Below are positions 1 through 64,000 of a DNA stretch of 64,000 nt, piece after piece. The position numbers and the translations under genes were made by a program. The stretch spans positions 682,001 to 746,000 of the forward strand of contig NC_015680.1 in NCBI RefSeq assembly GCF_000215995.1, given 5' to 3'. The notes beneath the pieces are model-generated. The model had not been told where the DNA came from and did no database searches. It saw only the letters and a program-made list of their open reading frames with translations. This stretch comes from Pyrococcus yayanosii CH1 (GTDB lineage Archaea; Methanobacteriota_B; Thermococci; Thermococcales; Thermococcaceae). The stretch's first letter is position 1. Each line of letters starts with the position of its first letter.

Positions 1-796
1 TCAGTTGCTTCTGAAGGATTGGGAGCCTCTCTATGGGCATCTCAACGCCTAAATCGCCGCGAGCTATCATTATGGCGTCGGCCGCGTTGAGTATCTCGTC
101 AAAGTTTCTGACCGCGTCAGGCCTCTCGATTTTGGCCACGACGAAGACGTTCCCGGCACCCTTCTTCTCAAGGAATCTCTTGACCTTAAGGACATCGTAG
201 ACGCTTCCCACGAAGCTTATGCCAATTGCGTCCACGCCGTGCTCTATCGCGAACTCTATTATCTCCATGTCTCTCGGAGTAACGGCCTCTACCGGGAGAT
301 GGGCCTTTGGAATGTTTATGCCCTTCCTTGAGAAGAGCTTCCCACCCGAGATAACGAGGGCTTCGACATCCGTGTCCCTTACCTCCTCAACCTTTAAGAC
401 TATGTAGCCGTCGCTGAGGTATATCGTGTCGCCCTTGGATACCAGCCTCGGAAAATCCTTGTACTCGACTGGGATTACCATTCCGTCCCCTTCAACGTCC
501 CTCGTTGTGAGGATTACCTTATCCCCCCTCCTCAGCTCCACGTAGCTGCCCTTTATCTCCCCAACCCGTATCTTGAGGCCGGGAAGATCGGCAAGGATTG
601 CCACCCTCCTGTCGAGCTTCTGCGAAGCTTCCCTCACGGCCTCTATCACCTTGGCGTGCTCCTCGAAGGTCCCGTGGGAGAAGTTTATGCGGGCAACGCT
701 CATGCCGGCTTTTATGAGCTTCTCAATCATCCTCTTCGATTTCGTTGCGGGCCCTATCGTCGCCACAATTTTCGTCTTCTGGGGAGGAAGCTTCAT
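1..796 (-). CDS. pyk: Pyruvate kinase, N-terminal part (cut by left edge)
   Basis: Converts phosphoenolpyruvate and ADP to pyruvate and ATP, the last step of glycolysis, in the cytoplasm. Reading the minus strand from the ATG at 796 gives MKLPPQKTKIVATIGPAT, the classic pyruvate kinase start, then SVARINFSHG, a B-domain region, and VVAKIERPDAV and IMIARGDLGVEM of the active-site barrel. About 265 residues are present; the family is usually about 475, so the C-terminal part lies outside the window. The upstream sequence carries GAGGGG as a ribosome binding site and a TATA-like CTTAAAGCC near 830-841. It is divergent from the DUF1464 gene, with less than 100 bp between the starts. Confidence 0.95.
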   Translation of the reverse strand, partial: MKLPPQKTKIVATIGPATKSKRMIEKLIKAGMSVARINFSHGTFEEHAKVIEAVREASQKLDRRVAILADLPGLKIRVGEIKGSYVELRRGDKVILTTRDVEGDGMVIPVEYKDFPRLVSKGDTIYLSDGYIVLKVEEVRDTDVEALVISGGKLFSRKGINIPKAHLPVEAVTPRDMEIIEFAIEHGVDAIGISFVGSVYDVLKVKRFLEKKGAGNVFVVAKIERPDAVRNFDEILNAADAIMIARGDLGVEMPIERLPILQKQL

Positions 797-892
797 GGGG
801 ATTCCCCTCGAAATAATTTTCCGGGAGGCTTTAAGCATTTGTTCCCAACAGGTTTATATCACTACCCTTTTCACTACCCGCTGGTGATTGTG

Positions 893-1960
893 GTGAGGGT
901 CATAGGTGTAGATCCCGGGACCAGGAGCTTCGACGTCATAGGTCTCGAAGATGGGAAGGTAAAACTTGACCTCAGCTACCCGAGCGAGGTCGTCGCGGAG
1001 GAGCCTGAGAGAATAGTTAGGGACATTGAGAGGTTTAATGCTGAATTGATCGTCGGGCCGAGCGGTTACGGCCTCCCGCTCAAGCACATAAGCGAGCTGA
1101 CCGAGAGAGACCGTTTCGAAATGACCCTCGTGAGAGAGGAGGAGATGAAGGAGATACCCGTCCTCATCGGCCTACAGAAGATCGTCGATGGGATGGCCGA
1201 GAAGGGTATGAACGTGTGGTTCATACCTGGCGTCATTCATCTCCCGACCGTCCCCGAATGGAGGAAGTATAACAAGATCGATATGGGAACCGCCGATAAA
1301 ATGGCCATAACAGTTCTTGGAATCTACGATCAGGCCAAGAGACTCGGCATCGAATATCCGGAGGTCTCGTTCGTCCTCCTTGAGGTCGGCTTCGGCTACA
1401 ATTATGCGGGAGCTGTGAAGGGTGGAAAAATCGTCGATGGTATTGGTGGAACGATTTTCCCCGGACCGGCTTATGTGAACAGCGGCGCCCTTGATGGGGA
1501 AATTGCTTACCTAATCGGAAAGCTCAAGAAGTGGCATCTCTTCTGGGGAGGAGCCTCGATAATAGCGGCCGAGAAGATACTTCCACCGGAGGAGTTCGCT
1601 AGGAGGCTTGATGAAGAGCCCTTCGCGAGGGCATGGGAGGCCATGAAGGATGGCTTCATCAAGGCCGTTGCCAGCGAGCTGGCAGTTGTTGGTAAGGCGA
1701 AGGAGATAATCCTCTCCGGCAGGCTGATGCGCATCGACGAGCTCAGAAAGGATGTGCAGGACACCTTTGAGGACGTCTTCGGTCTTCCCGTCGTCAAGCT
1801 ACGTGGCCTGGAGGGCAAAGCAAAGGAGGCCGCCCAGGGAAGCGCGATAATCGGGGATGGCCTTGCAGGGGGCCAATTTAGAGATTTAGTCGAGCACGTC
1901 GAGATAAAAAAGGCCAGAGGAAGCGTTCTTGACTGGGTGAAGCTTCCGCTCAAGCTCTGA
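893..1960 (+). CDS. DUF1464 family protein (ASKHA-like fold)
   Basis: Protein of about 355 residues of the archaeal DUF1464 family; the biochemical role is unknown. The N-terminus MRVIGVDPGTRSFDVIGLED is an Asp-Gly phosphate-binding strand of the type seen in actin/hexokinase-like (ASKHA) proteins, and a glycine-rich stretch (IVDGIGGTIFPGPAY) lies in the middle. The open frame extends far upstream through the pyk region, but the start is placed at GTG 893: GGTGAT at 883-888 is a good ribosome binding site and a TATA box (TTTATATC) lies at 852-859. GTGs at 884 and 890 are alternatives. It shares a divergent promoter region with pyk. Family assignment is from recalled sequence character, not a search. 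Confidence 0.8.
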   Translation: MRVIGVDPGTRSFDVIGLEDGKVKLDLSYPSEVVAEEPERIVRDIERFNAELIVGPSGYGLPLKHISELTERDRFEMTLVREEEMKEIPVLIGLQKIVDGMAEKGMNVWFIPGVIHLPTVPEWRKYNKIDMGTADKMAITVLGIYDQAKRLGIEYPEVSFVLLEVGFGYNYAGAVKGGKIVDGIGGTIFPGPAYVNSGALDGEIAYLIGKLKKWHLFWGGASIIAAEKILPPEEFARRLDEEPFARAWEAMKDGFIKAVASELAVVGKAKEIILSGRLMRIDELRKDVQDTFEDVFGLPVVKLRGLEGKAKEAAQGSAIIGDGLAGGQFRDLVEHVEIKKARGSVLDWVKLPLKL

Positions 1961-1980
1961 ACTTCCTTCTTCTGCCCACC

Positions 1981-2006
1981 AAACTTTTTAACCAAAGGTT
2001 TTGAAC
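1981..2006. promoter_or_regulatory. Promoter with SurR-like site overlapping and following the TATA box
   Basis: A TATA-like CTTTTTAAC lies at 1984-1992. The site AAC-CAAAG-GTT-TTG-AAC occupies 1990-2006. On the minus strand this reads GTTn3AACn5GTT, the published extended consensus for the Thermococcales redox regulator SurR. It lies from the TATA box toward the likely start site, where binding would block transcription. That matches the known repression of the sulfur reductase gene by reduced SurR in Pyrococcus furiosus. Confidence 0.6.
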
Positions 2007-2024
2007 CCTTATTGGTGGCGCCCC

Positions 2025-3353
2025 ATGGGGAAGAAAACGGTCGTTGTCATCGGTGGAGGAGCGGCTGGAATGAGCGCGGCTTCGCGCATCAAGAGACTAA
2101 AGCCTGAATGGGACGTCAAGGTTTTCGAGGCGACCGAATGGGTGAGCCACGCCCCCTGCGGCATTCCCTACGTCGTCGAGGGCATCTCGCCAATGGAGAA
2201 GCTAATGCACTATCCACCGGAGGTCTTCATAAAGAAGCGTGGAATTGACCTTCACATGAAGGCTGAAGTCATGGAGGTTGATACGGGCCACGTTCGCGTT
2301 AGGGAAAGTGATGGCGAGCACACTTACGAGTGGGACTATCTTGTATTCGCCAACGGTGCCTCCCCGCAGGTTCCACCGATTGAGGGTATCGACTTGCCCG
2401 GCGTCTTCACAGCGGATCTTCCACCCGATGCCCTTGCGATAAGGGAGTACATGGAGAAGAACAACGTTAGGAACGTCGTCGTCATTGGAACGGGCTACAT
2501 AGCGATAGAGATGGCGGAAGCCTTCGTTGCTCAAGGTAAAAGTGTAACGCTCATCGGGAGGAGTGAGAGGATTCTAAGAAAGACCTTCGACAAGGAGGTA
2601 ACGGACATCGTTGAGGAGAAGCTAAAAGAAAGTCTCAACCTCCGCTTGGAAGAGATGACGCTGAGGATTGAAGGCCAGGGAAAGGTAGAAAAGGTCGTCA
2701 CCGACGCGGACGAATACCCGGCCGATCTCGTGGTCATTGCGACTGGCATAAAGCCCAACGTCGAGCTGGCGAGGGAGTTGGGCGTGAAGATAGGGGAGAC
2801 TGGGGCGATATGGACCAACGATAAGATGCAGACGAGCGTCGAGAACGTCTACGCCGCCGGGGACGTTGCGGAGACGAGGCACATAATCACGGGCAGGCGT
2901 GTCTGGAACCCGCTCGCGCCGGCCGGCAATAAAATGGGCTACGTTGCCGGAAGCAACATCGCCGGAAAGGAGATGCACTTCCCGGGTGTCCTCGGCACAA
3001 GCGTGACCAAGTTTCTCGACCTCGAGATAGGGAAGACCGGCCTAACGGAGTCCGAGGCTGTAAATGAGGGCTTCGACGTCAGGACGGCCTTTATAAAGGC
3101 CAAGACGAAACCTCACTACTACCCCGGTTCCAAAGAAATATGGCTGAAGGGAGTGGTTGACAACGAGACTAACAAGCTGCTCGGTGTACAGGCAGTTGGC
3201 GCAGAGGTACTCCCAAGGATAGATACAGCCGCGGCTATGTTAATGGCGGGCTTCACAACGAAGGACGTCTTCTTCACGGACCTCGCTTATGCCCCGCCCT
3301 TTGCTCCAGTCTGGGACCCGCTGGTCGTCTTGGCTAGGGTCCTCAAGTTTTAG
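2025..3353 (+). CDS. nsr: CoA-dependent NAD(P)H sulfur oxidoreductase / CoA-disulfide reductase
   Basis: FAD-dependent pyridine nucleotide-disulfide oxidoreductase, 442 residues. It uses NAD(P)H to reduce elemental sulfur or CoA disulfide in the cytoplasm. Visible motifs are the N-terminal FAD Rossmann motif [15 protein letters not shown] (residues about 6-20), the single redox cysteine in [13 protein letters not shown] (about 43-47), a second Rossmann fold [16 protein letters not shown] for NAD(P)H, and an FAD-binding AAGDVAE segment. The length matches the P. furiosus and P. horikoshii enzymes. The start is ATG 2025, with GGTGG nine bases upstream; an upstream in-frame TTG is less likely. 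The SurR-like site in its promoter supports the sulfur-reductase role over a plain NADH oxidase. Confidence 0.9.
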
Positions 3354-3447
3354 TTTTTGCCATGGCCCTCCCCCATAATTCTAGGGCTCGAGGGTGTGGA
3401 TGGCATGCCTTTATAAGTCAATCCCCAAATTCTCGTGGGGTGTGGAA

Positions 3448-5889
3448 ATGACGGTCAAAGTGAGATTTCCCAAGGACCTGCGAGAGTACGCAAGGGGGGA
3501 GAAGGTTAAGGAGTCCTTTATTAGGCTCACCGAGACAGCCCTTGCTGAGGCAATTTCGAACTTTCACCGCAGGATGGTCCTCCTCCAAGGGGACACACTT
3601 GAAAAGGCTAAACTCGCTGGTATCCTCTCAGCCGGTGCCGTTAGGGTTCTTTCGGGGCTTATTCCTGAGCTCATGGAAAGGAAGCTTAGAGATAAGAGCG
3701 AGGATAAAATAGAAGTTCTCTATGCAACTGACGCGCTCGGGGAGGACACCTATGGACGCAAGAGGTACGAGGAGTTCAGGAAGCACTTTGACGTGCTTGC
3801 CGGAGATCTTGCCAAATTAACCGCCGTAACATTCAAGCACAGCAGGGAAATTCTCGGCAGGACCTTCGACGTTCTCATTCTCGATTTAAGCTATGATTTC
3901 TCACCCAACGACCTTGGAAGGATAATTGAGACGGTTCGCGGGGGCGGATTAATTTTTGTCCTGACGCCACCCTTTGAGAAGTGGAAGGACATGTGGACGG
4001 GCTTTCACAAGAGCTTGGTAACCCCTCCCTACACGATTGATGACGTCAAGAAGCGCTTTAACAGAAGGCTGATAAGGAAGTTCAGGGAGCACAGGGGGAT
4101 ATACATCATCAATGCCGACAGAAAGAGAATCGAGCGCAGGCCTGGGAAGCACAGGAGCCAAGCAAAACTCCCGGAAAGGGAAAAGATTGAGATTCCTAAA
4201 GAGATAATCTTTCCGAGGGAGCTTTATGAGCTCTGCCTCACGAGGGGCCAGGTGGAGGTTCTCAGGGCCTTTGAGGCTCTTGTGGAAGATGAGGGCATGA
4301 TAGTCCTCACCGCTGACAGAGGCCGTGGCAAAAGCGTCTCCGTCGGCATCGGCATAATAGGGCTGGCGGTCTCGAGTGGGAAGAAGAAGTTCAGAGCAGT
4401 TATAACATCTCCAGAGCTCGAGAACGTCCAGAGCCTCTTCCGCTTTGCCAAGAAAAGCCTTGAGAGGCTTGGCTATAAGGTGAAGACCGTCAGGGAGGAA
4501 GGCCTTATAAAAGAACTATACGCTAAAAGAATAGCCCTCCGCTATTATCCGCCCACGAAAGGATACAGGCAGAAGGCTGACATTTACGTGGTGGATGAGG
4601 CCGCTGGAATACATGTCCCGATACTATATCGCTACCTTGAAAAGGACAGGGTGGTTTACTCCTCCACGATACACGGTTATGAGGGAGCGGGACGGGGCTT
4701 CTCTGTCAAGTTCCTGAAGAAAGCTAAGGAGAAGCGGCAGTTCAGGGAGGTCCACCTTTCCGTGCCGATTAGATACGCTGAGGGCGACCCAATAGAGAGG
4801 TGGCTCCTCGATGTCTTACTGCTTGATGCCGAGCCGGTGGAGCTTACGGAAGAGGACTACGAGCTCATAAGGAGGAAGGAGGTCTACCTTGAGGAGCCTG
4901 ACCTTGACGACTGGTTCGAGAACGACAGGGAAGACTTGAGACACTTCGTCGGCATCTACGTCCTCGCCCATTATCGCAACAGGCCAAGCGATGTGGCCCT
5001 TTTGGCGGATGCCCCCCACCACGAAGCGAGGGTTCTTCGGCTTAGAAACGGCAAGATAGTCACGGCAATACAGATAGCGAAGGAAGGAGGAATTCCTAAG
5101 GGCGTCATAGAGAGGATGGCCAAGGGATACAAGCCGCCCGGCAACATAATCCCGGATATGATGGTTAAGCACCACTATGCCAAGGAGTTCGCAAAGCTCA
5201 AAGGGTATAGAGTTGTGAGGATAGCCACCCATCCGGACGCCATGGACCTTGGCCTTGGGAGCAAGGCCCTCGAACTTCTCATCGAAGAAGCCAAAAGGAA
5301 GGGTCTCGACTGGGTGGGCTCCGGCTTCGGGGCCAGTGAAGAGCTCATAAGGTTCTGGGTTAGGAACGGCTTTGCTACCGTCCATCTCAGCCCAAGCAGG
5401 AACCCAGTGAGCGGCGAATACACCGCGATAGTCATCAAGCCCATCAGCGAGAGGGCCAGGGAAATAGTAAAGAAGGCCAACGACGAGTTCCGCATAAGGC
5501 TCACGGAGTGGCTAGGCGATACTCATAGGGATTTGGAGCCTGAGATTGCGAGGTGGCTCTTCGAGACACCTTTCGGTGAGGCCGTTGATTACCCAATACA
5601 CTTGACGAAGGTTCAGAAGAGGCGCCTTGAGCTCTTCGTGAACAAGATCCTTACCTACGACACCGTTGTCGATGCCGTGAAGCCCATAGTGAAGCTCTAC
5701 TTCCTCGACGGCTGGATGAGGCCATATCTCGACGAGAGGCAGATAATCCTCCTCATCCACCGTGTCCTGCAGGCCCACGACTGGAAGGAGACCGCAAAGG
5801 TGATAGACAGGACGGAGCTCTACACAATGATAGAGCTGAGGGACGTCATAAGGGGTCTCTGGTACTATTACAAGCGTATCATCGGGTAA
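3448..5889 (+). CDS. tmcA: tRNA/rRNA cytidine acetyltransferase (TmcA/Nat10 family)
   Basis: ATP-dependent N4-acetylcytidine synthase, 813 residues, using acetyl-CoA. Thermococcus kodakarensis Nat10 makes many ac4C marks in rRNA, tRNA and other RNAs. Domains in order: an N-terminal DUF1726-like domain, an RNA helicase module with Walker A ADRGRGKS (about residues 289-296) and a Walker B-like YVVDEAAGI, a GNAT acetyltransferase with the acetyl-CoA loop GLGSKAL near residue 600, and a C-terminal tRNA-binding region. The open frame starts 18 codons earlier, but ATG 3448 (MTVKVRFPKDL) follows GGGGTG closely and lies about 30 bases after a TATA-like TTTATAAG at 3410-3418. Single gene between short intergenic gaps. 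Confidence 0.93.
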   Translation: MTVKVRFPKDLREYARGEKVKESFIRLTETALAEAISNFHRRMVLLQGDTLEKAKLAGILSAGAVRVLSGLIPELMERKLRDKSEDKIEVLYATDALGEDTYGRKRYEEFRKHFDVLAGDLAKLTAVTFKHSREILGRTFDVLILDLSYDFSPNDLGRIIETVRGGGLIFVLTPPFEKWKDMWTGFHKSLVTPPYTIDDVKKRFNRRLIRKFREHRGIYIINADRKRIERRPGKHRSQAKLPEREKIEIPKEIIFPRELYELCLTRGQVEVLRAFEALVEDEGMIVLTADRGRGKSVSVGIGIIGLAVSSGKKKFRAVITSPELENVQSLFRFAKKSLERLGYKVKTVREEGLIKELYAKRIALRYYPPTKGYRQKADIYVVDEAAGIHVPILYRYLEKDRVVYSSTIHGYEGAGRGFSVKFLKKAKEKRQFREVHLSVPIRYAEGDPIERWLLDVLLLDAEPVELTEEDYELIRRKEVYLEEPDLDDWFENDREDLRHFVGIYVLAHYRNRPSDVALLADAPHHEARVLRLRNGKIVTAIQIAKEGGIPKGVIERMAKGYKPPGNIIPDMMVKHHYAKEFAKLKGYRVVRIATHPDAMDLGLGSKALELLIEEAKRKGLDWVGSGFGASEELIRFWVRNGFATVHLSPSRNPVSGEYTAIVIKPISERAREIVKKANDEFRIRLTEWLGDTHRDLEPEIARWLFETPFGEAVDYPIHLTKVQKRRLELFVNKILTYDTVVDAVKPIVKLYFLDGWMRPYLDERQIILLIHRVLQAHDWKETAKVIDRTELYTMIELRDVIRGLWYYYKRIIG

Positions 5890-5937
5890 TCGAAAAACAT
5901 TTATGTCCTCCCTTTGTAATTTCTACCCGGTGATCCG

Positions 5938-6189
5938 ATGGATTTCGCGCTCTTCATGGAGCGGTATGGCTATAAACTGCTGGCCCTCCTCTTCGTAGCC
6001 CTTATAGTGGTTGTGGTAGGATTTCCCATCTATGTGCTCTGGCATTTCATCAGGGACAGCCCCGAACTCGCCCTTGGCCTCATGGTCTTCATCTTAGTCA
6101 CGGCCGCCTTCAGAAGAAAGTTATGGCAGTCATACGGTGAGGCCATGGGCAAGTACTTCTACGACAAAAACTTTGGCAAGAAGCCGTGA
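5938..6189 (+). CDS. Small two-helix membrane protein, unknown function
   Basis: 83 residues with two hydrophobic segments: about 14-37 (LLALLFVALIVVVVGFPIYVLW) and about 44-58 (LALGLMVFILVTAAF). A basic, aromatic tail follows (KYFYDKNFGKKP). GGTGAT ends two bases before the ATG, and a TATA-like ACATTTATG lies at 5896-5904, so it has its own promoter and looks expressed. I do not recognise the family. It is convergent with the carbamate kinase gene, whose stop is 21 bases away. Confidence 0.65.
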   Translation: MDFALFMERYGYKLLALLFVALIVVVVGFPIYVLWHFIRDSPELALGLMVFILVTAAFRRKLWQSYGEAMGKYFYDKNFGKKP

Positions 6190-6210
6190 GCAAAAAATTC
6201 AGAAAAGGGG

Positions 6211-7155
6211 CTACCCCCTCACGACCTGCGTTCCCGTCTTCCCCTCAAGGGCCTCGACGGCCTTCTCGAGATGGGCTATTACTGCTCTCTCGCCACCCCA
6301 TTCGACGAATCTTATGGCGGCCAAAACCTTTGGTCCCATGCTACCCGCCTTGAAGTGGCCTTCCTCGTAGTAGCGCCTGAGCTCTTCGACGGTTACCTTT
6401 CCGAGCCACCTTTCCCTCTCGGTGCCGTAATAGAGGGCGGCACCGTTCACGTCGGTCAGTATCATGAATATGTCCGCACCCACTTCCTCGGCCAGCCTCT
6501 CTCCAGCCAAATCCTTGTCTATCACGGCCTCAACTCCCCTAAGCTTTCCGTCCTCCTCTATGACCGGAACTCCACCTCCGCCACTCGCTATGACTATGAA
6601 GCCCTTCTCAACGAGATCCCTAATTATAGGGGCTTCCACTATCCTCTTCGGGTCAGGGCTGGGAACTACTCTTCTCCATCCCCTGCCCGCGTCCTCCTTC
6701 ACAACCCAGCCCTTTTCTTGGGCAAGTCTTTTCGCCGTGGCTTCATCGTAGAACGGCCCCACTGGCTTCGTGGGGTTCTTGAAGGCAGGGTCGTTCCTAT
6801 CCACAAGCGTCTGGGTCACTATCGTCGCGATGGGTTTTTCAATGCCCCTCCCCCTGAGCTCGTTGCCGAGGGCCTGCTGGATGAGGTATCCTATCCACCC
6901 CTGCGTCATTGCACCTGCCACGTCCATAGGCTGGGCAGGGATGCCGTGGAGCTGCTGGCCCGCGTCCATGTGGAGGAGCAGGGCTCCAACCTGCGGCCCG
7001 TTTCCGTGGGTTATCACAACATCATAACCCTTTTCGATTATATCCGCAATCTGCTTCGCCGTCTTCATAACATTGGCCATCATCTCCTCGTGGCTCCCCT
7101 TTTGACCACGCTGCTGAAGGGCATTGCCGCCAAGTGCTATCACTACCCTCTTCAT
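6211..7155 (-). CDS. cpkA: Carbamate kinase (carbamoyl-phosphate forming)
   Basis: 314 residues, the same length as the Pyrococcus furiosus enzyme known as carbamate kinase-like carbamoyl phosphate synthetase. It interconverts ATP plus carbamate and carbamoyl phosphate plus ADP and may supply carbamoyl phosphate for pyrimidine or arginine synthesis. Family motifs are the N-terminal [16 protein letters not shown], the HGNGPQVG loop, [25 protein letters not shown] and [16 protein letters not shown], and [11 protein letters not shown] near the C-terminus. GGTGG lies just before the ATG at 7155 and a TATA-like CTTTTATG at 7185-7192. It stands alone, between a small membrane gene and hel308. Confidence 0.95.
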
Positions 7156-7308
7156 TGGACCACCCCTGAGAATTTGTGGGCCTAAACATAAAAGCCTTTG
7201 TTAGCCGTGAAATAATTTTTTTCGAAAAAATTCCACAAACCTTGGACATCATCGAGACGTAGGGAAAGGTGCCTTCCGGGTGAATTACATAATTATGCAA
7301 TTACAAAA

Positions 7309-9447
7309 TTATTTAAGAAAGTCGTCGAGCGTCCCCTTCCTTATTCTGACTTTAACGCCCAGCCCGGAGTACAGCGCCTCCAGAACTTTGGGTCCTATGC
7401 CCTCAACTTTCTTGATATCTTCTGGTCTTGCCTTTGCTATGTCTTCCAGTGTCTTGAAGCCTGCATTGTAGAGGGCCCTCGCTCTCTTCCTGCCAATCAT
7501 GGGTAGCTTGACAAGAGGCAGGAGCTCCTCCCTAACGCCATGTCTAACCCTCAGCTGGAGGTCCCTGAGGTATTTGGCGCTATTCTCCATCCCGAGCACC
7601 CTGGCAACTTCCGCCATCGAATAAACCAGCCAATCGGCGAGCTCGACGAGCCTGTGGAGGTCGCCCGGCTCTATGCCGTAATTCTCCATAATCTTGGCCT
7701 CGGGCACCTCGTTTATCCAGTCGAGGAGGAGCTTTGCCGTCTTAAGGGCCCTTAGGAACTTCTCCATTTCATACCCGTCCCAGGGGATTTCCACGTATAG
7801 GTACTCCTCCATTTCATAGGCGTAATCTACCCAGTCGGAGAACTCCTTCCTCCTTACAGGCAGGGGAGGCATATCAGGGGTTAATGCCAGCAGGTGAAAG
7901 ACACCAAGGGGGTTCGGCCCCTTCTCTATGTCCTCCAGATGATCCTTGAAGAGTTTGGCCGTCAGGGGATCAACGTAGAGCTGTGCGGTTCTAATGCCAA
8001 GGGGCAGAGGCGTGAAACCCCCCTCCAGATTCATCTCTATGAACTCGTTCTCGAGAAGGAAGTAGACGACACCCTTCGCCCTCTCCTCCAAGGCCTCTAA
8101 GCTTCTCCGCTGATGGTAGTAGAAGGTTCTCTCAAGGAACTCCATGAGAGAGCGGAAGCTCCTCACGTTGAAGCTCACTATGAGAGCTAACACCTGGCCC
8201 CTGAAGGTGGACTCGTTCGAGAGCATCGAAAAGAGCTTCTCAGGCTTCCCGAAGATGTACCTTTTCATAAGAGCCTCGGGATCCTCATCCTTCGCCACTA
8301 TTATAGCTTCGCCCCTCTCATCATACTTCGGCCTGCCAGCCCTACCCATCATCTGCTGGATTTCGAGAACGGGAATGTCCGTCCAGCCGAAGTCAGAGTA
8401 GCGCTTCGTATCCCTGATTACCACGCGGAAAGCAGGCATATTTACTCCAGCAGAAAGCGTTGGTGTCGCGACGACGACCTTTATCCGGCCAGCCCTGAAG
8501 GCGTCTTCCACAAGGAGCCTTTCCTCGCGACCAAGGCCCGCGTGGTGGAACGCGACTCCCCCGCGCAGAGCCTCTCTCAGCCTTTTGTTTGTGGGGTTAT
8601 CCTCCAGCTCCCCCGCAAGCTTCTCCAGCTCCCTAAGCTCGGGCTTCGTTAACAGCCGTTTCATCTTCTTCGATAGCTCCACCGCAACCCTTTCGGCACT
8701 TCTCCGCGTGTTCACGAAGACTAGGGCTCCCTTCCCCTTCTTGACGGCGTCCACGGTAAGGGACTCCCATCCCGTAGGATACTTCTCGACGCCCCCGTCC
8801 TCCCACCTCACGATTCCATCGTAGAACACACCCTTCCTGAGTCTCACAGGCCTCCAATCGCTCACCACGAGCCTCGCACCTAGCCACTCGGCCAGCTCTT
8901 CAGGATTGCCAACGGTCGCGGAGAGGCCTATTATCTGAGCCTTTCCAAGCATGTGAGTGAGTATCATCTCGAGCGTGGTTCCCCTATCGGGTGAGCCTAT
9001 GAGGTGTATCTCATCGGCGACGAGGAGTCCAACTTCCCTCAACCATCCCGGCCCGTGTCTGAGAAGGGAGTCGAACTTCTCGGCCGTCGCCACGATTATG
9101 TCATACCTTCCAAGCCACTCCTCTTTCCTATCATAGTCTCCCGTCGTAACGGCCACCCTCAGGCCAAGGGCTTCCCAGACCTTGAACTCTCTGTACTTCT
9201 CCTCGGCCAGAGCCTTCAGCGGCACTATGTAAACGGCCTTTCCGGCCCCTCTGAGTATCCTCTCCACCATGACTATCTCGGCGACGAGGGTCTTGCCACT
9301 GGCCGTCGGTATGGCGAGGAGGAGGTTCTTTCCATCGAGAACTTCTGATCTGAGGGCCTCTGCCTGCGGGGGATACAGCTCTTCTATACCCCTCCCCTTC
9401 AGCACGGCCTTAATCTTCTCGTCCACAGGAAGCTCATCTACCTTCAT
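7309..9447 (-). CDS. hel308: ATP-dependent DNA helicase Hel308 (Hjm)
   Basis: Superfamily 2, Ski2-like 3'-5' DNA helicase that acts on stalled replication forks and Holliday-junction-like structures; 712 residues, close to P. furiosus Hjm (about 720). Motifs in order: Q-like YPPQAEAL (25-32), Walker A TASGKT (48-53), PLKALAEEKYREF, DEIH box (145-148), GLSATVGNPEELA, HHAGL, ATPTLSAGVNMPA and QMMGRAGRP. The C-terminus has a winged helix, ratchet domain and helix-hairpin-helix (LPMIGRKRARALYNAG; VEGIGPKVLEAL). It begins nine bases after trm10 on the same strand, so the two are probably co-transcribed and read away from the CRISPR array. Confidence 0.95.
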   Translation of the reverse strand: MKVDELPVDEKIKAVLKGRGIEELYPPQAEALRSEVLDGKNLLLAIPTASGKTLVAEIVMVERILRGAGKAVYIVPLKALAEEKYREFKVWEALGLRVAVTTGDYDRKEEWLGRYDIIVATAEKFDSLLRHGPGWLREVGLLVADEIHLIGSPDRGTTLEMILTHMLGKAQIIGLSATVGNPEELAEWLGARLVVSDWRPVRLRKGVFYDGIVRWEDGGVEKYPTGWESLTVDAVKKGKGALVFVNTRRSAERVAVELSKKMKRLLTKPELRELEKLAGELEDNPTNKRLREALRGGVAFHHAGLGREERLLVEDAFRAGRIKVVVATPTLSAGVNMPAFRVVIRDTKRYSDFGWTDIPVLEIQQMMGRAGRPKYDERGEAIIVAKDEDPEALMKRYIFGKPEKLFSMLSNESTFRGQVLALIVSFNVRSFRSLMEFLERTFYYHQRRSLEALEERAKGVVYFLLENEFIEMNLEGGFTPLPLGIRTAQLYVDPLTAKLFKDHLEDIEKGPNPLGVFHLLALTPDMPPLPVRRKEFSDWVDYAYEMEEYLYVEIPWDGYEMEKFLRALKTAKLLLDWINEVPEAKIMENYGIEPGDLHRLVELADWLVYSMAEVARVLGMENSAKYLRDLQLRVRHGVREELLPLVKLPMIGRKRARALYNAGFKTLEDIAKARPEDIKKVEGIGPKVLEALYSGLGVKVRIRKGTLDDFLK

Positions 9448-9456
9448 GGAAATCCC

Positions 9457-10581
9457 TCAGCAGTTGTAGCAGAGGAGGGCGGCCCTCTTTAAAAGTAAAA
9501 CCCACTTTCCGCCCTTGCCGTCTGGCTTGAAGAGCGATATCTTCTTGAGATGGTGAATGCGCCTTCTCTCCAAGGCCACGATCCCCGTCTCCCTTAAAAC
9601 CTTGACGAAGTCCTCCCACCTGATGTTCAGCCACTGAGAGAGCTCGTCATAGAGCTCCCTCTCCACGACTAGGTAGAGCTTTCCATCAACGAGGAAGCGA
9701 ATCTTCCTCTTTGGTATCTCCTTCCTGAGCCTCCAGCGGGCGTGCAGGGGCGACTGAACGGCAAGAATGGCCCTCTCCATATCCTCACCGAGGACGAGCA
9801 TTCTCAGGAGTATCTCGGCTATGTGGTTTATCCTGTCCGGAACACCCACGACATCTCCCCTAAGGCTTATTCTCCTTCGCCTGACCCTTATCCCAGCCTC
9901 CTCGATGGCCTCGCCGATTCTAGCTGTCGTACCCTTCTTGTCCCCCTTCATGTCAACTATGCCACCTATTATGAAGGCTCTCGCCGAAAGATCATCTGGA
10001 CTCAAGTCTTTCTCGGCGTTAGGGTCCAGGAGGACTACCTCATCTATTCCCTTCTCCCTTAGGAAGTCGGCCGTCGGACCGGAATAAGCCTTCACCCTGT
10101 TAAGAGGAAAGCTTGCGAGCCTTTCGAACTCTCCGTTCAACCACGTTACCGCAAGCATCCTGTTCCAGAGGTAGCGCCTCACAACCGAGTAGGTCTCCCT
10201 CACCTGGAGGGCAACCTTTCCCTTCTCCTTCGGGATGTGGATGTCCCAAAGCATGAGATCAATGATTATGAAGGGATACTCCGGAAGCCTCGCGAGGAGA
10301 TTTTCCCTCGATACGACGAGGGGATAGTGGTTAAACATGCACGGCCTAACGAAAGCGAACCTAGAACCAGCTACTCTCTTTCCACCAAGGCTCCACGCAA
10401 TGCCAGTCTCCTCGGGCAACTCGACTATAGCACCTTCCCCCTCCAGAATCATCAAAGCAAGTTCCTGGAAGATATCAACCTGACCTTTGCTAGGCCATTT
10501 CTTTGATAAGCTACCAACAGCCTCGATGCCCTTTTCCCTCAGCAGCTCCCTAAGAACATCTCCAGGCCCATTCACCGGCAT
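9457..10581 (-). CDS. trm10: tRNA (purine-9-N1)-methyltransferase, archaeal Trm10
   Basis: SPOUT-class methyltransferase that adds N1-methyl to purine 9 of tRNA using S-adenosylmethionine. The T. kodakarensis homologue (TK0422) makes both m1A9 and m1G9. The 374-residue protein has the diagnostic core FIIGGIVDMKGDKKGTT followed by GIRVRRRRISLRGDVVGVPDRIN, and a C-terminal LLKRAALLCYNC like other Thermococcales members. The start at 10581 lies about 25 bases after a TATA-like AAGCTTAAAAGCC (10603-10615) and has no strong ribosome binding site, so the transcript may be nearly leaderless. Upstream is the CRISPR leader on the other strand. Confidence 0.88.
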   Translation of the reverse strand: MPVNGPGDVLRELLREKGIEAVGSLSKKWPSKGQVDIFQELALMILEGEGAIVELPEETGIAWSLGGKRVAGSRFAFVRPCMFNHYPLVVSRENLLARLPEYPFIIIDLMLWDIHIPKEKGKVALQVRETYSVVRRYLWNRMLAVTWLNGEFERLASFPLNRVKAYSGPTADFLREKGIDEVVLLDPNAEKDLSPDDLSARAFIIGGIVDMKGDKKGTTARIGEAIEEAGIRVRRRRISLRGDVVGVPDRINHIAEILLRMLVLGEDMERAILAVQSPLHARWRLRKEIPKRKIRFLVDGKLYLVVERELYDELSQWLNIRWEDFVKVLRETGIVALERRRIHHLKKISLFKPDGKGGKWVLLLKRAALLCYNC

Positions 10582-11108
10582 CGCTTGGAAGGAGGAAGGC
10601 GGGCTTTTAAGCTTTTAGGCTTTGGCAGAAAAATTTTCGATTCCAGTCTTCATACTTTCTTTTTTCATTTTACTGGCTTGTAGTGGAGTTTTTGACCGCC
10701 AGAGCTCTGAAATCCCATTGGAAGTCTTTAGTAATTTTTTGTTAGTATATGGCATTTTGTTGTGTTTTCTCGCGTGTTTTGTAACGAAATTTTTTTCGGA
10801 ATTTGGAGTGGGGCAAGGAGGGCACTCCTTTCACCCCAAACCCTACTAGAATCGTATTTTTTCCAAATCTCTAACATAAAAAGTCTTGATTTTTGATTTA
10901 ATTGGTTGAGAAACCGTTGGAAGCCTTATGATCACTTTCGATCATTGAAATTATGGGGTTTTTTAGAAGCTTTTTACCAAAAGTTTTGACTCCTCAAGAC
11001 TGCATTTCAAGCCCTCTCAAGGCCTCGTTAAGACCCCCTCGCCAAAAGATTTATAAAATCCAAGACTCCCAAGAAAAGCATAGAAGAAAACAAGCAAAAA
11101 ACCCACCT
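10582..11108 (+). promoter_or_regulatory. CRISPR leader with promoter
   Basis: The 527 bp between trm10 and the first repeat is AT-rich and has no convincing gene. A 75-codon frame at 10622-10849 lacks a normal start and gene-like composition. Its size and position match the roughly 500 bp leaders of Pyrococcus/Thermococcus arrays. A strong TATA box (GATTTATAAAATCC) at 11047-11060 would start transcription near 11085, just before the first repeat at 11109. Repeat orientation (ATTGAAAG at the 3' end, forming the crRNA 5' tag) shows that transcription runs left to right from this leader. Confidence 0.8.
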
Positions 11109-13095
11109 GTTCCAATAAGACTCAAAGAGAATTGAAAGAACTTAGTCGGCGATAGGTATGACATAGTTAAGAAAGTTCCAATAAGACTCAAAGAGAATTG
11201 AAAGCGGGGCCTGATGCGGGCGGGATCCGCCCCGCCGGCCTGTTCCAATAAGACTCAAAGAGAATTGAAAGCAAACAACTGCACCCACGACCGCGCCAGG
11301 AGGGCCGGCTAAGGTTCCAATAAGACTCAAAGAGAATTGAAAGTTCTAATAATCACGAGTACGACGTCTTCGTCGTCATGTTCCAATAAGACTCAAAGAG
11401 AATTGAAAGTCGTTTTCTTCATTATTATCTATGTCATTACACCTATGTTCCAATAAGACTCAAAGAGAATTGAAAGCGGGGCGCGAGCCGGCGGGAAATC
11501 CGCCCCCGCGGGGGTTCCAATAAGACTCAAAGAGAATTGAAAGCTGGATCTCTCTGAATTCTTCTGGATCACTAGTAACCTGTTCCAATAAGACTCAAAG
11601 AGAATTGAAAGGGATTTTCTGGAGTACTTTTGGAGTTCCTGGATCGTGTTCCAATAAGACTCAAAGAGAATTGAAAGCTCTGCCTTCACTTCCACCACCC
11701 CCAAGCCTTCTTCGTTCCAATAAGACTCAAAGAGAATTGAAAGGATGACGGCAACAACCTCGCCCGCCCTGTTCTTCGGGTTCCAATAAGACTCAAAGAG
11801 AATTGAAAGTGCTGGAATGTGGGGCGTCGGCGGTAGGATCAAGTGGGTTCCAATAAGACTCAAAGAGAATTGAAAGTTGACGAGATCATCGACGGTCTCG
11901 AGAAGGGGGAGGCTGTTCCAATAAGACTCAAAGAGAATTGAAAGCGGAACCAGGCGAGGAGGGCCTGCTTCTTTGGGCTCCACGCCGTTCCAATAAGACT
12001 CAAAGAGAATTGAAAGGGGGAGGCGAGAAGGCTAGGTTTCTTCATAGCATCAGGTTCCAATAAGACTCAAAGAGAATTGAAAGCCGCCCTCCCTCGTCCT
12101 CATCTCAACCGCCCCACTGCGTTCCAATAAGACTCAAAGAGAATTGAAAGTTGATAATCTCTGGATCCTCGAAGCCGGCCTTGAGCAGTTCCAATAAGAC
12201 TCAAAGAGAATTGAAAGACTCTCTCCCAAAGTAACAACTGCCAGCGCTGGTCTCTGTTCCAATAAGACTCAAAGAGAATTGAAAGCATTCAAGGGAATTG
12301 GATTTACTGGCTTGTAGCGAAGTTCCAATAAGACTCAAAGAGAATTGAAAGCTGTAAAGAAAGTTGACAGTTTCTTGACCTCTTCCCATGTTCCAATAAG
12401 ACTCAAAGAGAATTGAAAGCCTTTTTAGCAGTTCATCTGCGAGCCGAAACAGAGCCTGTTCCAATAAGACTCAAAGAGAATTGAAAGGGCAAAAAAGCTT
12501 GGAGAAGCTAGGCCTTTACGGACTGGTTCCAATAAGACTCAAAGAGAATTGAAAGTATGGATACTGTAGGTACACTCGATACGTCAGCGCAAGTTCCAAT
12601 AAGACTCAAAGAGAATTGAAAGGGAGCCCCAGAGGAGTGTTCCGGGCCCGGGGGAGTCCCCGTTCCAATAAGACTCAAAGAGAATTGAAAGCGTCGTCTT
12701 CGTAGATGTCTATTATCTCTACCTCCGTTCCAATAAGACTCAAAGAGAATTGAAAGTCACTTGTTCTAACTGCTGGTAAAGCTCTTTTAGTTGCGTTCCA
12801 ATAAGACTCAAAGAGAATTGAAAGTTTCGGGGGTTCGGGGCCTGAGCCGGCGGGGAATCCGGTTCCAATAAGACTCAAAGAGAATTGAAAGTGATGTAGT
12901 TAGCGAGATCCTCCTGGAGTCCATTCCTAGGGTTCCAATAAGACTCAAAGAGAATTGAAAGGACCCCGGAATGCCTACGAATTCAGTTAACAACTCAAGT
13001 TCCAATAAGACTCAAAGAGAATTGAAAGGGAAAGGCTTCCACGTTGAGTTGCCCCGCTCGTCCCTGTTCCAATAAGACTCTAAGAGAATTGAAAG
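11109..13095 (+). CRISPR. CRISPR array, 30 repeats and 29 spacers
   Basis: Thirty 30-bp repeats begin GTTCCAATAAGACTC and end AAAGAGAATTGAAAG. As read by eye all are identical except the last (13066-13095), which has TAAGAG in place of AAAGAG: the usual decayed repeat at the leader-distal end. Spacers are 35-42 bp, mostly 36-38. Repeat starts are 11109, 11175, 11242, 11314, 11380, 11447, 11514, 11582, 11648, 11714, 11780, 11847, 11915, 11987, 12054, 12121, 12188, 12256, 12322, 12390, 12458, 12526, 12593, 12662, 12727, 12795, 12862, 12932, 12999 and 13066. The repeat closely resembles the P. furiosus repeat, so a Cas6 encoded elsewhere would be expected to process it. Confidence 0.99.
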
Positions 13096-13713
13096 TTTAC
13101 CCTAATTGCGGCCGTGATCATTGCAATCCTCTGATTGTTTTTGTTATTATTTTTGTTACTCGTTGGTTTGGTTGGGTTATTATTTTGGCTATCCGTCTGA
13201 TCGATCATGGTAATTACGAGTTCTACCCGCGGTGCTAAGTGGGAGAAAAGCATTCGTACGAACGCACGATACCCATGCACTTCACCCTTGAAGGGCGGGT
13301 GTGGAAAATCGTGTCGAGAGTTAGGACGCGGGCCGGCAAAATTTTCAAGACCCGCATGCTGACTAATGTCATAACAAACCAGCCTAGGAATTACTACTTG
13401 GATTCGTTAACCGGGGAGTGTTAAGATTTCACCCTCCCTCACGATTTTTTTCTTGAATTTTTCTAGTGCGCGCAAAATAAGAAAATAAAAAAATATACTG
13501 CGTTCCACTTCAACACTTTGCGTAAAAAACTAACGCAAACTATCAGAGCAATACTAAAATGGAAAAGAAAAAGAAAAAAATATGTAGCTACGTCGAGAAC
13601 AAGTAATTTTTTGAAAACAGACGAAGATAAGTTAAAAGTGGACGTTAAGTTTTTACTTTTTCTTTGAAAGCTGTGTCATTTACGGTGAGGCGGAGTTCAG
13701 TGTTCGGAGGATT
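13096..13713. other. Intergenic region after the array, gene remnants and AT-rich tract
   Basis: 618 bp between the last repeat and the end of the CARF-PIN gene. Just after the repeat, one frame encodes a hydrophobic stretch (FTLIAAVIIAIL then a stop), and a second frame reads hydrophobic residues to about 13200, which looks like a broken membrane segment. A 61-codon frame at 13239-13424 is listed separately. From 13440 on the sequence is strongly AT-rich: a T-rich run (CGATTTTTTTCTTG) at 13443-13456 could end array transcripts, and an A-rich run at 13562-13580 is T-rich on the minus strand and could end the CARF operon. Confidence 0.5.
13239..13424 (+). CDS. Possible small basic protein or gene remnant
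   Basis: 61 codons starting at GTG 13239, with GGTG at 13231-13234 as a possible ribosome binding site; ATG 13275 is another start. The product is basic (GRVWKIVSRVRTRAGKIFKTR) with a tyrosine-rich end and has no family I recognise. The overlapping +1 frame also has a gene-like start from 13208 (MVITSSTRGAKWEKS). That suggests a decayed or frameshifted gene rather than an intact one. It sits between the array's distal end and the cas effector genes, where fragments of mobile elements often accumulate. Confidence 0.3.
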   Translation: MGEKHSYERTIPMHFTLEGRVWKIVSRVRTRAGKIFKTRMLTNVITNQPRNYYLDSLTGEC

Positions 13714-15198
13714 TCAATGGCTTTTTTTTGTCTCTGGTTTAAGTGAGACTTTAACCTTGTCCCACTCCCAGGGATTCTTGCCTCTCCACACTGCCTTAAC
13801 TTCTCCAATTCCGGAAACGTTTACTTTTCCAAAAACAATGGCTGAGGCGAATATAAAGTCTCTGACGTTCTCCCACGTTACATATTCCTTTATTTCTCCA
13901 AATCCCACATAGATGGGCTCAATATTTCTGAGGTGTTTCAGGTTTGCAAAGAAGTTCTTGTCTGAAGTGAAGACTATCAATTCGCCTTCGTTTTTCCTTA
14001 AAAATTCTACAAAGCTCTCAAGGATAACATCATCGCCTGTACCTTCTCTTGTTGGTTCGATGAGAATGGCGTTCCTTTCGTTGAGGAGCTTGAGTTGTAG
14101 TTGTCCGAGTTTGAAGAGCCTGTCCTTGGGTGATGGCTGGTTCCAGTAATCGCTATCAAGAACGTACTCGTCGAAAAATCTGCCATCCCTTAGAATTTTC
14201 GCTTTTTCTTTGGTTAATTCGGTTTCAACGATTCTTGAAATGGCAAGGTTAAGGGAGTACGCTTTGTCTTTCTGCCTGTCGAGGAACTCGAGAAACCTTC
14301 GTGGAATACCGAAAATTAGGGAATTTGTGTCAAATGTTATGTACCTAGTTTCCTTTTCCTTGATTTTGTTCAAAAGCCAGCGGTATAGTTCTTCTTCATT
14401 CATCCACTTCTCACCGTCAAGTGTTGCCTTGAGCTCTCTGATTCCAGAAGCGTTCAGGACACTGCTGAATAATCCATAGTCGCCAACGTAGCTTGGCAGG
14501 CTTAAGTTTTTAACTACTGAAACTTTTGCGAGATTTTCATTTTCTCTGAGCGAGATTGTGGCAATATCTTTTCCAGAAACTTTAATCTTGAGTAGTTCTC
14601 TGCCGAGTAGAAACTCCTGGTTGATTACAGCCATAAGTTCTTCTCTCGTTATCTTTATCTCCTCTTTTTCTCCTTCAAGCCTTAAGGGTTCTTTTGTTCT
14701 TTCTTTTCCGCTCAGCTCGCTCTTCATTTCCAATAGCTCTTGGATAGAGAAGGGGATTAGGTAGAGGGGGAGGTTTATGTAGCTTAAGTCTCTCAGGTGG
14801 AGGTAGTAAATCTTATCAGCTTTAAACTTTCCGCCTTCAACGCCTTCGATTCCTGCGTACATTGAAAATGCGCTCATGAACTTTCTTCCTGGCGTCATGT
14901 CTATTGCGATTTCGTTGCCCTCGAGCTTTTCTCTCTTTATTATTTCTGCCAGTGTCTTTGTGAATGTTCTAAAATCTTCTTCGTCAACCTTGTGAGTGTC
15001 GTCAATCGCTATTGTTCTTCCATAAGCCTTTGCAAGCGCTTCAATGTAACTCTTAATTTTTTCCATGTTTCTTTTCACTTTGTCGTTCCAGAGGAGGTAA
15101 ATCTTGTCTGGGTAGTAGGAGTCTCTGGCGATTGCCATCCAGAGAGAGTTGAATACGGCAAAGGGAGATGTACCAACAGTGGTAATCCATACTCTCAT
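13714..15198 (-). CDS. CARF-PIN fusion, putative cyclic-oligoadenylate-activated ribonuclease
   Basis: 494 residues. The N-terminal part is a CARF-type Rossmann domain: MRVWITTVGTSPFAVF (1-16) with a nucleotide-binding loop, and DMTPGRKFMSAF (100-111) as the second ligand-contact motif. A linker of about 120 residues follows. The C-terminal half is a PIN nuclease: FDTNSLIFG (Asp290), IVETEL (Glu325 and Glu327), GTGDDVI (Asp389/Asp390) and FTSDKNF (Asp413), a complete metal-binding acidic set. The start ATG overlaps the stop of the upstream csx gene by 4 bp, so the two are one operon, pointing away from the divergent cmr operon. By analogy with CARF-HEPN proteins it should cleave RNA when Cas10-made cyclic oligoadenylate binds. 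That is inference; I know of no well-studied CARF-PIN enzyme. Confidence 0.8.
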   Translation of the reverse strand: MRVWITTVGTSPFAVFNSLWMAIARDSYYPDKIYLLWNDKVKRNMEKIKSYIEALAKAYGRTIAIDDTHKVDEEDFRTFTKTLAEIIKREKLEGNEIAIDMTPGRKFMSAFSMYAGIEGVEGGKFKADKIYYLHLRDLSYINLPLYLIPFSIQELLEMKSELSGKERTKEPLRLEGEKEEIKITREELMAVINQEFLLGRELLKIKVSGKDIATISLRENENLAKVSVVKNLSLPSYVGDYGLFSSVLNASGIRELKATLDGEKWMNEEELYRWLLNKIKEKETRYITFDTNSLIFGIPRRFLEFLDRQKDKAYSLNLAISRIVETELTKEKAKILRDGRFFDEYVLDSDYWNQPSPKDRLFKLGQLQLKLLNERNAILIEPTREGTGDDVILESFVEFLRKNEGELIVFTSDKNFFANLKHLRNIEPIYVGFGEIKEYVTWENVRDFIFASAIVFGKVNVSGIGEVKAVWRGKNPWEWDKVKVSLKPETKKSH

Positions 15199-16388
15199 GG
15201 CAAAGCCTCCTTTAGTAATTTGAGTATTTCATGAGATCTTTTCTCAATAACATTCACTTTGGGTCGGTCTTTTTTCTCCTTCATCCCAGCGTGGGCTATC
15301 GCATTCCTGATTTCGTAAACTTTGAGCCAAACCTTGGCAAGTTTAGCTATTTTTTCATTCTTTTCAAGCTTCTCTACCCATTCCGTTTTTTCAATTCCAT
15401 TCGTGTTCCCTCTAATCTTCGCTGAGAACCAGCCTATTGTTTTTTCTGCTTTAATTCTAACATCTTTGCTCAGCCACTTCTTTTCACCAGCTAAGAAAAT
15501 CACAGCGTTGATAATCCATTCCCTCATAAGTTCTAGGGCATTTGCCGTCATGCCTTTTTCAAGTAGGTATTCAATTATTCCGAGTTGCTTTTCTAAACTT
15601 TCCTTGCCAAATTCCTTGCACCCGAATTCAGTTAGGCGTTCAATCTCGTTAAGCGTGTACCTTATCGGTGGAAGGAATTCAATTGCCTCAGCTTTGAACT
15701 CTTCATAACCTTTCTTGGCTTTTGCTGATAGTTCCATGAATTCTGGAATTTGATTTAGCTGGAGGTTCTTGAGTAGGATAAGGATTAGATCAGCATAGCC
15801 CGACAAAGTTTTTGGTTTCTTTGGAGCGTTGGTTTTGTAAAACCTTGCGTTCATGTTTTTGATTGAATTGTAAATGCCCTCCCCTCTGCCATACTTTTTC
15901 AGATCTCTCACTCCATAGAGCCAATCAGCTAAGTCGAGGATTCCACTGAGGTCAAAGATTGGTGCACCTTTTTCAGTCTTTGCCTCAAAGGCTCCATAGT
16001 AGATTCCCACAATCTTGACGTTTTTGACCTCTTGGAGGTAAAGTATGATGGGGAATGACATGAAGGGTATGTGTCTGAAGGCGTGAGTTATGTCGAGAAT
16101 TATTTCATCATTGTAATCAACGCTGTCAACGATTTTCTCAAACAGGCTCCAGATGTCTTCTTGAGTTTTTGGCGTTTCTATCTCAACGAATTGAACGTTT
16201 TCTATTCTCTCTCTTAGCTTTTCCCCATGCTTTTTGTAAGCTTCTTTTGTCGCGAAGATTATGACCTCGGAGGGCTGAAATATTTTTGTCAATGCTTCTT
16301 GAATGTATTCTGTCCTCACAGTTTTATCCTCATAGAAATATATAGTTTCTTTGTATTCGCTAGATCCGATAAAGCTCAACAACTTCAC
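15195..16388 (-). CDS. CARF-HEPN ribonuclease of the Csx1/Csx2 (TIGR02221-like) family
   Basis: 397 residues. The N-terminal CARF domain starts MKLLSFIGSSEYKET and carries LDITHAFRHIPFM (98-110), the signature of the TIGR02221/TM1812-type branch. The C-terminal helical part is HEPN, with the RNase motif R-x4-H in EIRNAIAHAG (Arg361, His366). Known relatives are RNases activated by cyclic tetra- or hexa-adenylate made by Cas10, and some also degrade the ligand in the CARF pocket. GTG start at 16388, preceded by GGTGGTGT. It is the first gene of a two-gene minus-strand operon with CARF-PIN, divergent from cmr. No cas6-like sequence is present. Confidence 0.85.
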   Translation of the reverse strand: MKLLSFIGSSEYKETIYFYEDKTVRTEYIQEALTKIFQPSEVIIFATKEAYKKHGEKLRERIENVQFVEIETPKTQEDIWSLFEKIVDSVDYNDEIILDITHAFRHIPFMSFPIILYLQEVKNVKIVGIYYGAFEAKTEKGAPIFDLSGILDLADWLYGVRDLKKYGRGEGIYNSIKNMNARFYKTNAPKKPKTLSGYADLILILLKNLQLNQIPEFMELSAKAKKGYEEFKAEAIEFLPPIRYTLNEIERLTEFGCKEFGKESLEKQLGIIEYLLEKGMTANALELMREWIINAVIFLAGEKKWLSKDVRIKAEKTIGWFSAKIRGNTNGIEKTEWVEKLEKNEKIAKLAKVWLKVYEIRNAIAHAGMKEKKDRPKVNVIEKRSHEILKLLKEALP

Positions 16389-16517
16389 TACACACCACCA
16401 TGTATTGTAATATCCTTCCGGGACTTAAAGTTTTCTTTTGCAAAGAGGTGCTTTTTTGAAGGATAATGGCATGACCCACACCGCAAAATAACATTTCAGA
16501 AACTCATAGTTGAATGT

Positions 16518-16575
16518 AGGGTTTCCTTATAAAAGGCTTCTTTTAGTATATGAGCATGCGAAATATTTTTATCAA
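16518..16575. promoter_or_regulatory. Divergent promoter region between csx and cmr operons
   Basis: A near-palindromic TATA element CCTTATAAAAGG lies at 16524-16535 and a second TATA-like AAATATTTTTATC at 16560-16572. The second is well placed to start the cmr transcript near 16597, just before the small frame at 16608. The first could serve either strand. The rest of 16389-16607 holds no gene I can support. Confidence 0.45.
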
Positions 16576-16607
16576 CAACTTTGCATAGACAATACTAGGG
16601 ATCCGCG

Positions 16608-16744
16608 ATGAAGTATCTTATCGTCATGACTCAGGATGGTGAATTGGAGAGTAATTCCTTGATTTTCCTGGAGAACTAATTAAAAGCGACTCTAAACTCG
16701 CTGAGCTCATGAGGAGATTGAATAATGTCGAAAACGTTTTGTGA
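16608..16744 (+). pseudogene. Small gene ahead of cmr1, apparently frameshifted
   Basis: ATG 16608 opens MKYLIVMTQDGELESNS and runs to a stop at 16677-16679. A second frame, entered near 16661, reads DFPGELIKSDSKLAELMRR and ends at 16742-16744, nine bases before cmr1. Joined by one indel they give a plausible protein of about 44 residues with a hydrophobic strand and an amphipathic tail. It follows the promoter directly, so it would be the first gene of the cmr transcript. The function is unknown. It could be a small intact peptide plus chance sequence, but both parts look coding. Confidence 0.45.
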
Positions 16745-16753
16745 GGTGTTGGT

Positions 16754-17833
16754 ATGTATGAGGCAACATTTGAGCTTGAAGCAATAACGCCTGTTTTCAT
16801 GAGGGGAGCTTATCAAAGCAAAGCCGAATTCAGGGCACCATCAATCAAAGGTGTGATGAGGTGGTGGTTCAGGGCTCTGGCTGGAAACTACTTTGGAAAC
16901 GACATTGCCGGGCTTAGGGAGGCTGAAGGGAGAATCTTCGGCTCTGCAGGTAGTGGAGGGGCAAGGAGGAGCAGAGTTGGGGTAGTTGTGGAATCCCTCT
17001 CGAAGCCCAAAAATATCTTTTTCAAGCCCCCCAAGGTCTTTGACAGGGAGTCGTGGGTGAGCGACCTTCCGTATCTTTTTTTCTCCATAAAAATGACAGC
17101 TAAGAGCATACGGAATTCCCTGTTCTACCCGCCCGGTTCAGTCTTTAGGGTCTCCATCTCCTCACGAGATCGTTCCTCTTATGTGGCCTCCCTAGCTTCC
17201 CTATGGGCGGCAGTTGTCCTCGGGGGTTTTGGCTTTCGCTCAAGGAGAGGTGCGGGAAGTCTCTGGTTCAAGGGCAGGGTGAAGGAGTTCGAGAATATCG
17301 GACTTCCAACCATCATTGACTCGCCAAAAGCTCTCAGAAATGGAATAAAACGAGCCATAACTCTCATAGGCTCAGCTTTCGGAAAGGAACAGGAGGTAAT
17401 ACTTAGTCCTCTCAGCTATCCTGTTCTCAATGAAAAAACAAGTTATGTTGCCCTGATTGAGTTTGATGATCCGAAAAATGCCCTAAGGCAGTTTCAAAGG
17501 GTTTACTCGGGCTTCAGAAGAAAGCCCGGGAACAAGATTCACAGGATTGTCTTCGGTCTTCCGATCGTCAAAGGCAACCTTGGAAGGATTAGGTGGGCCG
17601 CCAAGAAGTCGAGGAGGGCATCTCCCATGATGGTCAGCGTTAAGCCAATCGAAACCGGATATGCATTAGTGATAGTGAAGTTCCGAACGGAGCCATTCTA
17701 CATGGTCACCAGGCGGGAGGAAAGGAACACTCAAGAAATTATAAACAGTGTTGTGGACTGGAGCCTCTTGAAAGAGTTTGATGAGAAATTTCAGGAGAAA
17801 CCCGCTTACGGCTCACTGGAGGTGTTCCAATGA
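16754..17833 (+). CDS. cmr1: Type III-B CRISPR RAMP protein Cmr1
   Basis: 359-residue Cas7-like RAMP protein, at the crRNA 3' end of the Cmr effector complex in characterised systems. It begins MYEATFELEAITPVFMRG and has the family signature PSIKGVMRWWFRALAG (about 30-45) and glycine-rich loops (FGSAGSGG; VVLGGFGFRSRRGAGSL). GAGGTG lies a few bases before ATG 16754. The stop overlaps the cmr2 start by 4 bp (ATGA), indicating translational coupling. Confidence 0.93.
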   Translation: MYEATFELEAITPVFMRGAYQSKAEFRAPSIKGVMRWWFRALAGNYFGNDIAGLREAEGRIFGSAGSGGARRSRVGVVVESLSKPKNIFFKPPKVFDRESWVSDLPYLFFSIKMTAKSIRNSLFYPPGSVFRVSISSRDRSSYVASLASLWAAVVLGGFGFRSRRGAGSLWFKGRVKEFENIGLPTIIDSPKALRNGIKRAITLIGSAFGKEQEVILSPLSYPVLNEKTSYVALIEFDDPKNALRQFQRVYSGFRRKPGNKIHRIVFGLPIVKGNLGRIRWAAKKSRRASPMMVSVKPIETGYALVIVKFRTEPFYMVTRREERNTQEIINSVVDWSLLKEFDEKFQEKPAYGSLEVFQ

Positions 17834-20712
17834 GGTCCGAGTACCTTAATGCTCTTCTTGAGGCATATCTTGAAATCAACCCCTCAGAGATACTCTCCGG
17901 ACAAGTGCCGGATGAATGGAAAGCTCTCTCAAGCTTTCCCCTTGAGGGTGAGCCAACGAAGGTAGTGCTCAAACACCCCATAAGCTCGAAAGAGAAGGAG
18001 TTGACTGAAACCACCCACATCCTTGCCGAAGGAAAAACGGACATAATCAAGAAAATAGTGAGTGACTTTAGTCTTTCAGCTCAAAGCATTGAGGAGTTTG
18101 CCAGGTTCTGGAATGAACTTCCTGAGAAACTCCAGGAATTTTACAGAGGTAGGATTGAGAACCTAAAGAAGGAAGGAAAACTCGATGCCAGCATTGATTC
18201 CGACACCCTTGCCCAAGAGCTTGTTCACTTCCCCGCTGATCCCCTTATGCCAGACCACGACTGGCTGAGCAGGCTCGACATCTATGCAACCATAAAAGCT
18301 GCTGAAAAGACGGGAGCAAAGCTGTATCTTCTCCGCTTTAAAATATCCCCAGTTCAGGGATTCATAGGCAACGCAAGAACGGAAAGAGATCTCTGGGCTG
18401 GAAGCCACATGCTGGGCTACTTGACGTATCAGGCAATCAGCGAAATATGGCATGAATACGGTCCTCAGGCTGTAATATTTCCTCATCTCCGTGGTCAGCC
18501 ATTCTTTGAGTTTGAAATTGGGCTGTTGGAGGACAAGGATGAGCTGGAGATAGCCAACATACCCAATAAGGTGCTTGCCATTATCCCGGTCTGGGAAGGA
18601 GAAAGTCTTGAAGAGCTTAAGGGAAGAATTGAGAGTAGAATAATCCGGGAGCTCAAAGGTATTTTTAATGCAGCATGGGATTTCTATGAGATCAACTTCG
18701 AAAAGAAAAATATCTACGAAAAGACAGTAGAGAAATACTTCACAATTACAATTGAACTGATTCCGTTTGAGGAAGTAAAACCAGTCTTTGGAAAGCTCCT
18801 TAAGGATTATCTAACGACATTAGGGCAAAAAGCCTCCATGAGCACCTATTACTCTGAGCTATTCACGATACTCGACCAGCTGACCGACTTCCGCTCAAGA
18901 GAATTTGAAAAAGTAAAGCAACCGGAAGGGTTCAAGTGCATCCTCTGCGGAGAACACGTTGCAATAGGCGGAGATGTTCTCGAGTATTCCGAACTTAGGA
19001 TGAAATGGGAAGATTTGAGAAAAAATCTGAATTCAAGAGGCATCTATGATATTAAATCCGGGGAACGCCTTTGTCCGCTTTGTCTGGCAAAGCGCTTCTA
19101 TCCAAGATTTTATGCCTTGTGGAAGGCAGAAGATGTAAAAAGCGCTTGCGACGAGCAGTTGGGGAGAAAAGCCAAAGAATACTTTGAAGATAAAATTTTG
19201 AACGTCAAGAGCTTTGAATCCGTGAGTGAGGTTGCTATGAAAAAACTTACGAGGAAAGCCGTTAAGCTGTGGAGGGAAAGCAAGCTTTATGTAAGTGACG
19301 GCTCTTTAAAACGTCCCATCACATGGTATGATATCTTCATAGATCTTCTTGAACCCACCCGTTCCGAATACGGCGGAGCCGTTTTAAAACCTGAAGGGAC
19401 GTCTGCAGATTCCTTCCTAGAAACCCTTATGAAGCTTAGAACCGCAGTTCTCCCTCTATTCAAGAAACTTTCGCCAAACATCGAAGTTCTCTACAAAGAA
19501 AACTTGAGAACCTTGGATTCCCTAGCAAAGATTTACGGGCTGAACTCCAATGAGCTGATGGAGAGGGGCATAGATGACGAGGTAAGAACAAATATCCTAG
19601 AGGCAATCCGGAATCTTGAAGAGTCAATTGGTGAACCTCCGAAATATTATGCACTCCTAAAGATGGATGGCGATAATATGGGCAAGGTTATCAGCGGGAC
19701 TAAAGCTGTAAAACCGCTAAAGGAATACTCACTCACCGGAGACGCTCCGGATGTTCACAGACCAATAACTCCAACCGCCCACATAGCCATAACCCGCTCA
19801 CTCTCAAAGTTTGCCGTTGAGAAAGTTCCCAAGCTATCTAAGGAACATCATGCTGAGCTTATTTATGCAGGAGGAGATGATGTTTTTGCCCTCGTACCAA
19901 CTGACCAAGCCATTCCGCTTGCATACGAGCTTCAAAAAGAATTCAGAAAAGACTGGGAAGGATTTGATTACCTCCAGGGAAGCACGAGAAGCATGAGTGC
20001 CGGAATCTTGGCAATTTATTACAAGGAGCCTCTTTACAGTGCTATTAGGAAGGTCAATGAGCTTGAGCACTTGGCAAAGGAGAGCGGAAGAAATGCCTTG
20101 GCAATAGGCTACCTCACACACAGCGGAAACTACTATGTGGTAATCGTGAACTGGAGGATTTTCGGTAATGATGTAGTTTATGACCTATTGAGGTCATTTA
20201 CTAATGAAAGAGAAAACATGAAGGAAAAGATAAGCACTCGCTTCCTTTATGAGATTCTCAACGGTGTTGATAAATGGCCCAATGAACCCGATGCCATCAT
20301 TCAGCTTCTCCGCTATGAGCTAATGAGACATTCAAACCTTTCGGAGGAAATCATCAGGAAAAAACTTGCTGAAATCCTGTGGATTGCAAGGAACGTTAGG
20401 ATCAAGTTGAGCAGAGAAGATTTAAGCTCGTTGAAAATTGAAAATGCCGATGCAAAAACGATAAGCTCTGCTATCGAGGAAGTAATAGTTGATGATCCAG
20501 AAAAGGAAGAACCATCAGATACCCCTGACAGCATAATCCAAGACACTGACAAGCTGGAGAATCTGTGGTTTAATGCCATCACAAGAAAACTCGAGAAAAA
20601 GGGAATTTCCAAGGATTCCGCAAGAAGAATAAGTGCCCTTGTGCTTAAGAGGCAGGTTAAAGGAGCGGCAATTCTTATCAAAATACTTCGTGAAATGGGG
20701 GTGGGAGCTTGA
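17830..20712 (+). CDS. cmr2: Cas10 subunit Cmr2, GGDD cyclase, no clear HD motif
   Basis: 960 residues, longer than P. furiosus Cmr2 (about 870). It is the large subunit of the Cmr complex and, in active systems, makes cyclic oligoadenylate on target RNA binding. Palm motifs are KMDGDNMGKV (611-620) and YAGGDDVFAL with GGDD at 681-684. A zinc-binding set is CILC (370-373) and CPLC (415-418). The N-terminal 200 residues contain ADPLMPDHDWLSRLD, the usual Cmr2 segment, but not the HDPPDKA-like motif of HD-nuclease-bearing Cas10 proteins, so single-strand DNase activity is doubtful. The C-terminus is helical. It overlaps cmr1 and abuts cmr3. Confidence 0.95.
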   Translation: MRSEYLNALLEAYLEINPSEILSGQVPDEWKALSSFPLEGEPTKVVLKHPISSKEKELTETTHILAEGKTDIIKKIVSDFSLSAQSIEEFARFWNELPEKLQEFYRGRIENLKKEGKLDASIDSDTLAQELVHFPADPLMPDHDWLSRLDIYATIKAAEKTGAKLYLLRFKISPVQGFIGNARTERDLWAGSHMLGYLTYQAISEIWHEYGPQAVIFPHLRGQPFFEFEIGLLEDKDELEIANIPNKVLAIIPVWEGESLEELKGRIESRIIRELKGIFNAAWDFYEINFEKKNIYEKTVEKYFTITIELIPFEEVKPVFGKLLKDYLTTLGQKASMSTYYSELFTILDQLTDFRSREFEKVKQPEGFKCILCGEHVAIGGDVLEYSELRMKWEDLRKNLNSRGIYDIKSGERLCPLCLAKRFYPRFYALWKAEDVKSACDEQLGRKAKEYFEDKILNVKSFESVSEVAMKKLTRKAVKLWRESKLYVSDGSLKRPITWYDIFIDLLEPTRSEYGGAVLKPEGTSADSFLETLMKLRTAVLPLFKKLSPNIEVLYKENLRTLDSLAKIYGLNSNELMERGIDDEVRTNILEAIRNLEESIGEPPKYYALLKMDGDNMGKVISGTKAVKPLKEYSLTGDAPDVHRPITPTAHIAITRSLSKFAVEKVPKLSKEHHAELIYAGGDDVFALVPTDQAIPLAYELQKEFRKDWEGFDYLQGSTRSMSAGILAIYYKEPLYSAIRKVNELEHLAKESGRNALAIGYLTHSGNYYVVIVNWRIFGNDVVYDLLRSFTNERENMKEKISTRFLYEILNGVDKWPNEPDAIIQLLRYELMRHSNLSEEIIRKKLAEILWIARNVRIKLSREDLSSLKIENADAKTISSAIEEVIVDDPEKEEPSDTPDSIIQDTDKLENLWFNAITRKLEKKGISKDSARRISALVLKRQVKGAAILIKILREMGVGA

Positions 20713-20714
20713 TC

Positions 20715-21779
20715 GTGAAAATAACCCCCAACGATGTGTTGTTCTTCAGAGAGAGCAGAGACTTTACCGCTGGAGATAGCCACCTCGCGGAATCTCTCCT
20801 CCCTCTCCCACACACAATTGCCGGTGCATTAATGGCGGTAATGTTCGTCAAGGGACGCTATGACTTACTGAACCTGGAGCTCAAGGAGGGAAAGTTCAGA
20901 AAGCCAGAGAATTGGAAGCCAAATTTTGAAATCATCGGAACATTTTTTATGAAGAAAAATGAGCTCTACTTCCCCGTTCCAAAGGACATCGTGAGTGCGA
21001 AAGCAGACGGAAGGAGCATCATCACCATGGCAAAGCTTAAGGAAGTGCAGATTGGAGGGCAAAGCTTTACAACAGTTTTCGCTGAAGGTGAAAGTCCTCT
21101 CCACTTCTCTCCAGTTAGTGGATTCCTAAGCTTTGAAAAACTCAAGAGCTATCTAAACGGTGAATATTACAGCAAAAATGATCTCTCCGAGGAAATAACC
21201 AAAAACAGCTCACTTTACAAATGGGAAAACAGGGTAGGTATAGGCCTAAACTCCTCAAAAACCACTGTCGAAGGAATGTTCTACAGAACAAGGATGCTCA
21301 GGCTGGAAAAAGACACGGCAATTGGGATAGTTCTTAGCAAGAAAAATCTTGATGAAGTAAAGAAGACGCTCGGTAAGAAGGGTACTCTGAAGCTCGGCGG
21401 AGAGGGAAGATTTGCCCACTATGAGATTATAGATGAAGATCCCTTGGAGGAGCTCGAAGAGATCAGCGTTAAAAAGAATGCCCTATTCAAGCTCTACCTT
21501 GCAACTCCCCTAATCGTAGATGGACAGAGCTGGAACATAGCAGAAGTTCTGCCAGAACACATCAACGCCAAAATTGTTAAGGTCTTCATGGACAGACCAG
21601 AAAAGATAACCGGCTGGGACTTGGTTAAGAGACGTCCCAAAGAGACCCTCTACGCAGTTCCACCAGGCAGTGTTTACATCCTTAAAGCCCAGGAAGATTT
21701 GACGTTAAAACCTTTCTACCGGCTTGGAATGATGGTAGAATTAGGCTATGGACTTGTTTTTGCAGGTAAATACGGCTGA
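20715..21779 (+). CDS. cmr3: Type III-B CRISPR RAMP protein Cmr3
   Basis: About 354 residues; Cas5-like subunit that binds the crRNA 5' tag next to Cmr2. The N-terminus VKITPNDVLFFRESRDFTAGDSHLAES is typical of Cmr3, and the protein ends with a glycine-rich loop (MVELGYGLVFAGKYG). The start is GTG 20715, about eight bases after GGGGGTGGGAG; the in-frame TTG 20709 is too close to that site. It begins two bases after the cmr2 stop. Confidence 0.93.
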   Translation: MKITPNDVLFFRESRDFTAGDSHLAESLLPLPHTIAGALMAVMFVKGRYDLLNLELKEGKFRKPENWKPNFEIIGTFFMKKNELYFPVPKDIVSAKADGRSIITMAKLKEVQIGGQSFTTVFAEGESPLHFSPVSGFLSFEKLKSYLNGEYYSKNDLSEEITKNSSLYKWENRVGIGLNSSKTTVEGMFYRTRMLRLEKDTAIGIVLSKKNLDEVKKTLGKKGTLKLGGEGRFAHYEIIDEDPLEELEEISVKKNALFKLYLATPLIVDGQSWNIAEVLPEHINAKIVKVFMDRPEKITGWDLVKRRPKETLYAVPPGSVYILKAQEDLTLKPFYRLGMMVELGYGLVFAGKYG

Positions 21780-21789
21780 GGTGGTGATA

Positions 21790-21846
21790 ATGGGCATTTA
21801 TCACTTATCTAACCTAAGTTCCCCGGAGGTGGCAAGCTTTGATTAA
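21790..21846 (+). other. Very short frame with a strong ribosome binding site ahead of csx3
   Basis: GAGGTGGTGATA followed directly by ATG 21790 opens an 18-codon frame ([18 protein letters not shown]) ending at 21844-21846. It therefore overlaps the start of csx3 by 8 bp. The initiation signal is as good as for any gene in the operon. It may be a coupling peptide for the TTG-started csx3, or the remains of a gene once between cmr3 and cmr4. No homology is recognised. Confidence 0.35.
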
Positions 21847-22150
21847 GTTCAGAGTTAAGGAGCTTGGAGGCTTCACTGTCGTGCATTTTGAGCTTAACGA
21901 AGAAATTAGACCATCAATTTTAAGGAACCTCAATCCACCAGAGGTTAAAGGCACGAAAGGCGTTGTGTTAAGCGGTAGAGGACCGATATGGCTCTACGGC
22001 TTTCTTGTTCATTTTTACCACTATACCCGCTGGGTGGCCACTTACGACCCCCGCCTCGGCGGGGCCGTAATCATTGAGTCTCACTGGCCCGGAGTTCACC
22101 CAGGTGATGTTGTTAAGCTAAATCTTGAGGAGGTGCTTAGAAATGTTTGA
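21839..22150 (+). CDS. csx3: Csx3 family protein, candidate ring nuclease (Crn3)
   Basis: 103 residues with the Csx3 signature [21 protein letters not shown] (residues 41-61 overall) and [18 protein letters not shown]. Csx3 is a small beta-rich protein that degrades cyclic tetra-adenylate and so switches off type III signalling. The residues that align by motif with the catalytic His, Asp and Arg of A. fulgidus Csx3 appear to be His61, Asp70 and Arg72. The start is TTG 21839, seven bases after GGAGGTGG, the only good option. The gene lies inside the Cmr operon between cmr3 and cmr4 and overlaps cmr4 by 8 bp, so it should be made together with the complex. Confidence 0.88.
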
Positions 22151-23048
22151 AAAAATCCTTATTTTGGGAATATACACCACAACGCCCGTACATGCTGGGA
22201 GCGGAGCTGAGATAAGCGTAATTGACCTGCCAATACAGAGAGAAAGGCACACGGGCTTTCCCGTGATATGGGGACAGAGCCTGAAAGGAGTTCTCAGAAG
22301 CGAGTTTCCAGGAGAAGATAACGACCCAACGAAAACCGTTATTTTTGGTCCCCCAACCGATAGAGCCCACGAACACGCCGGTGCAATAAGTGTCGGAGAT
22401 GCAAAAATCCTGCTCTTCCCGGTAAGGAGTGCCAAAGGAGTCTTTGCCTACATCACATGTCCTCTCATCTTGGAGAGATTCAAGAGAGACATAGAGCTTG
22501 CAGGAGGGAGTGCTGGCTTTAAAATACAGGATGTTGGAGAAGCGGAAGCAATAGTAAGTGAGGATTCTTCACTTGTTGTCAGCACAGGCGGTGAGGATAA
22601 AATCGTCCTTGAAGAGGTCATTCTAAAGGTGAAGAAAGAAGACATCAGTCCAATAGTCAAGGCAATTAACAACATTTTGCCAATTCCAATAGACGCAAAA
22701 AGAATTGCAATAGTGAGCGACGACGTGTTTTCATCTTTCGTGAAAATGGCAACAGAGATTGTGGCAAGGATAAGGATTGACGCCAGGACGGGAACAGTTG
22801 CCGAAGGTGGCCTCTGGTATGAGGAGTTCCTCCCAAGCGACACAGTAATGTACTCCATGATAGCTATTGCAAACCCAAGGGTCAAAAACCCACCAAAAGA
22901 AGTCAACTCCCCTAAGGGAATAGCTCGCAAGCTGATTGAAGTTTTTAACAATAGGTTTCTCCAAATAGGCGGCGATGAGACTGTAGGAAAGGGCTTCGTT
23001 AAGGTCAAGCTGGTAGAGGTGAACGGCAATGAACCTCAGAAGCCTTGA
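22143..23048 (+). CDS. cmr4: Type III-B CRISPR RAMP protein Cmr4
   Basis: 301 residues; Cas7-like backbone subunit that cuts target RNA at 6-nt intervals. Motifs are [20 protein letters not shown] (about 12-31), in which Asp28 probably matches the catalytic Asp of characterised Cmr4, then [20 protein letters not shown], and a C-terminal [15 protein letters not shown]. The start is ATG 22143, after GAGGTG in the end of csx3; six more upstream codons are open but unlikely. It overlaps cmr5 by 20 bp. Confidence 0.94.
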
Positions 23049-23499
23049 GCAGGAGCGAGCAGCCTACGCTTACGAGTGTGTGAAAGAGGTTAAGGAGGAG
23101 GACGAGAAGACCCAAGGAAGATACGCAGCCTACGTCAAGAGCGCCCCAGTCCTCATACTGACAAACGGACTCGGGCAAACGCTGGCGTTCTACTTGGCCA
23201 AGATAGGTAAGAACATTGACGAAGTGGACTACAAGTCAATAGACCCCAAAAGCATCGAGGGAGGTGGTGATAAAAAGGCATACGCCTACCTTTACAAGCA
23301 CATCGCAAGATGGCTTGCCGAGGACATAGGGTGCCACAAAAGTCTAACAAACGGTACCGATCCCCTAAAATACATAATTAGCCAGAACTCAACCAGTCTC
23401 GACGTGATGCTTCTAACCGAAGAAGCACTTTTCCTTCTCAACTGGCTGAAGCGCTTTGCCGATGCAATGCTGAAGAAAGACAAGGATAGCGGTGAGTGA
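23029..23499 (+). CDS. cmr5: Type III-B CRISPR protein Cmr5
   Basis: 156 residues, all-helical small subunit that lines the Cmr filament and contacts target RNA. The family pattern is visible: [16 protein letters not shown] at the start, [27 protein letters not shown] in the middle and [13 protein letters not shown]. It starts 20 bp inside the end of cmr4, with GAGGTG upstream. The end lies at the cmr6 start. Confidence 0.93.
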
Positions 23500-23501
23500 A
23501 C

Positions 23502-24536
23502 ATGGCCAACTTCAGGAGAAGTCATAAGCTCTCAGAAAGGAATCGTCACAACGATAAAAAAGTTAAATTCATAGTTCCCGCAGACACACTCAAAGCACTT
23601 GAAGAGAACCCATGGAGAAATATCAGCAACGTTAGCCTTCTACTGATGAAGTACGTACCCTACATATTTGAGAAAGAGAAAAATAATACATACAAAGCAG
23701 AGCTCAAAGCTCCAGGAATTTCCGATGAAATTATTGAGGCATATTCCCACTACTTAGCCATATACCTCGAAATGCTTGGGGGTATTAACACGAAAGCAGT
23801 GCTACGCCTAAAGTCGAGACTTGTAGTTGGTCTGGGCGACGAAAGCGTTTACGAAACCAGCATAAGGCTACTCAGGAACTATGGGGTTCCTTACATTCCG
23901 GGATCAGCGCTAAAGGGTATTGCTAAGCACTATGCCTTCGAACTCCTTGCGGATGTCCACTGGGAGCTTCTTGTTGAGAAGTTCCAGAATAAATTCAAGA
24001 GGCTGAAGCTAGAGAGGGACGTTTATGGAGCCATAGGCTTTCTCCAGAATGCCTTTGAGAAGGATGATAATAGTTTGAAGAAGCTCAAGGAGCTCAACCT
24101 TGCGATAACACTAAAGGACGGCACAAAAACAACCGTTGAGGAGCTGGTGGATATCTTCGGAACACTTAACAGTGAGGGGAAGGTCGTTTTCTTTGACGCC
24201 CTGCCGTCCCCTGTGAGAGATCCTCCCGCAAATTTAGAACAGCTCAGATCCTCCCTCAAAGATATTTTTAAGGAGGATGTTCTTGAGCTTGACATAATGA
24301 ACCCGCACTATCAACCGTACTATCAGGAAGGAAAACCGCCAGGCGACTGGTACAGCCCGACCCCAATATTTTTCCTCACAGTGAAAAAAGATACTCCATT
24401 CGTCTTTGCAGTTGGACCATCCAAGACCTGCAATGACAGAAAGCTTGTGGAGAAAGCATGGAAACTTCTCAAGGAAGCGTTAAGAGAGCACGGCGTGGGA
24501 GCGAAGACTGCGCTCGGCTATGGGAGATTTGAATAG
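23502..24536 (+). CDS. cmr6: Type III-B CRISPR RAMP protein Cmr6
   Basis: 344 residues, RAMP subunit next to Cmr1 at the crRNA 3' end. Motifs are [19 protein letters not shown] (about 128-146), [18 protein letters not shown] and the C-terminal glycine loop [15 protein letters not shown]. The start is ATG 23502, five bases after GGTGAG, rather than the GTG at 23496. It is the last gene of the operon and is followed by T-rich runs. Confidence 0.93.
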
Positions 24537-24558
24537 TTTTTTCAAAATTTTCTTTTAT
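24534..24558 (+). terminator. Poly-T terminator after cmr6
   Basis: The cmr6 stop is followed at once by TAGTTTTTTC and then AATTTTCTTTTA, two closely spaced T runs of the kind that end archaeal transcription without a hairpin. The next gene has its own TATA box at 24608-24616. Confidence 0.6.
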
Positions 24559-24646
24559 AGTCAATTTATTTATCCTCTCCAGCTTCTCCCCTCACCCCAC
24601 CAAAGCGCATATAAATCTTTGGATAAAAACTCCAGCGGTGATTAGA

Positions 24647-25660
24647 ATGGAGAGTCTCTTCCTACTCGTCCTAGGCAACACCGAGATAAGCACCGTGCCA
24701 GGAATAAGCGTCGCTGGAGCAACGCCAGAGCTAACGAAACTTACCCCACCAGCCGATGCAGAGTACATCTTCTACGAGAAGCCCAAGATAATAGACGCCA
24801 TTCCAGTAACACCAGAGGGTCATCCGACGCCAGCCATAATAACGAAAGCCGCTAGGGAGCTGGCAAGATTCCCCATTATAGTGATCAGAGGCGGGACATA
24901 CTTAGCCCCAAAGGTTCCCCATGTTCACATAAGCGATGTCGTCGGCAGAGACTTCAGAAAGGAGCCGGCCCTTCCGGAGGTTGAAGACATAATCGAGACG
25001 GCAAGACTTTTCGGCGAAGAATTAAACAAAGAGCCAATCGAGGAGCTTGTCATAGGCGAATCAACGCCAGGTGGAACGACAACCGCCCAAGCTGTCCTGT
25101 GGACCCTCGGCTATGAGGCCAAAACCTCCTCTGCTTCACCGAACAACCCGCAGGCCCTTAAAGAGCAGGTCATAAAGGCCGGCTTCGAGAGGGCCGGAAT
25201 AAGGTTTGGCGAACTTAGCGATGAACCCATTGAGGCTCTCAGGCAGTTTGGCGATCCTATGATGGCAACCGTGATTGGGATATCACTTGGCTTCAGAAAA
25301 AAGGTCGTCCTCGCCGGCGGGACTCAGATGCTGGCCGTCGCCGCCCTCCTCAAAGCCCTTGGTGAAAGCCTTGACAGGTTCATGATAGCTACCACGAAGT
25401 GGGTCGTCAACGACAGGAGTGCCACCTTCATCGAGACGGCGAAGGAGATAGGGATAATGAGCTACGCTGCCGACCTTGACTTCTCGAGGAGTGAATTCAA
25501 GGGCCTTAGAGATTACGAGAAAGGCTACGTTAAGGAAGGCGTTGGGGCTGGAGGGGCAACGTGGCTGGCAGTTAAAGCCGGATTTTCGCCCGAGGATGTG
25601 AGCAGGAAAGTTGAGGAGCTCTACAAGCAACTCATGAACCTTAAGGCCGCTTCTCCTTAA
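24647..25660 (+). CDS. cobT: CobT-family nicotinate-nucleotide phosphoribosyltransferase (TIGR00303/UPF0284-like)
   Basis: 337 residues of the archaeal branch of the CobT family, thought to make the activated lower-ligand nucleotide for cobamide assembly. Recognisable stretches are [37 protein letters not shown] and [22 protein letters not shown], a glycine-rich phosphoribosyl site. The start is ATG 24647, after GGTGATTAGA; the TATA box CATATAAATC lies at 24608-24617. It opens a cobalamin salvage run with cbiB and an aminotransferase, which supports the assignment. Confidence 0.85.
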
Positions 25661-25733
25661 TGGATTTTCACAATTTTTTAATTTTCCACACCTCGAAAGC
25701 CCAGCGACCGTCAAGGATAAAGAGGGCAGGCCA

Positions 25734-26600
25734 ATGTGGGACGCCATAACTCTCCTGCTCGCTGTCCTCTGGGACCTATCCCTCGGCGAGCCCCCCACGT
25801 TGATCCACCCCACCGTCTGGTTTGGAAGGTTAATTGGATTCCTTGACGAGCACTATAGGCGAAGAAATCCAAAAGTTGATTTCCTCGCTGGCACCCTTTC
25901 GTCCCTTCTCGTCGTCGCATTTGCCTTGGTCCTTTCTACCCTCCCAAGATTTCTTCCAAAATTGCCCAGCCTTGTCCTGCCGGTCTATCTTCTGAAGAGC
26001 TCCTTCGCCATAAGGAGTCTTGCCGAGCACGTGAAGAACACGATAAAGGAAGACATCGAAGAACAGAGGCATTTCGTCGCCATGATAGTCAGCAGAGATG
26101 TCTCGGGGCTCGACAGGGCCCACCTAAACTCAGCCGCGATAGAGAGCCTTGCCGAGAACACCAACGACAGCGTGTTAGCTCCGCTGCTATACTTCCTGCT
26201 ATTTGGCCTCCCCGGGGCGCTCGTTTACCGGGCGGTGAACACGCTCGACGCAATGATAGGCTATAGGGACGAGAGGCACGAGTACTTCGGCAAGTTTGCG
26301 GCGAGGCTTGACGACGCCCTCAACTTCATACCGGCTCGGATTACGGTGCTCCTCTTCCTGCCCCTCAACCCTAGGAAGGTGCTCTCCCACTGGCGAAAAG
26401 CCAGGTTCAAGATAAACTCAGACAAGCCTATAGCGGCCATGAGTGCAGTTCTCGGTGTCTGGCTTGAGAAAGAAGGGGTTTATCGGTTTGAAGGCAGAGA
26501 ACCAACGCTGGAGGACGTAAGGAGGGCGCTGAAGGTTTACTGGATTGTGGTGGGAGAGTGGATTTTAACATGTCTACTTCTACTCACCCCTGGGGTGTGA
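25734..26600 (+). CDS. cbiB: Adenosylcobinamide-phosphate synthase CbiB
   Basis: 288-residue membrane protein that joins the aminopropanol (phosphate) arm to adenosylcobyric acid. The hallmark [22 protein letters not shown] is at residues 13-34, and [28 protein letters not shown] with its later [22 protein letters not shown] segment is the family core. At least four hydrophobic segments are visible (about 46-72, 141-160, 195-210 and the C-terminus). The next gene starts two bases after its stop. Confidence 0.92.
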
Positions 26601-26602
26601 TC

Positions 26603-27574
26603 ATGCTAAGGCCAATAGCCTTTAAAGCCAAGCACGGCGGCGCTAGGGAAGAAGGTTTGCTCGACTTCTCAGCCTCCGTAAACCCGTATCTGCCCGAGTG
26701 GCTCGACGAGATGTTTGAACGGGCCAAGAGTCTAAGCGGCCACTATCCTTACTGGGAACGCCTGGAAGAGGAGCTTTCGGTCTTAATAGGTAAGCCCGCA
26801 ACGGTGACGGCGGGCATAACCGAGGCCCTCTACCTCCTCGGACCTGCACTGGGAAAGAAAAAAATCATAATCCCAAAGCACACCTACGAGGAGTACGAGC
26901 GCGTCGCCAGAATTTTCGGTGCAAGGGTCGTGAAGGGCCCCAACGAGCCCGAGAAGCTGGCCGCATTTGTGGAAAAGGAAAGTGTCGTCTTCTTCTGCAA
27001 CCCCAACAACCCCGACGGAAGATTCTACCGGCCAAAGGAGCTAAGACCCCTCATCGACGCCGTCGAGGATAAAGGGGCTCTTCTCGTCCTCGATGAGGCC
27101 TTCATAGACTTCGTGAAAGACGCTAAAAGTCCGGAAGGTGAGAACGTCATAAAGCTAAGGACGTTCACCAAGAGTTATGGCCTTCCCGGGATAAGGGTGG
27201 GCTACGTTCTCGGCTTCACCGAGTACTTCAGGAGCGTCCGGATGCCATGGAGCATAGGTTCCCTTGGCCTGGCCTTCCTTGAGTTCGTAATCAAGGACGG
27301 CTTCGAGCATCTGAGGAAGACGATGCCCCTAATCTGGCGGGAGAAGGAAAGGCTTGAGAGGGCTTTAAACGTCAAGAGCGACGCGAACTTCTTCATAAAG
27401 GACGTAGGTGACGCCAAAGAAACCGTCGAGACCCTTAAGCGCAGGGGAATCCTCGTGAGGGACTGCACGAGCTTTGGACTACCTCGGCACGTGCGGTTCG
27501 GCGTCAGAAAGCCAGAGGAAAACGAGAAGCTTATCGAAGCTTTTCGAAAGCTTGGGCTCTCGCAACGGTTTTAA
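26603..27574 (+). CDS. cobD: PLP-dependent aminotransferase/decarboxylase of cobamide salvage (HisC/CobD-like)
   Basis: 323 residues, fold type I aminotransferase. It has CNPNNPDGR (substrate/PLP contacts), LLVLDEAFIDF (Asp for the pyridine nitrogen), and the Schiff-base lysine in RTFTKSYGLPGIRVGYVLG. The N-terminus HGGAREEGLLDFSASVNPYLP is typical of CobC/CobD L-threonine-phosphate decarboxylases rather than histidinol-phosphate aminotransferase. With cbiB directly upstream, supply of aminopropanol phosphate is the likely role. The start is ATG 26603 after GGTGTGATC; the longer frame from 26558 runs inside cbiB. Confidence 0.8.
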   Translation: MLRPIAFKAKHGGAREEGLLDFSASVNPYLPEWLDEMFERAKSLSGHYPYWERLEEELSVLIGKPATVTAGITEALYLLGPALGKKKIIIPKHTYEEYERVARIFGARVVKGPNEPEKLAAFVEKESVVFFCNPNNPDGRFYRPKELRPLIDAVEDKGALLVLDEAFIDFVKDAKSPEGENVIKLRTFTKSYGLPGIRVGYVLGFTEYFRSVRMPWSIGSLGLAFLEFVIKDGFEHLRKTMPLIWREKERLERALNVKSDANFFIKDVGDAKETVETLKRRGILVRDCTSFGLPRHVRFGVRKPEENEKLIEAFRKLGLSQRF

Positions 27575-27595
27575 GGTGAACTACCCGGTGGTAGC

Positions 27596-28331
27596 ATGCA
27601 CGAACTTTATACTATTTTATCGGAGTACTACGCGGAGAAGGGCCGAGCGCGTTAAGGACGAGATAAACTTCGTGGAGGGACTCTTTAGAGAGGATGCGGA
27701 AAGGGAAGTACGGCGAATCCTAGACCTTGCCTGTGGAACCGGAATTCCAACGCTCGAACTCGCGAGGAGGGGATACCATGTTACAGGCCTCGACCTCCAC
27801 GAAGAGATGCTGACCGTCGCGAGAAGAAAGGCCGAAAGGGAAGAGCTTAGCGTCGAGTTCATTCAGGGAAACGCGCTTGAGATAGATTTTGAGGAAGAGT
27901 TCGACGCGATAACGATGTTTTTCTCTTCAATCATGTATTTCGATGATTCTACAATTCAGGTATTATTTAATTCTGTAAAATGGGCTCTCAGGCCGGGCGG
28001 GATTTTCATCGCCGACTTCCCGTGCTGGTACTACGGCGGAAGGGACGGCCCGATAGTATGGGACGAGCGGAAGGGCGATGAGCGGTTAATCCTAACCGAC
28101 TGGCGAGTTGTTGAACCCGCCTTCCAGAAACTCCACTTCAAGAGGCTCGTGCAGATAGTGAAGCCCGACGGGAGCGTTAGGGCCTTCATGGTGGACGATG
28201 AGCTCAACATCTACACCCCAAGGGAGATTAGGCTTTTGGCCGAGAAGCACTTCAGGAAGGTCAAAATCTACGGAAACCTGCGCGAGCTGAGGCCCAACGA
28301 CAGAAGGTACTGGCTGGTGGCAGTGAAGTAG
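27596..28331 (+). pseudogene. Class I SAM-dependent methyltransferase with an N-terminal frameshift
   Basis: The main frame has the SAM site ILDLACGTGIPTLELARRG, LDLHEEML, FDAITMFFSSIMYF and LRPGGIFIADFPCWYYGG, a small-molecule type methyltransferase like Pyrococcus PH1305. That frame has no proper start. The natural start is ATG 27596, after GGTGGTAGC, giving MHELYTILSEYY before a stop at 27653-27655. The two frames meet near 27632-27640, where the family I recall has about four more residues (DTIY-like) before RRR. This fits a deletion of about 11 bp that shifts the frame. It may be a true lesion or a sequencing error. Confidence 0.75.
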
Positions 28332-28384
28332 CCCAAAATTTTTAAACCCCCATCACTTCTGTGCAGGGATGATGCCTATCGTTC

Positions 28385-29541
28385 ATGGAAGGAGGAAAGC
28401 GCGGTCTGGAATGGCGCTACACAGCGGCGGCACTGCTGAGTTCGCTGGGCTCGGCGGTACTGGGCCCTTACCTGAGCCTGTGGCTTAAAACGGTGGGCCT
28501 CAGTTTTTCGGAGATTGGCCTGGTTCAGGGCGTTTCTGAGATCGTCCAGCTCCTAACGGACTTTCCAACGGGCGGTTTTGCGGATAGGTACGGCAGGGTG
28601 AAAACGTACGCAGCGGGGAGTGCTCTCTTCGGCACCGGACTCCTGATGATAGCGCTCTCCAGCGGCCTTCCTATGATTCTCCTGGGTTCGGCAATGACTG
28701 GATTTGGGGCGGCGCTGGTCAGCGGGACGATGATACCTTGGCTGTACGATTCCCTTGGCGACGGCAACAGGGTCAAAGACGTCCTCAGCAGGGTCAAGGC
28801 GCTCTCAGGGCCGGTTCGATTTGCTGGTGGTCTTTCCGCGGGTTATCTGGCATCACTCGCACCGAATCTGCCCGTGTTAGCCGCGGGACTGCTCTCGATC
28901 GCATCGGCCCTCACGGCGTACCTCCTGCTGCCGGACAACTACGGGACGCGGAAAAAGAGCTACGTTGAGGTGCTCAAGGAGGGTCTGCACGAGCTCAGGC
29001 ACAACCGGGCAGTTCACTTCCTTCTGGCTGCTTCATTCCTCCTCAGCTTCTCCGCCAGGGCGTTTTTCACTTTCTGGATGATACTGCTTTCGGGCAGGGA
29101 ACTTCCAGAGACGTACATGGGTCTGCTCTTTGCACTGATGGTGCTGTCCACCTCCGGGGGAGCGCTGATTGCAAAGAAAATCAGTCCCACACCAAGGACA
29201 CTCGCCGCATTAACGGCACTGTGGGGACTTGAGATACTCCTCCTCGGCCTTGTGGAGGGCCTTGCACCCAGTATTCTGCTGCTTTTTGTCATTGAAATCA
29301 CGCTGGGAGCCAGATTTCCGGTGATGGCCGTTGTCAGGAACAGATTCATCCCATCCGAAGCCCGTTCGACCGTTAACTCCGCGATGAGCACGATGGCGAG
29401 TGGCTTCATGGCCGCCGCAAACATCTTCGTTGGAGCACTGGCCTCTTCCTTTGGCCTGGAAACAGCGTATGAAACAGCCGGATCCTTGCACTAGCATCTG
29501 CCATTCCACTGCTGTTGCTCTCGGAATTCGACCAAGAATGA
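28385..29541 (+). pseudogene. MFS transporter with a C-terminal frameshift
   Basis: Major facilitator with roughly 11-12 hydrophobic segments. Family signs are LKTVGLSFSEIGLVQGV, the motif A-like loop FPTGGFADRYGRVKTY (about 58-73) and a second-half equivalent IPSEARSTVNSAMS. The frame as it stands ends GSLH and a stop at 29492-29494, in the last helix. Shifting one base near 29478-29486 continues the helix as ILALASAIPLLLLSEFDQE and stops at 29541, a natural end. The start at 28385 has only a weak upstream signal. The substrate is unknown; small hydrophobic drugs or sugars are both possible. Confidence 0.75.
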
Positions 29542-29752
29542 AGGTTCTTTCATTTTTTAACCCCAAACTTTTTAAACCTCGAGCTCATCTCCATACCTTG
29601 GTGGTGCCTATCGTCCACCGTAACGCCGATTTCGACGTCTGAGAATTTCCACGCTTCTTGGTTAGCCCTTACTCCGGCACCGCCATTGCCAAGATTTTTA
29701 AAAGCTCTTTCTGAGGATAACCTATCATTAAAAAACCGAAAGGGTGATCCCC

Positions 29753-32407
29753 ATGCTCCCGAAGAACTACGACCCCAACGAGATTGAACCGAAATGGCAG
29801 AAGTTCTGGCTCGAGGAAAAGATATACAAGTATGATCTGGATGAGAGCAAGCCCAGCTACGCCATCGACACCCCGCCCCCGTTCACGAGCGGAACACTGC
29901 ATTTGGGCCACGTCCTTAGCCACACGTGGATTGATATAGTGGCGAGATACAAGAGGATGAGGGGCTACAACGTGTTGTTTCCCCAAGGCTTTGACAACCA
30001 CGGCCTTCCAACGGAACTCAAGGTCGAGAAGGAGTTTAAAATCAGCAAGGACGAGCCGGAGAAGTTCCTCCAGAAGTGTATCGAGTGGACCTGGCAGGCC
30101 ATCGAGGCTATGCGCAACCAGTTCATTCGCATAGGATATTCGGCTGACTGGGATTTGGAGTACCACACGATGGACGATGATTACAAGGCCCTCGTCCAGA
30201 AGACACTTCTTGAGTTCTACAAAAAAGGCCTACTCTACCAAGCGGAGCACCCTGTCTACTGGTGCCCGAGATGTAGAACAAGTCTCGCAAAGGCCGAGGT
30301 AGGTTACGTTGAGGAAGAAGGCTACCTCTACTACATAAAGCTTCCCCTAGCCGATGGTTCCGGCTACATACCCATAGCCACGACGAGGCCAGAGCTCATG
30401 CCCGCCTGTGTTGCCGTGTTCGTGCATCCAGAAGATGAGCGCTACAAGCACCTCGTGGGCAAAAAGGTGAGGCTTCCGATATACGACAGGGAAGTACCCA
30501 TCCTCGCGGATGAAGACGTTGATCCAAGCTTTGGAACAGGTGCAGTCTACAACTGTACCTACGGCGATGAGCAGGACATAGTCTGGCAGAAGCGCTACAA
30601 CCTGCCCGTCATAATAGTCATCAACGAGGACGGCACCTTCAATGAGAAGGCTGGGCCGTACAAGGGCATGAAGGTCGAGGAGGCAAGGAAGGCAATCGCC
30701 AAGGATCTCGAGAAGATGGGCCTCCTCTACAAGAAGGAGAAGATTAAACACAGGGTTTTGAGACACACGGAGAGGAGCTCCTGTATGGCTCCCATCGAGT
30801 TGCTCCCCAAAAAGCAGTGGTTCATTAAGGTAAAGGACTTTACGGATGAAATCGTCAAGGTCGCAAAGGAAATTAACTGGTATCCAAGCGACATGTTCCT
30901 CCGCCTCAAGGACTGGGCCGAGAGCATGGACTGGGACTGGGTCATAAGTCGCCAGAGGGTCTTTGGAACGCCCATCCCGTTCTGGGTCTGCAAGAACGGC
31001 CACATAATCCCAGCAAAAGAAGAGGACCTGCCGGTTGACCCGCGCTTTGAGGAGCCTCCCGTTGAGAAGTGTCCCGTTTGTGGAGCAGAACTCGAGCCTG
31101 TAACTGACGTCCTTGACTGCTGGGTCGATTCGAGCATAACACCGCTCGTCATAACAAAGTGGAGTAAAGACGAGAGGTGGTTCAAGCACAACTTCCCAAC
31201 AGCCCTCAGGCCACAAGGAACCGACATCATAAGGACCTGGGCCTTCTACACGATATTCCGCACTTACATCCTCACCGGCGAGAAGCCCTGGAATGACATC
31301 CTCATCAACGGAATGGTCGCCGGCCCAGACGGCAGAAAGATGAGCAAGAGCTACGGCAACGTGGTTGCGCCGGACGAGGTCATACCAAAGTACGGCGCCG
31401 ACGCCTTGAGGCTCTGGACAGCCCTTGCACCACCCGGCGAAGACCACCCCTTCAAATGGGAAACCGTGGATTATAATTACCGCTTCCTCCAGAAGCTCTG
31501 GAACATCTACCGCTTCGCCGAGCCTCACCTGATGGACTTTGACTACGAGAAGTACAAGGACATCGAGCTCGAACCCCTCGACCGGTGGATACTCTCAAGA
31601 CTCCACAGGCTCATCAAATTCGCTACCGAGGAGATGGAGCGCTACCGCTTCAACCTCCTTACCAGAGAGCTCATAACCTTCATCTGGCATGAAGTGGCGG
31701 ATGACTACATCGAGATGATAAAGCACAGGCTCTACGGCGATGACGGAGAGAGCAAGCTCAAAGCTAAGGTCGCCCTCTACGAGTTGCTCTACAACACAAT
31801 GCTCCTCCTCGCACCGTTCGTGCCACACATCACGGAGGAGCTCTACCACGCCATATTCAAGAAGCGCGTTGGGGCCAAGAGCGTGCACCTCCTTAGCTGG
31901 CCCACCCACGATGAGGGCAGGATAGATGGGGAAGCTGAGAAGCTCGGTGAACTTGCGAGGGAGATAGTCGGTGCCATGAGGCGCTACAAGAACTCCCATG
32001 GCTTAGCACTCAACGCAAAGCTGAAGCACGTGGCCATATACGCCACCGACAGCTACGAGATGCTTAAAGCCATAGAGAAGGACATAGCCGGTACAATGAA
32101 CATTGAGAAGCTGGAGATAATCAGGGGTGAGCCAGAGCTTGAAGAGAGAGTCATCGAGATAAAGCCTAACTTCAGGACCGTTGGGCCGAAGTACGGCAAG
32201 CTCGTGCCGAAGATAATCGGCTACCTAAAGGAGCACGCCGACGAGGTTGCAAAGGCTCTCAAGGAGAGAGGCAAGATCGAGTTTGAGATAGACAACCAGA
32301 GGGTCGAACTTGGCAAGGACGACGTCGTGCTCAGGAAGGCAGTCTTCAGCGAGGGTAAAGAGGTAGAAACGGCCGTCGTAGGGGATGCCGTCATTCTCTT
32401 CTTCTGA
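29753..32407 (+). CDS. valS: Valyl-tRNA synthetase
   Basis: 884 residues, class Ia synthetase that charges tRNA-Val. Motifs are PPPFTSGTLHLGHVLSHTW with HLGH as the HIGH motif (about 49-52), the CP1 editing domain beginning near residue 175 with IATTRPELMPACVAVFVHP, zinc-type CPVCGAE and DVLDCWVDSS, and KMSKS in GRKMSKSYGN (about 525-533). An anticodon-binding domain follows. The start is ATG 29753 after GGTGATCC; GTG 29744 is the ribosome binding site itself. A tRNA-Val(UAC) gene lies elsewhere in this window, unlinked. Confidence 0.96.
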   Translation: MLPKNYDPNEIEPKWQKFWLEEKIYKYDLDESKPSYAIDTPPPFTSGTLHLGHVLSHTWIDIVARYKRMRGYNVLFPQGFDNHGLPTELKVEKEFKISKDEPEKFLQKCIEWTWQAIEAMRNQFIRIGYSADWDLEYHTMDDDYKALVQKTLLEFYKKGLLYQAEHPVYWCPRCRTSLAKAEVGYVEEEGYLYYIKLPLADGSGYIPIATTRPELMPACVAVFVHPEDERYKHLVGKKVRLPIYDREVPILADEDVDPSFGTGAVYNCTYGDEQDIVWQKRYNLPVIIVINEDGTFNEKAGPYKGMKVEEARKAIAKDLEKMGLLYKKEKIKHRVLRHTERSSCMAPIELLPKKQWFIKVKDFTDEIVKVAKEINWYPSDMFLRLKDWAESMDWDWVISRQRVFGTPIPFWVCKNGHIIPAKEEDLPVDPRFEEPPVEKCPVCGAELEPVTDVLDCWVDSSITPLVITKWSKDERWFKHNFPTALRPQGTDIIRTWAFYTIFRTYILTGEKPWNDILINGMVAGPDGRKMSKSYGNVVAPDEVIPKYGADALRLWTALAPPGEDHPFKWETVDYNYRFLQKLWNIYRFAEPHLMDFDYEKYKDIELEPLDRWILSRLHRLIKFATEEMERYRFNLLTRELITFIWHEVADDYIEMIKHRLYGDDGESKLKAKVALYELLYNTMLLLAPFVPHITEELYHAIFKKRVGAKSVHLLSWPTHDEGRIDGEAEKLGELAREIVGAMRRYKNSHGLALNAKLKHVAIYATDSYEMLKAIEKDIAGTMNIEKLEIIRGEPELEERVIEIKPNFRTVGPKYGKLVPKIIGYLKEHADEVAKALKERGKIEFEIDNQRVELGKDDVVLRKAVFSEGKEVETAVVGDAVILFF

Positions 32408-32576
32408 AGGTTCTCTTCATTTTTTCCACTATCAACCTTTCTCAAAATTCTGCCACGCTGGTCGATTGAAGTGATATTTAAGACATCGCTATGTCCCTCC
32501 TTCAAGTTTTGTCTTGAACAAGATATCCGAAAAGATTTTTCGAATAAACACACTAAAGTCTTATGGGGGATGACAT

Positions 32577-33161
32577 ATGGGCAGGGCATTAGAGCTTTTT
32601 ATGGAAAGGGTAAGCGTGGAGGAAGAAGTTAGGAAAACGTTACGTGAAGTTTTGAATAGGCCCATAAAAGAAATCCTAAGCTACGTTATAATGAGCGAGA
32701 AGGACGCAACGTCGATGTACAACTACCTCTATCAAAAGATCCCTATGGACTACGCCAAAGAGACCTTCAAAAAGTTCGTTGAGATGGAGGCGTCTCATGA
32801 TAGGAAGGTTATGAGCATATTCAACTCACTCTTCCCGGGAGAAGAGCCTCCAAAGGTTCCCTTCAAGAGCTGGACGGAAATATTTGCTGAGAAGGACTTT
32901 CGGCTAAATACCGTGAAGGATTACCTAGACATATTGAAGATAGCCATGGACTCCGAGATTCTTGCGGAGAAGGTTTATCAGTTCCTTGAAGAACGCCTCG
33001 AGGATCCAGCCCATAAGAGAATCATGCTTGAACTTGCCCAAGATGAAAGAGAACACTACGAATTCATAAAGAAAGAATATGAACTATGCTCAAAAATTGA
33101 AGCTGAAATGAGCCTAAAAGAGCTCGTGAAGGAGCTGATGAGGGACAAAAAATCTCAATGA
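32577..33161 (+). CDS. Ferritin-like/rubrerythrin-family diiron protein
   Basis: 194 residues, mostly helical. The ExxH-type diiron ligand pattern of the ferritin-like superfamily is present: SEKDATSMYNYLY (first Glu), FVEMEASHDRKVM (E-x-x-H), DSEILAEKVYQFL and LAQDEREHYEFIKKEY (E-x-x-H). There is no rubredoxin-type Cys pair, so it is not a full rubrerythrin. A role in iron or peroxide handling is likely. A strong GGGGGATGA precedes ATG 32577. Its end overlaps the convergent minus-strand gene by 7 bp. Confidence 0.8.
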   Translation: MGRALELFMERVSVEEEVRKTLREVLNRPIKEILSYVIMSEKDATSMYNYLYQKIPMDYAKETFKKFVEMEASHDRKVMSIFNSLFPGEEPPKVPFKSWTEIFAEKDFRLNTVKDYLDILKIAMDSEILAEKVYQFLEERLEDPAHKRIMLELAQDEREHYEFIKKEYELCSKIEAEMSLKELVKELMRDKKSQ

Positions 33162-33937
33162 CCTTTACTCTTTTTGGTAAAGGTTAGGCTGTGAGAGGAA
33201 CCTTCTCCTGTGGACTTGACTTTGAACTCGTAGCTCATAGGTTCAAACTCAGGAGTAAGGGCTTTGAGAATTGTCATCTTCTCCACAAGCTCTCCATCCC
33301 GCGATAGGTTGGAGGTAAACGCTATCAGTGTATCTGAAATGCTCGAAACCCACGCTACGAACCTCTTCGAAACGACATCTGTGTTCAGGAGGAATATCGT
33401 TATTATATTCTTGCGATTGTACATCTTTGCCAGATATGCAACCTCAGCGTTAAGGAGCTTTATGGTGACATGCTCTCCAAACATTGTAACCACGCCGTCG
33501 AGAGTGTAAACGAGCTTCACTATCCTCCTATTGCCCGCCGTGGGATATACCTCAGTCTCGTAAACATGCTCAATCTTTGGTGTGAGAGTCTCTTCGGTTG
33601 GATTCTCCACCTGTATCACGTAGTCGGCGAATGGAGGTATCGAGTATTTTGACCCGAATATATCGATAATCTTAACATTATTGTTGGTGGCCAATCTCTG
33701 GAGGTTAAGGCCAACGAAGGACGCTCGTGAGAGAACTTTGATTGCCGGTAGCGAGTAGTTGTGAATAACTCCAAAGGAATCCCTATTGACGAGGTTCTTA
33801 AACATCTCGAAACCGAGGGCCCATCCTAGGGAGAAAGCGTCGTAAAGGATGGATATAATGGAACATCTCTCTAGTCCTCCCCCAAGGGCTTTATCTAGAA
33901 CTTCAATGTCAAGGGGTAAGGTCGCAAAAAAGTCCAC
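33155..33937 (-). CDS. Degenerate RecA/KaiC-like protein near a chemoreceptor, function unknown
   Basis: 260 residues. The start LDIEVLDKALGGGLERCSIISILYD has the look of a KaiC/GvpD-type nucleotide-binding loop but lacks the GKT/GKS of Walker A, so it is unlikely to hydrolyse ATP. NVKIIDIFGSKY and later alternating strands and helices fit the same fold. It lies 11 bases after the end of the interrupted chemoreceptor gene and is probably co-transcribed with it. A second protein of similar type is at the other end of the locus. An accessory role in receptor signalling is inference. Confidence 0.55.
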   Translation of the reverse strand: MDFFATLPLDIEVLDKALGGGLERCSIISILYDAFSLGWALGFEMFKNLVNRDSFGVIHNYSLPAIKVLSRASFVGLNLQRLATNNNVKIIDIFGSKYSIPPFADYVIQVENPTEETLTPKIEHVYETEVYPTAGNRRIVKLVYTLDGVVTMFGEHVTIKLLNAEVAYLAKMYNRKNIITIFLLNTDVVSKRFVAWVSSISDTLIAFTSNLSRDGELVEKMTILKALTPEFEPMSYEFKVKSTGEGSSHSLTFTKKSKGH

Positions 33938-33948
33938 ACTTCCTCACC

Positions 33949-34326
33949 TCACGACGTTTCCACCTTTATGAACTCAACGGATTGTCTGAGGTTCCTAACT
34001 ATATTCCTAAGCTCGGCTATATTCCTCTTGACCTCCTCAAGGGCTGAGGCCTGTTCCTCTGCACTTGCACTGACTTCCTCCGCGCTGGCCGTCATTTCCT
34101 CCGCGGAGGCGGCAAGGTTCTCAAGGGCCTTTTTAGACTCCTCGACCTTCTCTTGGGTCATTAAGACTTCATCCTTAATTTCCTTAAGCTTCTCCTCCAC
34201 ATCGTCGAGTAGCTCTCCTATAGTCATAAGGTACCCAACGGTCTCCCTTAGGAAGTCAACGGAATCATCCACGACCCGAACCCCTTTCCTAGTTTCCTCG
34301 ACGGCTCTCTGCACCTTTTCTTGGAT
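33949..34326 (-). pseudogene. Methyl-accepting chemotaxis protein, 3' fragment
   Basis: This is the C-terminal coiled-coil arm of a chemoreceptor, cut off from its start by the IS element next to it. It reads IQEKVQRAVEETRKGVRV, then long heptad helices rich in Glu, Ala and Lys (AASAEEMTASAEEVSASAEEQ, seen in part as methylation-type segments), and ends VEFIKVETS. Joining it exactly to the other half at 35941 restores one frame of 505 codons, with no duplicated or lost codon. The longest internal ATG-started frame is 121 codons, so the fragment could be made alone, but it lacks the signalling tip. Confidence 0.88.
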
Positions 34327-34367
34327 CTGACCTCCTCCCCGCCCTGAAGGGCGAGGGTTCCAACGAG

Positions 34368-35666
34368 TTAACCCCTCGCCATTGACGGGGAGGTTTGAGG
34401 GGTCTCCATCAGGAACCCTTTCAAGGGTTCCCTGAACCCCTCGGGGACGGCCTTGCCCCCGTTACCCCTACCTGCCGTTAAACCCGGCAGGCTCGGGGTT
34501 ATCGTTCTAACAACTTTCTTCAAGATATTAAACGCTCCAACCAAGTCCGCATTCATAACAACGCCCTCTCTGTGGCACTTAAACAAACCTCTAACGAACC
34601 TACCATTAGGGTGGCGTTGGCCACAGAGAGGGCAAGTCTTTGAAGTGAAAGCCTCATCAACTATAACAACTTTAATACCATACTCTTCGGCAACCTCCTT
34701 GAGTCGTTTGATGACGTAATTGAAACGCCAAACGTGGGAAAGCAAGAAGTTTTGCTTTCTACCCTTGTCTGAATTTCTTGCAATTTCTTTTGGGTAACCA
34801 ACCACAATTCTGCTAACGCCTAATTGATAGAGTTTTTCAACTGTCTGCCTAACTGCAGTGTTAATGTAGTGTTTAGCTTGAAGTTTGGCTTTTTGATACA
34901 TTCTCTTAAGTTTTCTGCTCTTTTTAGCACTACTCTTGTTGAGCTTAGACTGATAATCAGCAATCTGCTTTTGCCAGTAAAAGGCGATACTTTTTAATGG
35001 TCTTCCATTAACCAGAAATGATTTGCCGTTCTCGACATAAACAGCCATTAGATTGTTCACGCCCAAGTCAATTCCCGCAGTTAAACTTCCTAAAGGTTGT
35101 CTCGGAACTCTAACCCATTCTTTCCAAAATTTCTCTTCCACCGTGTAGCTGATGTGGGCGTACCATTTTCGCTTCACATCGTCGTAAACAATTTCAAGTC
35201 TTCCCTGCTTGCCCTTCCAGTGAATTCTACCCTTGAATTGAATCCTCAGTCTACCAAATTTTCCGAGCCTCCTCAGCTCGATAACGTTCCCATCAATCCG
35301 GTACTGGTCATTCCTCAGTGGAATGATGAAGCGCTTCTCTTCTTTAATGAACTTTGGAGGTTTTGGCTTGAACCACTCTAGTAATTCTCCAGCTTTTTTC
35401 TTCTTGTTCAGGGAGAAGAAGCTTCTCCAAGCTTCAGCGTTCTTTCTTGCTAATTGCTGGACTGTTGAACCGCCAATCCAATCCTTAAAGTAGTAATAGG
35501 CTTCTTTTTCCGTCCCATTAAAGTCTATCTTGCCAAACTCTTTGAATTGCTTCAACCTCTCGTAGTTAATTTTGTTCCAGATTATGGCTGTAGCTTGAGC
35601 TAACTCGAAGAGGATTTTCTCTTGCTCTTTTGAGGGCTGTAGTTTTACCGTTACTGAACGCTTCAT
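34368..35666 (-). CDS. tnpB: TnpB, RuvC-type RNA-guided nuclease of the IS605 element
   Basis: 432 residues. The RuvC triad is complete: GIDLGVNNL (Asp200), VIVDEAFTSKTC (Glu338) and MNADLVGAFNIL (Asp374). The zinc-ribbon segment begins CPLCGQRHPNG and has a FKCHREG second half with only one clear Cys, as in other Thermococcales copies. TnpB proteins are ancestors of Cas12 and are guided by an RNA covering the right end of the element. Here that RNA would end at 34327 and use mcp sequence as guide. The ATG overlaps the stop of the upstream small gene by 4 bp. Confidence 0.94.
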   Translation of the reverse strand: MKRSVTVKLQPSKEQEKILFELAQATAIIWNKINYERLKQFKEFGKIDFNGTEKEAYYYFKDWIGGSTVQQLARKNAEAWRSFFSLNKKKKAGELLEWFKPKPPKFIKEEKRFIIPLRNDQYRIDGNVIELRRLGKFGRLRIQFKGRIHWKGKQGRLEIVYDDVKRKWYAHISYTVEEKFWKEWVRVPRQPLGSLTAGIDLGVNNLMAVYVENGKSFLVNGRPLKSIAFYWQKQIADYQSKLNKSSAKKSRKLKRMYQKAKLQAKHYINTAVRQTVEKLYQLGVSRIVVGYPKEIARNSDKGRKQNFLLSHVWRFNYVIKRLKEVAEEYGIKVVIVDEAFTSKTCPLCGQRHPNGRFVRGLFKCHREGVVMNADLVGAFNILKKVVRTITPSLPGLTAGRGNGGKAVPEGFREPLKGFLMETPQTSPSMARG

Positions 35667-35818
35667 TTTTCTTCCCGCTCAACTTTTTCAATCCAGAGCT
35701 TCATAGCCTCAGTAACTGCAACTCCTAATGCCCCCCTAATCCGCCCATACTTCTTTGCCACGAGCTTTCTGAACCTCTCCTCAACCCCATCATCAACGGA
35801 AACAGTTATGACTCCCAT
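35663..35818 (-). CDS. Small ribbon-helix-helix-like protein within the IS element
   Basis: 51 residues: MGVITVSVDDGVEERFRKLV, a short strand and two helices, the size and pattern of CopG/ribbon-helix-helix DNA-binding proteins, ending EAMKLWIEKVEREEK. The start is ATG 35818, right after GGTGGGAGC. A TATA-like CTTAAATAC lies near 35848-35856 and would serve both genes. The ATGA overlap with tnpB implies coupled translation. It may repress the element's own promoter. The longer frame up to 35881 lacks a start signal. Confidence 0.7.
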   Translation of the reverse strand: MGVITVSVDDGVEERFRKLVAKKYGRIRGALGVAVTEAMKLWIEKVEREEK

Positions 35819-35940
35819 GCTCCCACCATTAAGTATTAATACATACAAGTATTTAAGCCTTTCTTTTGCTTTCCTGCTCAAGAGCCAAATTCTCGAACAC
35901 TGTACCCCGCCCTAAAGGGCGAGGCTTGAAAAGAAAAAAT

Positions 35941-37080
35941 GTCATTGACTATTCTCTTAATGTTGTCAGCTGCATTTTTACTCTCTTCGGCAAGGTTCCT
36001 AACCTCTTGGGCAACGACAGCAAAGCCCCTGCCAAGTTCTCCTGCCCTAGCCGCTTCTATAGCGGCGTTCAAGGCAAGAAGATTTGTCTGCTCAGCTATA
36101 TTTGCTATTGCGTTCGTTATCTCGTTGATTTTCTTACTCATTTCCGCAACTTCAAGGACAGCATCCATTATGACTTTCATAGCATCTTGTATTTCTCCCA
36201 CCTGGGATATGGCCCTCTCTCCCTTCTCCTTGCCCTCTCTCGCTATACCTATGACATTTTCAACCACATTGCTGAACTCTTCCATGGCCTCAACGGTCTT
36301 TTGGCTAACCTCTGCCGTCGTATTCATGCCCTCCATCACCATCGTTATGCTTTCCTGCTGCCTCTGAGCCTCAGTGCTGACTTGTTGAATAGCCTCTGCA
36401 ACTTGATTCACGGCCTCAGTGATCTCGGTTGCTATCCTCGTGAGCTCGTCGGCCCTCTTCTCCAGGGTTAGGGCAAGGTCCTTCACGGTCTTCATGAGAG
36501 ACCTGAGCTGTCCTATGGTTTTCCTCATCGCGTTCAGGATTGTCTCGAAGTCACCCCTTGCATGGAGAGTGAGCTCCTCCGCGATGTCTCCCTTTGCTAT
36601 CTTCTCCATCCTCTCAGTGATAACTTCCAGTGTCTGCAAAACGTCGGTGGATATCGTCTTAAAGGCCTCGAGAAGCTTTCCTATTTCATCTCTCTCGAAG
36701 TACTTTATCCTACTTATGAGGTTCTCCGCCTCCTTCAGTCTTCCTTCCGCTATCGTCTCGGCCACCCTTGTCATCTGGATGACTGGGCCAAGGGCCGATT
36801 TCATGAGCCAGTAAGCGACACCTCCGGACACAGCCGCCGTTATTGCCATGACGCCTATACTTATCCATAAGGTCCGCCTAAGCTTGGAAAGTGCACTGGC
36901 AAGATGCTCCTCGAGCGTCACGGTTCCGCTCGCGCTGGTCTCCGTTTTAACGGCCTGTATTGTCTTTTCAAGGTCAGAAGCCAGGTTGTGCGTAGCTATC
37001 TGCTGCACCAGTATTGCACTCAAGACAACGAGAATTAGGGGAATTGCAATTGCCAATGTCAGCTTCCTCTTAAATTCCAT
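35941..37080 (-). pseudogene. Methyl-accepting chemotaxis protein, 5' fragment
   Basis: Residues 1-380 of a chemoreceptor. A transmembrane helix is at about 8-27 ([19 protein letters not shown]), a short outer segment of about 45 residues follows, then a second helix at about 72-92 ([21 protein letters not shown]), a HAMP domain, and the cytoplasmic signalling rod. The conserved hairpin tip [21 protein letters not shown] is intact, followed by [19 protein letters not shown]. The frame runs 20 codons into the IS element and stops, so the return arm is lost. The short outer segment suggests sensing at the membrane or inside rather than a large external ligand domain. Confidence 0.9.
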
Positions 37081-37081
37081 A

Positions 37082-37732
37082 TTATTCTATCACCTTCCCC
37101 CTTGCACCCTTCAGCTCCGGGAAAACGCTCTTCTTCACGACAAAGGAGTGCCCATCATCGATAACCCTGATGACCACGGGAAATATCATCCTAAGCATTG
37201 AGAGAACTTCGACGGATACCTTCTTTATCGCATCAACGTTGAGAAACACGATGTCCCTGATGTCTATCTCTTTAGTAACGATATATTCTCCTATGTCATG
37301 AACCTGCTCGATGAGCTCTTTCTTGTCGAAGATGTTCATTATGTTCTCAATGCCAAGCTGGATGTTTATTGAGAACGTGCCTTTTGGTAGTGTCGTGAGG
37401 ACCTTTCCAAGCGCTTCCTCATAGAGGGTCTTATAAACGGGATACGCGGATACAGGAATCTTGTGAAGAACGTTTCCGACGTTTATCTTTCCTCCCACCT
37501 TAATTATGGCAGCATTCTCGATTATACTCGTGTCAAGGTCAAGGAGTTCAGCCTGATACTTGTAAATGGCGAGGGTGTCAAGGAAGTCCGTGATTATTAT
37601 CCCTATAGAGTCCCCGTACTTATCCTTTACCTTTTTTATGATGTCGAATATCGTCGGGCCAAGTATATCTTCGGATGTGTGCTCTACCAGTATGCTAATT
37701 CGTTTCTTCTCAAGTACATCCAAGATAGTCAT
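37082..37732 (-). CDS. DUF257-like protein upstream of the chemoreceptor
   Basis: 216 residues. The pattern [29 protein letters not shown], then [21 protein letters not shown], resembles DUF257, a Thermococcales family with a RecA-like fold that has lost the P-loop. It ends directly before the chemoreceptor start (1 bp gap), so the two form an operon. A tiny upstream stop-free stretch and CACCTCTTTTAG give AGGTG as ribosome binding site on the minus strand. The function is unknown. A related protein is encoded at 42440-43054. Confidence 0.65.
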
Positions 37733-38012
37733 GCATATGTCACCTCTTTTAGCACTAAACCCTTTAATTAATTTAAGTTTTTCTGTTCAATTATAGTCAT
37801 AAACGCTCGGACTTTTTGTTATAAAAAATTCTGAGAACGCAACAAATTTCCGGAAATAATCAAAAACTGTGTATGGGGGTCTCAAGAGGAGAAATTGAGT
37901 CAACTTAAATTGCACAAACTTATGCCATAATGCCTGTAATTAATCATTATAAATTCAAATCAAAATTGTCAGACTGTTAACATACTCATTTTTTGGAAAT
38001 AAAATGTTAATA

Positions 38013-38443
38013 TTATTCATCTAGTAATATCCTCAGCAGAGTTTTGAAGAATTTTTTATGTTGATGTATATTCTTTGATAGTCTCTTAATAGTTGACTGT
38101 GGAATTTCCAAAACCTTGGCTGTGAGGCTATCACTTACCTTGAGTTCGAGCTTGAAATAGGCAACGAGAACTGCATTCTTTAGGCTATGAACACCTTTAA
38201 GTGGTGTCCCCTCGAGTTCTGTGAATGTCCTTCCGCACCTCTTACACTTAAATCTTCGAACCTTAAGTTCATCCCGCTTAAGGTACCCAATTCTGATAAC
38301 TTCTGTTGAATGGCAATAGGGACACCTGCCCCCCCCAATATTCTTACGGCCTCTAACACATCCTCCTCCGAAAGGGCTAATAGCTCTCTTATTTCATCAA
38401 TTACTGACTTCATAGTTGGCTTCAATATCGGGTAATTATCCAA
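38013..38443 (-). pseudogene. Zinc-ribbon plus HTH protein, frameshifted in a G8 tract
   Basis: The minus strand starts MDNYPILKPTMKSVIDEIRE at 38443 and runs to EAVRILGG. It then loses frame in a run of eight G (C at 38329-38336). In the next frame a zinc ribbon follows: RCPYCHSTEVIRIGYLKR, then FKCKRCGRTFTELEGTPLKG, and a helix-turn-helix (SLTAKVLEIPQSTIKRLSK), ending at a stop at 38013-38015. One extra G restores a single 143-residue protein. The CxxC-CxxC ribbon with GTPL is like the N-terminus of IS1/IS1595-type transposases, so this is either a transposase-derived regulator or an element remnant. Confidence 0.7.
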
Positions 38444-38498
38444 ATCAATTTAAAGATTTAACGTCCACAAATGATACCTAATGTCCTAACTAATCCCC

Positions 38499-38825
38499 TT
38501 ATGTAGACCTATCTTTCTTCAGCAACGGCGGCGTTATTATCGTCGTCACGAACACCATGGATATCAAGATCGCCAGTGCATTAGGGCCTACAACTCCATT
38601 CCTCATCGCTATGGCCGGTATAATTCCACACCCATTCTCATGCCAATTCCTATCCCCAGAGAAGCTGAGTATGGCGGCGACAGAATAGATTAGAGCAAAC
38701 AACCCAGCGCTGTGCATGTAGTCCAGCTCAATTCCCATCCCGACTTCCACGAAGAGCAGAGAGATAAACAACGAGTAACCGAGTGTGTTGATAGAGTCCT
38801 CTGCTACTCCCTCGTGAACACACAT
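38499..38825 (-). pseudogene. Decayed C-terminal copy of a Na+/H+ antiporter
   Basis: The 108-codon frame (LGYSLFISLLFVEVGMGIEL, then VVGPNALAILISMVFVTTIITPPLL) parallels the last third of the antiporter encoded just upstream (IGYSLFIPIFLVSIGIESDV, then FAIPVTMVIITTIVTPFLLK). The middle (FSGDRNWHENGCGIIPA) does not match, which suggests an internal deletion and frame change. It overlaps the end of the intact gene by 22 bp and has no ribosome binding site. It is best read as the remains of a tandem duplicate or of recombination with a paralogue. Confidence 0.65.
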
Positions 38826-39955
38826 TTAAGGAGGAATGGCGTAACAATAGTTGTAATGATGACCATCGTCACGGGAATTGCGAACGTCCCCCTATCAAAC
38901 GCTCCTTCCCTGAGGGCAACATTGGCCATTATCAGGGCGACTTCCATCCTTGGTATCATCCCCATACCAATTTGAAGGGCTTCGATAGGCGTGAACTTCA
39001 TTGCTAGAGCTCCAATTCCACAGCCGACAACCTTTCCGGCTATCCCGAGGAAAGCGTAGAGGATGGCGAAGGTTCCGGCATGGGTAAGCACCCTTACGTC
39101 GCTCTCGATCCCTATGCTGACGAGAAATATGGGGATAAAGAGAGAATAACCTATGGTTACCATCTTGTCGGTTATCTTCCGGGCTTCTCCGGAAGCTCCA
39201 ATTAGGATGCCTGCAAGGTACGCTCCCGTTATCCCGGCTATCTTAAAGTGCTCGGCTATGGAAGCGAATATCAACATTATGGCCACGGCCATAGCCGTAA
39301 CAGTTTCTGGAAGCGTTATTCTCTTGGAAGCTTCTAAAATCCTTCTTACGGCCGGCGTTCCGAGGAGAAGGCCCAGGAGGAAGAATAGAGCCGCTTCAAC
39401 TATTATAAGAATCAAATCCTCCATGTAAACGGTTCCCCTAGTGTTTATGCCAACGAGAATAGTGAGGACGATAATGCCCAGAACATCATCAACAACTGCC
39501 GCCGCAAGGATCGTTGTCCCTACCCGCGTCCTGAGCTTCTTCATTTCCATGAGGATGCTGGTGGTGAGGCCAACGCTTGTGGCCGTGAGAATGCCACCTA
39601 AGAAAAGAGCTTGGACTCTGGGATACCCCCAGGCTAGGGCCCCGAGGTATCCGAAAGTGAAAGGTATCAAGACCCCTAAGACAGCCACGAAGAAGGCTGG
39701 AATTCCCACATGCTTGAACTCATCGATGTCAGTTTCAAGCCCGGCAAGGAATAAAAGTATGACCACGCCAAGGTCGGCGAGCAGTCTTACCTCTTCGTCG
39801 TAGGATACTAGGTTGAGGATTGAAGGGCCAATGACGATACCACCCATGAGCTGGCCCAACGCCGCAGGAAATCCGAAGCGGACGGAGATGTAGCCGAACA
39901 CTTTGGCGACTATAAGGATCAGGGCGAGCTCTAGGAATACATCCATACCTGACAC
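38804..39955 (-). CDS. Na+/H+ antiporter, CPA2 (KefB/NapA) type
   Basis: 383 residues with about 11-12 hydrophobic helices. It starts MSGMDVFLELALILIVAKVFGYI and has the family stretches LGQLMGGIVIGPSIL, VILLFLAGLETDIDEF and AAAVVDDVLGIIVLTILVG. The paired Asp of VVDDVLG is the ion-binding pair of electrogenic antiporters, and GAYLAGILIG follows later. It should exchange sodium (or potassium) for protons across the membrane. It has no TrkA-N domain; regulation may instead come from the CBS protein encoded two bases upstream. The C-terminus ends in the overlap with the decayed copy. Confidence 0.88.
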   Translation of the reverse strand: MSGMDVFLELALILIVAKVFGYISVRFGFPAALGQLMGGIVIGPSILNLVSYDEEVRLLADLGVVILLFLAGLETDIDEFKHVGIPAFFVAVLGVLIPFTFGYLGALAWGYPRVQALFLGGILTATSVGLTTSILMEMKKLRTRVGTTILAAAVVDDVLGIIVLTILVGINTRGTVYMEDLILIIVEAALFFLLGLLLGTPAVRRILEASKRITLPETVTAMAVAIMLIFASIAEHFKIAGITGAYLAGILIGASGEARKITDKMVTIGYSLFIPIFLVSIGIESDVRVLTHAGTFAILYAFLGIAGKVVGCGIGALAMKFTPIEALQIGMGMIPRMEVALIMANVALREGAFDRGTFAIPVTMVIITTIVTPFLLKCVFTRE

Positions 39956-39957
39956 CC

Positions 39958-40485
39958 TCAGAGGGCCACTATGCGTATCAGCCTGATAATGTCCTTGACC
40001 TCGAGAAGCCCATGGACGAGTCCCCTATCATCTACTACGGGCAAATGATGTTTCCCGGTCTCTATCATAACCTTTATGGCGTAACCTAAGTTATCGTCCA
40101 CGTGGACTGTTATGGGCTTCTTAACCATTATATCCTCGACACGCGAGGCTCTTGTTAGGGAATACTTCTTGAGGAAGCCGAGCCCTACGATCGAGTATCT
40201 TCTCGGTGGAGTGAAGTAGTGGAGGAGGTCTTTCATCGTTATGAATCCCACCAGCCGTCCCCTATCGTCCACAACGACCGCCGATGTCTCCTCACTGGTG
40301 AACTTCCCTATGAGCTCGAATAGGGGTGTTTCGGGCCTTACCTTTAGGAATTCCTTATCCATGACTATCCTGACAGGCACCTTGGATATGTAGCGGATAT
40401 TATGGCTGAGGTCTTCCTTTCTTGCTAGTAGGACAAGCTTCCTCTTTCCCATAATAATCTTTGCCTTAACCCCCTTTCCCCTCAT
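39958..40485 (-). CDS. CBS-domain pair protein
   Basis: 175 residues with two CBS repeats: PVRIVMDKEFLKVRPETPLFE to DDRGRLVGFITMKDLLHYF, and VEDIMVKKPITVHVDDNLGYA to DDRGLVHGLLEVKDIIRLI. CBS pairs bind adenine nucleotides or similar ligands and regulate partner proteins or transporters. It overlaps the nreA end by 4 bp and ends two bases before the antiporter, so the three are one operon. Control of the antiporter by ligand binding is a reasonable inference. The ATG 40485 start is chosen because of the overlap; an internal ATG at about 40452 is possible. Confidence 0.85.
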   Translation of the reverse strand: MRGKGVKAKIIMGKRKLVLLARKEDLSHNIRYISKVPVRIVMDKEFLKVRPETPLFELIGKFTSEETSAVVVDDRGRLVGFITMKDLLHYFTPPRRYSIVGLGFLKKYSLTRASRVEDIMVKKPITVHVDDNLGYAIKVMIETGKHHLPVVDDRGLVHGLLEVKDIIRLIRIVAL

Positions 40486-41714
40486 GACCGGGCTCCCCCG
40501 AAGAACTCATCAAGCCTCCTCTGGGCCCTCTGCTTCAGGAGCCAGCTCTTGGCGAGATAACGCTCGAGAGGGTGCTCTAAGAACCTCCCAACCTCCCTCA
40601 GGGCTTCATTAAGGGTCTCAAACCTTCCAACCGGATTCTCGAGGGCCTTTCTTATCCCGACCCTAATCTGCCATACTCCGACGGGGGCGTAGTAGGCGGG
40701 GGTAATCTCCCTGAACACGAGGATTTTTGCCTGCCTCTTCCTTTTATCAAGGGCCTCGAGAACGCTTAGACGGGCCGCATAGTAGGCACCGGTAGTCTCC
40801 TCAGCGTAGCCCTTAATCCCGCGGAAGTTCTCGTAGTCGTGGAGTACCTCCGGTTCAGCGCTCCCGAAGAGGGACCCCTTAAGCCACACCTCGAGTAGCT
40901 CAAAGGAGTACCGACCGGGTATCAGAAGGACAGCGTACCTGTTGCCCAGAAACTCGGCGAAATAGAGCTCATAATGGGAGATTTCAGGATAATCGAGAAC
41001 TTTCCTCCTTAGGAAGTTCCCTATGGTGTCCTGAACGGCCGTTATGCTCCATCTCGTTGGTACAAGCCTTGGCCTGAGTCCGAGGAGGCCGACCGAAAGG
41101 AGGCGGACTATGTAGTACTCATCAAAACCCCATTCGTAGAGGCGCAGGATTGCATCCGAGGCCTTCAGCTCGTCTTCAACCACCCTGTCGGTCTTCCTAG
41201 GTATTTTGGGATTTTCAGCGAGCTCGAATCTTAGCATCTCGGCCCGGGGGCCAAGGGGAGGCGCGAATTCACTCGGGAGCACCTTCAAGATGGGCCTTCT
41301 CTTCAGCAACACTTCGCTGTCAACTGGTTTGATAGACATTGCGAGCTCTTGAATTTCCCCCAGCACTCTGCCGCTCTTCCTCACGTCCACATCGGCTCGC
41401 ATCTCTCCCATAACGAGGAGGGAACGATAGTAGAGGATATCCCTTACGCTCCTGCCCTCCCATCGAAGGGGGTCGTCAAGGTGCCTCGTGTTTCCCTCTA
41501 CCGGCGGAACGAGAGGGCCTATTTTAACCCTAGGATAGCCGAATTCGCCGACGAAGACACTTGGTGGTGACGAACCGAAGATGTCGGTTCTGTCCACGAA
41601 TTTAGCAACCTTCTGAGCAGCCATGAACCTTTCGAGTATTGGGCATGTAGGCCTGCCGCAGAGTAGCTTTCTCCCCTTGCAGAGGGCACAGAGCTTCGAG
41701 TTGAACCTCATCAT
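40482..41714 (-). CDS. nreA: NreA family DNA repair protein with PCNA-interacting tail
   Basis: About 410 residues. The N-terminal zinc finger reads KLCALCKGRKLLCGRPTCP, and the C-terminus ends QRRLDEFFGGARS, a PIP-box (Q-x-x-L-x-x-F-F) for binding the sliding clamp PCNA. The conserved core includes GEFGYPRVKIGPL and RPRLVPTRWSITAVQD. NreA proteins act in repair of damage such as that caused by mitomycin C in archaea. The start is ATG 41714 (MMRFNSKLCALC); TTG 41729 is an alternative but sits directly on GAGGGG. It leads an operon with the CBS protein and the antiporter. Confidence 0.9.
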   Translation of the reverse strand: MMRFNSKLCALCKGRKLLCGRPTCPILERFMAAQKVAKFVDRTDIFGSSPPSVFVGEFGYPRVKIGPLVPPVEGNTRHLDDPLRWEGRSVRDILYYRSLLVMGEMRADVDVRKSGRVLGEIQELAMSIKPVDSEVLLKRRPILKVLPSEFAPPLGPRAEMLRFELAENPKIPRKTDRVVEDELKASDAILRLYEWGFDEYYIVRLLSVGLLGLRPRLVPTRWSITAVQDTIGNFLRRKVLDYPEISHYELYFAEFLGNRYAVLLIPGRYSFELLEVWLKGSLFGSAEPEVLHDYENFRGIKGYAEETTGAYYAARLSVLEALDKRKRQAKILVFREITPAYYAPVGVWQIRVGIRKALENPVGRFETLNEALREVGRFLEHPLERYLAKSWLLKQRAQRRLDEFFGGARS

Positions 41715-41819
41715 CCTAAAATCTTCCAACCCCTCGTTATCAGCCTTTCGGTTGTTACGAAAAGCTTAAATCATCCAAAGGGTAGCTCTAAAGGGAAAGC
41801 TCCCAGCTGGTGATGGAAA

Positions 41820-42059
41820 ATGGTTAGGGCCTACGTTTTACTGACGGTTGAGATAGGAAAAGTTGAGAAAGTCATAGGGGAGATAAAGAAGATACCCGGC
41901 GTTATAAAGGCCGACGCCGTGACGGGTCCCTACGACGCCATAGTCCACATAGAGGCTACTGACCTCGGAGAGCTCACGAGGAAAATACTTCACGACATCC
42001 ACAACATCGATGGCGTTATCGACACGACAACTGCCATAGTGGTGGAGCTCGAAGAGTGA
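41820..42059 (+). CDS. Stand-alone Lrp/AsnC ligand-binding (RAM) domain
   Basis: 79 residues covering only the effector-binding beta-alpha-beta domain of Lrp/AsnC regulators: VLLTVEIGKVEKVIGEIKKIPGV, then DAVTGPYDAIVHIEATD, and DGVIDTTTAIVVEL. There is no helix-turn-helix. Such proteins form octamer-type rings that bind amino acids and may modulate full-length Lrp proteins. GGTGATGG lies seven bases before ATG 41820, and a TATA-like GCTTAAATC is at 41764-41772. It is tail-to-tail with srp19, with no gap. Confidence 0.9.
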   Translation: MVRAYVLLTVEIGKVEKVIGEIKKIPGVIKADAVTGPYDAIVHIEATDLGELTRKILHDIHNIDGVIDTTTAIVVELEE

Positions 42060-42383
42060 CTACCTCCTTCTCTTCCCGCCCCTGTAGCTCCTCTTCCTGA
42101 ACTCTCGAACCTTCTGGGCTATTAGTTTTAAGGTCTTGCCCTTTCCGTGGGGGCTTTCAATGATCGCCCTGCCCGGAGCCCTGAGGTCCTCATCAAGTCC
42201 CGAGAGTCTTGGGTTCAGCTTGTCCTCCTCTACCTTCAGCACCTTGAAGCCTAACGCCTCCGCAGCCTCAACGATCTCGGATATCTGAGGTGATTCAACG
42301 GCCACTGACTTTGGCACAACCCTACCGTACTTTTTCGAAAGCCGAGCATCGATCTCGCTAGCCCACACGATGAACCTTGCCAC
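42060..42383 (-). CDS. srp19: Signal recognition particle 19 kDa protein
   Basis: 107 residues. SRP19 binds helices 6 and 8 of SRP RNA so that Ffh/SRP54 can assemble. Family pattern: FIVWASEIDARLSKKYGRVVPKSVAVESP at the start, then LNPRLSGLDEDLRAPGRAIIE-type text in the middle, and a very basic tail FRKRSYRGGKRRR. The start is GTG 42383, following GGTGGGACC; the longer frame to 42398 runs over the ribosome binding site. It is divergent from the DUF257 gene. Confidence 0.93.
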   Translation of the reverse strand: MARFIVWASEIDARLSKKYGRVVPKSVAVESPQISEIVEAAEALGFKVLKVEEDKLNPRLSGLDEDLRAPGRAIIESPHGKGKTLKLIAQKVREFRKRSYRGGKRRR

Positions 42384-42439
42384 GGTCCCACCTGACAAAG
42401 CTTAAAAGAATAAAAATTAAAAATCCTTTGGTGGGTGTG

Positions 42440-43054
42440 ATGCTCCCTGGACAGGTTGGTAAAATAATCATGGATAAAATTAGGAACGGGGACGTTGTCC
42501 TAATCGAGTACCCGAGTACGTTTCCAAGCCATAGGCTCTTATGGGAGACCCTTATTCCCGAGCTCGCCGAAGGATTTGACATCGTCATAGACGATTTCTT
42601 CGGAGTCGGAGACTTACTGTTCAGGGCTTATATCAGGAGGATAACGGCCGAAGAGTACAAGAAGATAATGGACATCGTTGGGAGCGTTAAGGTTGTCAAG
42701 ATAGGGCCCGGAAAGGTCAGCTATGGTCGGCTGGTCGAGGAAATTCCCCTTACCTACGATGTCTCCGAGTTCATAAAGCTCTACTACCCGAGTATAAGGA
42801 AGGTCATCTCGAAGGCCTCGAAGAAAGTTGTCTTCATAACTGTGGGCCTTTCCGAGTACCTATACTTTGGGGGTGATAAAGCCCTCCAGACGATTCTCTT
42901 CAGCCGTAGCAGCCTTCCCATAGAGGACTGGACGTCAATCTATCTGCTTAACACGTCCCTGGTCCCGGCCCAGGCCTTAGCGGCCCTCGAGGAGATAAGC
43001 CCCCTTATAATATCTTCCGAGCCCTCCGGCAAGGTGGTTATCAAGAAGGGGTGA
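42440..43054 (+). CDS. DUF257 family protein
   Basis: 204 residues: VGKIIMDKIRNGDVVLIEYPSTFP, then VIDDFFGVGDLLFRAYIRR. This is the Thermococcales-specific DUF257 pattern, thought to be a RecA/KaiC-like fold without Walker A. GGTGGGTG precedes ATG 42440. The trmI gene starts three bases after its stop, so they are probably co-transcribed. The function is unknown. Compare the protein at 37082-37732. Confidence 0.75.
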   Translation: MLPGQVGKIIMDKIRNGDVVLIEYPSTFPSHRLLWETLIPELAEGFDIVIDDFFGVGDLLFRAYIRRITAEEYKKIMDIVGSVKVVKIGPGKVSYGRLVEEIPLTYDVSEFIKLYYPSIRKVISKASKKVVFITVGLSEYLYFGGDKALQTILFSRSSLPIEDWTSIYLLNTSLVPAQALAALEEISPLIISSEPSGKVVIKKG

Positions 43055-43057
43055 GCC

Positions 43058-43819
43058 ATGATAAAAGAAGGGGACAAGGTTCTTCTCGTTGATCCGAGGG
43101 GAAAGAAGTACCTGATTACAGTTAGGCCTCGCGAGTTCCACACCGACCTCGGCGTTCTCAAGCTTAACGAGCTAATCGGCAAGGAGTTCGGGGACGTGAT
43201 TAGGAGCCATAAGGGAGCCGAGTTCAGGGTTCTGAGGCCAAGGATAAATGACTTTATAGAGAAAATGAGACGTGGGCCCCAGATAGTTCATCCAAAGGAT
43301 GCCGCCCTCATAGTTGCTTATGCCGGAATATCCCCCGGGGACTTCATAGTGGAGGCGGGGGTAGGTAGCGGGGCCCTGACGCTCTTCTTGGCCAACGTCG
43401 TTGGTCCGGAGGGCAGAATAGTGAGCTATGAGATACGGGAGGACTTCGCGAAGCTGGCCTGGGAGAACGTCCGATGGGCAGGTTTTGACGACCGCGTCAC
43501 GATTAAGCTAAAGGACATCTACAAGGGAATAGATGAGAGAGATGTGGACCATCTCGTTTTGGACCTACCCCAGCCTGAGAGGGTGCTGGAGCACGCCCTT
43601 GAGGCCCTGAAGCCCGGTGGGTTCTTCGTGGCCTATACACCGTGTATGAATCAAGTCATGAGGCTCTACGAAAAGTTGGAAGAGTTCAAGGATAGATTCT
43701 CTAGGGCCAGGACGATAGAGGTTCTCGTGAGGGAGCAGGAGGTCAAGAGGGAGTGTATGAGGCCGAAGACTACGATGTTGGCCCATACGGGCTACATAAC
43801 CTTCGTGAGGAAGCTGTAG
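43058..43819 (+). CDS. trmI: tRNA (adenine-N1)-methyltransferase TrmI (A57/A58)
   Basis: 253 residues, the same length as P. abyssi TrmI, which makes m1A at positions 57 and 58 of the T-loop and stabilises tRNA at high temperature. The N-terminal beta domain starts MIKEGDKVLLVDPRGKKYL; the SAM motif is FIVEAGVGSGALTLFLA, motif IV is HLVLDLPQPERV, and KPGGFFVAYTPCMNQ follows. Two cysteines (TPCMNQ and KRECMRP) match the positions of the known P. abyssi inter-subunit disulfides. It is followed by a tRNA gene. Confidence 0.93.
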   Translation: MIKEGDKVLLVDPRGKKYLITVRPREFHTDLGVLKLNELIGKEFGDVIRSHKGAEFRVLRPRINDFIEKMRRGPQIVHPKDAALIVAYAGISPGDFIVEAGVGSGALTLFLANVVGPEGRIVSYEIREDFAKLAWENVRWAGFDDRVTIKLKDIYKGIDERDVDHLVLDLPQPERVLEHALEALKPGGFFVAYTPCMNQVMRLYEKLEEFKDRFSRARTIEVLVREQEVKRECMRPKTTMLAHTGYITFVRKL

Positions 43820-43926
43820 CGGTCAGGCGAGAGGGGGCTCATCACATCTCAGGGTACCGTGAAGCTCATCATCCCAACCGGAGTTTCCCGAAAGATTTAT
43901 AATTTTCACCCCCTCCCAACGAAAGG

Positions 43927-44004
43927 GGGCCCGTGGTCTAGACTGGTTATGACGCCGCCCTTACAAGGCGGAGGTCCGGGGTTCGAATCCCCGCGGGCCC
44001 ACCA
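43927..44004 (+). tRNA. tRNA-Val (anticodon UAC)
   Basis: The 5' acceptor strand GGGCCCG (43927-43933) pairs with CGGGCCC (43994-44000), followed by A and an encoded CCA. The anticodon loop CTTACAA gives anticodon TAC, reading GTA valine codons. The T arm is CCGGGGTTCGAATCCCCG. There is no intron. A TATA box GATTTATAATT at 43891-43901 is well placed for transcription. Confidence 0.96.
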
Positions 44005-44071
44005 TTGCCGCTATGGAAAGATTTTTTAGTGCCCCCTATGTACCCTCCCCGGGTGTTTCTCATGAGGGGGG

Positions 44072-44305
44072 ATGGAGTTTGCCAAGCTCCCACGGTCAGC
44101 CAGAGAGGTTCTTCAGGTCCTTGATAGGCCCAGGTCTTCTAGAGAGATAGCTCAGCTGACAAACCTCTCCGAGAGAACCGTCAGACATGCTCTAAAGATT
44201 CTGAAAGGCTCTGGGCTCGTCAGGGAGGTCTTTCTGCTCGGAGACACGAGGAGAAGGGTTTACGTGAGAGCTCTTCATTCCGCAGATATGCCCTCTGCCT
44301 CATAG
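44072..44305 (+). CDS. Small winged-helix (ArsR/MarR-like) transcription regulator
   Basis: 77 residues consisting of a single helix-turn-helix: LPRSAREVLQVLDRPRSSREIAQLTNLSERTVRHALKILKGSGLV, then a wing (VFLLGDTRRRVYVRAL). The length permits only the DNA-binding domain, with dimerisation by the flanks. GAGGGGGG is immediately upstream of ATG 44072. Its last 31 bases overlap the end of the convergent TPR gene. The target is unknown; an ArsR-type fold without visible metal-binding cysteines. Confidence 0.8.
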   Translation: MEFAKLPRSAREVLQVLDRPRSSREIAQLTNLSERTVRHALKILKGSGLVREVFLLGDTRRRVYVRALHSADMPSAS

Positions 44306-45462
44306 ATTGCCTGGAGAATTTTATCTCCCTCTTCTTTGCTTTTGATAACTTTTTCGGCGGTCTCGATGGCTTCAATGAACTTCGCATGCCTTACTAGAAA
44401 GTCTATGGCGTCAAGGGCCTTCAAAAGGCGGAGATCATAGTTCTTTGCTGCGAAGTATCGGATTATGCTCATTCTTATCCTGGCCCTGAAGTCAACCCTT
44501 CCGCCGCTCTCCTCTAGAGCCTGTCTGTAGATCCTCAAACCATCCTCAAGCTTGCCCAGGGCTACTAAGGCTTCAGCGAGCTGCATTAACTTCTCCCCCA
44601 CGAGCTCAAACTTGCCCTGGCTTCTGTAGTCTCCAATGATTTGATTAAGCATCTTTATGAGGTTTATCCCTATGAGGTTTGCCCTATTCAAGTTTCCGGC
44701 TAGTAGGTAGGCATACTGGGCCTTCAGGAGGAGGGTCGTCATCCCATCTAGGTCTCCCTCCGCGTAGGCGAGCTTGCTAGCCTTTTCGTAGTGCTGGCCT
44801 GCCGTCTCCACGAGCTCCCTGAATCTCTCGTCGTAGCCAAATATGCTCTTTATGTAGTTAGCAACCTTTTGGAAGGCCTCTGCGGCCGCCTCGTGATTTC
44901 CTTCCGAAAGGGCATCCTCGGCTATCCTTCCGTATATATCAACGAGTTTGCTAGCGACCTCCTTCATGTGATCTTGGTCGTTTATCAGCTCGTAATACCG
45001 GTAGGCGGACTCGTATGCGGCTATCGCTGAGTCAAAGTCGCCGGCCTCCACGTAGCTCGCTCCGAGGTCTTCGTACATCTGGGCGAATTCAAATGTGTAC
45101 TTTTTCAGGCTCTCCTCTTCCTTAAGAAATGTGAAGGCCTCTATGACGTTCAGGCAGAAGTCCCCCAGCCTTTCCAAATTGACTTCTGGCCTGTCAATTT
45201 CCTCCTCAATCAGGCGAAGATACAGGTATGCCGCCTTCAGCATGAGGGGTCTTGCCCTCTCCTCAAGCCCGAGCCTCTCCTTGAGTATGAGGCCAAGGTC
45301 CTTATATATGGTCGCCGCCTTTATCACATATCCTCTGTCCTCATAACCCTTCGCAGCTCTCAGCAAAAGCTTCACAGCCTCTTTGATTTTACCCTCGCTA
45401 AGCTTCTTGTATCCAACCTTCTCAAGTTCCTCCGGGTCTGCCATGAGGAGATTTACGTCCAA
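44275..45462 (-). CDS. TPR/SNAP-like repeat protein
   Basis: 395 residues, entirely helical, with repeated pairs of the TPR type: LLRAAKGYEDRGYVIKAATIYKDLG, ASYVEAGDFDSAIAAYESAYRYYE and ALVALGKLEDGLRIYRQALEE, among others (each seen within the frame). No catalytic motif. It is likely a protein-protein scaffold, and some Thermococcales genomes have several such proteins. The start is uncertain: TTG 45462 sits five bases after GGTGG, GTG 45471 is longer, and ATG 45435 is shorter. Confidence 0.75.
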   Translation of the reverse strand: MDVNLLMADPEELEKVGYKKLSEGKIKEAVKLLLRAAKGYEDRGYVIKAATIYKDLGLILKERLGLEERARPLMLKAAYLYLRLIEEEIDRPEVNLERLGDFCLNVIEAFTFLKEEESLKKYTFEFAQMYEDLGASYVEAGDFDSAIAAYESAYRYYELINDQDHMKEVASKLVDIYGRIAEDALSEGNHEAAAEAFQKVANYIKSIFGYDERFRELVETAGQHYEKASKLAYAEGDLDGMTTLLLKAQYAYLLAGNLNRANLIGINLIKMLNQIIGDYRSQGKFELVGEKLMQLAEALVALGKLEDGLRIYRQALEESGGRVDFRARIRMSIIRYFAAKNYDLRLLKALDAIDFLVRHAKFIEAIETAEKVIKSKEEGDKILQAIYEAEGISAE

Positions 45463-45509
45463 CCCCTCCACCCCGCTGGTTGTTAGCCTGTTATTATCGG
45501 GAGGTAATA

Positions 45510-46145
45510 TTATTTAAGCCTTTCCAGGAGGCTGAGGGGGTAAAATGATAGGGAGGCCTTTGCCTGCGCCGGATCCATGCCAAGGGCGATGCCAAGGCTC
45601 ATAAGCTCCCGGGGTCCTCTCACCTCCCATCTGTTCCCGGCGGAGCTCGTGAGGAAGCGTGGGACACCGTACTTGTCCACGAGTCTCCAGACTCGGGCCA
45701 TAAATTTGAGCATCGTGGCTCTCTCGTATGGGGAAGCCCTCAGGAGGGGCCCCATGGGAAAGCCCACCGCAACACCTTTCTTGGCCGCCAGCCGCGCGAG
45801 GACGTGGTCGAAGCCCGGATCTCTTCTCCCCAGCCAGGGTCCTATGATGGCGTCCACCCCAGTCTCGATGGCATATCTGACCACCCGGAGGTTGCCCCCT
45901 TGAACGTAAAGGAGAACCTTTCCTATCCGTTGTCTGAGCGTTTTTATCAGGGATGGCCTTTCGGTGATTACAAGAAGAGCAATCTTCCCGTATTCCCCCC
46001 TGAGCTCTCTAACCCTTTCTTTCAGCTCGCCAATGTCTGGCTCTTCCTTCAGGGAGAGCTCCATCGTGAAGACTACCTCGTCGAACCACTTCCTCGCGAG
46101 CTCGTAGGCATCCTCGCTTCTCACGTCCATTTCAACCATCTTCAT
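45510..46145 (-). CDS. rnp3: RNase P protein component 3 (Rpp30)
   Basis: About 211 residues, TIM-barrel-like protein of archaeal RNase P that works with Pop5 to support tRNA 5' processing. Visible are VEMDVRSEDAYELARKWFDEVVF, ALLVITERPSL, VLLYVQGGNLRVVRYAIETGVDAII and FLTSSAGNRWEVRGPRELMSLGIALGM, all like P. horikoshii Ph1877-type Rpp30. The start is ATG 46145, seven bases after GGGAGTGG, inside the end of the upstream gene (14 bp overlap); ATG 46139 is equally near. The gene pair with the COG1325-type protein is conserved in archaea. Confidence 0.92.
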   Translation of the reverse strand: MKMVEMDVRSEDAYELARKWFDEVVFTMELSLKEEPDIGELKERVRELRGEYGKIALLVITERPSLIKTLRQRIGKVLLYVQGGNLRVVRYAIETGVDAIIGPWLGRRDPGFDHVLARLAAKKGVAVGFPMGPLLRASPYERATMLKFMARVWRLVDKYGVPRFLTSSAGNRWEVRGPRELMSLGIALGMDPAQAKASLSFYPLSLLERLK

Positions 46146-46599
46146 CAGAGAGCCACTCCCGAACGGCCTTGACAACACTTTCCTTCTTCATAGGGAACGC
46201 CTTCACCTTTATCCTCACGTGAATAACGTCTTCTCCTTCCGTGACCTTCACCTCGCCCAGGTAGGCCTTTTGCTTGTCGAAGCGGATGTAGAAGGTGCCT
46301 GTCTCATCGACCTTCTCCTCAGCGTGCTCTACCAGATAGGCCTTGTCCTCTTCGCTCAGAAGCTTCTTGAGATTCTCGAGGAACTTTCTAACGTTCTTGC
46401 TCCTCCTGAGCTCCGCGTCCACAACAAGGATGGGGTTCCCAAAGTAACCCTCCGTCTCTATTACTTCGAACTCTACATCCTTTGGTGATACATCATCGGG
46501 AAACAGCGTCTCAAGTGCCTCGAGCACTTTTTCCGGATCCTCGGTGGCGTGGATGAACGTCCTGATCTTCACACTATGAGCTTGGAGCCTCTTAACCAT
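46132..46599 (-). CDS. COG1325-type RNA-binding/exosome-linked protein
   Basis: 155 residues: AHSVKIRTFIHATEDPEKVLEALETLFPDD, then VEVIETEGYFGNPILVV-like text and SEEDKAYLVEHAEEKVDETGTFYIRFDKQKAYLGE. This is the archaeal COG1325 family, related to the RNA-binding L5-like fold and predicted to work with the exosome or RNase P genes. The start is ATG 46599 after GGTGGGTGAGG; the frame to 46626 has no better signal. It is linked to rnp3 by overlap, supporting an RNA-processing role. Confidence 0.82.
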   Translation of the reverse strand: MVKRLQAHSVKIRTFIHATEDPEKVLEALETLFPDDVSPKDVEFEVIETEGYFGNPILVVDAELRRSKNVRKFLENLKKLLSEEDKAYLVEHAEEKVDETGTFYIRFDKQKAYLGEVKVTEGEDVIHVRIKVKAFPMKKESVVKAVREWLSDEDG

Positions 46600-46632
46600 C
46601 CTCACCCACCAGAGAAAACTTCGCACCGGAGA

Positions 46633-47919
46633 TTAAAAATCTTCGTGAAGTCGTTCGCCAAGGAGATACGTCGCCGTTGCCCCCTTGACCTCTACGTCTG
46701 CAAATTCGCCTGCGTCCCCTGACGGCAGGATTATGTGCTTGTAGTTCATCGTAACGGCGTCTATGTTGCCCTTCTTCCCTGGCCCGTGAACGAGCACTTT
46801 GAGTCTTTTCCCGATGTACTCCATGTTGATCTCGTAGCTTATCCTCAGGCGGAGGTGGTGGAGAAGGCGGGAGCGCTCTTTAATGATCCAGCCTGGTAGT
46901 TGTTTCCACTTGGCGGCCACGGTCCCGGGTCTCGGCGAGTAGCGGGAGACGTTAACCTTGTCAGGCCTAATCCTCTCTATTAGGGCCACGGTTCGCTGGA
47001 ACGCCTCCTCGTCCTCGCCAGGGAATCCCACTATGACGTCCGTGTGGAGGTTGAGGTCAGGGAAGGCCCTCCTGAACTCAGCAACTATCTCCTCGAACTC
47101 CTCGACGGTGTAGGTTCGGCCCATGCGTCTGAGTATCTCGTTGTCGCCGCTCTGGACGGGGAGATGCAGGAATTTGTAGATTTTCTCGTCCTGATATGCC
47201 TCGATGAGCTCATCGAGAAACTTGATGACGTGGTTGGGGTTCATCATGCCAACTCTAATTCTGAACTCCCCATCTATGGCCGTTATCTCGTCTAGGAGCT
47301 CCGCGAGGTTCGTGCCTATGTCGAAGCCGTAGCACCCGGTGTCCTCCGCAGACAACCATATCTCCCTGTAGCCCCTCTCGATGGCCCACTTGACCCAATT
47401 CACGATGAGCTCCGGCCTGTAGCTCTTGAGAACGCCGCGGGCGAGACGTGTGGCACAGTAGGTGCAGGCGTTTAGGCATCCTTCGGCTATGGGCACCACG
47501 AAGCTGATGCCGGAGGTAGGGAGCCGGGGAAGGGTAAGCTTGTCTAGGTTTCTCTTCCTCCAGTCAGGCACGCTTATGATCTTCTCCCCCCTCTCTGCCG
47601 TCTCAATTGCATAGGCTATCCTGTCTATGCTTTTGACTCCGAGAACGGCAGATGCCCTTTCGTCTATGACGGAGGGGTTTACATGGGGCAGGCACCCGGT
47701 CACTATTACCTTCTTTCCGGCGTCGAGGAGCTCCCTAATCCTGCGGGCCATCTTTACTTCCGTTGGATCCTTGACGGCGCAAGTGTTCACGACGACGTAC
47801 TCAGCCTCCTCGATAGTATCCACTATCTCGTGTCCTGCGAGCATTAGTATTCCAGCCATGAATTCCCCATCTGCCCTGTTCCTGGCACATCCATAGTTCT
47901 CTATGTGTACCTTGGCCAT
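46633..47919 (-). CDS. tRNA threonylcarbamoyladenosine methylthiotransferase (archaeal MtaB/CDKAL1 type)
   Basis: 428-residue radical-SAM enzyme that converts t6A37 to ms2t6A37 in ANN-decoding tRNAs. The N-terminal UPF0004 domain has the three cluster cysteines in ENYGCARNRAD, VVNTCAVKDPTE and VTGCLPHVN. The radical SAM motif is EGCLNACTYCATRLARG. A C-terminal TRAM domain runs from about residue 365 (GKRLKVLVHGPG). The NRADGE form after the first Cys marks the archaeal/eukaryotic e-MtaB branch rather than bacterial MiaB. It starts at ATG 47919, divergent from nfn. Confidence 0.92.
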   Translation of the reverse strand: MAKVHIENYGCARNRADGEFMAGILMLAGHEIVDTIEEAEYVVVNTCAVKDPTEVKMARRIRELLDAGKKVIVTGCLPHVNPSVIDERASAVLGVKSIDRIAYAIETAERGEKIISVPDWRKRNLDKLTLPRLPTSGISFVVPIAEGCLNACTYCATRLARGVLKSYRPELIVNWVKWAIERGYREIWLSAEDTGCYGFDIGTNLAELLDEITAIDGEFRIRVGMMNPNHVIKFLDELIEAYQDEKIYKFLHLPVQSGDNEILRRMGRTYTVEEFEEIVAEFRRAFPDLNLHTDVIVGFPGEDEEAFQRTVALIERIRPDKVNVSRYSPRPGTVAAKWKQLPGWIIKERSRLLHHLRLRISYEINMEYIGKRLKVLVHGPGKKGNIDAVTMNYKHIILPSGDAGEFADVEVKGATATYLLGERLHEDF

Positions 47920-47967
47920 AGCTGACCGGAGTTCTCAACCCATTTTAAAGGTCTTGCCCCTTGCTTA

Positions 47968-47995
47968 AACCAAAGGTTTACAATAAGTTTATAAA
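47968..47995. promoter_or_regulatory. nfn promoter with SurR-like site upstream of the TATA box
   Basis: AAC-CAAAG-GTT-TAC-AAT at 47968-47984 is one base step short of the SurR consensus: on the minus strand ATTn3AACn5GTT, where GTT would be expected first. It is followed by a strong TATA box TTTATAAA at 47988-47995, and the coding start is at 48058. Placement upstream of the TATA fits activation. The site could be chance, as CCAAAGG is short. Confidence 0.45.
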
Positions 47996-48057
47996 CACCT
48001 AACGTTCATTTCCAATGGTCACGTTCAAAAATGGGCGTATGGACGGAGGTGTTCATC

Positions 48058-48927
48058 GTGTACAAGATCCTCGAGAAACGGGAAATCGCTATGAGGAACA
48101 CATGGTACAAGATCCATGCACCTCACGTGGCCAAAAAAGTTCAAGCCGGCCAGTTCGTCATTGTAAGGGCTTTCGAGAATGGGGAAAGAATCCCGTTAAC
48201 TCCAGTCATGTGGGACAGGGATGAGGGATGGATAGTCTTGATAGTTTTCACCAGGGGCAAGACAACGATGAGGATGGCTATGGAAATGAAAGAAGGGGAC
48301 TACCTTCCCGATGTCGTCGGACCCCTAGGAAATCCAGCGCCGATGGAGAGGTTTGGGAAGGTTCTCGCCATAGGGGCCTACACCGGGATAGTCGAGGTCT
48401 ATCCCATAGCCCGTGCTTGGCAAAAGATAGGCAACGACGTTACGACGCTCCACGTAACCTTCGAGCCAATGATCATCCTCAAGGACCACCTGGAGAGGGC
48501 CGTCTCGAGGCACATAGTGGAGCCCGTCCCTCTCGACCCGAACCTTGACCTTAAGGAAAACATGAGGAACGTCACGAAAAGGCTCACCGAGAAGGTCAGG
48601 GAGATGCTGGAGAAGGAGGACTACGACCTTGTCTTCATGGTCGGTCCCGTTGGGGACCAGAAGGCTGTCTTTGGAATCGTGAAGGAGTTTGGAATTCCCA
48701 TGCGTGTTGATCTCCATCCGATAATGGTTGATGGTAGTGGTATGTGTGGTGCTTGTCGTGTTACCGTGGGGGGTCAGATCAAGTTCGCCTGCGTGGACGG
48801 ACCAGAATTCGATGCCTATCAGGTTGATTGGGATGAACTCATCCACAGGGTAGGGTTCTACGCCGATATGGAGAGGAAGGCAATGGAGCTTTACATGGCG
48901 GGGCTTATGTCTAGGGGGGTGGTCTAA
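48058..48927 (+). CDS. nfnS: NADH-dependent ferredoxin:NADP oxidoreductase, small subunit (Nfn/SudB)
   Basis: 289 residues. An FAD/NAD-binding reductase of the dihydroorotate dehydrogenase electron-transfer type, one half of the flavin-bifurcating NfnSL enzyme that couples NADPH to ferredoxin and NAD. Visible are the FAD-binding barrel (AGQFVIVRAF), the nucleotide site VLAIGAYTGIVEVYPIA, and a [2Fe-2S] motif DGSGMCGACRVTVGGQIKFAC in which an Asp and three Cys are the ligands. The start is GTG 48058 after GGAGGT; earlier in-frame ATGs lie before the ribosome binding site. It ends directly at the start of the large subunit. Confidence 0.9.
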   Translation: MYKILEKREIAMRNTWYKIHAPHVAKKVQAGQFVIVRAFENGERIPLTPVMWDRDEGWIVLIVFTRGKTTMRMAMEMKEGDYLPDVVGPLGNPAPMERFGKVLAIGAYTGIVEVYPIARAWQKIGNDVTTLHVTFEPMIILKDHLERAVSRHIVEPVPLDPNLDLKENMRNVTKRLTEKVREMLEKEDYDLVFMVGPVGDQKAVFGIVKEFGIPMRVDLHPIMVDGSGMCGACRVTVGGQIKFACVDGPEFDAYQVDWDELIHRVGFYADMERKAMELYMAGLMSRGVV

Positions 48928-50346
<1,419 letters not shown>

Positions 50347-50515
50347 TTTCTTCTCAAATCTCGCCGTTCAAGGCTCCGGCAACTACTTTTGCCTTCTATA
50401 TCGGCTCTCACAATTTTTAACACTTCACGTACTAAAAAGATAATTCCATTATTTCCTTTTAAACATGCCGAAAATTTTATAATTAATAACTACAATAATT
50501 ATGTGGTGGTAACTT

Positions 50516-50794
50516 GTGAGTGGAAGACAAAAATATTATGGAGTTGTGTGGATTGTTATATTCATAGTATTTGCAACCTTAATAACAGCCACATACTGGT
50601 CAAATAGATGTTACGAGTATCGTGAGGATTGCCCAATAATGTGTAGGGAAGGTGGAGGTATAATGTCTGACTGTGGACCGTTAACGAGAGTAGATCCTCC
50701 TGAAGCTACCATTCGATGCCTCTGCGAGTGCATGCCGGATAATCCCACAGACCCTTCTCTTCCAACGGCGATAAGAGGTGAGTCTGTATGGTAA
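50516..50794 (+). CDS. Cys-rich small membrane-anchored protein
   Basis: 92 residues. One N-terminal helix (about 8-27, YGVVWIVIFIVFATLITAT) is followed by an outer domain with seven cysteines (32, 39, 43, 53, 68, 70, 72). GTG 50516 follows GTGGTGGTAACTT. It overlaps the next membrane gene by 7 bp. The family is not recognised. In an operon with an ABC transporter it could be a secreted peptide precursor or an outer binding factor. The whole cluster to 53157 is clearly more AT-rich than its neighbours. Confidence 0.65.
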   Translation: MSGRQKYYGVVWIVIFIVFATLITATYWSNRCYEYREDCPIMCREGGGIMSDCGPLTRVDPPEATIRCLCECMPDNPTDPSLPTAIRGESVW

Positions 50795-51057
50795 CGTCTA
50801 GGAAAGTACTTTTCATTGTTCTAGCTTTGGTATCGACGGTACCTCTTGGCCTGGCATTTATTATTCTAATCCCCTACCTACTAGCGACATTCATTTGGAT
50901 AACAGAGAAAGTACCTCCTGGCCAGGGCATCTTATTTGAGGCGAGAACAGCTCCATATTACGTCTCAGTAAAAATGACGCCTATTTCAGTAGCACTATGT
51001 TTCCTTTTAGGGTTTGTGAGTTCAGTATATCTTCTTAGGAGATTTAGGGGGATATAA
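50788..51057 (+). CDS. Small two-helix membrane protein
   Basis: 89 residues with hydrophobic helices at about 7-37 and 66-84, and a loop (EKVPPGQGILFEARTAPYYVSV) likely outside. The ATG 50788 start overlaps the end of the Cys-rich gene, and the next gene begins two bases after its stop. No family recognised. It is probably part of the transport or export unit that follows. Confidence 0.6.
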   Translation: MVTSRKVLFIVLALVSTVPLGLAFIILIPYLLATFIWITEKVPPGQGILFEARTAPYYVSVKMTPISVALCFLLGFVSSVYLLRRFRGI

Positions 51058-51059
51058 GG

Positions 51060-52205
51060 ATGAGAATTCTTGAGATGATAAAGTACCATATGCTGATAGT
51101 TTTAAGAGATATGAGATACCTAGCGGGAATTATCCCGTGCATGTTCTTTGCGGTGTACCTCAAAAATAAAATAATTGAAGATCCAACAATTTTTGTCCTT
51201 ATGGGAATCTTAGTATTCCTTTTCTCCCGTTCTTTTGATCCAAAGCGAATTGGAATGATATTTAACTATAAACCCAATACAGATGCCGTTGCATTACTCA
51301 CATCTATAGCCATAAACCTACCAGTCATCCTGAGTTTTTCCTATGCCTATCCGGGTTTCTTGATATCTAACCTAACTACATTCATTGCATTGTCATCTCT
51401 TCCCTTATCTATATCACCTAGAATTAAAGGAACAGCTTTCGTCCTCGGTCTCTTAGCGACAGCAGGACGGAAGGCTACTTTGATAGGATACATCCTCCTG
51501 GCAATCGCATTCTTACTCGCCCATATTTTAAAAGATAAGCTGGTAGGAGTTTATTTAATTAAAGGCAACTATATTTCCACGATTTCTTTTGAAGTCAGAG
51601 GAGTCGCTATTGTCCTCTCTATAGTTTACATAATCATAGCTGAGTACTTAAAAATGCAAGGGGTGTCATTTGCTTGTGGATTTTGGGCGTTTAAGGCTCC
51701 AGCAACCTTAGCTCTACTGTCAGATCCACAGAGGTATGAGAGCATAACTAAACTTGCAAGTTCAATGGGCGGTTTATGTATAGGAGTTTCGTTGATTTGG
51801 CCCTTATTCCTTGTTGGTGATAGCTACATAGATTCTCACATAACTTACCTTCATTATCTAAGGCCCGAAAATTATCGTAGGAGATTAATTAAAGAAACGA
51901 CACTCTTTTTGACATCATTGATAGTGCCATTAGTGTTTTACTCTTTGGCTATTTTCGAAAAGTTGTTTCTAAAAAGCTTGTATCGGCTAGTTTTCATATT
52001 AGCCTTGAGTAGACTTATATTGTCCCTAACGTTGCCGAATTTTGAAAGGAATGGATTCTTGTGGATTTATCTTCTTTTAATAAGCATGCCATTCTTTTGG
52101 CCCATAACCCAGATTAGTATATGGACAATTCCCCTAGTAATTGCCCTTTCTCCGCTCGCATACATTGTAAGGATCAAACTAGAAGGGGTGAGAAAAAATG
52201 CTTAA
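51060..52205 (+). CDS. Polytopic membrane protein, probable ABC permease
   Basis: 381 residues with about nine to ten hydrophobic segments and few charges. No signature motif is seen, but position (before another membrane protein and an ABC ATPase, with 8 bp overlap) and topology fit an ABC-2-like exporter subunit. ATG 51060 follows TTAGGGGGATATAAGG. AT-rich codon use, unlike the core genes. The substrate is unknown. Confidence 0.6.
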   Translation: MRILEMIKYHMLIVLRDMRYLAGIIPCMFFAVYLKNKIIEDPTIFVLMGILVFLFSRSFDPKRIGMIFNYKPNTDAVALLTSIAINLPVILSFSYAYPGFLISNLTTFIALSSLPLSISPRIKGTAFVLGLLATAGRKATLIGYILLAIAFLLAHILKDKLVGVYLIKGNYISTISFEVRGVAIVLSIVYIIIAEYLKMQGVSFACGFWAFKAPATLALLSDPQRYESITKLASSMGGLCIGVSLIWPLFLVGDSYIDSHITYLHYLRPENYRRRLIKETTLFLTSLIVPLVFYSLAIFEKLFLKSLYRLVFILALSRLILSLTLPNFERNGFLWIYLLLISMPFFWPITQISIWTIPLVIALSPLAYIVRIKLEGVRKNA

Positions 52206-52629
52206 ACAATTTTTGAACTTCATAAAGATGGTGAGTATATACGTGGCATTTCTTATGACTTTTGTATTTGGAATTAGTCTCCTTATTGTTGCAATAGTAA
52301 AGGGGAAATACGCCCATTGCTACATTAAATTTGTAATAAAAAATGTAATGCTACCTCTCGCGGGAGCAATATATGTTCATGAAATTTTTCAATATCTCCC
52401 CATAATGTCCCCCATAACAGTGAAGATGGACTTCAAAAGGTTTATGTTTGTATGGGAACCAACAGTAGAAGTTTCTTCAATTAGAGGTTTATGCGGCTGG
52501 ATTCTTGGGTTTGTATCCCCATTTGTTATAGGAATATTATTGCTTGGCATGGGAAATGGTATCGTAGCAATTCCGTTCCTTTTGGTATCTATTTCTGGAA
52601 TCGTAGGAATTTTGGAGGGATTAAAATGA
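52198..52629 (+). CDS. Membrane protein of the ABC cluster
   Basis: 143 residues with four hydrophobic stretches (about 11-33, 45-60, 94-115, 118-138). It overlaps the upstream permease gene by 8 bp and the ATPase gene by 4 bp (ATGA). GGGGTGAG is placed before ATG 52198. No family recognised; probably a second permease half or accessory subunit. Confidence 0.6.
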   Translation: MLKQFLNFIKMVSIYVAFLMTFVFGISLLIVAIVKGKYAHCYIKFVIKNVMLPLAGAIYVHEIFQYLPIMSPITVKMDFKRFMFVWEPTVEVSSIRGLCGWILGFVSPFVIGILLLGMGNGIVAIPFLLVSISGIVGILEGLK

Positions 52630-53157
52630 GGCTTGAAATAAAAAATTTAAGCGTCGGCTATACTGACCCGATTCTTAAAGGAATAACAATTGTTGTAGAA
52701 AGAGGAGAGGGTATAAATTTCTATGGTCCAAATGGGATAGGAAAGACTACGCTCTTAAAAACTATCTCGACGTATCTAAAACCTCTTAGGGGGGAAATAT
52801 TATATGATGGAATTCCCATAGAGAAAGTTAAAGGCAAAATATTTTTCCTTCCTGAAGAAATCCATGTTCCCATCAAGGTAAGAGCGGAGGAGTACTTGAA
52901 AGCCATCACAAGTCTTTATGGAGCGAATGTTGATAAAGATGGAATAACAAGAGCACTTGAATCTGTTGGAGTCCTAAACCCAAAAAGAAAGCTTGGAGAA
53001 CTCTCCCAGGGAACTATAAGAAGGGTTCAACTGGCTTCGACTCTGCTAGTTAATGCTGAGATAATACGTTCTTGACGACCCGGTTGTTGCTGTTGATGAA
53101 GATTCAAAACATAATGTGCTAAAATACATCCTTAAGAGAAAAACTCCGCTACTGTGA
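52626..53157 (+). pseudogene. ABC transporter ATPase, frameshifted and shortened
   Basis: The frame has Walker A FYGPNGIGKTTLLKT (about 35-48) and the ABC signature GELSQGTIRRVQLASTLL. It then stops at 53073-53075 within AEIIRS. Dropping one base in ATAATAC near 53062-53067 continues as YVLDDPVVAVDEDSKHNVL, which is Walker B and D-loop, and stops at 53155-53157. Even then it lacks the H-loop and the last 30 or so residues of the family. So the ATPase is probably inactive, and the transporter with it, unless the lesions are sequencing errors. Confidence 0.8.
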
Positions 53158-53223
53158 TATAAATGAGGATCTTCGTAAATATTCAGCACTTAGAAGAACC
53201 TAACAATCCTTCCCATCAGCCTT

Positions 53224-53245
53224 ACATTATTTTTTCTTAAAAAAT
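53224..53245. terminator. Bidirectional T-rich terminator between the ABC cluster and hydA
   Basis: The sequence ATTATTTTTTCTTAAAAAATC gives a T run on each strand. On the minus strand it lies 12 bases after the hydA stop at 53256. On the plus strand it lies downstream of the broken ATPase. It fits the archaeal pattern of poly-T termination for convergent units. Confidence 0.5.
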
Positions 53246-53255
53246 CAAGAGAAGA

Positions 53256-54545
53256 CTAAAGCCTGACCACATGAACTGAACAAGAGATGCATGGATCGTA
53301 AGCTCTCACGACCATCTCCGCCAGGAATTTCAGCCTCTCTGGGTCATCTCTGTAATGTTTCTCCGCCATCATCCTGACGTGGACCTCCATCATCGCCAGG
53401 TTCATAGCTGTTGGCGTTATTATGTCCGCGTAGGCAATCCTGCCGTCTTCCACCTTCAGGGCGTAGACGAGGAGGCCCCTCGGAGCCTCGGTTATGCTGA
53501 CGCCGAAGCCGTTCCTTATTTCCACCTCGTCCCTCGGTCTTACCGGCCACTTGACGAGGACCTCGTCAACGAGGTCAATGGCCCTCTCCGTGAAGTACAC
53601 AAGCTCAAGGGCCTGGGCGAGGTTGTTGGCGAAGGGGTTGGTTGATCTGAGCAGCTCTCTGTGGGCCTCGTAGAGCTCCTTGGCCCTTCCATAGAGCAGG
53701 TCGACGTTGTTGACAATCCTCGATATTGCGCCCACCATGAAGGGGCTCTCGCCGTTGTATAAGCTGTGCTTAGCGAAGCTGTGCTCCACAACGCGCTCAA
53801 CAATGTGCTTCTTGTACTCTTCTACCGGGAACTCGAAGCCGTCGCTGACGCTTATGGTGTCGCCGTAAATTCCGTAAACCCCGTTTCTCGGCTTGACGGC
53901 CATGTGAGTTATCGGGCCTTCGACCTCGCTATACTGCTCCAGCTTGGCGAACAGCTCGAAGGTGTATTCCGCCAGAGGCAGGGCCTCCTTCAGCTTCCTC
54001 TTCATATTCTCAAGCGTGCTCTTGTCCGGGAGCTTGCCGAAGCCACCCAGGATGGCGTTCTCCTGGTGGATGGCTCTGCTCCCCAGGACGTCCATTATCC
54101 AAGAGCCAAGGTTCTTGAGCTTGAGTGCTATTTCGATTTCTTTCTTGTACTTCTCCACCATATTGAGCGGGCTTGAGTAGCCGAGGTAATCTGGCAGGAC
54201 GAGAAGGTAGAGGTGAAGGGCATGGCTCTCTATCATGTCGCCAATGTAGAGAATCTCCCTAAGGGCCTGAATCTCCTCCCTCGGCTTGAATCCCACTGCT
54301 TTCTCGGCCGCTTCAAGGGCAGTGAGTTTGTGAGCGGCGGAGCAGAAGGAGCATATCCTAGGATAGACAGCCAAAGCCTCTTCGAGCTTCTTACCTATCG
54401 TTATCGCCTCAAAGAAGCGCGGCCCCTCGATGATGTTAAGCTTGACTTCCTTGACACCCTCGTCTCCTATCACTATCTCGACGCCACCCTTACCTTCCAC
54501 GCGTGCGATGTGATCGACGGTAATCGGGAGATAGAGGTTCTTCAT
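53256..54545 (-). CDS. hydA: Cytosolic NiFe sulfhydrogenase I, alpha (catalytic large) subunit
   Basis: 429 residues. The NiFe site ligands are in the N-terminal [17 protein letters not shown] (about 64-80) and the C-terminal [13 protein letters not shown], which ends close to the typical processing point. The enzyme uses NADPH to make H2, or the reverse, in the cytoplasm. Length and sequence follow the P. furiosus SHI alpha subunit (428). The start overlaps the delta gene end by 4 bp. Last gene of the hydBGDA operon; maturation proteases are not in this window. Confidence 0.96.
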
Positions 54546-55333
54546 TCTTTCACCCCCTCAAAGACCTTGTTAACAATCTCCTCCAGCTTCGGGTTGTGGG
54601 CGTTGAATATCTTCATGCGCCTAAGTATTTCTTCCTTGGTAAGTCCCTTCTCCTTGAATACCCTCGCGAGCGAGTCGAACCAGGCAACGTCGTAGCCAAT
54701 GGCACCTCTACAGCCAACGCAGGCAATACTATAAGCCGGGCACCTTGCGTTACAGCCTGCCCTTGTTATCGGGCCGAGGCAAGGCTCGCCCCTCTCGAGG
54801 AGCACGCAGGGGTTGCCCCTGAGGCGGCACTCGAGGCAGACCGGGTAGTCTATGTCCTCCGGCCACGAGCCGATGAGGAACGTGCCGAGGGCGTAGAGGA
54901 AGTCCTTCTTCTCCGGTGGGCACCCATAGAGCTTGTAGTCGACCTTTATGTACTTCTCCACAGGCTCAGCCATCTTCGGTTTGAACTTTACCTTTGCATC
55001 GCCGTAAACCGTCTTCCAGAGCTCCTCAAGGCTCTTGTCGTTGGCCCAGCTCTGAACACCGCCCTGAATGGCGCAGGCCCCAACGGCCACCACTATCTTA
55101 GCGTTCTCGCGTATCTTCTTCACGAGCTCGACCTCTTCCTCCGTCGAGACGCTCCCTTCTATGAAGGCTATGTCAACGGGCTCGTCCTCGGCGCTGTCTC
55201 TGTCGAGCATGTACCAGCACACGATTTCAGCGTTCAGAAGGAGATGGAGTATCTCGTCCATCATCGCGAACTGGAGCTGACAGCCGTAGCATGATGTTAG
55301 AGCGTAAAACCCTATGCGTATCTTCTCCTCCAT
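54542..55333 (-). CDS. hydD: Cytosolic NiFe sulfhydrogenase I, delta (small) subunit
   Basis: About 263 residues; carries the iron-sulfur clusters that wire the NiFe site to the flavin subunit. Cluster cysteines are visible in [36 protein letters not shown] and [29 protein letters not shown]. The start is ATG 55333, four bases after GAGGTGAT; the ATGs at 55339 and 55342 overlap that site. It follows hydG with a gap of about 10 bp and overlaps hydA by 4 bp. Confidence 0.95.
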
Positions 55334-55343
55334 TCCCATCACC

Positions 55344-56222
55344 TCAGTCCAGCAAACCGGGCGTGGATACTATGTCGAAGTACGTGAACACGGGTCCATC
55401 CTTGCAGATGTACTTCCAGCTCGTGCTCGTTCCAACGTTGCAGTGGCCACATTTGCCTATTCCACACTTCATTCTCCTCTCTAGCGTCACGTAGATGTTT
55501 TCAGGCCTGTAGCCGTAGTTTATCAAGGATTCAAAGACGGCCTTGTACATTCTAGGAGGCCCACAGATAGCGACGGCCGTGTTCTTCGGGTTGGTGTTGG
55601 CCTCGACTATGAACTGCTGAGGTCTCCCGTGAAGGCCTGGCCAGTCTGGGTCCCTCGTCACGCTCTGGATTATCTTGACGTTCTCGGCCTCGGCCAGGTC
55701 CTTCATGGCCTCCAGCTCCTTGTAGAAGAGCAAGTCCTTTCCATAGCGGGCCGTGTTGATGAAAGTTATGTTGCCATACCTCCAGCGGTTGTCCATGGCA
55801 TAGAGGAAGGCACTTCTCAGCGGAGCTGCTCCAAGGCCCGCGGCGATTAGAAGTAAGTCCATGCCTTCCCATTCATCAACCGGGAATCCGTTTCCGTAGG
55901 GACCGCGGACGAGGACTGTATCGCCGGGCTTGAGCCTGTGGATGACCGTCGTGACCCTTCCGGCTCTCCTTATGCAGAGCTCAAAGAAGCCGCGCCTCAT
56001 TGGCGACGAGCATATGCTTATGGGAACCTCGCCGACACCCGGAATCGTGAGCTGAACGAACTGACCGGGCTTGAAGGTCCACGTCTCGGCAAGCTTCGGA
56101 TCCTCGAAGCGGAAGAGGAAGAGCTTCTCCCTCTCCGTAAGCGGGTAGACCTTTAGCACCTTTGCCCTGTGGAGAGCGTAGGGGTTGTCGTTCGGCGTCA
56201 TAACATCCTTGGGGAGCATCAT
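55344..56222 (-). CDS. hydG: Cytosolic NiFe sulfhydrogenase I, gamma (FAD/NADP) subunit
   Basis: 292 residues, exactly the P. furiosus length. FAD-binding [22 protein letters not shown]-type strands (about 51-72), the NADP site [20 protein letters not shown], and a C-terminal [2Fe-2S] set [17 protein letters not shown] with a further Cys in YICKDG. It transfers electrons between NADPH and the delta subunit. GAGGTGATGGGCT precedes ATG 56222, and the start overlaps the beta gene end by 4 bp. Confidence 0.96.
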
Positions 56223-57322
56223 AGCCCATCACCTCTTATCGAGGTAGAGTAAGCGAATCCCCTCTTCGGAATCTCCTCTGTAACCTCGGGAGGACAGGAC
56301 TTCTCCTCAAGACCGAGAATCGTGCGCAGATTTCTCACGAAGTTTATGCCGGCCGGGCAGAAGGCCGTACAGCGGCCGCAGCCGACGCAGTAGCTTATGC
56401 CGAGCTTTTCGTTATAGGCATTCTTGCACATGTACCTGTTCATGAAACGGGCCTTCTTTGTGGGTCTGAAGTTGTGACCGCCCGCCACAAGCCCATGGCT
56501 CCTGAACTGGCAGGAGTCCCACCGCCTCTCCCTGTATCCCGTGTCGCCGTCGAAGTTAACGATGTCTTGAACTTCATAGCAGCGGCAGGTCGGGCAGGTC
56601 GTGTTGCAGATGCCACAGGCGAGGCAGAGATCGCTCTGCTCGTCCCACATTGGGTGCTCCATCTCGAGCTCGAGGAGGTAGCGGAGGTTGCCCCAGTCCT
56701 CGTGGTACTTAAAGGCCTCGTGCCTCCTCCTCTCGAACTCCCTGAAGGCGCAGATATCCTCCGCCGTGACGGCCTCGAAGAGCTTGATGTTCTTGTCCAC
56801 TATCCTGTGGCCCCTTGGAGTTCCCACGCGGACGAGCCAGCCGTCAGGAAGCTCGTGGAGGAAGAGGTCGAAGCCGTCGTCGGCAAAGTCCGTCTCACGA
56901 AGGTTGCAGAAGCAGTACTCGTCCGGCATGCAACTTATGCCGATGATTATTCCCTTCTCCCTGCGAGCCTTGTAGTACTTGTCCGGGAACTCGTCCAGAT
57001 AAATCGTGTCGAGTATCTTAAGGCCATAGATGTCACAGGCGTGGACACCGAAGAGAACGAATGGTTCGACGTTCTCGATTACCTCCCTGTACTCCGCCTT
57101 CGAGATGCTGAACTCGAATAGCTTCTCTCTTGGCAGGAAGAAGAACTTCTTGGGCGGCATTATCGTCCTTGTATAGTGGAACTCAACCTTCCTGACGTCG
57201 TCAATCTCCCTAAAGTCGTAGAACTTGTCGGAAATCTTGACTGGGGCGTAAAGTTTACCCAGCTCCTTCAATCGCTCAAGGAATTCATAGGTGTTCTCCT
57301 TGGGGAGCTTAACGTATCTCAT
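56219..57322 (-). CDS. hydB: Cytosolic NiFe sulfhydrogenase I, beta (iron-sulfur) subunit
   Basis: 367 residues, equal to P. furiosus SHI beta, also known as the sulfhydrogenase subunit with homology to anaerobic sulfite reductase A. Two [4Fe-4S] sets are seen: [16 protein letters not shown] and [27 protein letters not shown] and CMPDEYCFC are further family cysteines. First gene of the operon; the ATG 57322 follows GGTGATGGAGG. Its promoter holds the SurR-like site listed next. Confidence 0.96.
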
Positions 57323-57407
57323 CCTCCATCACCCCTAATGAGCACAATTTATGCATGTGCACGTTTTTGTTCAGCCTCGGCAATCCTACTCCAATCCCAA
57401 AAAAAGC

Positions 57408-57440
57408 GTTTTTAAAGCCCCTAGTTGGCAACCAAAGGTT
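57408..57440 (-). promoter_or_regulatory. hydB promoter with a consensus SurR site upstream of the TATA box
   Basis: GTT-GGC-AAC-CAAAG-GTT at 57424-57440 matches the extended SurR consensus GTTn3AACn5GTT exactly. On the minus strand it is directly upstream of a TATA-like GGCTTTAAAAACG at 57407-57419. This is the activating layout known for hydrogenase genes of P. furiosus, where reduced SurR promotes H2 metabolism when sulfur is absent. The coding start is about 90 bases on. Confidence 0.75.
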
Positions 57441-57835
57441 AAAGTAGCTTTGTTTACCTAAAAAGGCTAAGAATAACAAAAATTATTGTTTCAATGCTGT
57501 CCGCTCCCGAGACGTTGAAGGATAGAAACATGACTATATTGGACTTTTAATCCTATCAAAGCTCTAGATTGTACTATGATGTCCATAATCTATGCCATGC
57601 AGCATGATTTAATTAGAGTTAGAGAGCCTCGCTATAGATCAACAAGGTTAGGGATCCTAGCAGATTTAGCACTCTACATACTGCCTCACCCAGGGGAACT
57701 AGACTCCGCGGGAGCGGGGCTAGTCAAGTCTAAGCTACCATTCTACCTGAAAGGCCCTGTCTGTAGCGGTCGTTGAGAAACAGGAGTTATGTTATAAAGG
57801 AATTGTTGGAGAACCTTTAGCCGAGGTGATGTCCC
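57441..57835. other. Intergenic region with a possible small frame
   Basis: About 395 bp between the hyd promoter and the LigB-like gene. It contains a 66-codon frame at 57576-57776 (MMSIIYAMQHDLIRVREPRY, ending LPFYLKGPVCSGR) with no ribosome binding site. The composition shifts to GC-rich near 57690-57720 (CTCCGCGGGAGCGGGG, a likely hairpin). The frame has the look of a copied element fragment or a structured RNA rather than a free-standing gene. GAGGTGAT before 57836 and a TATA-like TTATAAAG at 57793-57800 belong to the next gene. Confidence 0.35.
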
Positions 57836-58624
57836 ATGCTGGCTGGAATCGCCATGATGCCTCACGGAAACGACGTCCTGGCCCCGAAGGATGATGAGAC
57901 GAGGTATCTGGCCGAGGTACTTAGGAGTATTGGGGAAGTCTTCAGAACCTTTGACGCCTACGTCCTCGCAACGCCCCACAACGTGAGGATGAGCGACCAC
58001 CTCGGCGTCATCTTCGCTAAGCACCTCGTTTCATGGCTTGGCTTCGCCGGCGTCGAGCTTCCCGGCGAGTATGAGACCGATAGAGAGCTCGCCCGGCTGA
58101 TTTACGAGGAGGCTAGGAAGGCAGGGCTGCCAGTCGTTGACATAAATTTCGCCTCCCTGAGCGGCGAGTACTCCCGCTTTCCCCTCAGCTGGGGCGAGCT
58201 CATCCCCCTCCACTTCCTCGAAAAGAGGCCTCTCGTCGTCGTTACGCCAGCGAGGAAGGTGTCAAGAGACACGCTTGTCCGCTTCGGTGAGGTCATAGCG
58301 GAGGTCGTGGAGAGTTACCCAAAGAAAGTTGGATTGATAATAAGCGCCGACCATGGACATGCCCATGATCCCAACGGTCCATACGGCTACGCCCCTGAGT
58401 CGAAGGAGTACGACGCCCTGATAATGCAGCTCATAAGGGAGAACCGCCTCGGGGAGCTTCTAAATCTCGACGAAGGCTTCATAGAGAGAGCCAAGCCCGA
58501 CAGCTACTGGCAGCTCCTCATAATGCTTGGAGCTCTGAGGAATGTCCCGATGACCCTCCGGGCCACTGCCTACGCCTGCCCAACGTACTTCGGGATGGGT
58601 GCCGCCCTCTACCTCAGGGAGTAG
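57836..58624 (+). CDS. Class III extradiol dioxygenase (LigB)/MEMO-like protein
   Basis: 262 residues. The N-terminus AGIAMMPHGNDVLAP has the conserved His, and YVLATPHNVRM, GLIISADHGHAHDPNGPYGYAPE and FGMGAALYL are other family segments. The DHGHAHD histidines suggest a metal site like those of aromatic ring-cleaving dioxygenases and the MEMO family. Archaeal substrates are unknown, so an enzymatic role is only suggested. A strong GAGGTGAT is placed before ATG 57836. Its end overlaps the convergent DUF763 gene by 11 bp. Confidence 0.82.
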   Translation: MLAGIAMMPHGNDVLAPKDDETRYLAEVLRSIGEVFRTFDAYVLATPHNVRMSDHLGVIFAKHLVSWLGFAGVELPGEYETDRELARLIYEEARKAGLPVVDINFASLSGEYSRFPLSWGELIPLHFLEKRPLVVVTPARKVSRDTLVRFGEVIAEVVESYPKKVGLIISADHGHAHDPNGPYGYAPESKEYDALIMQLIRENRLGELLNLDEGFIERAKPDSYWQLLIMLGALRNVPMTLRATAYACPTYFGMGAALYLRE

Positions 58625-59753
58625 GGATCTTGTCATCTTCGGGTGGCCTCCATCCCTTTGTTATCTTTGCCATGTTCTTCAGGAGCTCCCTGTCTCCTTT
58701 CCGGGCCACGACATCCTCTAGGAATCTTATGAGCTCATCGTAGGTTCCTCGCTCGATTCGGAAGGGAACCCTGTCCTTGCCGCCGACGGCATAGGCGAAC
58801 TTGAAGGGGTCTATCGGATGCGTTACTGGGTCCTTCCAGGAAGGATGGACATCGTAGACGAGCTCTGCCACGAGCGCTAAGGCCCTGAGTGTTCCCGGCC
58901 CGAGCCCCCTTATCAGAAGGAACTCCTCGTAGTTTTTGATACCTCCTTCCTTTAGGAACTCCAGAACCCTTTCGTTTAGTTCCAATCTCCCCAAGCTCTC
59001 GTACCTCCTCATCACGGCTCGGACGTCCACGTCCCTTGGCTTGTAGAAGACCGCATAACCCCTTACCATAGCCTTTATGGTCTCTAAGTCTCTCTTCAGC
59101 CCCCCTGGCCCCTCGGCCGCGATTTCAAGAAGGGTTCTCTGAAAGGTCTTAGACTCAAGGGCGACGGTGTTGAGGGCATACAGGCACTTGAAGCCCGCCA
59201 CGGCCTTGTGGGGGTCTATCGTGAAGGCCTCGGCATTGAACCAGTGGTACCTGCGGGCCAGTTTCTTCTCTGGGTTCATCCCCTGCTGGACGACGGCCCA
59301 GTTCCCCTCCTCGTCCAGGAAAAAGGTATGGTGATAGAGCTGGTAGCCGGTCTGTAGGGCCACGGTGTCGACCTTAGCTACGAGCCTCGATATCCTGACG
59401 TACTTCTCCCCTTCAAGACCGAACTTATCTGCTATCTCCATAAGCTCCTTTGGCGTTTCCCTGCTCCTCTTCCCCTTCCCACCGGCCACCTTAAGACCAA
59501 GCTCTTCCCTCGCGAGGACCTCCTTTATTATCCCGGTCGTCACAGTCGTACTCCCCGAAGAGTCCCAGTCCATGCCTATGAGGTTGTTGAAGGCCTGAAA
59601 CCATACTGGATCCGAAAGGCGCTCTAGCGTGCCCTTCGTTCCATACTCATCCACGAGAAGTTTCAGGACGAGGGCGGCGAGCTTCCTCATCCTGCTGGCG
59701 AGCCATGGAGGGACGTGGCCCGTGTGAAGAGGGAGCTCGGCAACTCCTCTCAT
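58614..59753 (-). CDS. DUF763 family protein
   Basis: 379 residues, recognised by MRGVAELPLHTGHVPPWL at the start, LIGMDWDSSGSTTVTTGIIKEVL and YHHTFFLDEEGNWAVVQQGMN in the middle, and LLIRGLGPGTLRALALVAELVY, which looks like a helix-hairpin-helix. The family is widespread in archaea and some bacteria and is thought to act on DNA, but no function is established. It begins two bases after the M20 peptidase stop and is probably in its operon. Confidence 0.85.
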   Translation of the reverse strand: MRGVAELPLHTGHVPPWLASRMRKLAALVLKLLVDEYGTKGTLERLSDPVWFQAFNNLIGMDWDSSGSTTVTTGIIKEVLAREELGLKVAGGKGKRSRETPKELMEIADKFGLEGEKYVRISRLVAKVDTVALQTGYQLYHHTFFLDEEGNWAVVQQGMNPEKKLARRYHWFNAEAFTIDPHKAVAGFKCLYALNTVALESKTFQRTLLEIAAEGPGGLKRDLETIKAMVRGYAVFYKPRDVDVRAVMRRYESLGRLELNERVLEFLKEGGIKNYEEFLLIRGLGPGTLRALALVAELVYDVHPSWKDPVTHPIDPFKFAYAVGGKDRVPFRIERGTYDELIRFLEDVVARKGDRELLKNMAKITKGWRPPEDDKIPTP

Positions 59754-59755
59754 GG

Positions 59756-60817
59756 CTATCCCTTCCCGTAGACGTCGTTTACCGCCATTAGGAACTCGCT
59801 CGCTTTGACAACGTCCCTGACGTCAATCCTCTCATGCCGGGTGTGGGATATATCGAGGTTGCCGGGCCCGAACACTATCGTTTTCGTGCCATTGTACATG
59901 AAGTTTATTGCATCGGTCCAGCTTCTCATGCCGCCGAACTCGCTTAGGCCCGTAATCTCCATGGCCTTCTTGGCTATCTGGACTATCTCTTCCTCCTCGC
60001 CCAACTCATATCCGTCCCATATCTCCGTGTACTCGTAGCGAAGGGTGTATTCATCAAGTATCGGGTCCATCAAATCGAGAACGTCCTCAACCTCCTGCTC
60101 CGGCAAGAGCCTCGCCTCAAGGCGACCACGGCAGAGGGCGGGGATTAAGTAGTGGGGGTTCTCGCAGACGAGCTCTTGAATGCCGATATGGGGGTCAAAG
60201 TACTTCCCCTTGGCCCTAAAGGGCTCTAGCTTCTTCAGCTCCTCTAGCATCCTAAAGGCCTGCTCTATGGCGTTCAAACCGCTCTCGGGGCATGCACCAT
60301 GGGCTTCCTTTCCATCCACCTCAAAATAAGCTTCAATGTTTCCGGCGTGGGCTATGTGAATCTCAAGATCTGTCGGCTCAAGGACGATGGCCATCTTGGG
60401 CCTGTATCTCTCCATGAAGAGGGCACTGCCACGGCCACCCTTCTCCTCGTCGCTGACGAAGACTATTCCGACGTTTAGGTCTTTTCCTTCCTTCCTCAGT
60501 TGCTCCAGCATGAGAAGGATGGCCGCTATACCTCCCTTTATGTCGCTCGCACCTGTTCCGTAAACTATGTTGCCCCTGACGAAGGGTTCTACTCTCACGT
60601 CTATCGTGTCCATATGAACCTCGAAGAAGAGCTCCGCCTTCGGGTTGACGATTAGGTCGATTATCTCGCCGTCACTCTCTATGTGAACATCGTAATCAAG
60701 CCTGTGGAGGAACTCCATTATGTGCAGGGCAAGCCTGTCCTCGTGGCCTGAGGGTGAGGGAATCTTTAAGAGCTGGATGAGTATCTCCTTTGCGCGTTCG
60801 GCCTTCACTTTTCCCAC
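59756..60817 (-). CDS. M20 family metallo-peptidase/deacylase (ArgE/DapE/CPG2 type)
   Basis: 353 residues with the two-zinc site of the M20 family: FFEVHMDTIDV (His and Asp), YGTGASDIKGGIAAILLM (bridging Asp), VSDEEKGGRGSALF (Glu-Glu), LEPTDLEIHIAHAGN, and a C-terminal PGNLDISHTRHERI His. A dimerisation domain lies between about residues 165 and 270. It hydrolyses an N-acyl amino acid or small peptide; the exact substrate (N-acetyl-ornithine or -lysine type) cannot be told from the sequence. The upstream gap of 48 bp to the next plus-strand gene holds a shared TATTTATAAAG region. Confidence 0.85.
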   Translation of the reverse strand: MGKVKAERAKEILIQLLKIPSPSGHEDRLALHIMEFLHRLDYDVHIESDGEIIDLIVNPKAELFFEVHMDTIDVRVEPFVRGNIVYGTGASDIKGGIAAILLMLEQLRKEGKDLNVGIVFVSDEEKGGRGSALFMERYRPKMAIVLEPTDLEIHIAHAGNIEAYFEVDGKEAHGACPESGLNAIEQAFRMLEELKKLEPFRAKGKYFDPHIGIQELVCENPHYLIPALCRGRLEARLLPEQEVEDVLDLMDPILDEYTLRYEYTEIWDGYELGEEEEIVQIAKKAMEITGLSEFGGMRSWTDAINFMYNGTKTIVFGPGNLDISHTRHERIDVRDVVKASEFLMAVNDVYGKG

Positions 60818-60865
60818 CTCGAATTAGCTCATCCTAATTATTTATAAAGGTTGGGAGGTGCCCGG

Positions 60866-61249
60866 ATGATAGAGAGGATAAGGCTCAGGGAAGAATTGGA
60901 CGAAGAGGCTTACGAGAGAGTTCTAAAAACTTTGGAGATGCTCAAGGAGCGTTTTCCAAACGTCCTCGTGAGGAAGACGAAGACGGGGGAGAAGGTGAGC
61001 TTTATCGACATCGATGTATGCGGTGGCATAAACTTCGACATCATAGTGGGCGTCAGGGAGAGGCCCTTCGTTGCAGTTGAGATGGAGGGAAAGAAGGCGG
61101 TTTACGCGTTTGGCATAATGAGGTTTCTCCTCGAAGAGGCCTGTGTCGAGTTCAAACAGGAGTGTGACGGCTCCGATGCCTATCTGGGGCTGAAGAGAAA
61201 GCTCAGGGCGAAGAACCTTCTGGACTTCCTCTTAGCCTCGAAGCGATGA
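60866..61249 (+). CDS. Conserved-looking hypothetical protein
   Basis: 127 residues: RLREELDEEAYERVLKTLEML, then KVSFIDIDVCGGINFDIIVGVRERPFVAVEM and LLEEACVEFKQECDGSDAYLGL. Mixed alpha/beta with three cysteines and no recognised motif. GGGAGGTG precedes ATG 60866 by five bases and TATTTATAAAG is at 60837-60847, so it is a real gene. Its last 47 bases overlap the end of the SWIM-domain gene on the other strand. Confidence 0.7.
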   Translation: MIERIRLREELDEEAYERVLKTLEMLKERFPNVLVRKTKTGEKVSFIDIDVCGGINFDIIVGVRERPFVAVEMEGKKAVYAFGIMRFLLEEACVEFKQECDGSDAYLGLKRKLRAKNLLDFLLASKR

Positions 61250-61685
61250 TCCCAGTGATGGCGTGGTCATAGAAAATTCTCTCAAACTCCTCGAAGAGCA
61301 TTGAAAGTCGAAGTCTGAATGTTTCATCGCCATCGAGCATCTCAAGGGCCTTGAGGAAAAGCTCTCCAACTCTACTTCCACTTTCGTCTGTCTTCAGAGC
61401 GTGGCCTATTTCCCTTAGTATAATCTCTTTGCCAAACTCTCTGTTCTCAGCGGCAAACCTCCAGACTTCAGCTTCGGCGGTGATAAGATTGGCGTCTGCC
61501 TCTATGTAGTTTCCTCTCTCGTATTCCCAGAGGACGGCCATTACGTGCTTACAGTTTCCACCCCTCGGACACGTGCACATCCCTTGGCCTGTCCCTAAAT
61601 CAATGACGACGAGGTATGCGTAGGTGCCAAGCACCCTGCCGTAGAGCCTCTTCCCCGATTTAACTACCCAAGAAACTCGGGCCAT
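61203..61685 (-). CDS. SWIM zinc finger protein
   Basis: 160 residues. The SWIM motif CTCPRGGNCKHVMAVLW (C-x-C-x6-C-x-H, about residues 36-48) follows strands that read VVKSGKRLYGRVLGTYAYLVVIDLG. The rest is helical. SWIM fingers bind DNA or protein, and stand-alone archaeal forms are uncharacterised. The start is ATG 61685; the frame extends to GTG 61694. Tail overlap with the gene at 60866-61249 is the longest convergent overlap in the window. Confidence 0.8.
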   Translation of the reverse strand: MARVSWVVKSGKRLYGRVLGTYAYLVVIDLGTGQGMCTCPRGGNCKHVMAVLWEYERGNYIEADANLITAEAEVWRFAAENREFGKEIILREIGHALKTDESGSRVGELFLKALEMLDGDETFRLRLSMLFEEFERIFYDHAITGIIASRLRGSPEGSSP

Positions 61686-61860
61686 TTTTACCACAGATAA
61701 TTGTGGACAATCAGTATATAAGGCTTTTGGTCCCTTTCCTCTGTCTAAGGTTGGGGGTAATTATTTCCAGAAACAGGGACATTACTTATTCTGACCCATA
61801 AGGCTTATATATGGATTCTAATATACTACAGTGCTGATAAACGGCCAAGGAGGTGCCATA

Positions 61861-61956
61861 ATGTATGGATGGGCAAAATTTGTGTTGTTTGTATTGCCAA
61901 CACTTATAGTTTTAGTATCCATAGCAATTTATTACATCTCGGGCAATAGGAGGTGA
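61861..61956 (+). CDS. 31-residue single-helix membrane peptide paired with the symporter
   Basis: MYGWAKFVLFVLPTLIVLVS is followed by IAIYYISGNRR and a stop at 61954-61956. It is one transmembrane helix with a basic end. GGAGGTG lies eight bases before ATG 61861, and TATA-like GCTTATATATGG is at 61802-61813. The symporter starts six bases after it, with its ribosome binding site inside this gene's last codons, so the two are coupled. Small partner peptides of this type are common beside archaeal and bacterial sodium:solute symporters. Confidence 0.75.
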   Translation: MYGWAKFVLFVLPTLIVLVSIAIYYISGNRR

Positions 61957-61961
61957 GGGAA

Positions 61962-63440
61962 ATGGAAACAGCGTATGAAATGCTCAAGAATCCGGCCGCA
62001 TTTGCGGCGTTTTTATTTACACTGCTACTTCCAATTCTTGTAGGATTCTTCGTTATGAAAAGAACCAAGACAGAAGAAGACTTTTTCCTTGGCGGAAGAG
62101 CTATGGACAAAATAACGGTGGCACTTTCCGCCGTATCTTCAGGAAGGTCTAGCTGGCTCGTGCTGGGTCTTAGCGGAATGGCTTATAAAATGGGTGTTAC
62201 GGCGGTCTGGGCGGCGGTTGGATATATAACGGCGGAAATGCTACAGTTCGTGTACATGGGCATAAGGCTAAGAAAGTTCTCTGAGAAATTCAAAGCCATA
62301 ACGGTTCCGGACTATTTTGAAGCCAGGTTTAGGGACAATACAAAAATCGTTAGGCTTGTGGTTTCGATAATAATAGTCATATTTCTGACGTCATATGTTG
62401 GGGCCCAGTTTAATGCCGGCGCAAAAACACTCAGTGCTGCCCTTGGCATGGGAATGCTAGAGGCACTCCTAGTTGCCGTGCTCATGATCGTAATATATAT
62501 GATTCTGGGAGGCTTCATAGCAGTAGCGTACAACGATGTCATAAGGGCCGTAATAATGATTATAGGCCTGACGGTTCTTCCAGCCGTTGCCATAGCTAAA
62601 GTCGGGGGTATTGGGGCACTGTTGGAGATCCTCCACCAGCTAAACCCCAAGTACATTGATCCCTGGGCATTTGGAGCGGGGGTTGTGATTGGTTTCATAG
62701 GAATTGGGCTTGGATCTCCCGGACAGCCTCACATAATAGTTCGTTACATGTCTATAGACAACCCCAATAGACTCAGGCAATCAACTGTTATAGGAACTTT
62801 TTGGAATGTTGTCCTTGCGTGGGGTGCCATTTTCGTAGGATTAGCAGGCAGGGCGCTGTTTCCTGATGTAAAAATGCTACCGAATGAGAGTGCAGAAATG
62901 GTGTATCCACTGTTGAGTGCAGAATTCTTCGGCCCAGTGCTCTATGGTATTCTCATGGGTGGAATATTTGCGGCAATATTATCAACGGCGGACTCTCAGC
63001 TGCTCGTTGTGTCTTCAACCGTTGTCAAAGACTTCTATCAGGAAGTCATCAAAAAGGGCCACCCAATAGATGATAAAACGGCATTGAGATTGAGTAGGAT
63101 CACGGTATTTGTAATAGGATTCCTAGCGGCCATAATGGCCTACTATGCGAAAGACATAATATTCTGGTTCGTGCTATTTGCATGGGGTGGACTGGGGGCG
63201 TCTATAGGGCCAACGTTAATACTTTCCCTGTACTGGAAGAGAACAACAAAATGGGGAGTAATAGCAGGGATGGTCGTGGGAACTGTAACAACTATCGTTT
63301 GGAAGCTTTATTTAAAGCAGATTACGGGGCTTTATGAACTGGTGCCAGCGTTCATATTTGCCCTCATAGCCACTATAGTTGTGAGCCTCGCCACCAAGCC
63401 TCCAGAGAACGTGGAGGAGCTCATGAAAGCTATGGAATAA
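61962..63440 (+). CDS. Sodium:solute symporter (SSS/PutP family)
   Basis: 492 residues with about 13 transmembrane segments. Family signs are ADDFFLGGR-type text seen here as TEEDFFLGGRAMDKITVALSA split over the first loop, SSGRSSWLVLGLSGMAY, GAQFNAGAKTL, and the sodium-site region GGIFAAILSTADSQLLVVSS near residue 345. It should import an amino acid or carboxylate with sodium; proline is the usual annotation but the substrate cannot be read from the sequence. The start is ATG 61962 after GGAGGTGAGG, in preference to the frame start at 61953. Confidence 0.9.
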   Translation: METAYEMLKNPAAFAAFLFTLLLPILVGFFVMKRTKTEEDFFLGGRAMDKITVALSAVSSGRSSWLVLGLSGMAYKMGVTAVWAAVGYITAEMLQFVYMGIRLRKFSEKFKAITVPDYFEARFRDNTKIVRLVVSIIIVIFLTSYVGAQFNAGAKTLSAALGMGMLEALLVAVLMIVIYMILGGFIAVAYNDVIRAVIMIIGLTVLPAVAIAKVGGIGALLEILHQLNPKYIDPWAFGAGVVIGFIGIGLGSPGQPHIIVRYMSIDNPNRLRQSTVIGTFWNVVLAWGAIFVGLAGRALFPDVKMLPNESAEMVYPLLSAEFFGPVLYGILMGGIFAAILSTADSQLLVVSSTVVKDFYQEVIKKGHPIDDKTALRLSRITVFVIGFLAAIMAYYAKDIIFWFVLFAWGGLGASIGPTLILSLYWKRTTKWGVIAGMVVGTVTTIVWKLYLKQITGLYELVPAFIFALIATIVVSLATKPPENVEELMKAME

Positions 63441-63563
63441 GCTGGTAAATTGTGCGTGGAACTTTTGCCCCTCTTCTTTTTACAGCTCTGTAAGGAAACT
63501 GATAACCTAACGGAAACCTTTATTTGATTTGTAAGAAAAAGAATGCCCAAGAGGGGTGATTGA

Positions 63564-64000
63564 ATGAAGGAGTTAAGCATCTTACTTATCATCATCCTCG
63601 CCGTGGCGGCCCTTGGATGCCTTGGGGAAACTTCAACTCCCACCACCTCTCCTCCTAAACTACAACTCGATAAGTCGAAGTTCCACTTCTATCTATACGG
63701 CATGGCCACATGCCCCCACTGCCAGAACATGAAAAGGGAACTTCCCAAGTTCTTCGGTGAAGATAGTCTGACATATTATGAGCTCATCAACAACGAGCAC
63801 AACACCAAAATATTTATGGAGTTCTCCAAGGAGCTGGGCGTTAGGGGAGTGCCCCTCATAGGGGTGTTCTATGATGGAAAGCTCTACGCCATCATCGAGG
63901 GCGAAATAGACCCCTCTAAGATTCCAGAGATAGTAAAAGAGGCCATGGACAGGGAAGGCATCATAGTTCTATCCAGCCGAGCGTATCTGATACCTTTCAA
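63564..64000 (+). CDS. Thioredoxin-like lipoprotein, 5' part (cut by right edge)
   Basis: At least 145 residues. The start MKELSILLIIILAVAALGCLG is a lipoprotein signal with a lipobox-like AALGC, followed by a Thr/Pro linker (TSTPTTSPP). A thioredoxin-like fold comes next, FHFYLYGMATCPHCQNMKRE, with the redox pair CPHC and later GVRGVPLIGVFYDG (cis-Pro region). It would sit on the outer face of the membrane and reduce or form disulfides. The region after residue 130 (IIVLSSRAYLIPF) may begin a membrane part beyond the window. GAGGGGTGAT precedes ATG 63564. Confidence 0.85.
   Translation, partial: MKELSILLIIILAVAALGCLGETSTPTTSPPKLQLDKSKFHFYLYGMATCPHCQNMKRELPKFFGEDSLTYYELINNEHNTKIFMEFSKELGVRGVPLIGVFYDGKLYAIIEGEIDPSKIPEIVKEAMDREGIIVLSSRAYLIPF

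Follow-up and report, generated by a model that had tools for sequence, protein, structure and literature searches.

The window analysed here, a stretch of 64,000 nucleotides from Pyrococcus yayanosii CH1 (contig NC_015680.1), contains beside a type III-B CRISPR locus a gene for a CARF-PIN fusion protein, which is a divergent member of an already known effector type. This protein is probably an ancillary effector of the type III system, that is, a metal-dependent nuclease--probably an RNase--that is switched by cA4 and that acts beside Csx1. What the analysis shows directly is its architecture, conservation of the acids, the coupling of the genes, an intact cyclase motif, a Csx3 at the locus and a statistical association with cas10. 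CARF-PIN proteins are among the less-studied CRISPR effectors, and this locus (with its Csx1 operon, its intact cyclase motif and Csx3) provides a clean test case for why two nucleases that probably answer one alarm are both kept.

The CARF-PIN gene and its type III-B surroundings

A CARF-PIN fusion at positions 13714-15198 had been predicted earlier from the sequence, with its strand left unstated. The gene lies on the minus strand (the plus-strand frame at these positions is full of stops), and the fusion is confirmed by an end-to-end match to PADLOC model PDLC01973 (CARF_m1--CARF_PIN), which spans residues 1-493 of the protein with an E-value of 2.9e-198; a second PADLOC model, PDLC01068, also matches (E 3.6e-151). 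Pfam matches to the window protein are weak: PIN_12 has an E-value of 5e-4, and neither it nor any of several CARF models reaches its cut-off. Every NCBIfam match is likewise below cut-off, so that the PIN half is not callable from Pfam or NCBIfam alone. Two findings make its identity as a PIN domain firm: separate genes with homology to this C-terminal half score above the cut-off of Pfam PIN_4, and D290-T291-N292, N353, R360, D389 and D413 are invariant across the fused and the separate forms. The original prediction had named, as a result that would speak against it, a homology search showing the C-terminal half to be something else; the homology search made here finds it to be PIN. The gene, the parts of its product and its neighbours are as follows.

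13714..15198, minus strand: CARF-PIN gene, 494 aa (open frame; PADLOC CARF_m1--CARF_PIN match)
15206..15210, minus strand: GGAGG ribosome-binding site of the CARF-PIN gene (sequence)
14710..15198, minus strand: CARF domain, about residues 1-163, with motifs G9-T10-S11 and T102-P-G104-R-K106 (PADLOC CARF_m1--CARF models, model secondary structure, residue check)
14347..14709, minus strand: linker and middle domain, residues ~164-284 (from the alignment to separate PIN proteins)
13891..14346, minus strand: PIN nuclease domain, about residues 285-436 (invariant acids; PIN_4 in homologous separate genes; model pLDDT mostly 75-94)
14329-14331, 14218-14220, 14032-14034 and 13960-13962, minus strand: codons of the PIN acids D290, E327, D389 and D413, respectively
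13714..13890, minus strand: conserved C-terminal tail (W442, G457, W471-x-G-K474) and stop codon (invariant columns)
11109..13095, strand not assigned: CRISPR array, 30 repeats of GTTCCAATAAGACTCAAAGAGAATTGAAAG (repeat search)
15195..16388, minus strand: Csx1 (CARF2-HEPN RNase), 397 aa (NCBIfam TIGR02221 above cut-off; PADLOC CARF2--CARF_HEPN, E 8e-103; HEPN motif RNAIAH)
16754..17833, plus strand: Cmr1 (PADLOC)
17830..20712, plus strand: Cas10/Cmr2 with an intact GGDD cyclase motif (PADLOC, Pfam palm2; YAGGDDVFAL in the translation)
20709..21779, plus strand: Cmr3 (PADLOC)
21839..22150, plus strand: Csx3/Crn3, a cA4-specific ring nuclease family (Pfam PF09620, E 2.5e-33; specificity from PMC7371418)
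22125..23048, plus strand: RAMP protein, Cmr4 by position (Pfam RAMPs)
23029..23499, plus strand: Cmr5 (Pfam)
23496..24536, plus strand: RAMP protein, Cmr6 by position (Pfam RAMPs)

The CARF-PIN and Csx1 genes are thus flanked by the CRISPR array on one side and by the divergent Cmr (III-B) operon on the other, and the stop codon of Csx1 overlaps the start of CARF-PIN by ATGA (15195-15198). A scan for promoters and terminators did no better than chance, and residues 1-165 of Cas10/Cmr2 match no HD model. Within the fusion protein, the middle region aligns with the N-terminal portion of the separately encoded PIN proteins, and linker residues 165-178 have low confidence in an AlphaFold2 model. 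Just past the last CRISPR repeat, at 13135-13196 of the window, are two imperfect 29-nt T/G-rich direct repeats, perhaps part of a leader. The same genome (1,716,818 bp) has a second locus, of type III-A, with its own GGDD Cas10 and a CARF9 CARF-HEPN protein.

The PIN active site and solved relatives

Sixteen aligned fused homologues share an invariant D290-T-N, G388-D389 and D413, and when separate PIN proteins are added (17 sequences) D290, T291, N292, N353, R360, D389 and D413 are still invariant. E327 is nearly invariant and sits in a VapC-like pattern, S321-x5-E327-L (S-x5-E-L being a pattern of VapC-type PIN proteins). As read from this conservation, the catalytic acids of the PIN domain are D290, E327, D389 and D413. 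The original prediction, which is supported in part, held that the PIN active site is conserved and should be catalytic, a view with which the four acids kept in fused and separate homologues agree; and the residues that it listed (D290, E325, D389, D390 and D413) all occur at the positions given. The conserved acid, however, is E327 rather than E325, whose counterpart in the group B fusions is Ser, and of the pair listed as Asp389/390 only D389 is invariant, position 390 being T, N or E in relatives.

In the AlphaFold2 model of the window protein (5 sequences, mean pLDDT 77.9, PIN blocks mostly 75-94), D290 comes right after strand 285-289, E327 lies in helix 322-329, D389 opens helix 389-403 and D413 follows strand 406-411; the model would thereby place the acids within the secondary structure as expected of a PIN fold.

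Two homologues depart from the pattern. One (L025 1447-2904, genome G021) is the single exception at E327, where it has Gly; it keeps the three Asp and is possibly inactive. In the other (L027 1501-2427, genome G031), which lies near cas10, the PIN domain has been cleanly deleted in frame, with the CARF domain, the middle domain and the C-terminal tail retained.

A search of PDB sequences with the single window protein returned nothing. By fold, the top PDB match is SiRe_0806 of Sulfolobus islandicus (9JXX/9JXW, with and without cA4), which aligns over the whole chain with an E-value of 1.4e-12, which an alignment-profile search of the PDB also ranks first (E 1.7e-4), and which its depositors labelled 'PIN domain-containing protein'; no paper on the SiRe_0806 structures was found in the literature collection searched. 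It thus seems that a CARF-PIN structure with bound cA4 has already been solved. The earlier statement that no comparable study of CARF-PIN was known is outdated: lists of CARF-PIN fusions go back to 2014, when two CARF families associated with PIN were reported (PMC4012209), and the cA4-bound solved relative was released on 2025-07-23. Lower fold matches include Cdn1, Card1, Cam1, Can1 and ring nucleases, of which the Cdn1, Card1, Cam1 and ring-nuclease matches are presumably owed to the CARF domain, and a PIN-like protein of the SSU processome. The latter subunit, presumably Utp24/Fcf1, is the nearest solved PIN outside CARF proteins; since a fold match says nothing on cleavage specificity, it speaks neither for nor against the suggestion of the original prediction that this effector might cut RNA at a specific site.

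What the PIN domain would cleave separates the reading given above from another, in which the ligand would activate it as a DNase or as a mixed nuclease, in the manner of Can1, Can2 or Card1, and not mainly as an RNase. PIN folds also include DNases, and the PIN-like fold includes flap DNases, a point that counts against an effector acting as an RNase; Cdn1, Card1 and Can1 come up as weaker matches in the whole-chain fold search; and the same operon already has an RNase, Csx1. Yet the Card1 and Cdn1 matches probably stem from the CARF domain, the separate homologues belong to Pfam PIN_4, and those prokaryotic PIN proteins that have been tested are mostly RNases, and the DNase or mixed-nuclease explanation is accordingly regarded as unlikely.

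The activating signal and the tie to cas10

The likely ligand is cA4, because Csx3/Crn3 cleaves cA4 and not cA6 (PMC7371418), because the product of the P. furiosus Cmr complex is mostly cA4, which activates its Csx1 (PMC7192623), and because the window CARF shares residues with Crn1: a residue check shows that it keeps G9-T10-S11 and G104/K106, and Crn1 residues of the same number contact cA4, with Ser11 needed for ring cleavage (PMC10018336). Self-limiting cleavage of cA4 by the window CARF is possible.

As an ancillary effector, the CARF-PIN protein would act as follows. Recognition of target RNA by the Cmr complex would lead Cas10 to make a cyclic oligoadenylate, most likely cA4, which would bind the CARF dimer (as suggested by the motifs and by the cA4-bound solved relative). 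Bound cA4 would then switch on the C-terminal, metal-dependent PIN domain (D290, E327, D389 and D413), most likely an RNase, adding damage beside the co-transcribed Csx1. Finally Csx3, and possibly the CARF domain too, would degrade cA4, and the response would end.

The same CARF residues could be read differently, with the fusion serving chiefly as an off-switch. As a ring nuclease it would clear cA4, and its PIN domain would assist in breaking down the ring or the resulting products. The residues G9-T10-S11 and G104/K106 match those of Crn1, whose cleavage activity requires Ser11; this is consistent with an off-switch, as is the degradation by P. furiosus Csx1 and T. onnurineus Csm6 of their own activator (PMC7192623). 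It is quite improbable, however, given that a dedicated ring nuclease, Csx3, is already at the locus, that the whole PIN active site is conserved along with a large middle domain, and that the window protein falls below the cut-off of every Crn1 model; moreover, self-degradation and effector activity can coexist.

Returning to the effector reading, its distribution can be followed across 94 Thermococcales genomes, 19 of which have the fusion (the PIN-deleted copy being that of G031). Cas10 was counted in 34 of the 94 (36 matches minus two stand-alone mCpol). It is found in 18 of the 19 fusion genomes versus 16 of the 75 without the fusion (Fisher p 3.7e-9, to be taken only as a guide, as related genomes are not independent); the sole fusion genome without a cas10 match, G091, is 80% complete. 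In 16 of the 19 the fusion lies within 20 kb of cas10. Fusions of the window type (G000, G088 and G091) form a small divergent group, about 33% identical to the main group of 15 genomes. In G088 CARF-PIN has kept an open frame with 85% identity and a dN of 0.087 (0.059 in PIN), synonymous sites being saturated, and the Csx1 upstream of it (L039 ~1200-1545) is a broken remnant that contains stops and lacks parts; CARF-PIN appears, in other words, to be constrained even where its Csx1 is lost.

Outside the Thermococcales, an Asgard archaeon, Candidatus Jordarchaeum, has CARF-PIN next to what look like type I cas genes (L097 597-11479), with Cas10 on another contig (L107). Elsewhere a membrane CARF protein (L098 8692-9909; PADLOC CARF8--CARF_TM, E 3e-128) is encoded divergently from a CARF-PIN gene. 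No relatives of CARF-PIN occurred in the viral contigs or phages searched, and predicted viral structures gave no significant match to it.

Counting for the effector reading, then, are the end-to-end CARF_PIN match, the four kept acids, the ATGA shared with the end of Csx1 and the good ribosome-binding site, together with the GGDD Cas10 and Csx3 of the adjacent operon, the co-occurrence with cas10, the match to SiRe_0806 and its cA4, and the constraint seen in G088. Counting against it are the Gly at E327 in L025, the lack of PIN in L027, and the fact that most fusion-free Thermococcales with Cas10 manage without the fusion.

Separate CARF and PIN genes, and known systems

The CARF_PIN model matches nearly every Thermococcales genome twice at one place, first a CARF protein of about 156 aa and then a protein of about 332 aa corresponding to the PIN half, whose gene overlaps or directly follows the CARF gene; the ~332-aa protein scores above the Pfam PIN_4 cut-off and keeps the PIN acids. 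The separate CARF occurs in 80 of the 85 Thermococcales outside the genus of the window genome (g1) and is absent from all nine genomes of g1; it lies within 20 kb of cas10 in one genome only. The pair usually stands behind a DUF2284 gene: in most non-g1 Thermococcales (L079-L093; e.g., L079 8805-10774) a DUF2284 protein, a stand-alone CARF and a PIN_4 protein form a conserved chromosomal cluster with no CRISPR nearby. Haloarchaeal plasmids (L057 7989-9505, L058 8013-9505 and L101-L105) likewise carry overlapping CARF (~155 aa) and PIN (~350 aa) genes, annotated as hypothetical or as 'ring nuclease'; the islands in which they lie also contain BREX, helicase, HNH or ADP-ribosylglycohydrolase genes.

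No Cas10 was found in 53 of the 80 genomes with the separate CARF, which raises the question of what the CARF sensor reads there without a Cas10 ligand. The fused protein, too, could sense a ligand not made by Cas10, such as RNA ends or a different nucleotide; its separate-gene relatives in Cas10-less genomes must do so if they sense anything. Presence of cas10 makes no difference to how often the separate pair occurs (cas10 in 27 of 80 genomes with the separate CARF versus 7 of 14 without, p 0.37), and the CARF-containing RtcR controls an RNA repair operon on damaged tRNA (PMC7790460). The fused form, however, is strongly tied and physically close to cas10, its CARF has GTS whereas the separate CARFs of Thermococcales have GRS or GRT, and the solved relative SiRe_0806 binds cA4, all of which makes a ligand from another source very improbable for the fusion. 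Another cyclase was considered as feeding the pair in general and was rejected, stand-alone mCpol occurring in only 2 of the 94 genomes. These two proteins (137-147 aa; G024:C1:888432 and G062:C109:38165) come from genomes that yielded no true Cas10.

All fusions group in a single clade of the PIN tree (100/98), distinct from both kinds of pair; the CARF and PIN trees place the Jordarchaeum protein differently, and the rooting is uncertain. The fusion may be--a tentative proposal, rated at a little under even--the CRISPR-adopted form of a CRISPR-independent CARF and PIN module, in which a separate sensor and nuclease would respond to a nucleotide signal in a housekeeping or defence role. We infer that one fusion event brought the module under type III control, with fission also possible given the uncertain root. 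To our knowledge, the two-gene CARF and PIN module has not been described as a system, and as a CRISPR-independent pair it is a more interesting lead than the fusion itself. Compared with the fusion, the pair (PADLOC CARF_m1--CARF plus an unnamed PIN_4 protein) is homologous, with a gene order equal to the fusion's domain order and with conserved PIN acids, but it consists of two proteins and has no cas10 link.

Among known systems, the window protein resembles the CARF_m1 CARF-PIN family (PDLC01973 and PDLC01068) in its full-length match, domain order and type III neighbourhood, and differs in belonging to a divergent group and in sharing one operon with Csx1. SiRe_0806 likewise joins CARF to PIN, and the GD and TAD motifs can be made out when the two are aligned by profile, but it is shorter (429 aa) and 18% identical, with a whole-chain TM-score of 0.40-0.47, so that the domain arrangement may differ, which counts against the effector reading. 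A VapC-type toxin of a toxin-antitoxin pair was rejected as an identity, the protein having 494 aa with a CARF domain and an operon partner that is Csx1 and not an antitoxin. Crn1 (Sso2081 and Sis0455) is alike in its CARF fold and its G-T-S and G-R-K residues, but is a single CARF without an effector, whereas the window protein has 494 aa and an effector and does not match NF040581, and identity with Crn1 was rejected on these grounds. Identity with Csx1/Csm6 was rejected as well, since no HEPN model (R-x4-6-H) matches the C-terminal half, which is PIN. Csx1 and Csm6 are alike in having a CARF sensor, a type III locus and probably the same ligand; their effector, however, is HEPN, whereas that of the window protein is a PIN domain predicted to be metal-dependent.

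What the first reader, a model, noticed from the sequence alone, without database searches (positions are those of the whole stretch)
34327..35940. TnpB element whose guide RNA would target the uninterrupted chemoreceptor gene
The element is inserted precisely, with no net codon loss, and TnpB keeps its RuvC triad. Established: the TnpB guide RNA ends with host sequence beyond the element's right end. Here that is mcp sequence running down from 34326. Inferred: the nuclease would cut empty mcp copies next to a proper adjacent motif, protecting the insertion, with the motif being the last bases before the left end (35941 side, ...AATGACAT on the minus strand).
Basis: partly seen in the sequence, partly recalled or inferred. 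Interest (0 to 1): 0.55.

Follow-up and report, generated by a model that had tools for sequence, protein, structure and literature searches.

The report
Jumping gene with self-guided retention nuclease
A small jumping gene has split a chemoreceptor gene of a heat-loving archaeon and carries an RNA-guided nuclease whose guide fits the unsplit gene, so it could cut copies that lost the element; the mechanism is known, but here the nuclease travels with a small, tightly linked, probably DNA-binding protein instead of a transposase.

Summary
Window 34327-35940 (minus) is an IS200/IS605-type element inserted without gain or loss in an mcp gene: the joined flanks align without a gap to whole mcp genes of three same-genus genomes. 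Its 3' end folds as a TnpB guide RNA with covariation and resembles the HgcC RNA family below threshold; the next bases are mcp, so the rejoined site is TGAC plus the guide target. Corrections: the motif is TGAC, not AATGACAT; the canonical catalytic Glu is Gly in 136 of 136, with an alternative Glu, E338, in 136 of 136; whole mcp genes of relatives lack TGAC and have about five guide mismatches, so the target is this species' own empty allele. My searches found no paper on that pairing. Cutting is untested. Known mechanism; the gene pair makes it a variant.

The parts
35941..37080 (-). 5' part of the interrupted mcp gene (380 codons; HAMP and first part of MCP signal domain)
   Evidence: Pfam MCPsignal 8e-31 and HAMP; gapless joined alignment with relatives
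35941..35944 (-). TAM / target tetranucleotide TGAC
   Evidence: 41 of 43 clade A copies with T[TG]AC have TGAC here
35905..35940 (-). left end: T-rich tip, guide tetranucleotide CAAG (35925-35928) and hairpin CCTCGCCCTTTAGGGCGGGG
   Evidence: sequence; conserved in relatives
35819..35856 (-). putative promoter: TTAAATA box and the segment before the RHH start (possible operator, unproven)
   Evidence: conservation test inconclusive
35663..35818 (-). 51-aa ribbon-helix-helix-like protein gene, overlaps tnpB start (ATGA)
   Evidence: mean pN/pS 0.12; helices 10-24 and 30-50; Pfam RHH hits only for relatives and below cut-off
34368..35666 (-). tnpB, 432 aa, D200 / E338 (alternative) / D374
   Evidence: Pfam, 136-sequence alignment
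34327..34504 (-). guide RNA (omegaRNA / HgcC-like) scaffold, overlapping the tnpB 3' end and the right end
   Evidence: HgcC 41.7 bits, sot0042 38.9 bits, both below gathering; covariation
34307..34326 (-). predicted 20-nt guide ATCCAAGAAAAGGTGCAGAG = mcp sequence
   Evidence: position next to the conserved right end GGTCAG; only exact match in the genome
33949..34326 (-). 3' part of the interrupted mcp gene

Best explanation
A transposase-less IS200/IS605-type element moved by a TnpA acting in trans. TnpA excises it as single-stranded DNA and rejoins mcp at TGAC|ATCC (inferred). TnpB, loaded with the RNA made from the right end plus about 16-20 nt of mcp, recognises TGAC followed by that target in the rejoined mcp and cuts it; repair from a sister chromosome that still has the element restores the insertion (inferred; proposed for ISDra2 TnpB, whose cutting is established). 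The resident copy is spared because TCAG, not TGAC, precedes the target. The overlapping RHH-like protein most likely represses its own RHH-tnpB transcript (inferred). Shown: ends, precise insertion, motif, open nuclease with conserved catalytic residues in the alternative arrangement, conserved structured RNA, RHH-tnpB linkage. Not shown: RNA from this locus, cutting, role of RHH.
For: Empty sites for two elements; shared motif; covarying guide RNA: 88 double-change cells against 33.4 in shuffles, 36 sequences; HgcC/sot0042 similarity; expressed HgcC RNAs from three T. kodakarensis transposase genes (PMC4247193, passages), in a genome that by recalled length has three close homologues in the matching order, one of them an RHH-tnpB element; TnpB residues D200 and E338 in 136 of 136; a complete TnpA frame in the genome; left-end guide base against motif base: C with TGAC 40, A with TTAC 51, crossed 7 of 98; TnpB mechanism of ISDra2 (PMC8612924, passages).
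Against: No RNA or cleavage data for this locus; Rfam scores under the curated cut-offs; the alternative Glu and the three-Cys zinc knuckle (fourth Cys mostly Glu or Thr) were not shown to be active; the motif parser preferred TTAC/TGAC, and 14 of 116 copies had neither or did not parse; copies are related, so the Fisher value 1.8e-19 overstates independence; the resident complete TnpA belongs to a TTAC-type element.
Confidence: 0.75

Rival explanations
1. An immobile relic: TnpB and RNA are conserved by recent descent but the element no longer moves or cuts, and the mcp break is simply a loss.
For: No tnpA in the element; no RNA data; decayed copies and 46-bp scars in the genome.
Against: Open frame, invariant catalytic residues, intact ends, second gene with pN/pS about 0.12, complete TnpA in the genome.
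Confidence: 0.15
2. TnpB here is a guide-directed DNA-binding repressor (TldR-like) rather than a nuclease, acting with RHH as a regulator pair.
For: Canonical RuvC-II Glu is Gly in 136 of 136; zinc finger lacks one Cys; linked to a probable DNA-binding protein.
Against: D200, E338 and D374 are kept; E338 fits the alternative active site of Fanzors and some TnpBs (PMC10711439, passages); elements keep both ends.
Confidence: 0.1
3. The RHH-like protein is not a repressor but an assembly or targeting partner of TnpB, or helps retention or transposition directly.
For: Overlapping stop/start and linkage also to TnpBs only about 24-28% alike; operator search inconclusive.
Against: Most copies (106 of 141) have no such RHH; RHH proteins are as a rule DNA-binding repressors (recalled).
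Confidence: 0.25

Closest known systems
ISDra2 TnpB (Deinococcus radiodurans), IS200/IS605
   Same: Right-end RNA with flank as guide, motif at the left flank, precise rejoining, proposed retention role (PMC8612924, passages)
   Different: TGAC instead of TTGAT; alternative catalytic Glu; no tnpA in the element; RHH-like gene instead
IS608-type elements (TTAC target, left-end guide AAAG; recalled)
   Same: TTAC-type relatives share target and AAAG-like left-end tetranucleotide
   Different: The window subfamily has CAAG with TGAC
HgcC RNA (RF00062) and sot0042 (RF02656)
   Same: Same position at the 3' end of tnpB genes; the HgcC model ends with the same right-end sequence plus a variable tail
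   Different: Scores below gathering
Fanzors and alternative-Glu TnpBs
   Same: Glu six residues before the zinc finger
   Different: RuvC-I is DLG, not DPG; the second zinc-finger CxxC is incomplete

Membership tests
IS200/IS605 insertion sequences | Subterminal hairpins, insertion 3' of a short motif, no target duplication | tested here: met
IS200/IS605 insertion sequences | Encodes a Y1 (HUH) TnpA transposase | tested here: not met
   None in the element; one complete and one shortened frame elsewhere in the genome; so at most a non-autonomous member
TnpB / OMEGA nuclease | RuvC nuclease with D-E-D and zinc-finger domain | tested here: met
   Pfam; alternative Glu, 3 of 4 zinc-finger Cys
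TnpB / OMEGA nuclease | Structured RNA overlapping the tnpB 3' end, ending at the right end | tested here: met
   (structure only; expression at this locus not tested)
TnpB / OMEGA nuclease | Motif-dependent RNA-guided DNA cutting | not testable with these tools
   Only the sequence prerequisites were seen
TldR (nuclease-dead TnpB) | Loss of RuvC catalytic residues | tested here: not met
   D200 136/136, E338 136/136, D374 134/136
Ribbon-helix-helix proteins | RHH profile match and strand-helix-helix fold | tested here: inconclusive
   No Pfam hit for the window protein; RHH_6 below cut-off for three relatives; two helices after a low-confidence N-end, pLDDT 70.6; no fold match
HgcC RNA RF00062 | Reaches the curated gathering score | tested here: not met
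   41.7 against 50 bits

The most novel reading that the evidence does not exclude
A transposase-less class of elements in Thermococcaceae in which a dedicated RHH regulator controls a retention nuclease, and in which such TnpBs serve, in trans, whole sets of guide-only mini-elements (five near-identical copies of up to about 415 bp, with their own TATA-like box, a guide-RNA-like 3' end and different flanks, in this genome). The mini-elements seen complete are TTAC-type, so their nuclease here would be the TnpB at 34907-36214 of the genome rather than the window's.
Probability: 0.35. Interest if true: 0.6.

Novelty: new variant of a known kind. Interest (0 to 1): 0.38.

Why it matters
It gives a clean natural case for TnpB retention in a hyperthermophile: motif, guide and empty target can be written down and tested. 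The RHH-tnpB pair suggests that the nuclease is dosed by its own regulator when tnpA is absent, and a heat-stable TnpB with the alternative active site and TGAC and TTAC sister clades would help to map how the motif is read.

Tried and rejected
Operator for RHH: the segment after the TATA-like box is more conserved than the spacer in the TGAC-type RHH group (0.75-0.79 against 0.55-0.66 in the two bins with most pairs; the two small bins, 1 and 3 pairs, do not add to this) but not in the TTAC-type RHH group (0.60-0.65 against 0.57-0.67), and elements without RHH show a smaller excess, so no operator is claimed.

Residues that set TGAC against TTAC: the two TnpB clades differ over much of residues 28-133, and five copies with the other clade's motif keep their clade's residues at most of these places, so nothing separates motif from ancestry. 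In those five the left-end tetranucleotide goes with the motif in two (L122, L129) and not in three (L093, L043, L127).

TnpB structure: single-sequence model, mean pLDDT 43.7, not used. RHH model: best fold match E 5.6. The tnpB pN/pS lines are an artefact of an ungapped comparison and were dropped. The Rfam gathering scan of nine related loci gave no HgcC hit.

RHH outside Thermococcaceae: 40 of 115 phylum genomes match, all 40 in this family. RHH-like genes without tnpB found next to them: 16 of 71 rows.

Full report
What is there. The genome is one contig of 1,716,818 bases, which by recall fits Pyrococcus yayanosii CH1; no tool named it. On the minus strand an mcp gene is split by an element at 34327-35940. 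Joining the flanks gives ...ATAGTCAATGAC|ATCCAAGAAAAG..., which aligns without a gap to whole mcp genes in three same-genus genomes (L024, L025, L026). Four other places in the genome carry MCP signal domains over the cut-off, so the cell is not left without receptors.

Ends and motif. The left end is a T-rich tip, a tetranucleotide (CAAG) and a hairpin; the right end is a hairpin and AGGAGGTCAG. The element or parts of it match 22 places in the genome. I collected 141 distinct related tnpB elements from the best-scoring part of a search of 94 family genomes, 64 of which have a match (the list was cut by the tool), together with the RHH loci. Their architecture is tnpB without these partners in 106, RHH-tnpB in 27, tnpA-tnpB in 8. 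A left end was parsed in 116; 102 of these follow TTAC or TGAC (the parser preferred these two). TnpBs at least 75% identical to the window's have TGAC 41, TTAC 2; the others TTAC 56, TGAC 3. The first base of the left-end tetranucleotide goes with the second motif base in 91 of 98 (C with TGAC 40, A with TTAC 51; crossed 2 and 5; four more with T or G there were left out). This is what pairing between left end and target, known for IS608 (recalled), predicts, although common descent explains part of it. It suggests that the RHH-tnpB and tnpB-only elements are still moved by a TnpA in trans. One complete TnpA frame is present in the genome, in an element whose own tnpB is broken (235-aa frame).

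Second test of precision. For another RHH-tnpB element (L038) two other species have the uninterrupted site, 235 and 230 of 240 bases ungapped, with TGAC and 20 of 20 target bases kept. There the guide would fit real alleles of other species. For the mcp element it would not: relatives have GGAG, GGAA or GGAC and about five mismatches to the guide. In its own genome the guide has its own flank as the only exact match and one further site with three mismatches.

Guide RNA. Rfam's HgcC and sot0042 cover the right end (41.7 and 38.9 bits, E 1.7e-7 and 6.2e-8, both below their gathering scores of 50 and 88); the HgcC model runs through GGUCAG into a variable tail, here mcp. An alignment of 36 right ends (window, 17 random of its clade, 18 random of the other) folds with 36 pairs, 12 with changes on both sides; 88 cells have double changes against 33.4 in shuffles, and sliding the partner by one column drops pairing from 95.7 to 65.8%. 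HgcC RNAs were seen in T. kodakarensis, three of them starting inside transposase genes TK0298, TK0495 and TK0850 (PMC4247193, passages). The genome of that recalled length (2,088,737) has close homologues at 249.8, 425.0 and 742.1 kb, in the matching order; the last is an RHH-tnpB element (L053). That these are the three named genes is inference. Processing of such RNAs in T. kodakarensis and halophiles is reported in PMC8303175 (passages), and PMC12558985 (abstract and passages) treats halophile sotRNAs as omegaRNAs. P. abyssi ncRNAs related to orphan OrfB 3' ends were reported in PMC3124441 (passages); whether they belong to this family I did not establish.

Nuclease. Of 141 elements 136 have at least 380 open codons. 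D200 is invariant, D374 is kept in 134, the canonical Glu position is Gly in all 136, and E338 is invariant. PMC10711439 (passages) defines the alternative Glu as six residues upstream of the zinc finger, which is its place here. The finger has C345, C348, C364 but Glu, Thr or other in the fourth place; H352 is kept in 135. So the nuclease is probably active but of the less-studied arrangement.

The RHH-like gene. A 51-aa gene (35663-35818) overlaps tnpB by ATGA. Family genomes gave 83 listed matches; I examined 71 rows, of which L001 and L036 are the same element. All 25 distinct places at 75% identity or more lie directly before tnpB (two more, L134 and L163; one of the 28 listed at that level was not examined). 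Of 19 rows at 48.5-60% five, and of 26 rows below that 24, do so, many before a TnpB only about 24-28% alike to the window's. So several RHH types pair with at least two distant TnpB groups. The remaining 16 rows are two other RHH groups with no tnpB found nearby and one copy missed by the offset rule. The gene is under purifying selection (mean pN/pS 0.12, 13 sequences). Its fold is suggested, not shown. Searches for TnpB with ribbon-helix-helix, RHH or CopG found no paper on the pairing in their listings; the library holds only open-licence papers.

Verdict. The mechanism is known; the RHH-tnpB pairing is the part that goes beyond it.

Noticed in passing
genome C1:169391-169804, 574287-574563, 868797-869112, 1194261-1194690, 1585187-1585530 (L008-L012): Five near-identical mini-elements (up to about 415 bp) with no protein gene, a TATA-like box and a guide-RNA-like right end, each with different flanking 'guide' sequence; HgcC 31.5 and 37.5 bits in the two scanned.
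   Followed up: partly
L015, L017, L018 (genome C1 near 81718, 1548198, 548494): About 46-bp solo scars: left tip, one shared hairpin and right tip, still after GGGAC or TTAC; look like collapse between the two end hairpins.
   Followed up: no
genome C1:1583210-1583710 (L005, L006, L241): Internally deleted element that keeps a different RHH gene (55% identical) and the start of tnpB.
   Followed up: no
L057-L062, L231-L234: RHH-like genes 50-56% identical without tnpB found nearby; those printed share a similar upstream stretch across genomes.
   Followed up: no
L002:7-716 (genome C1 near 33.4-34.1 kb): Another tnpB element lies about 0.8 kb from a CRISPR array (RF01350 repeats).
   Followed up: no
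window 37082-37732 (-): Gene upstream of mcp is a DUF257 protein, E 1.7e-21.
   Followed up: no
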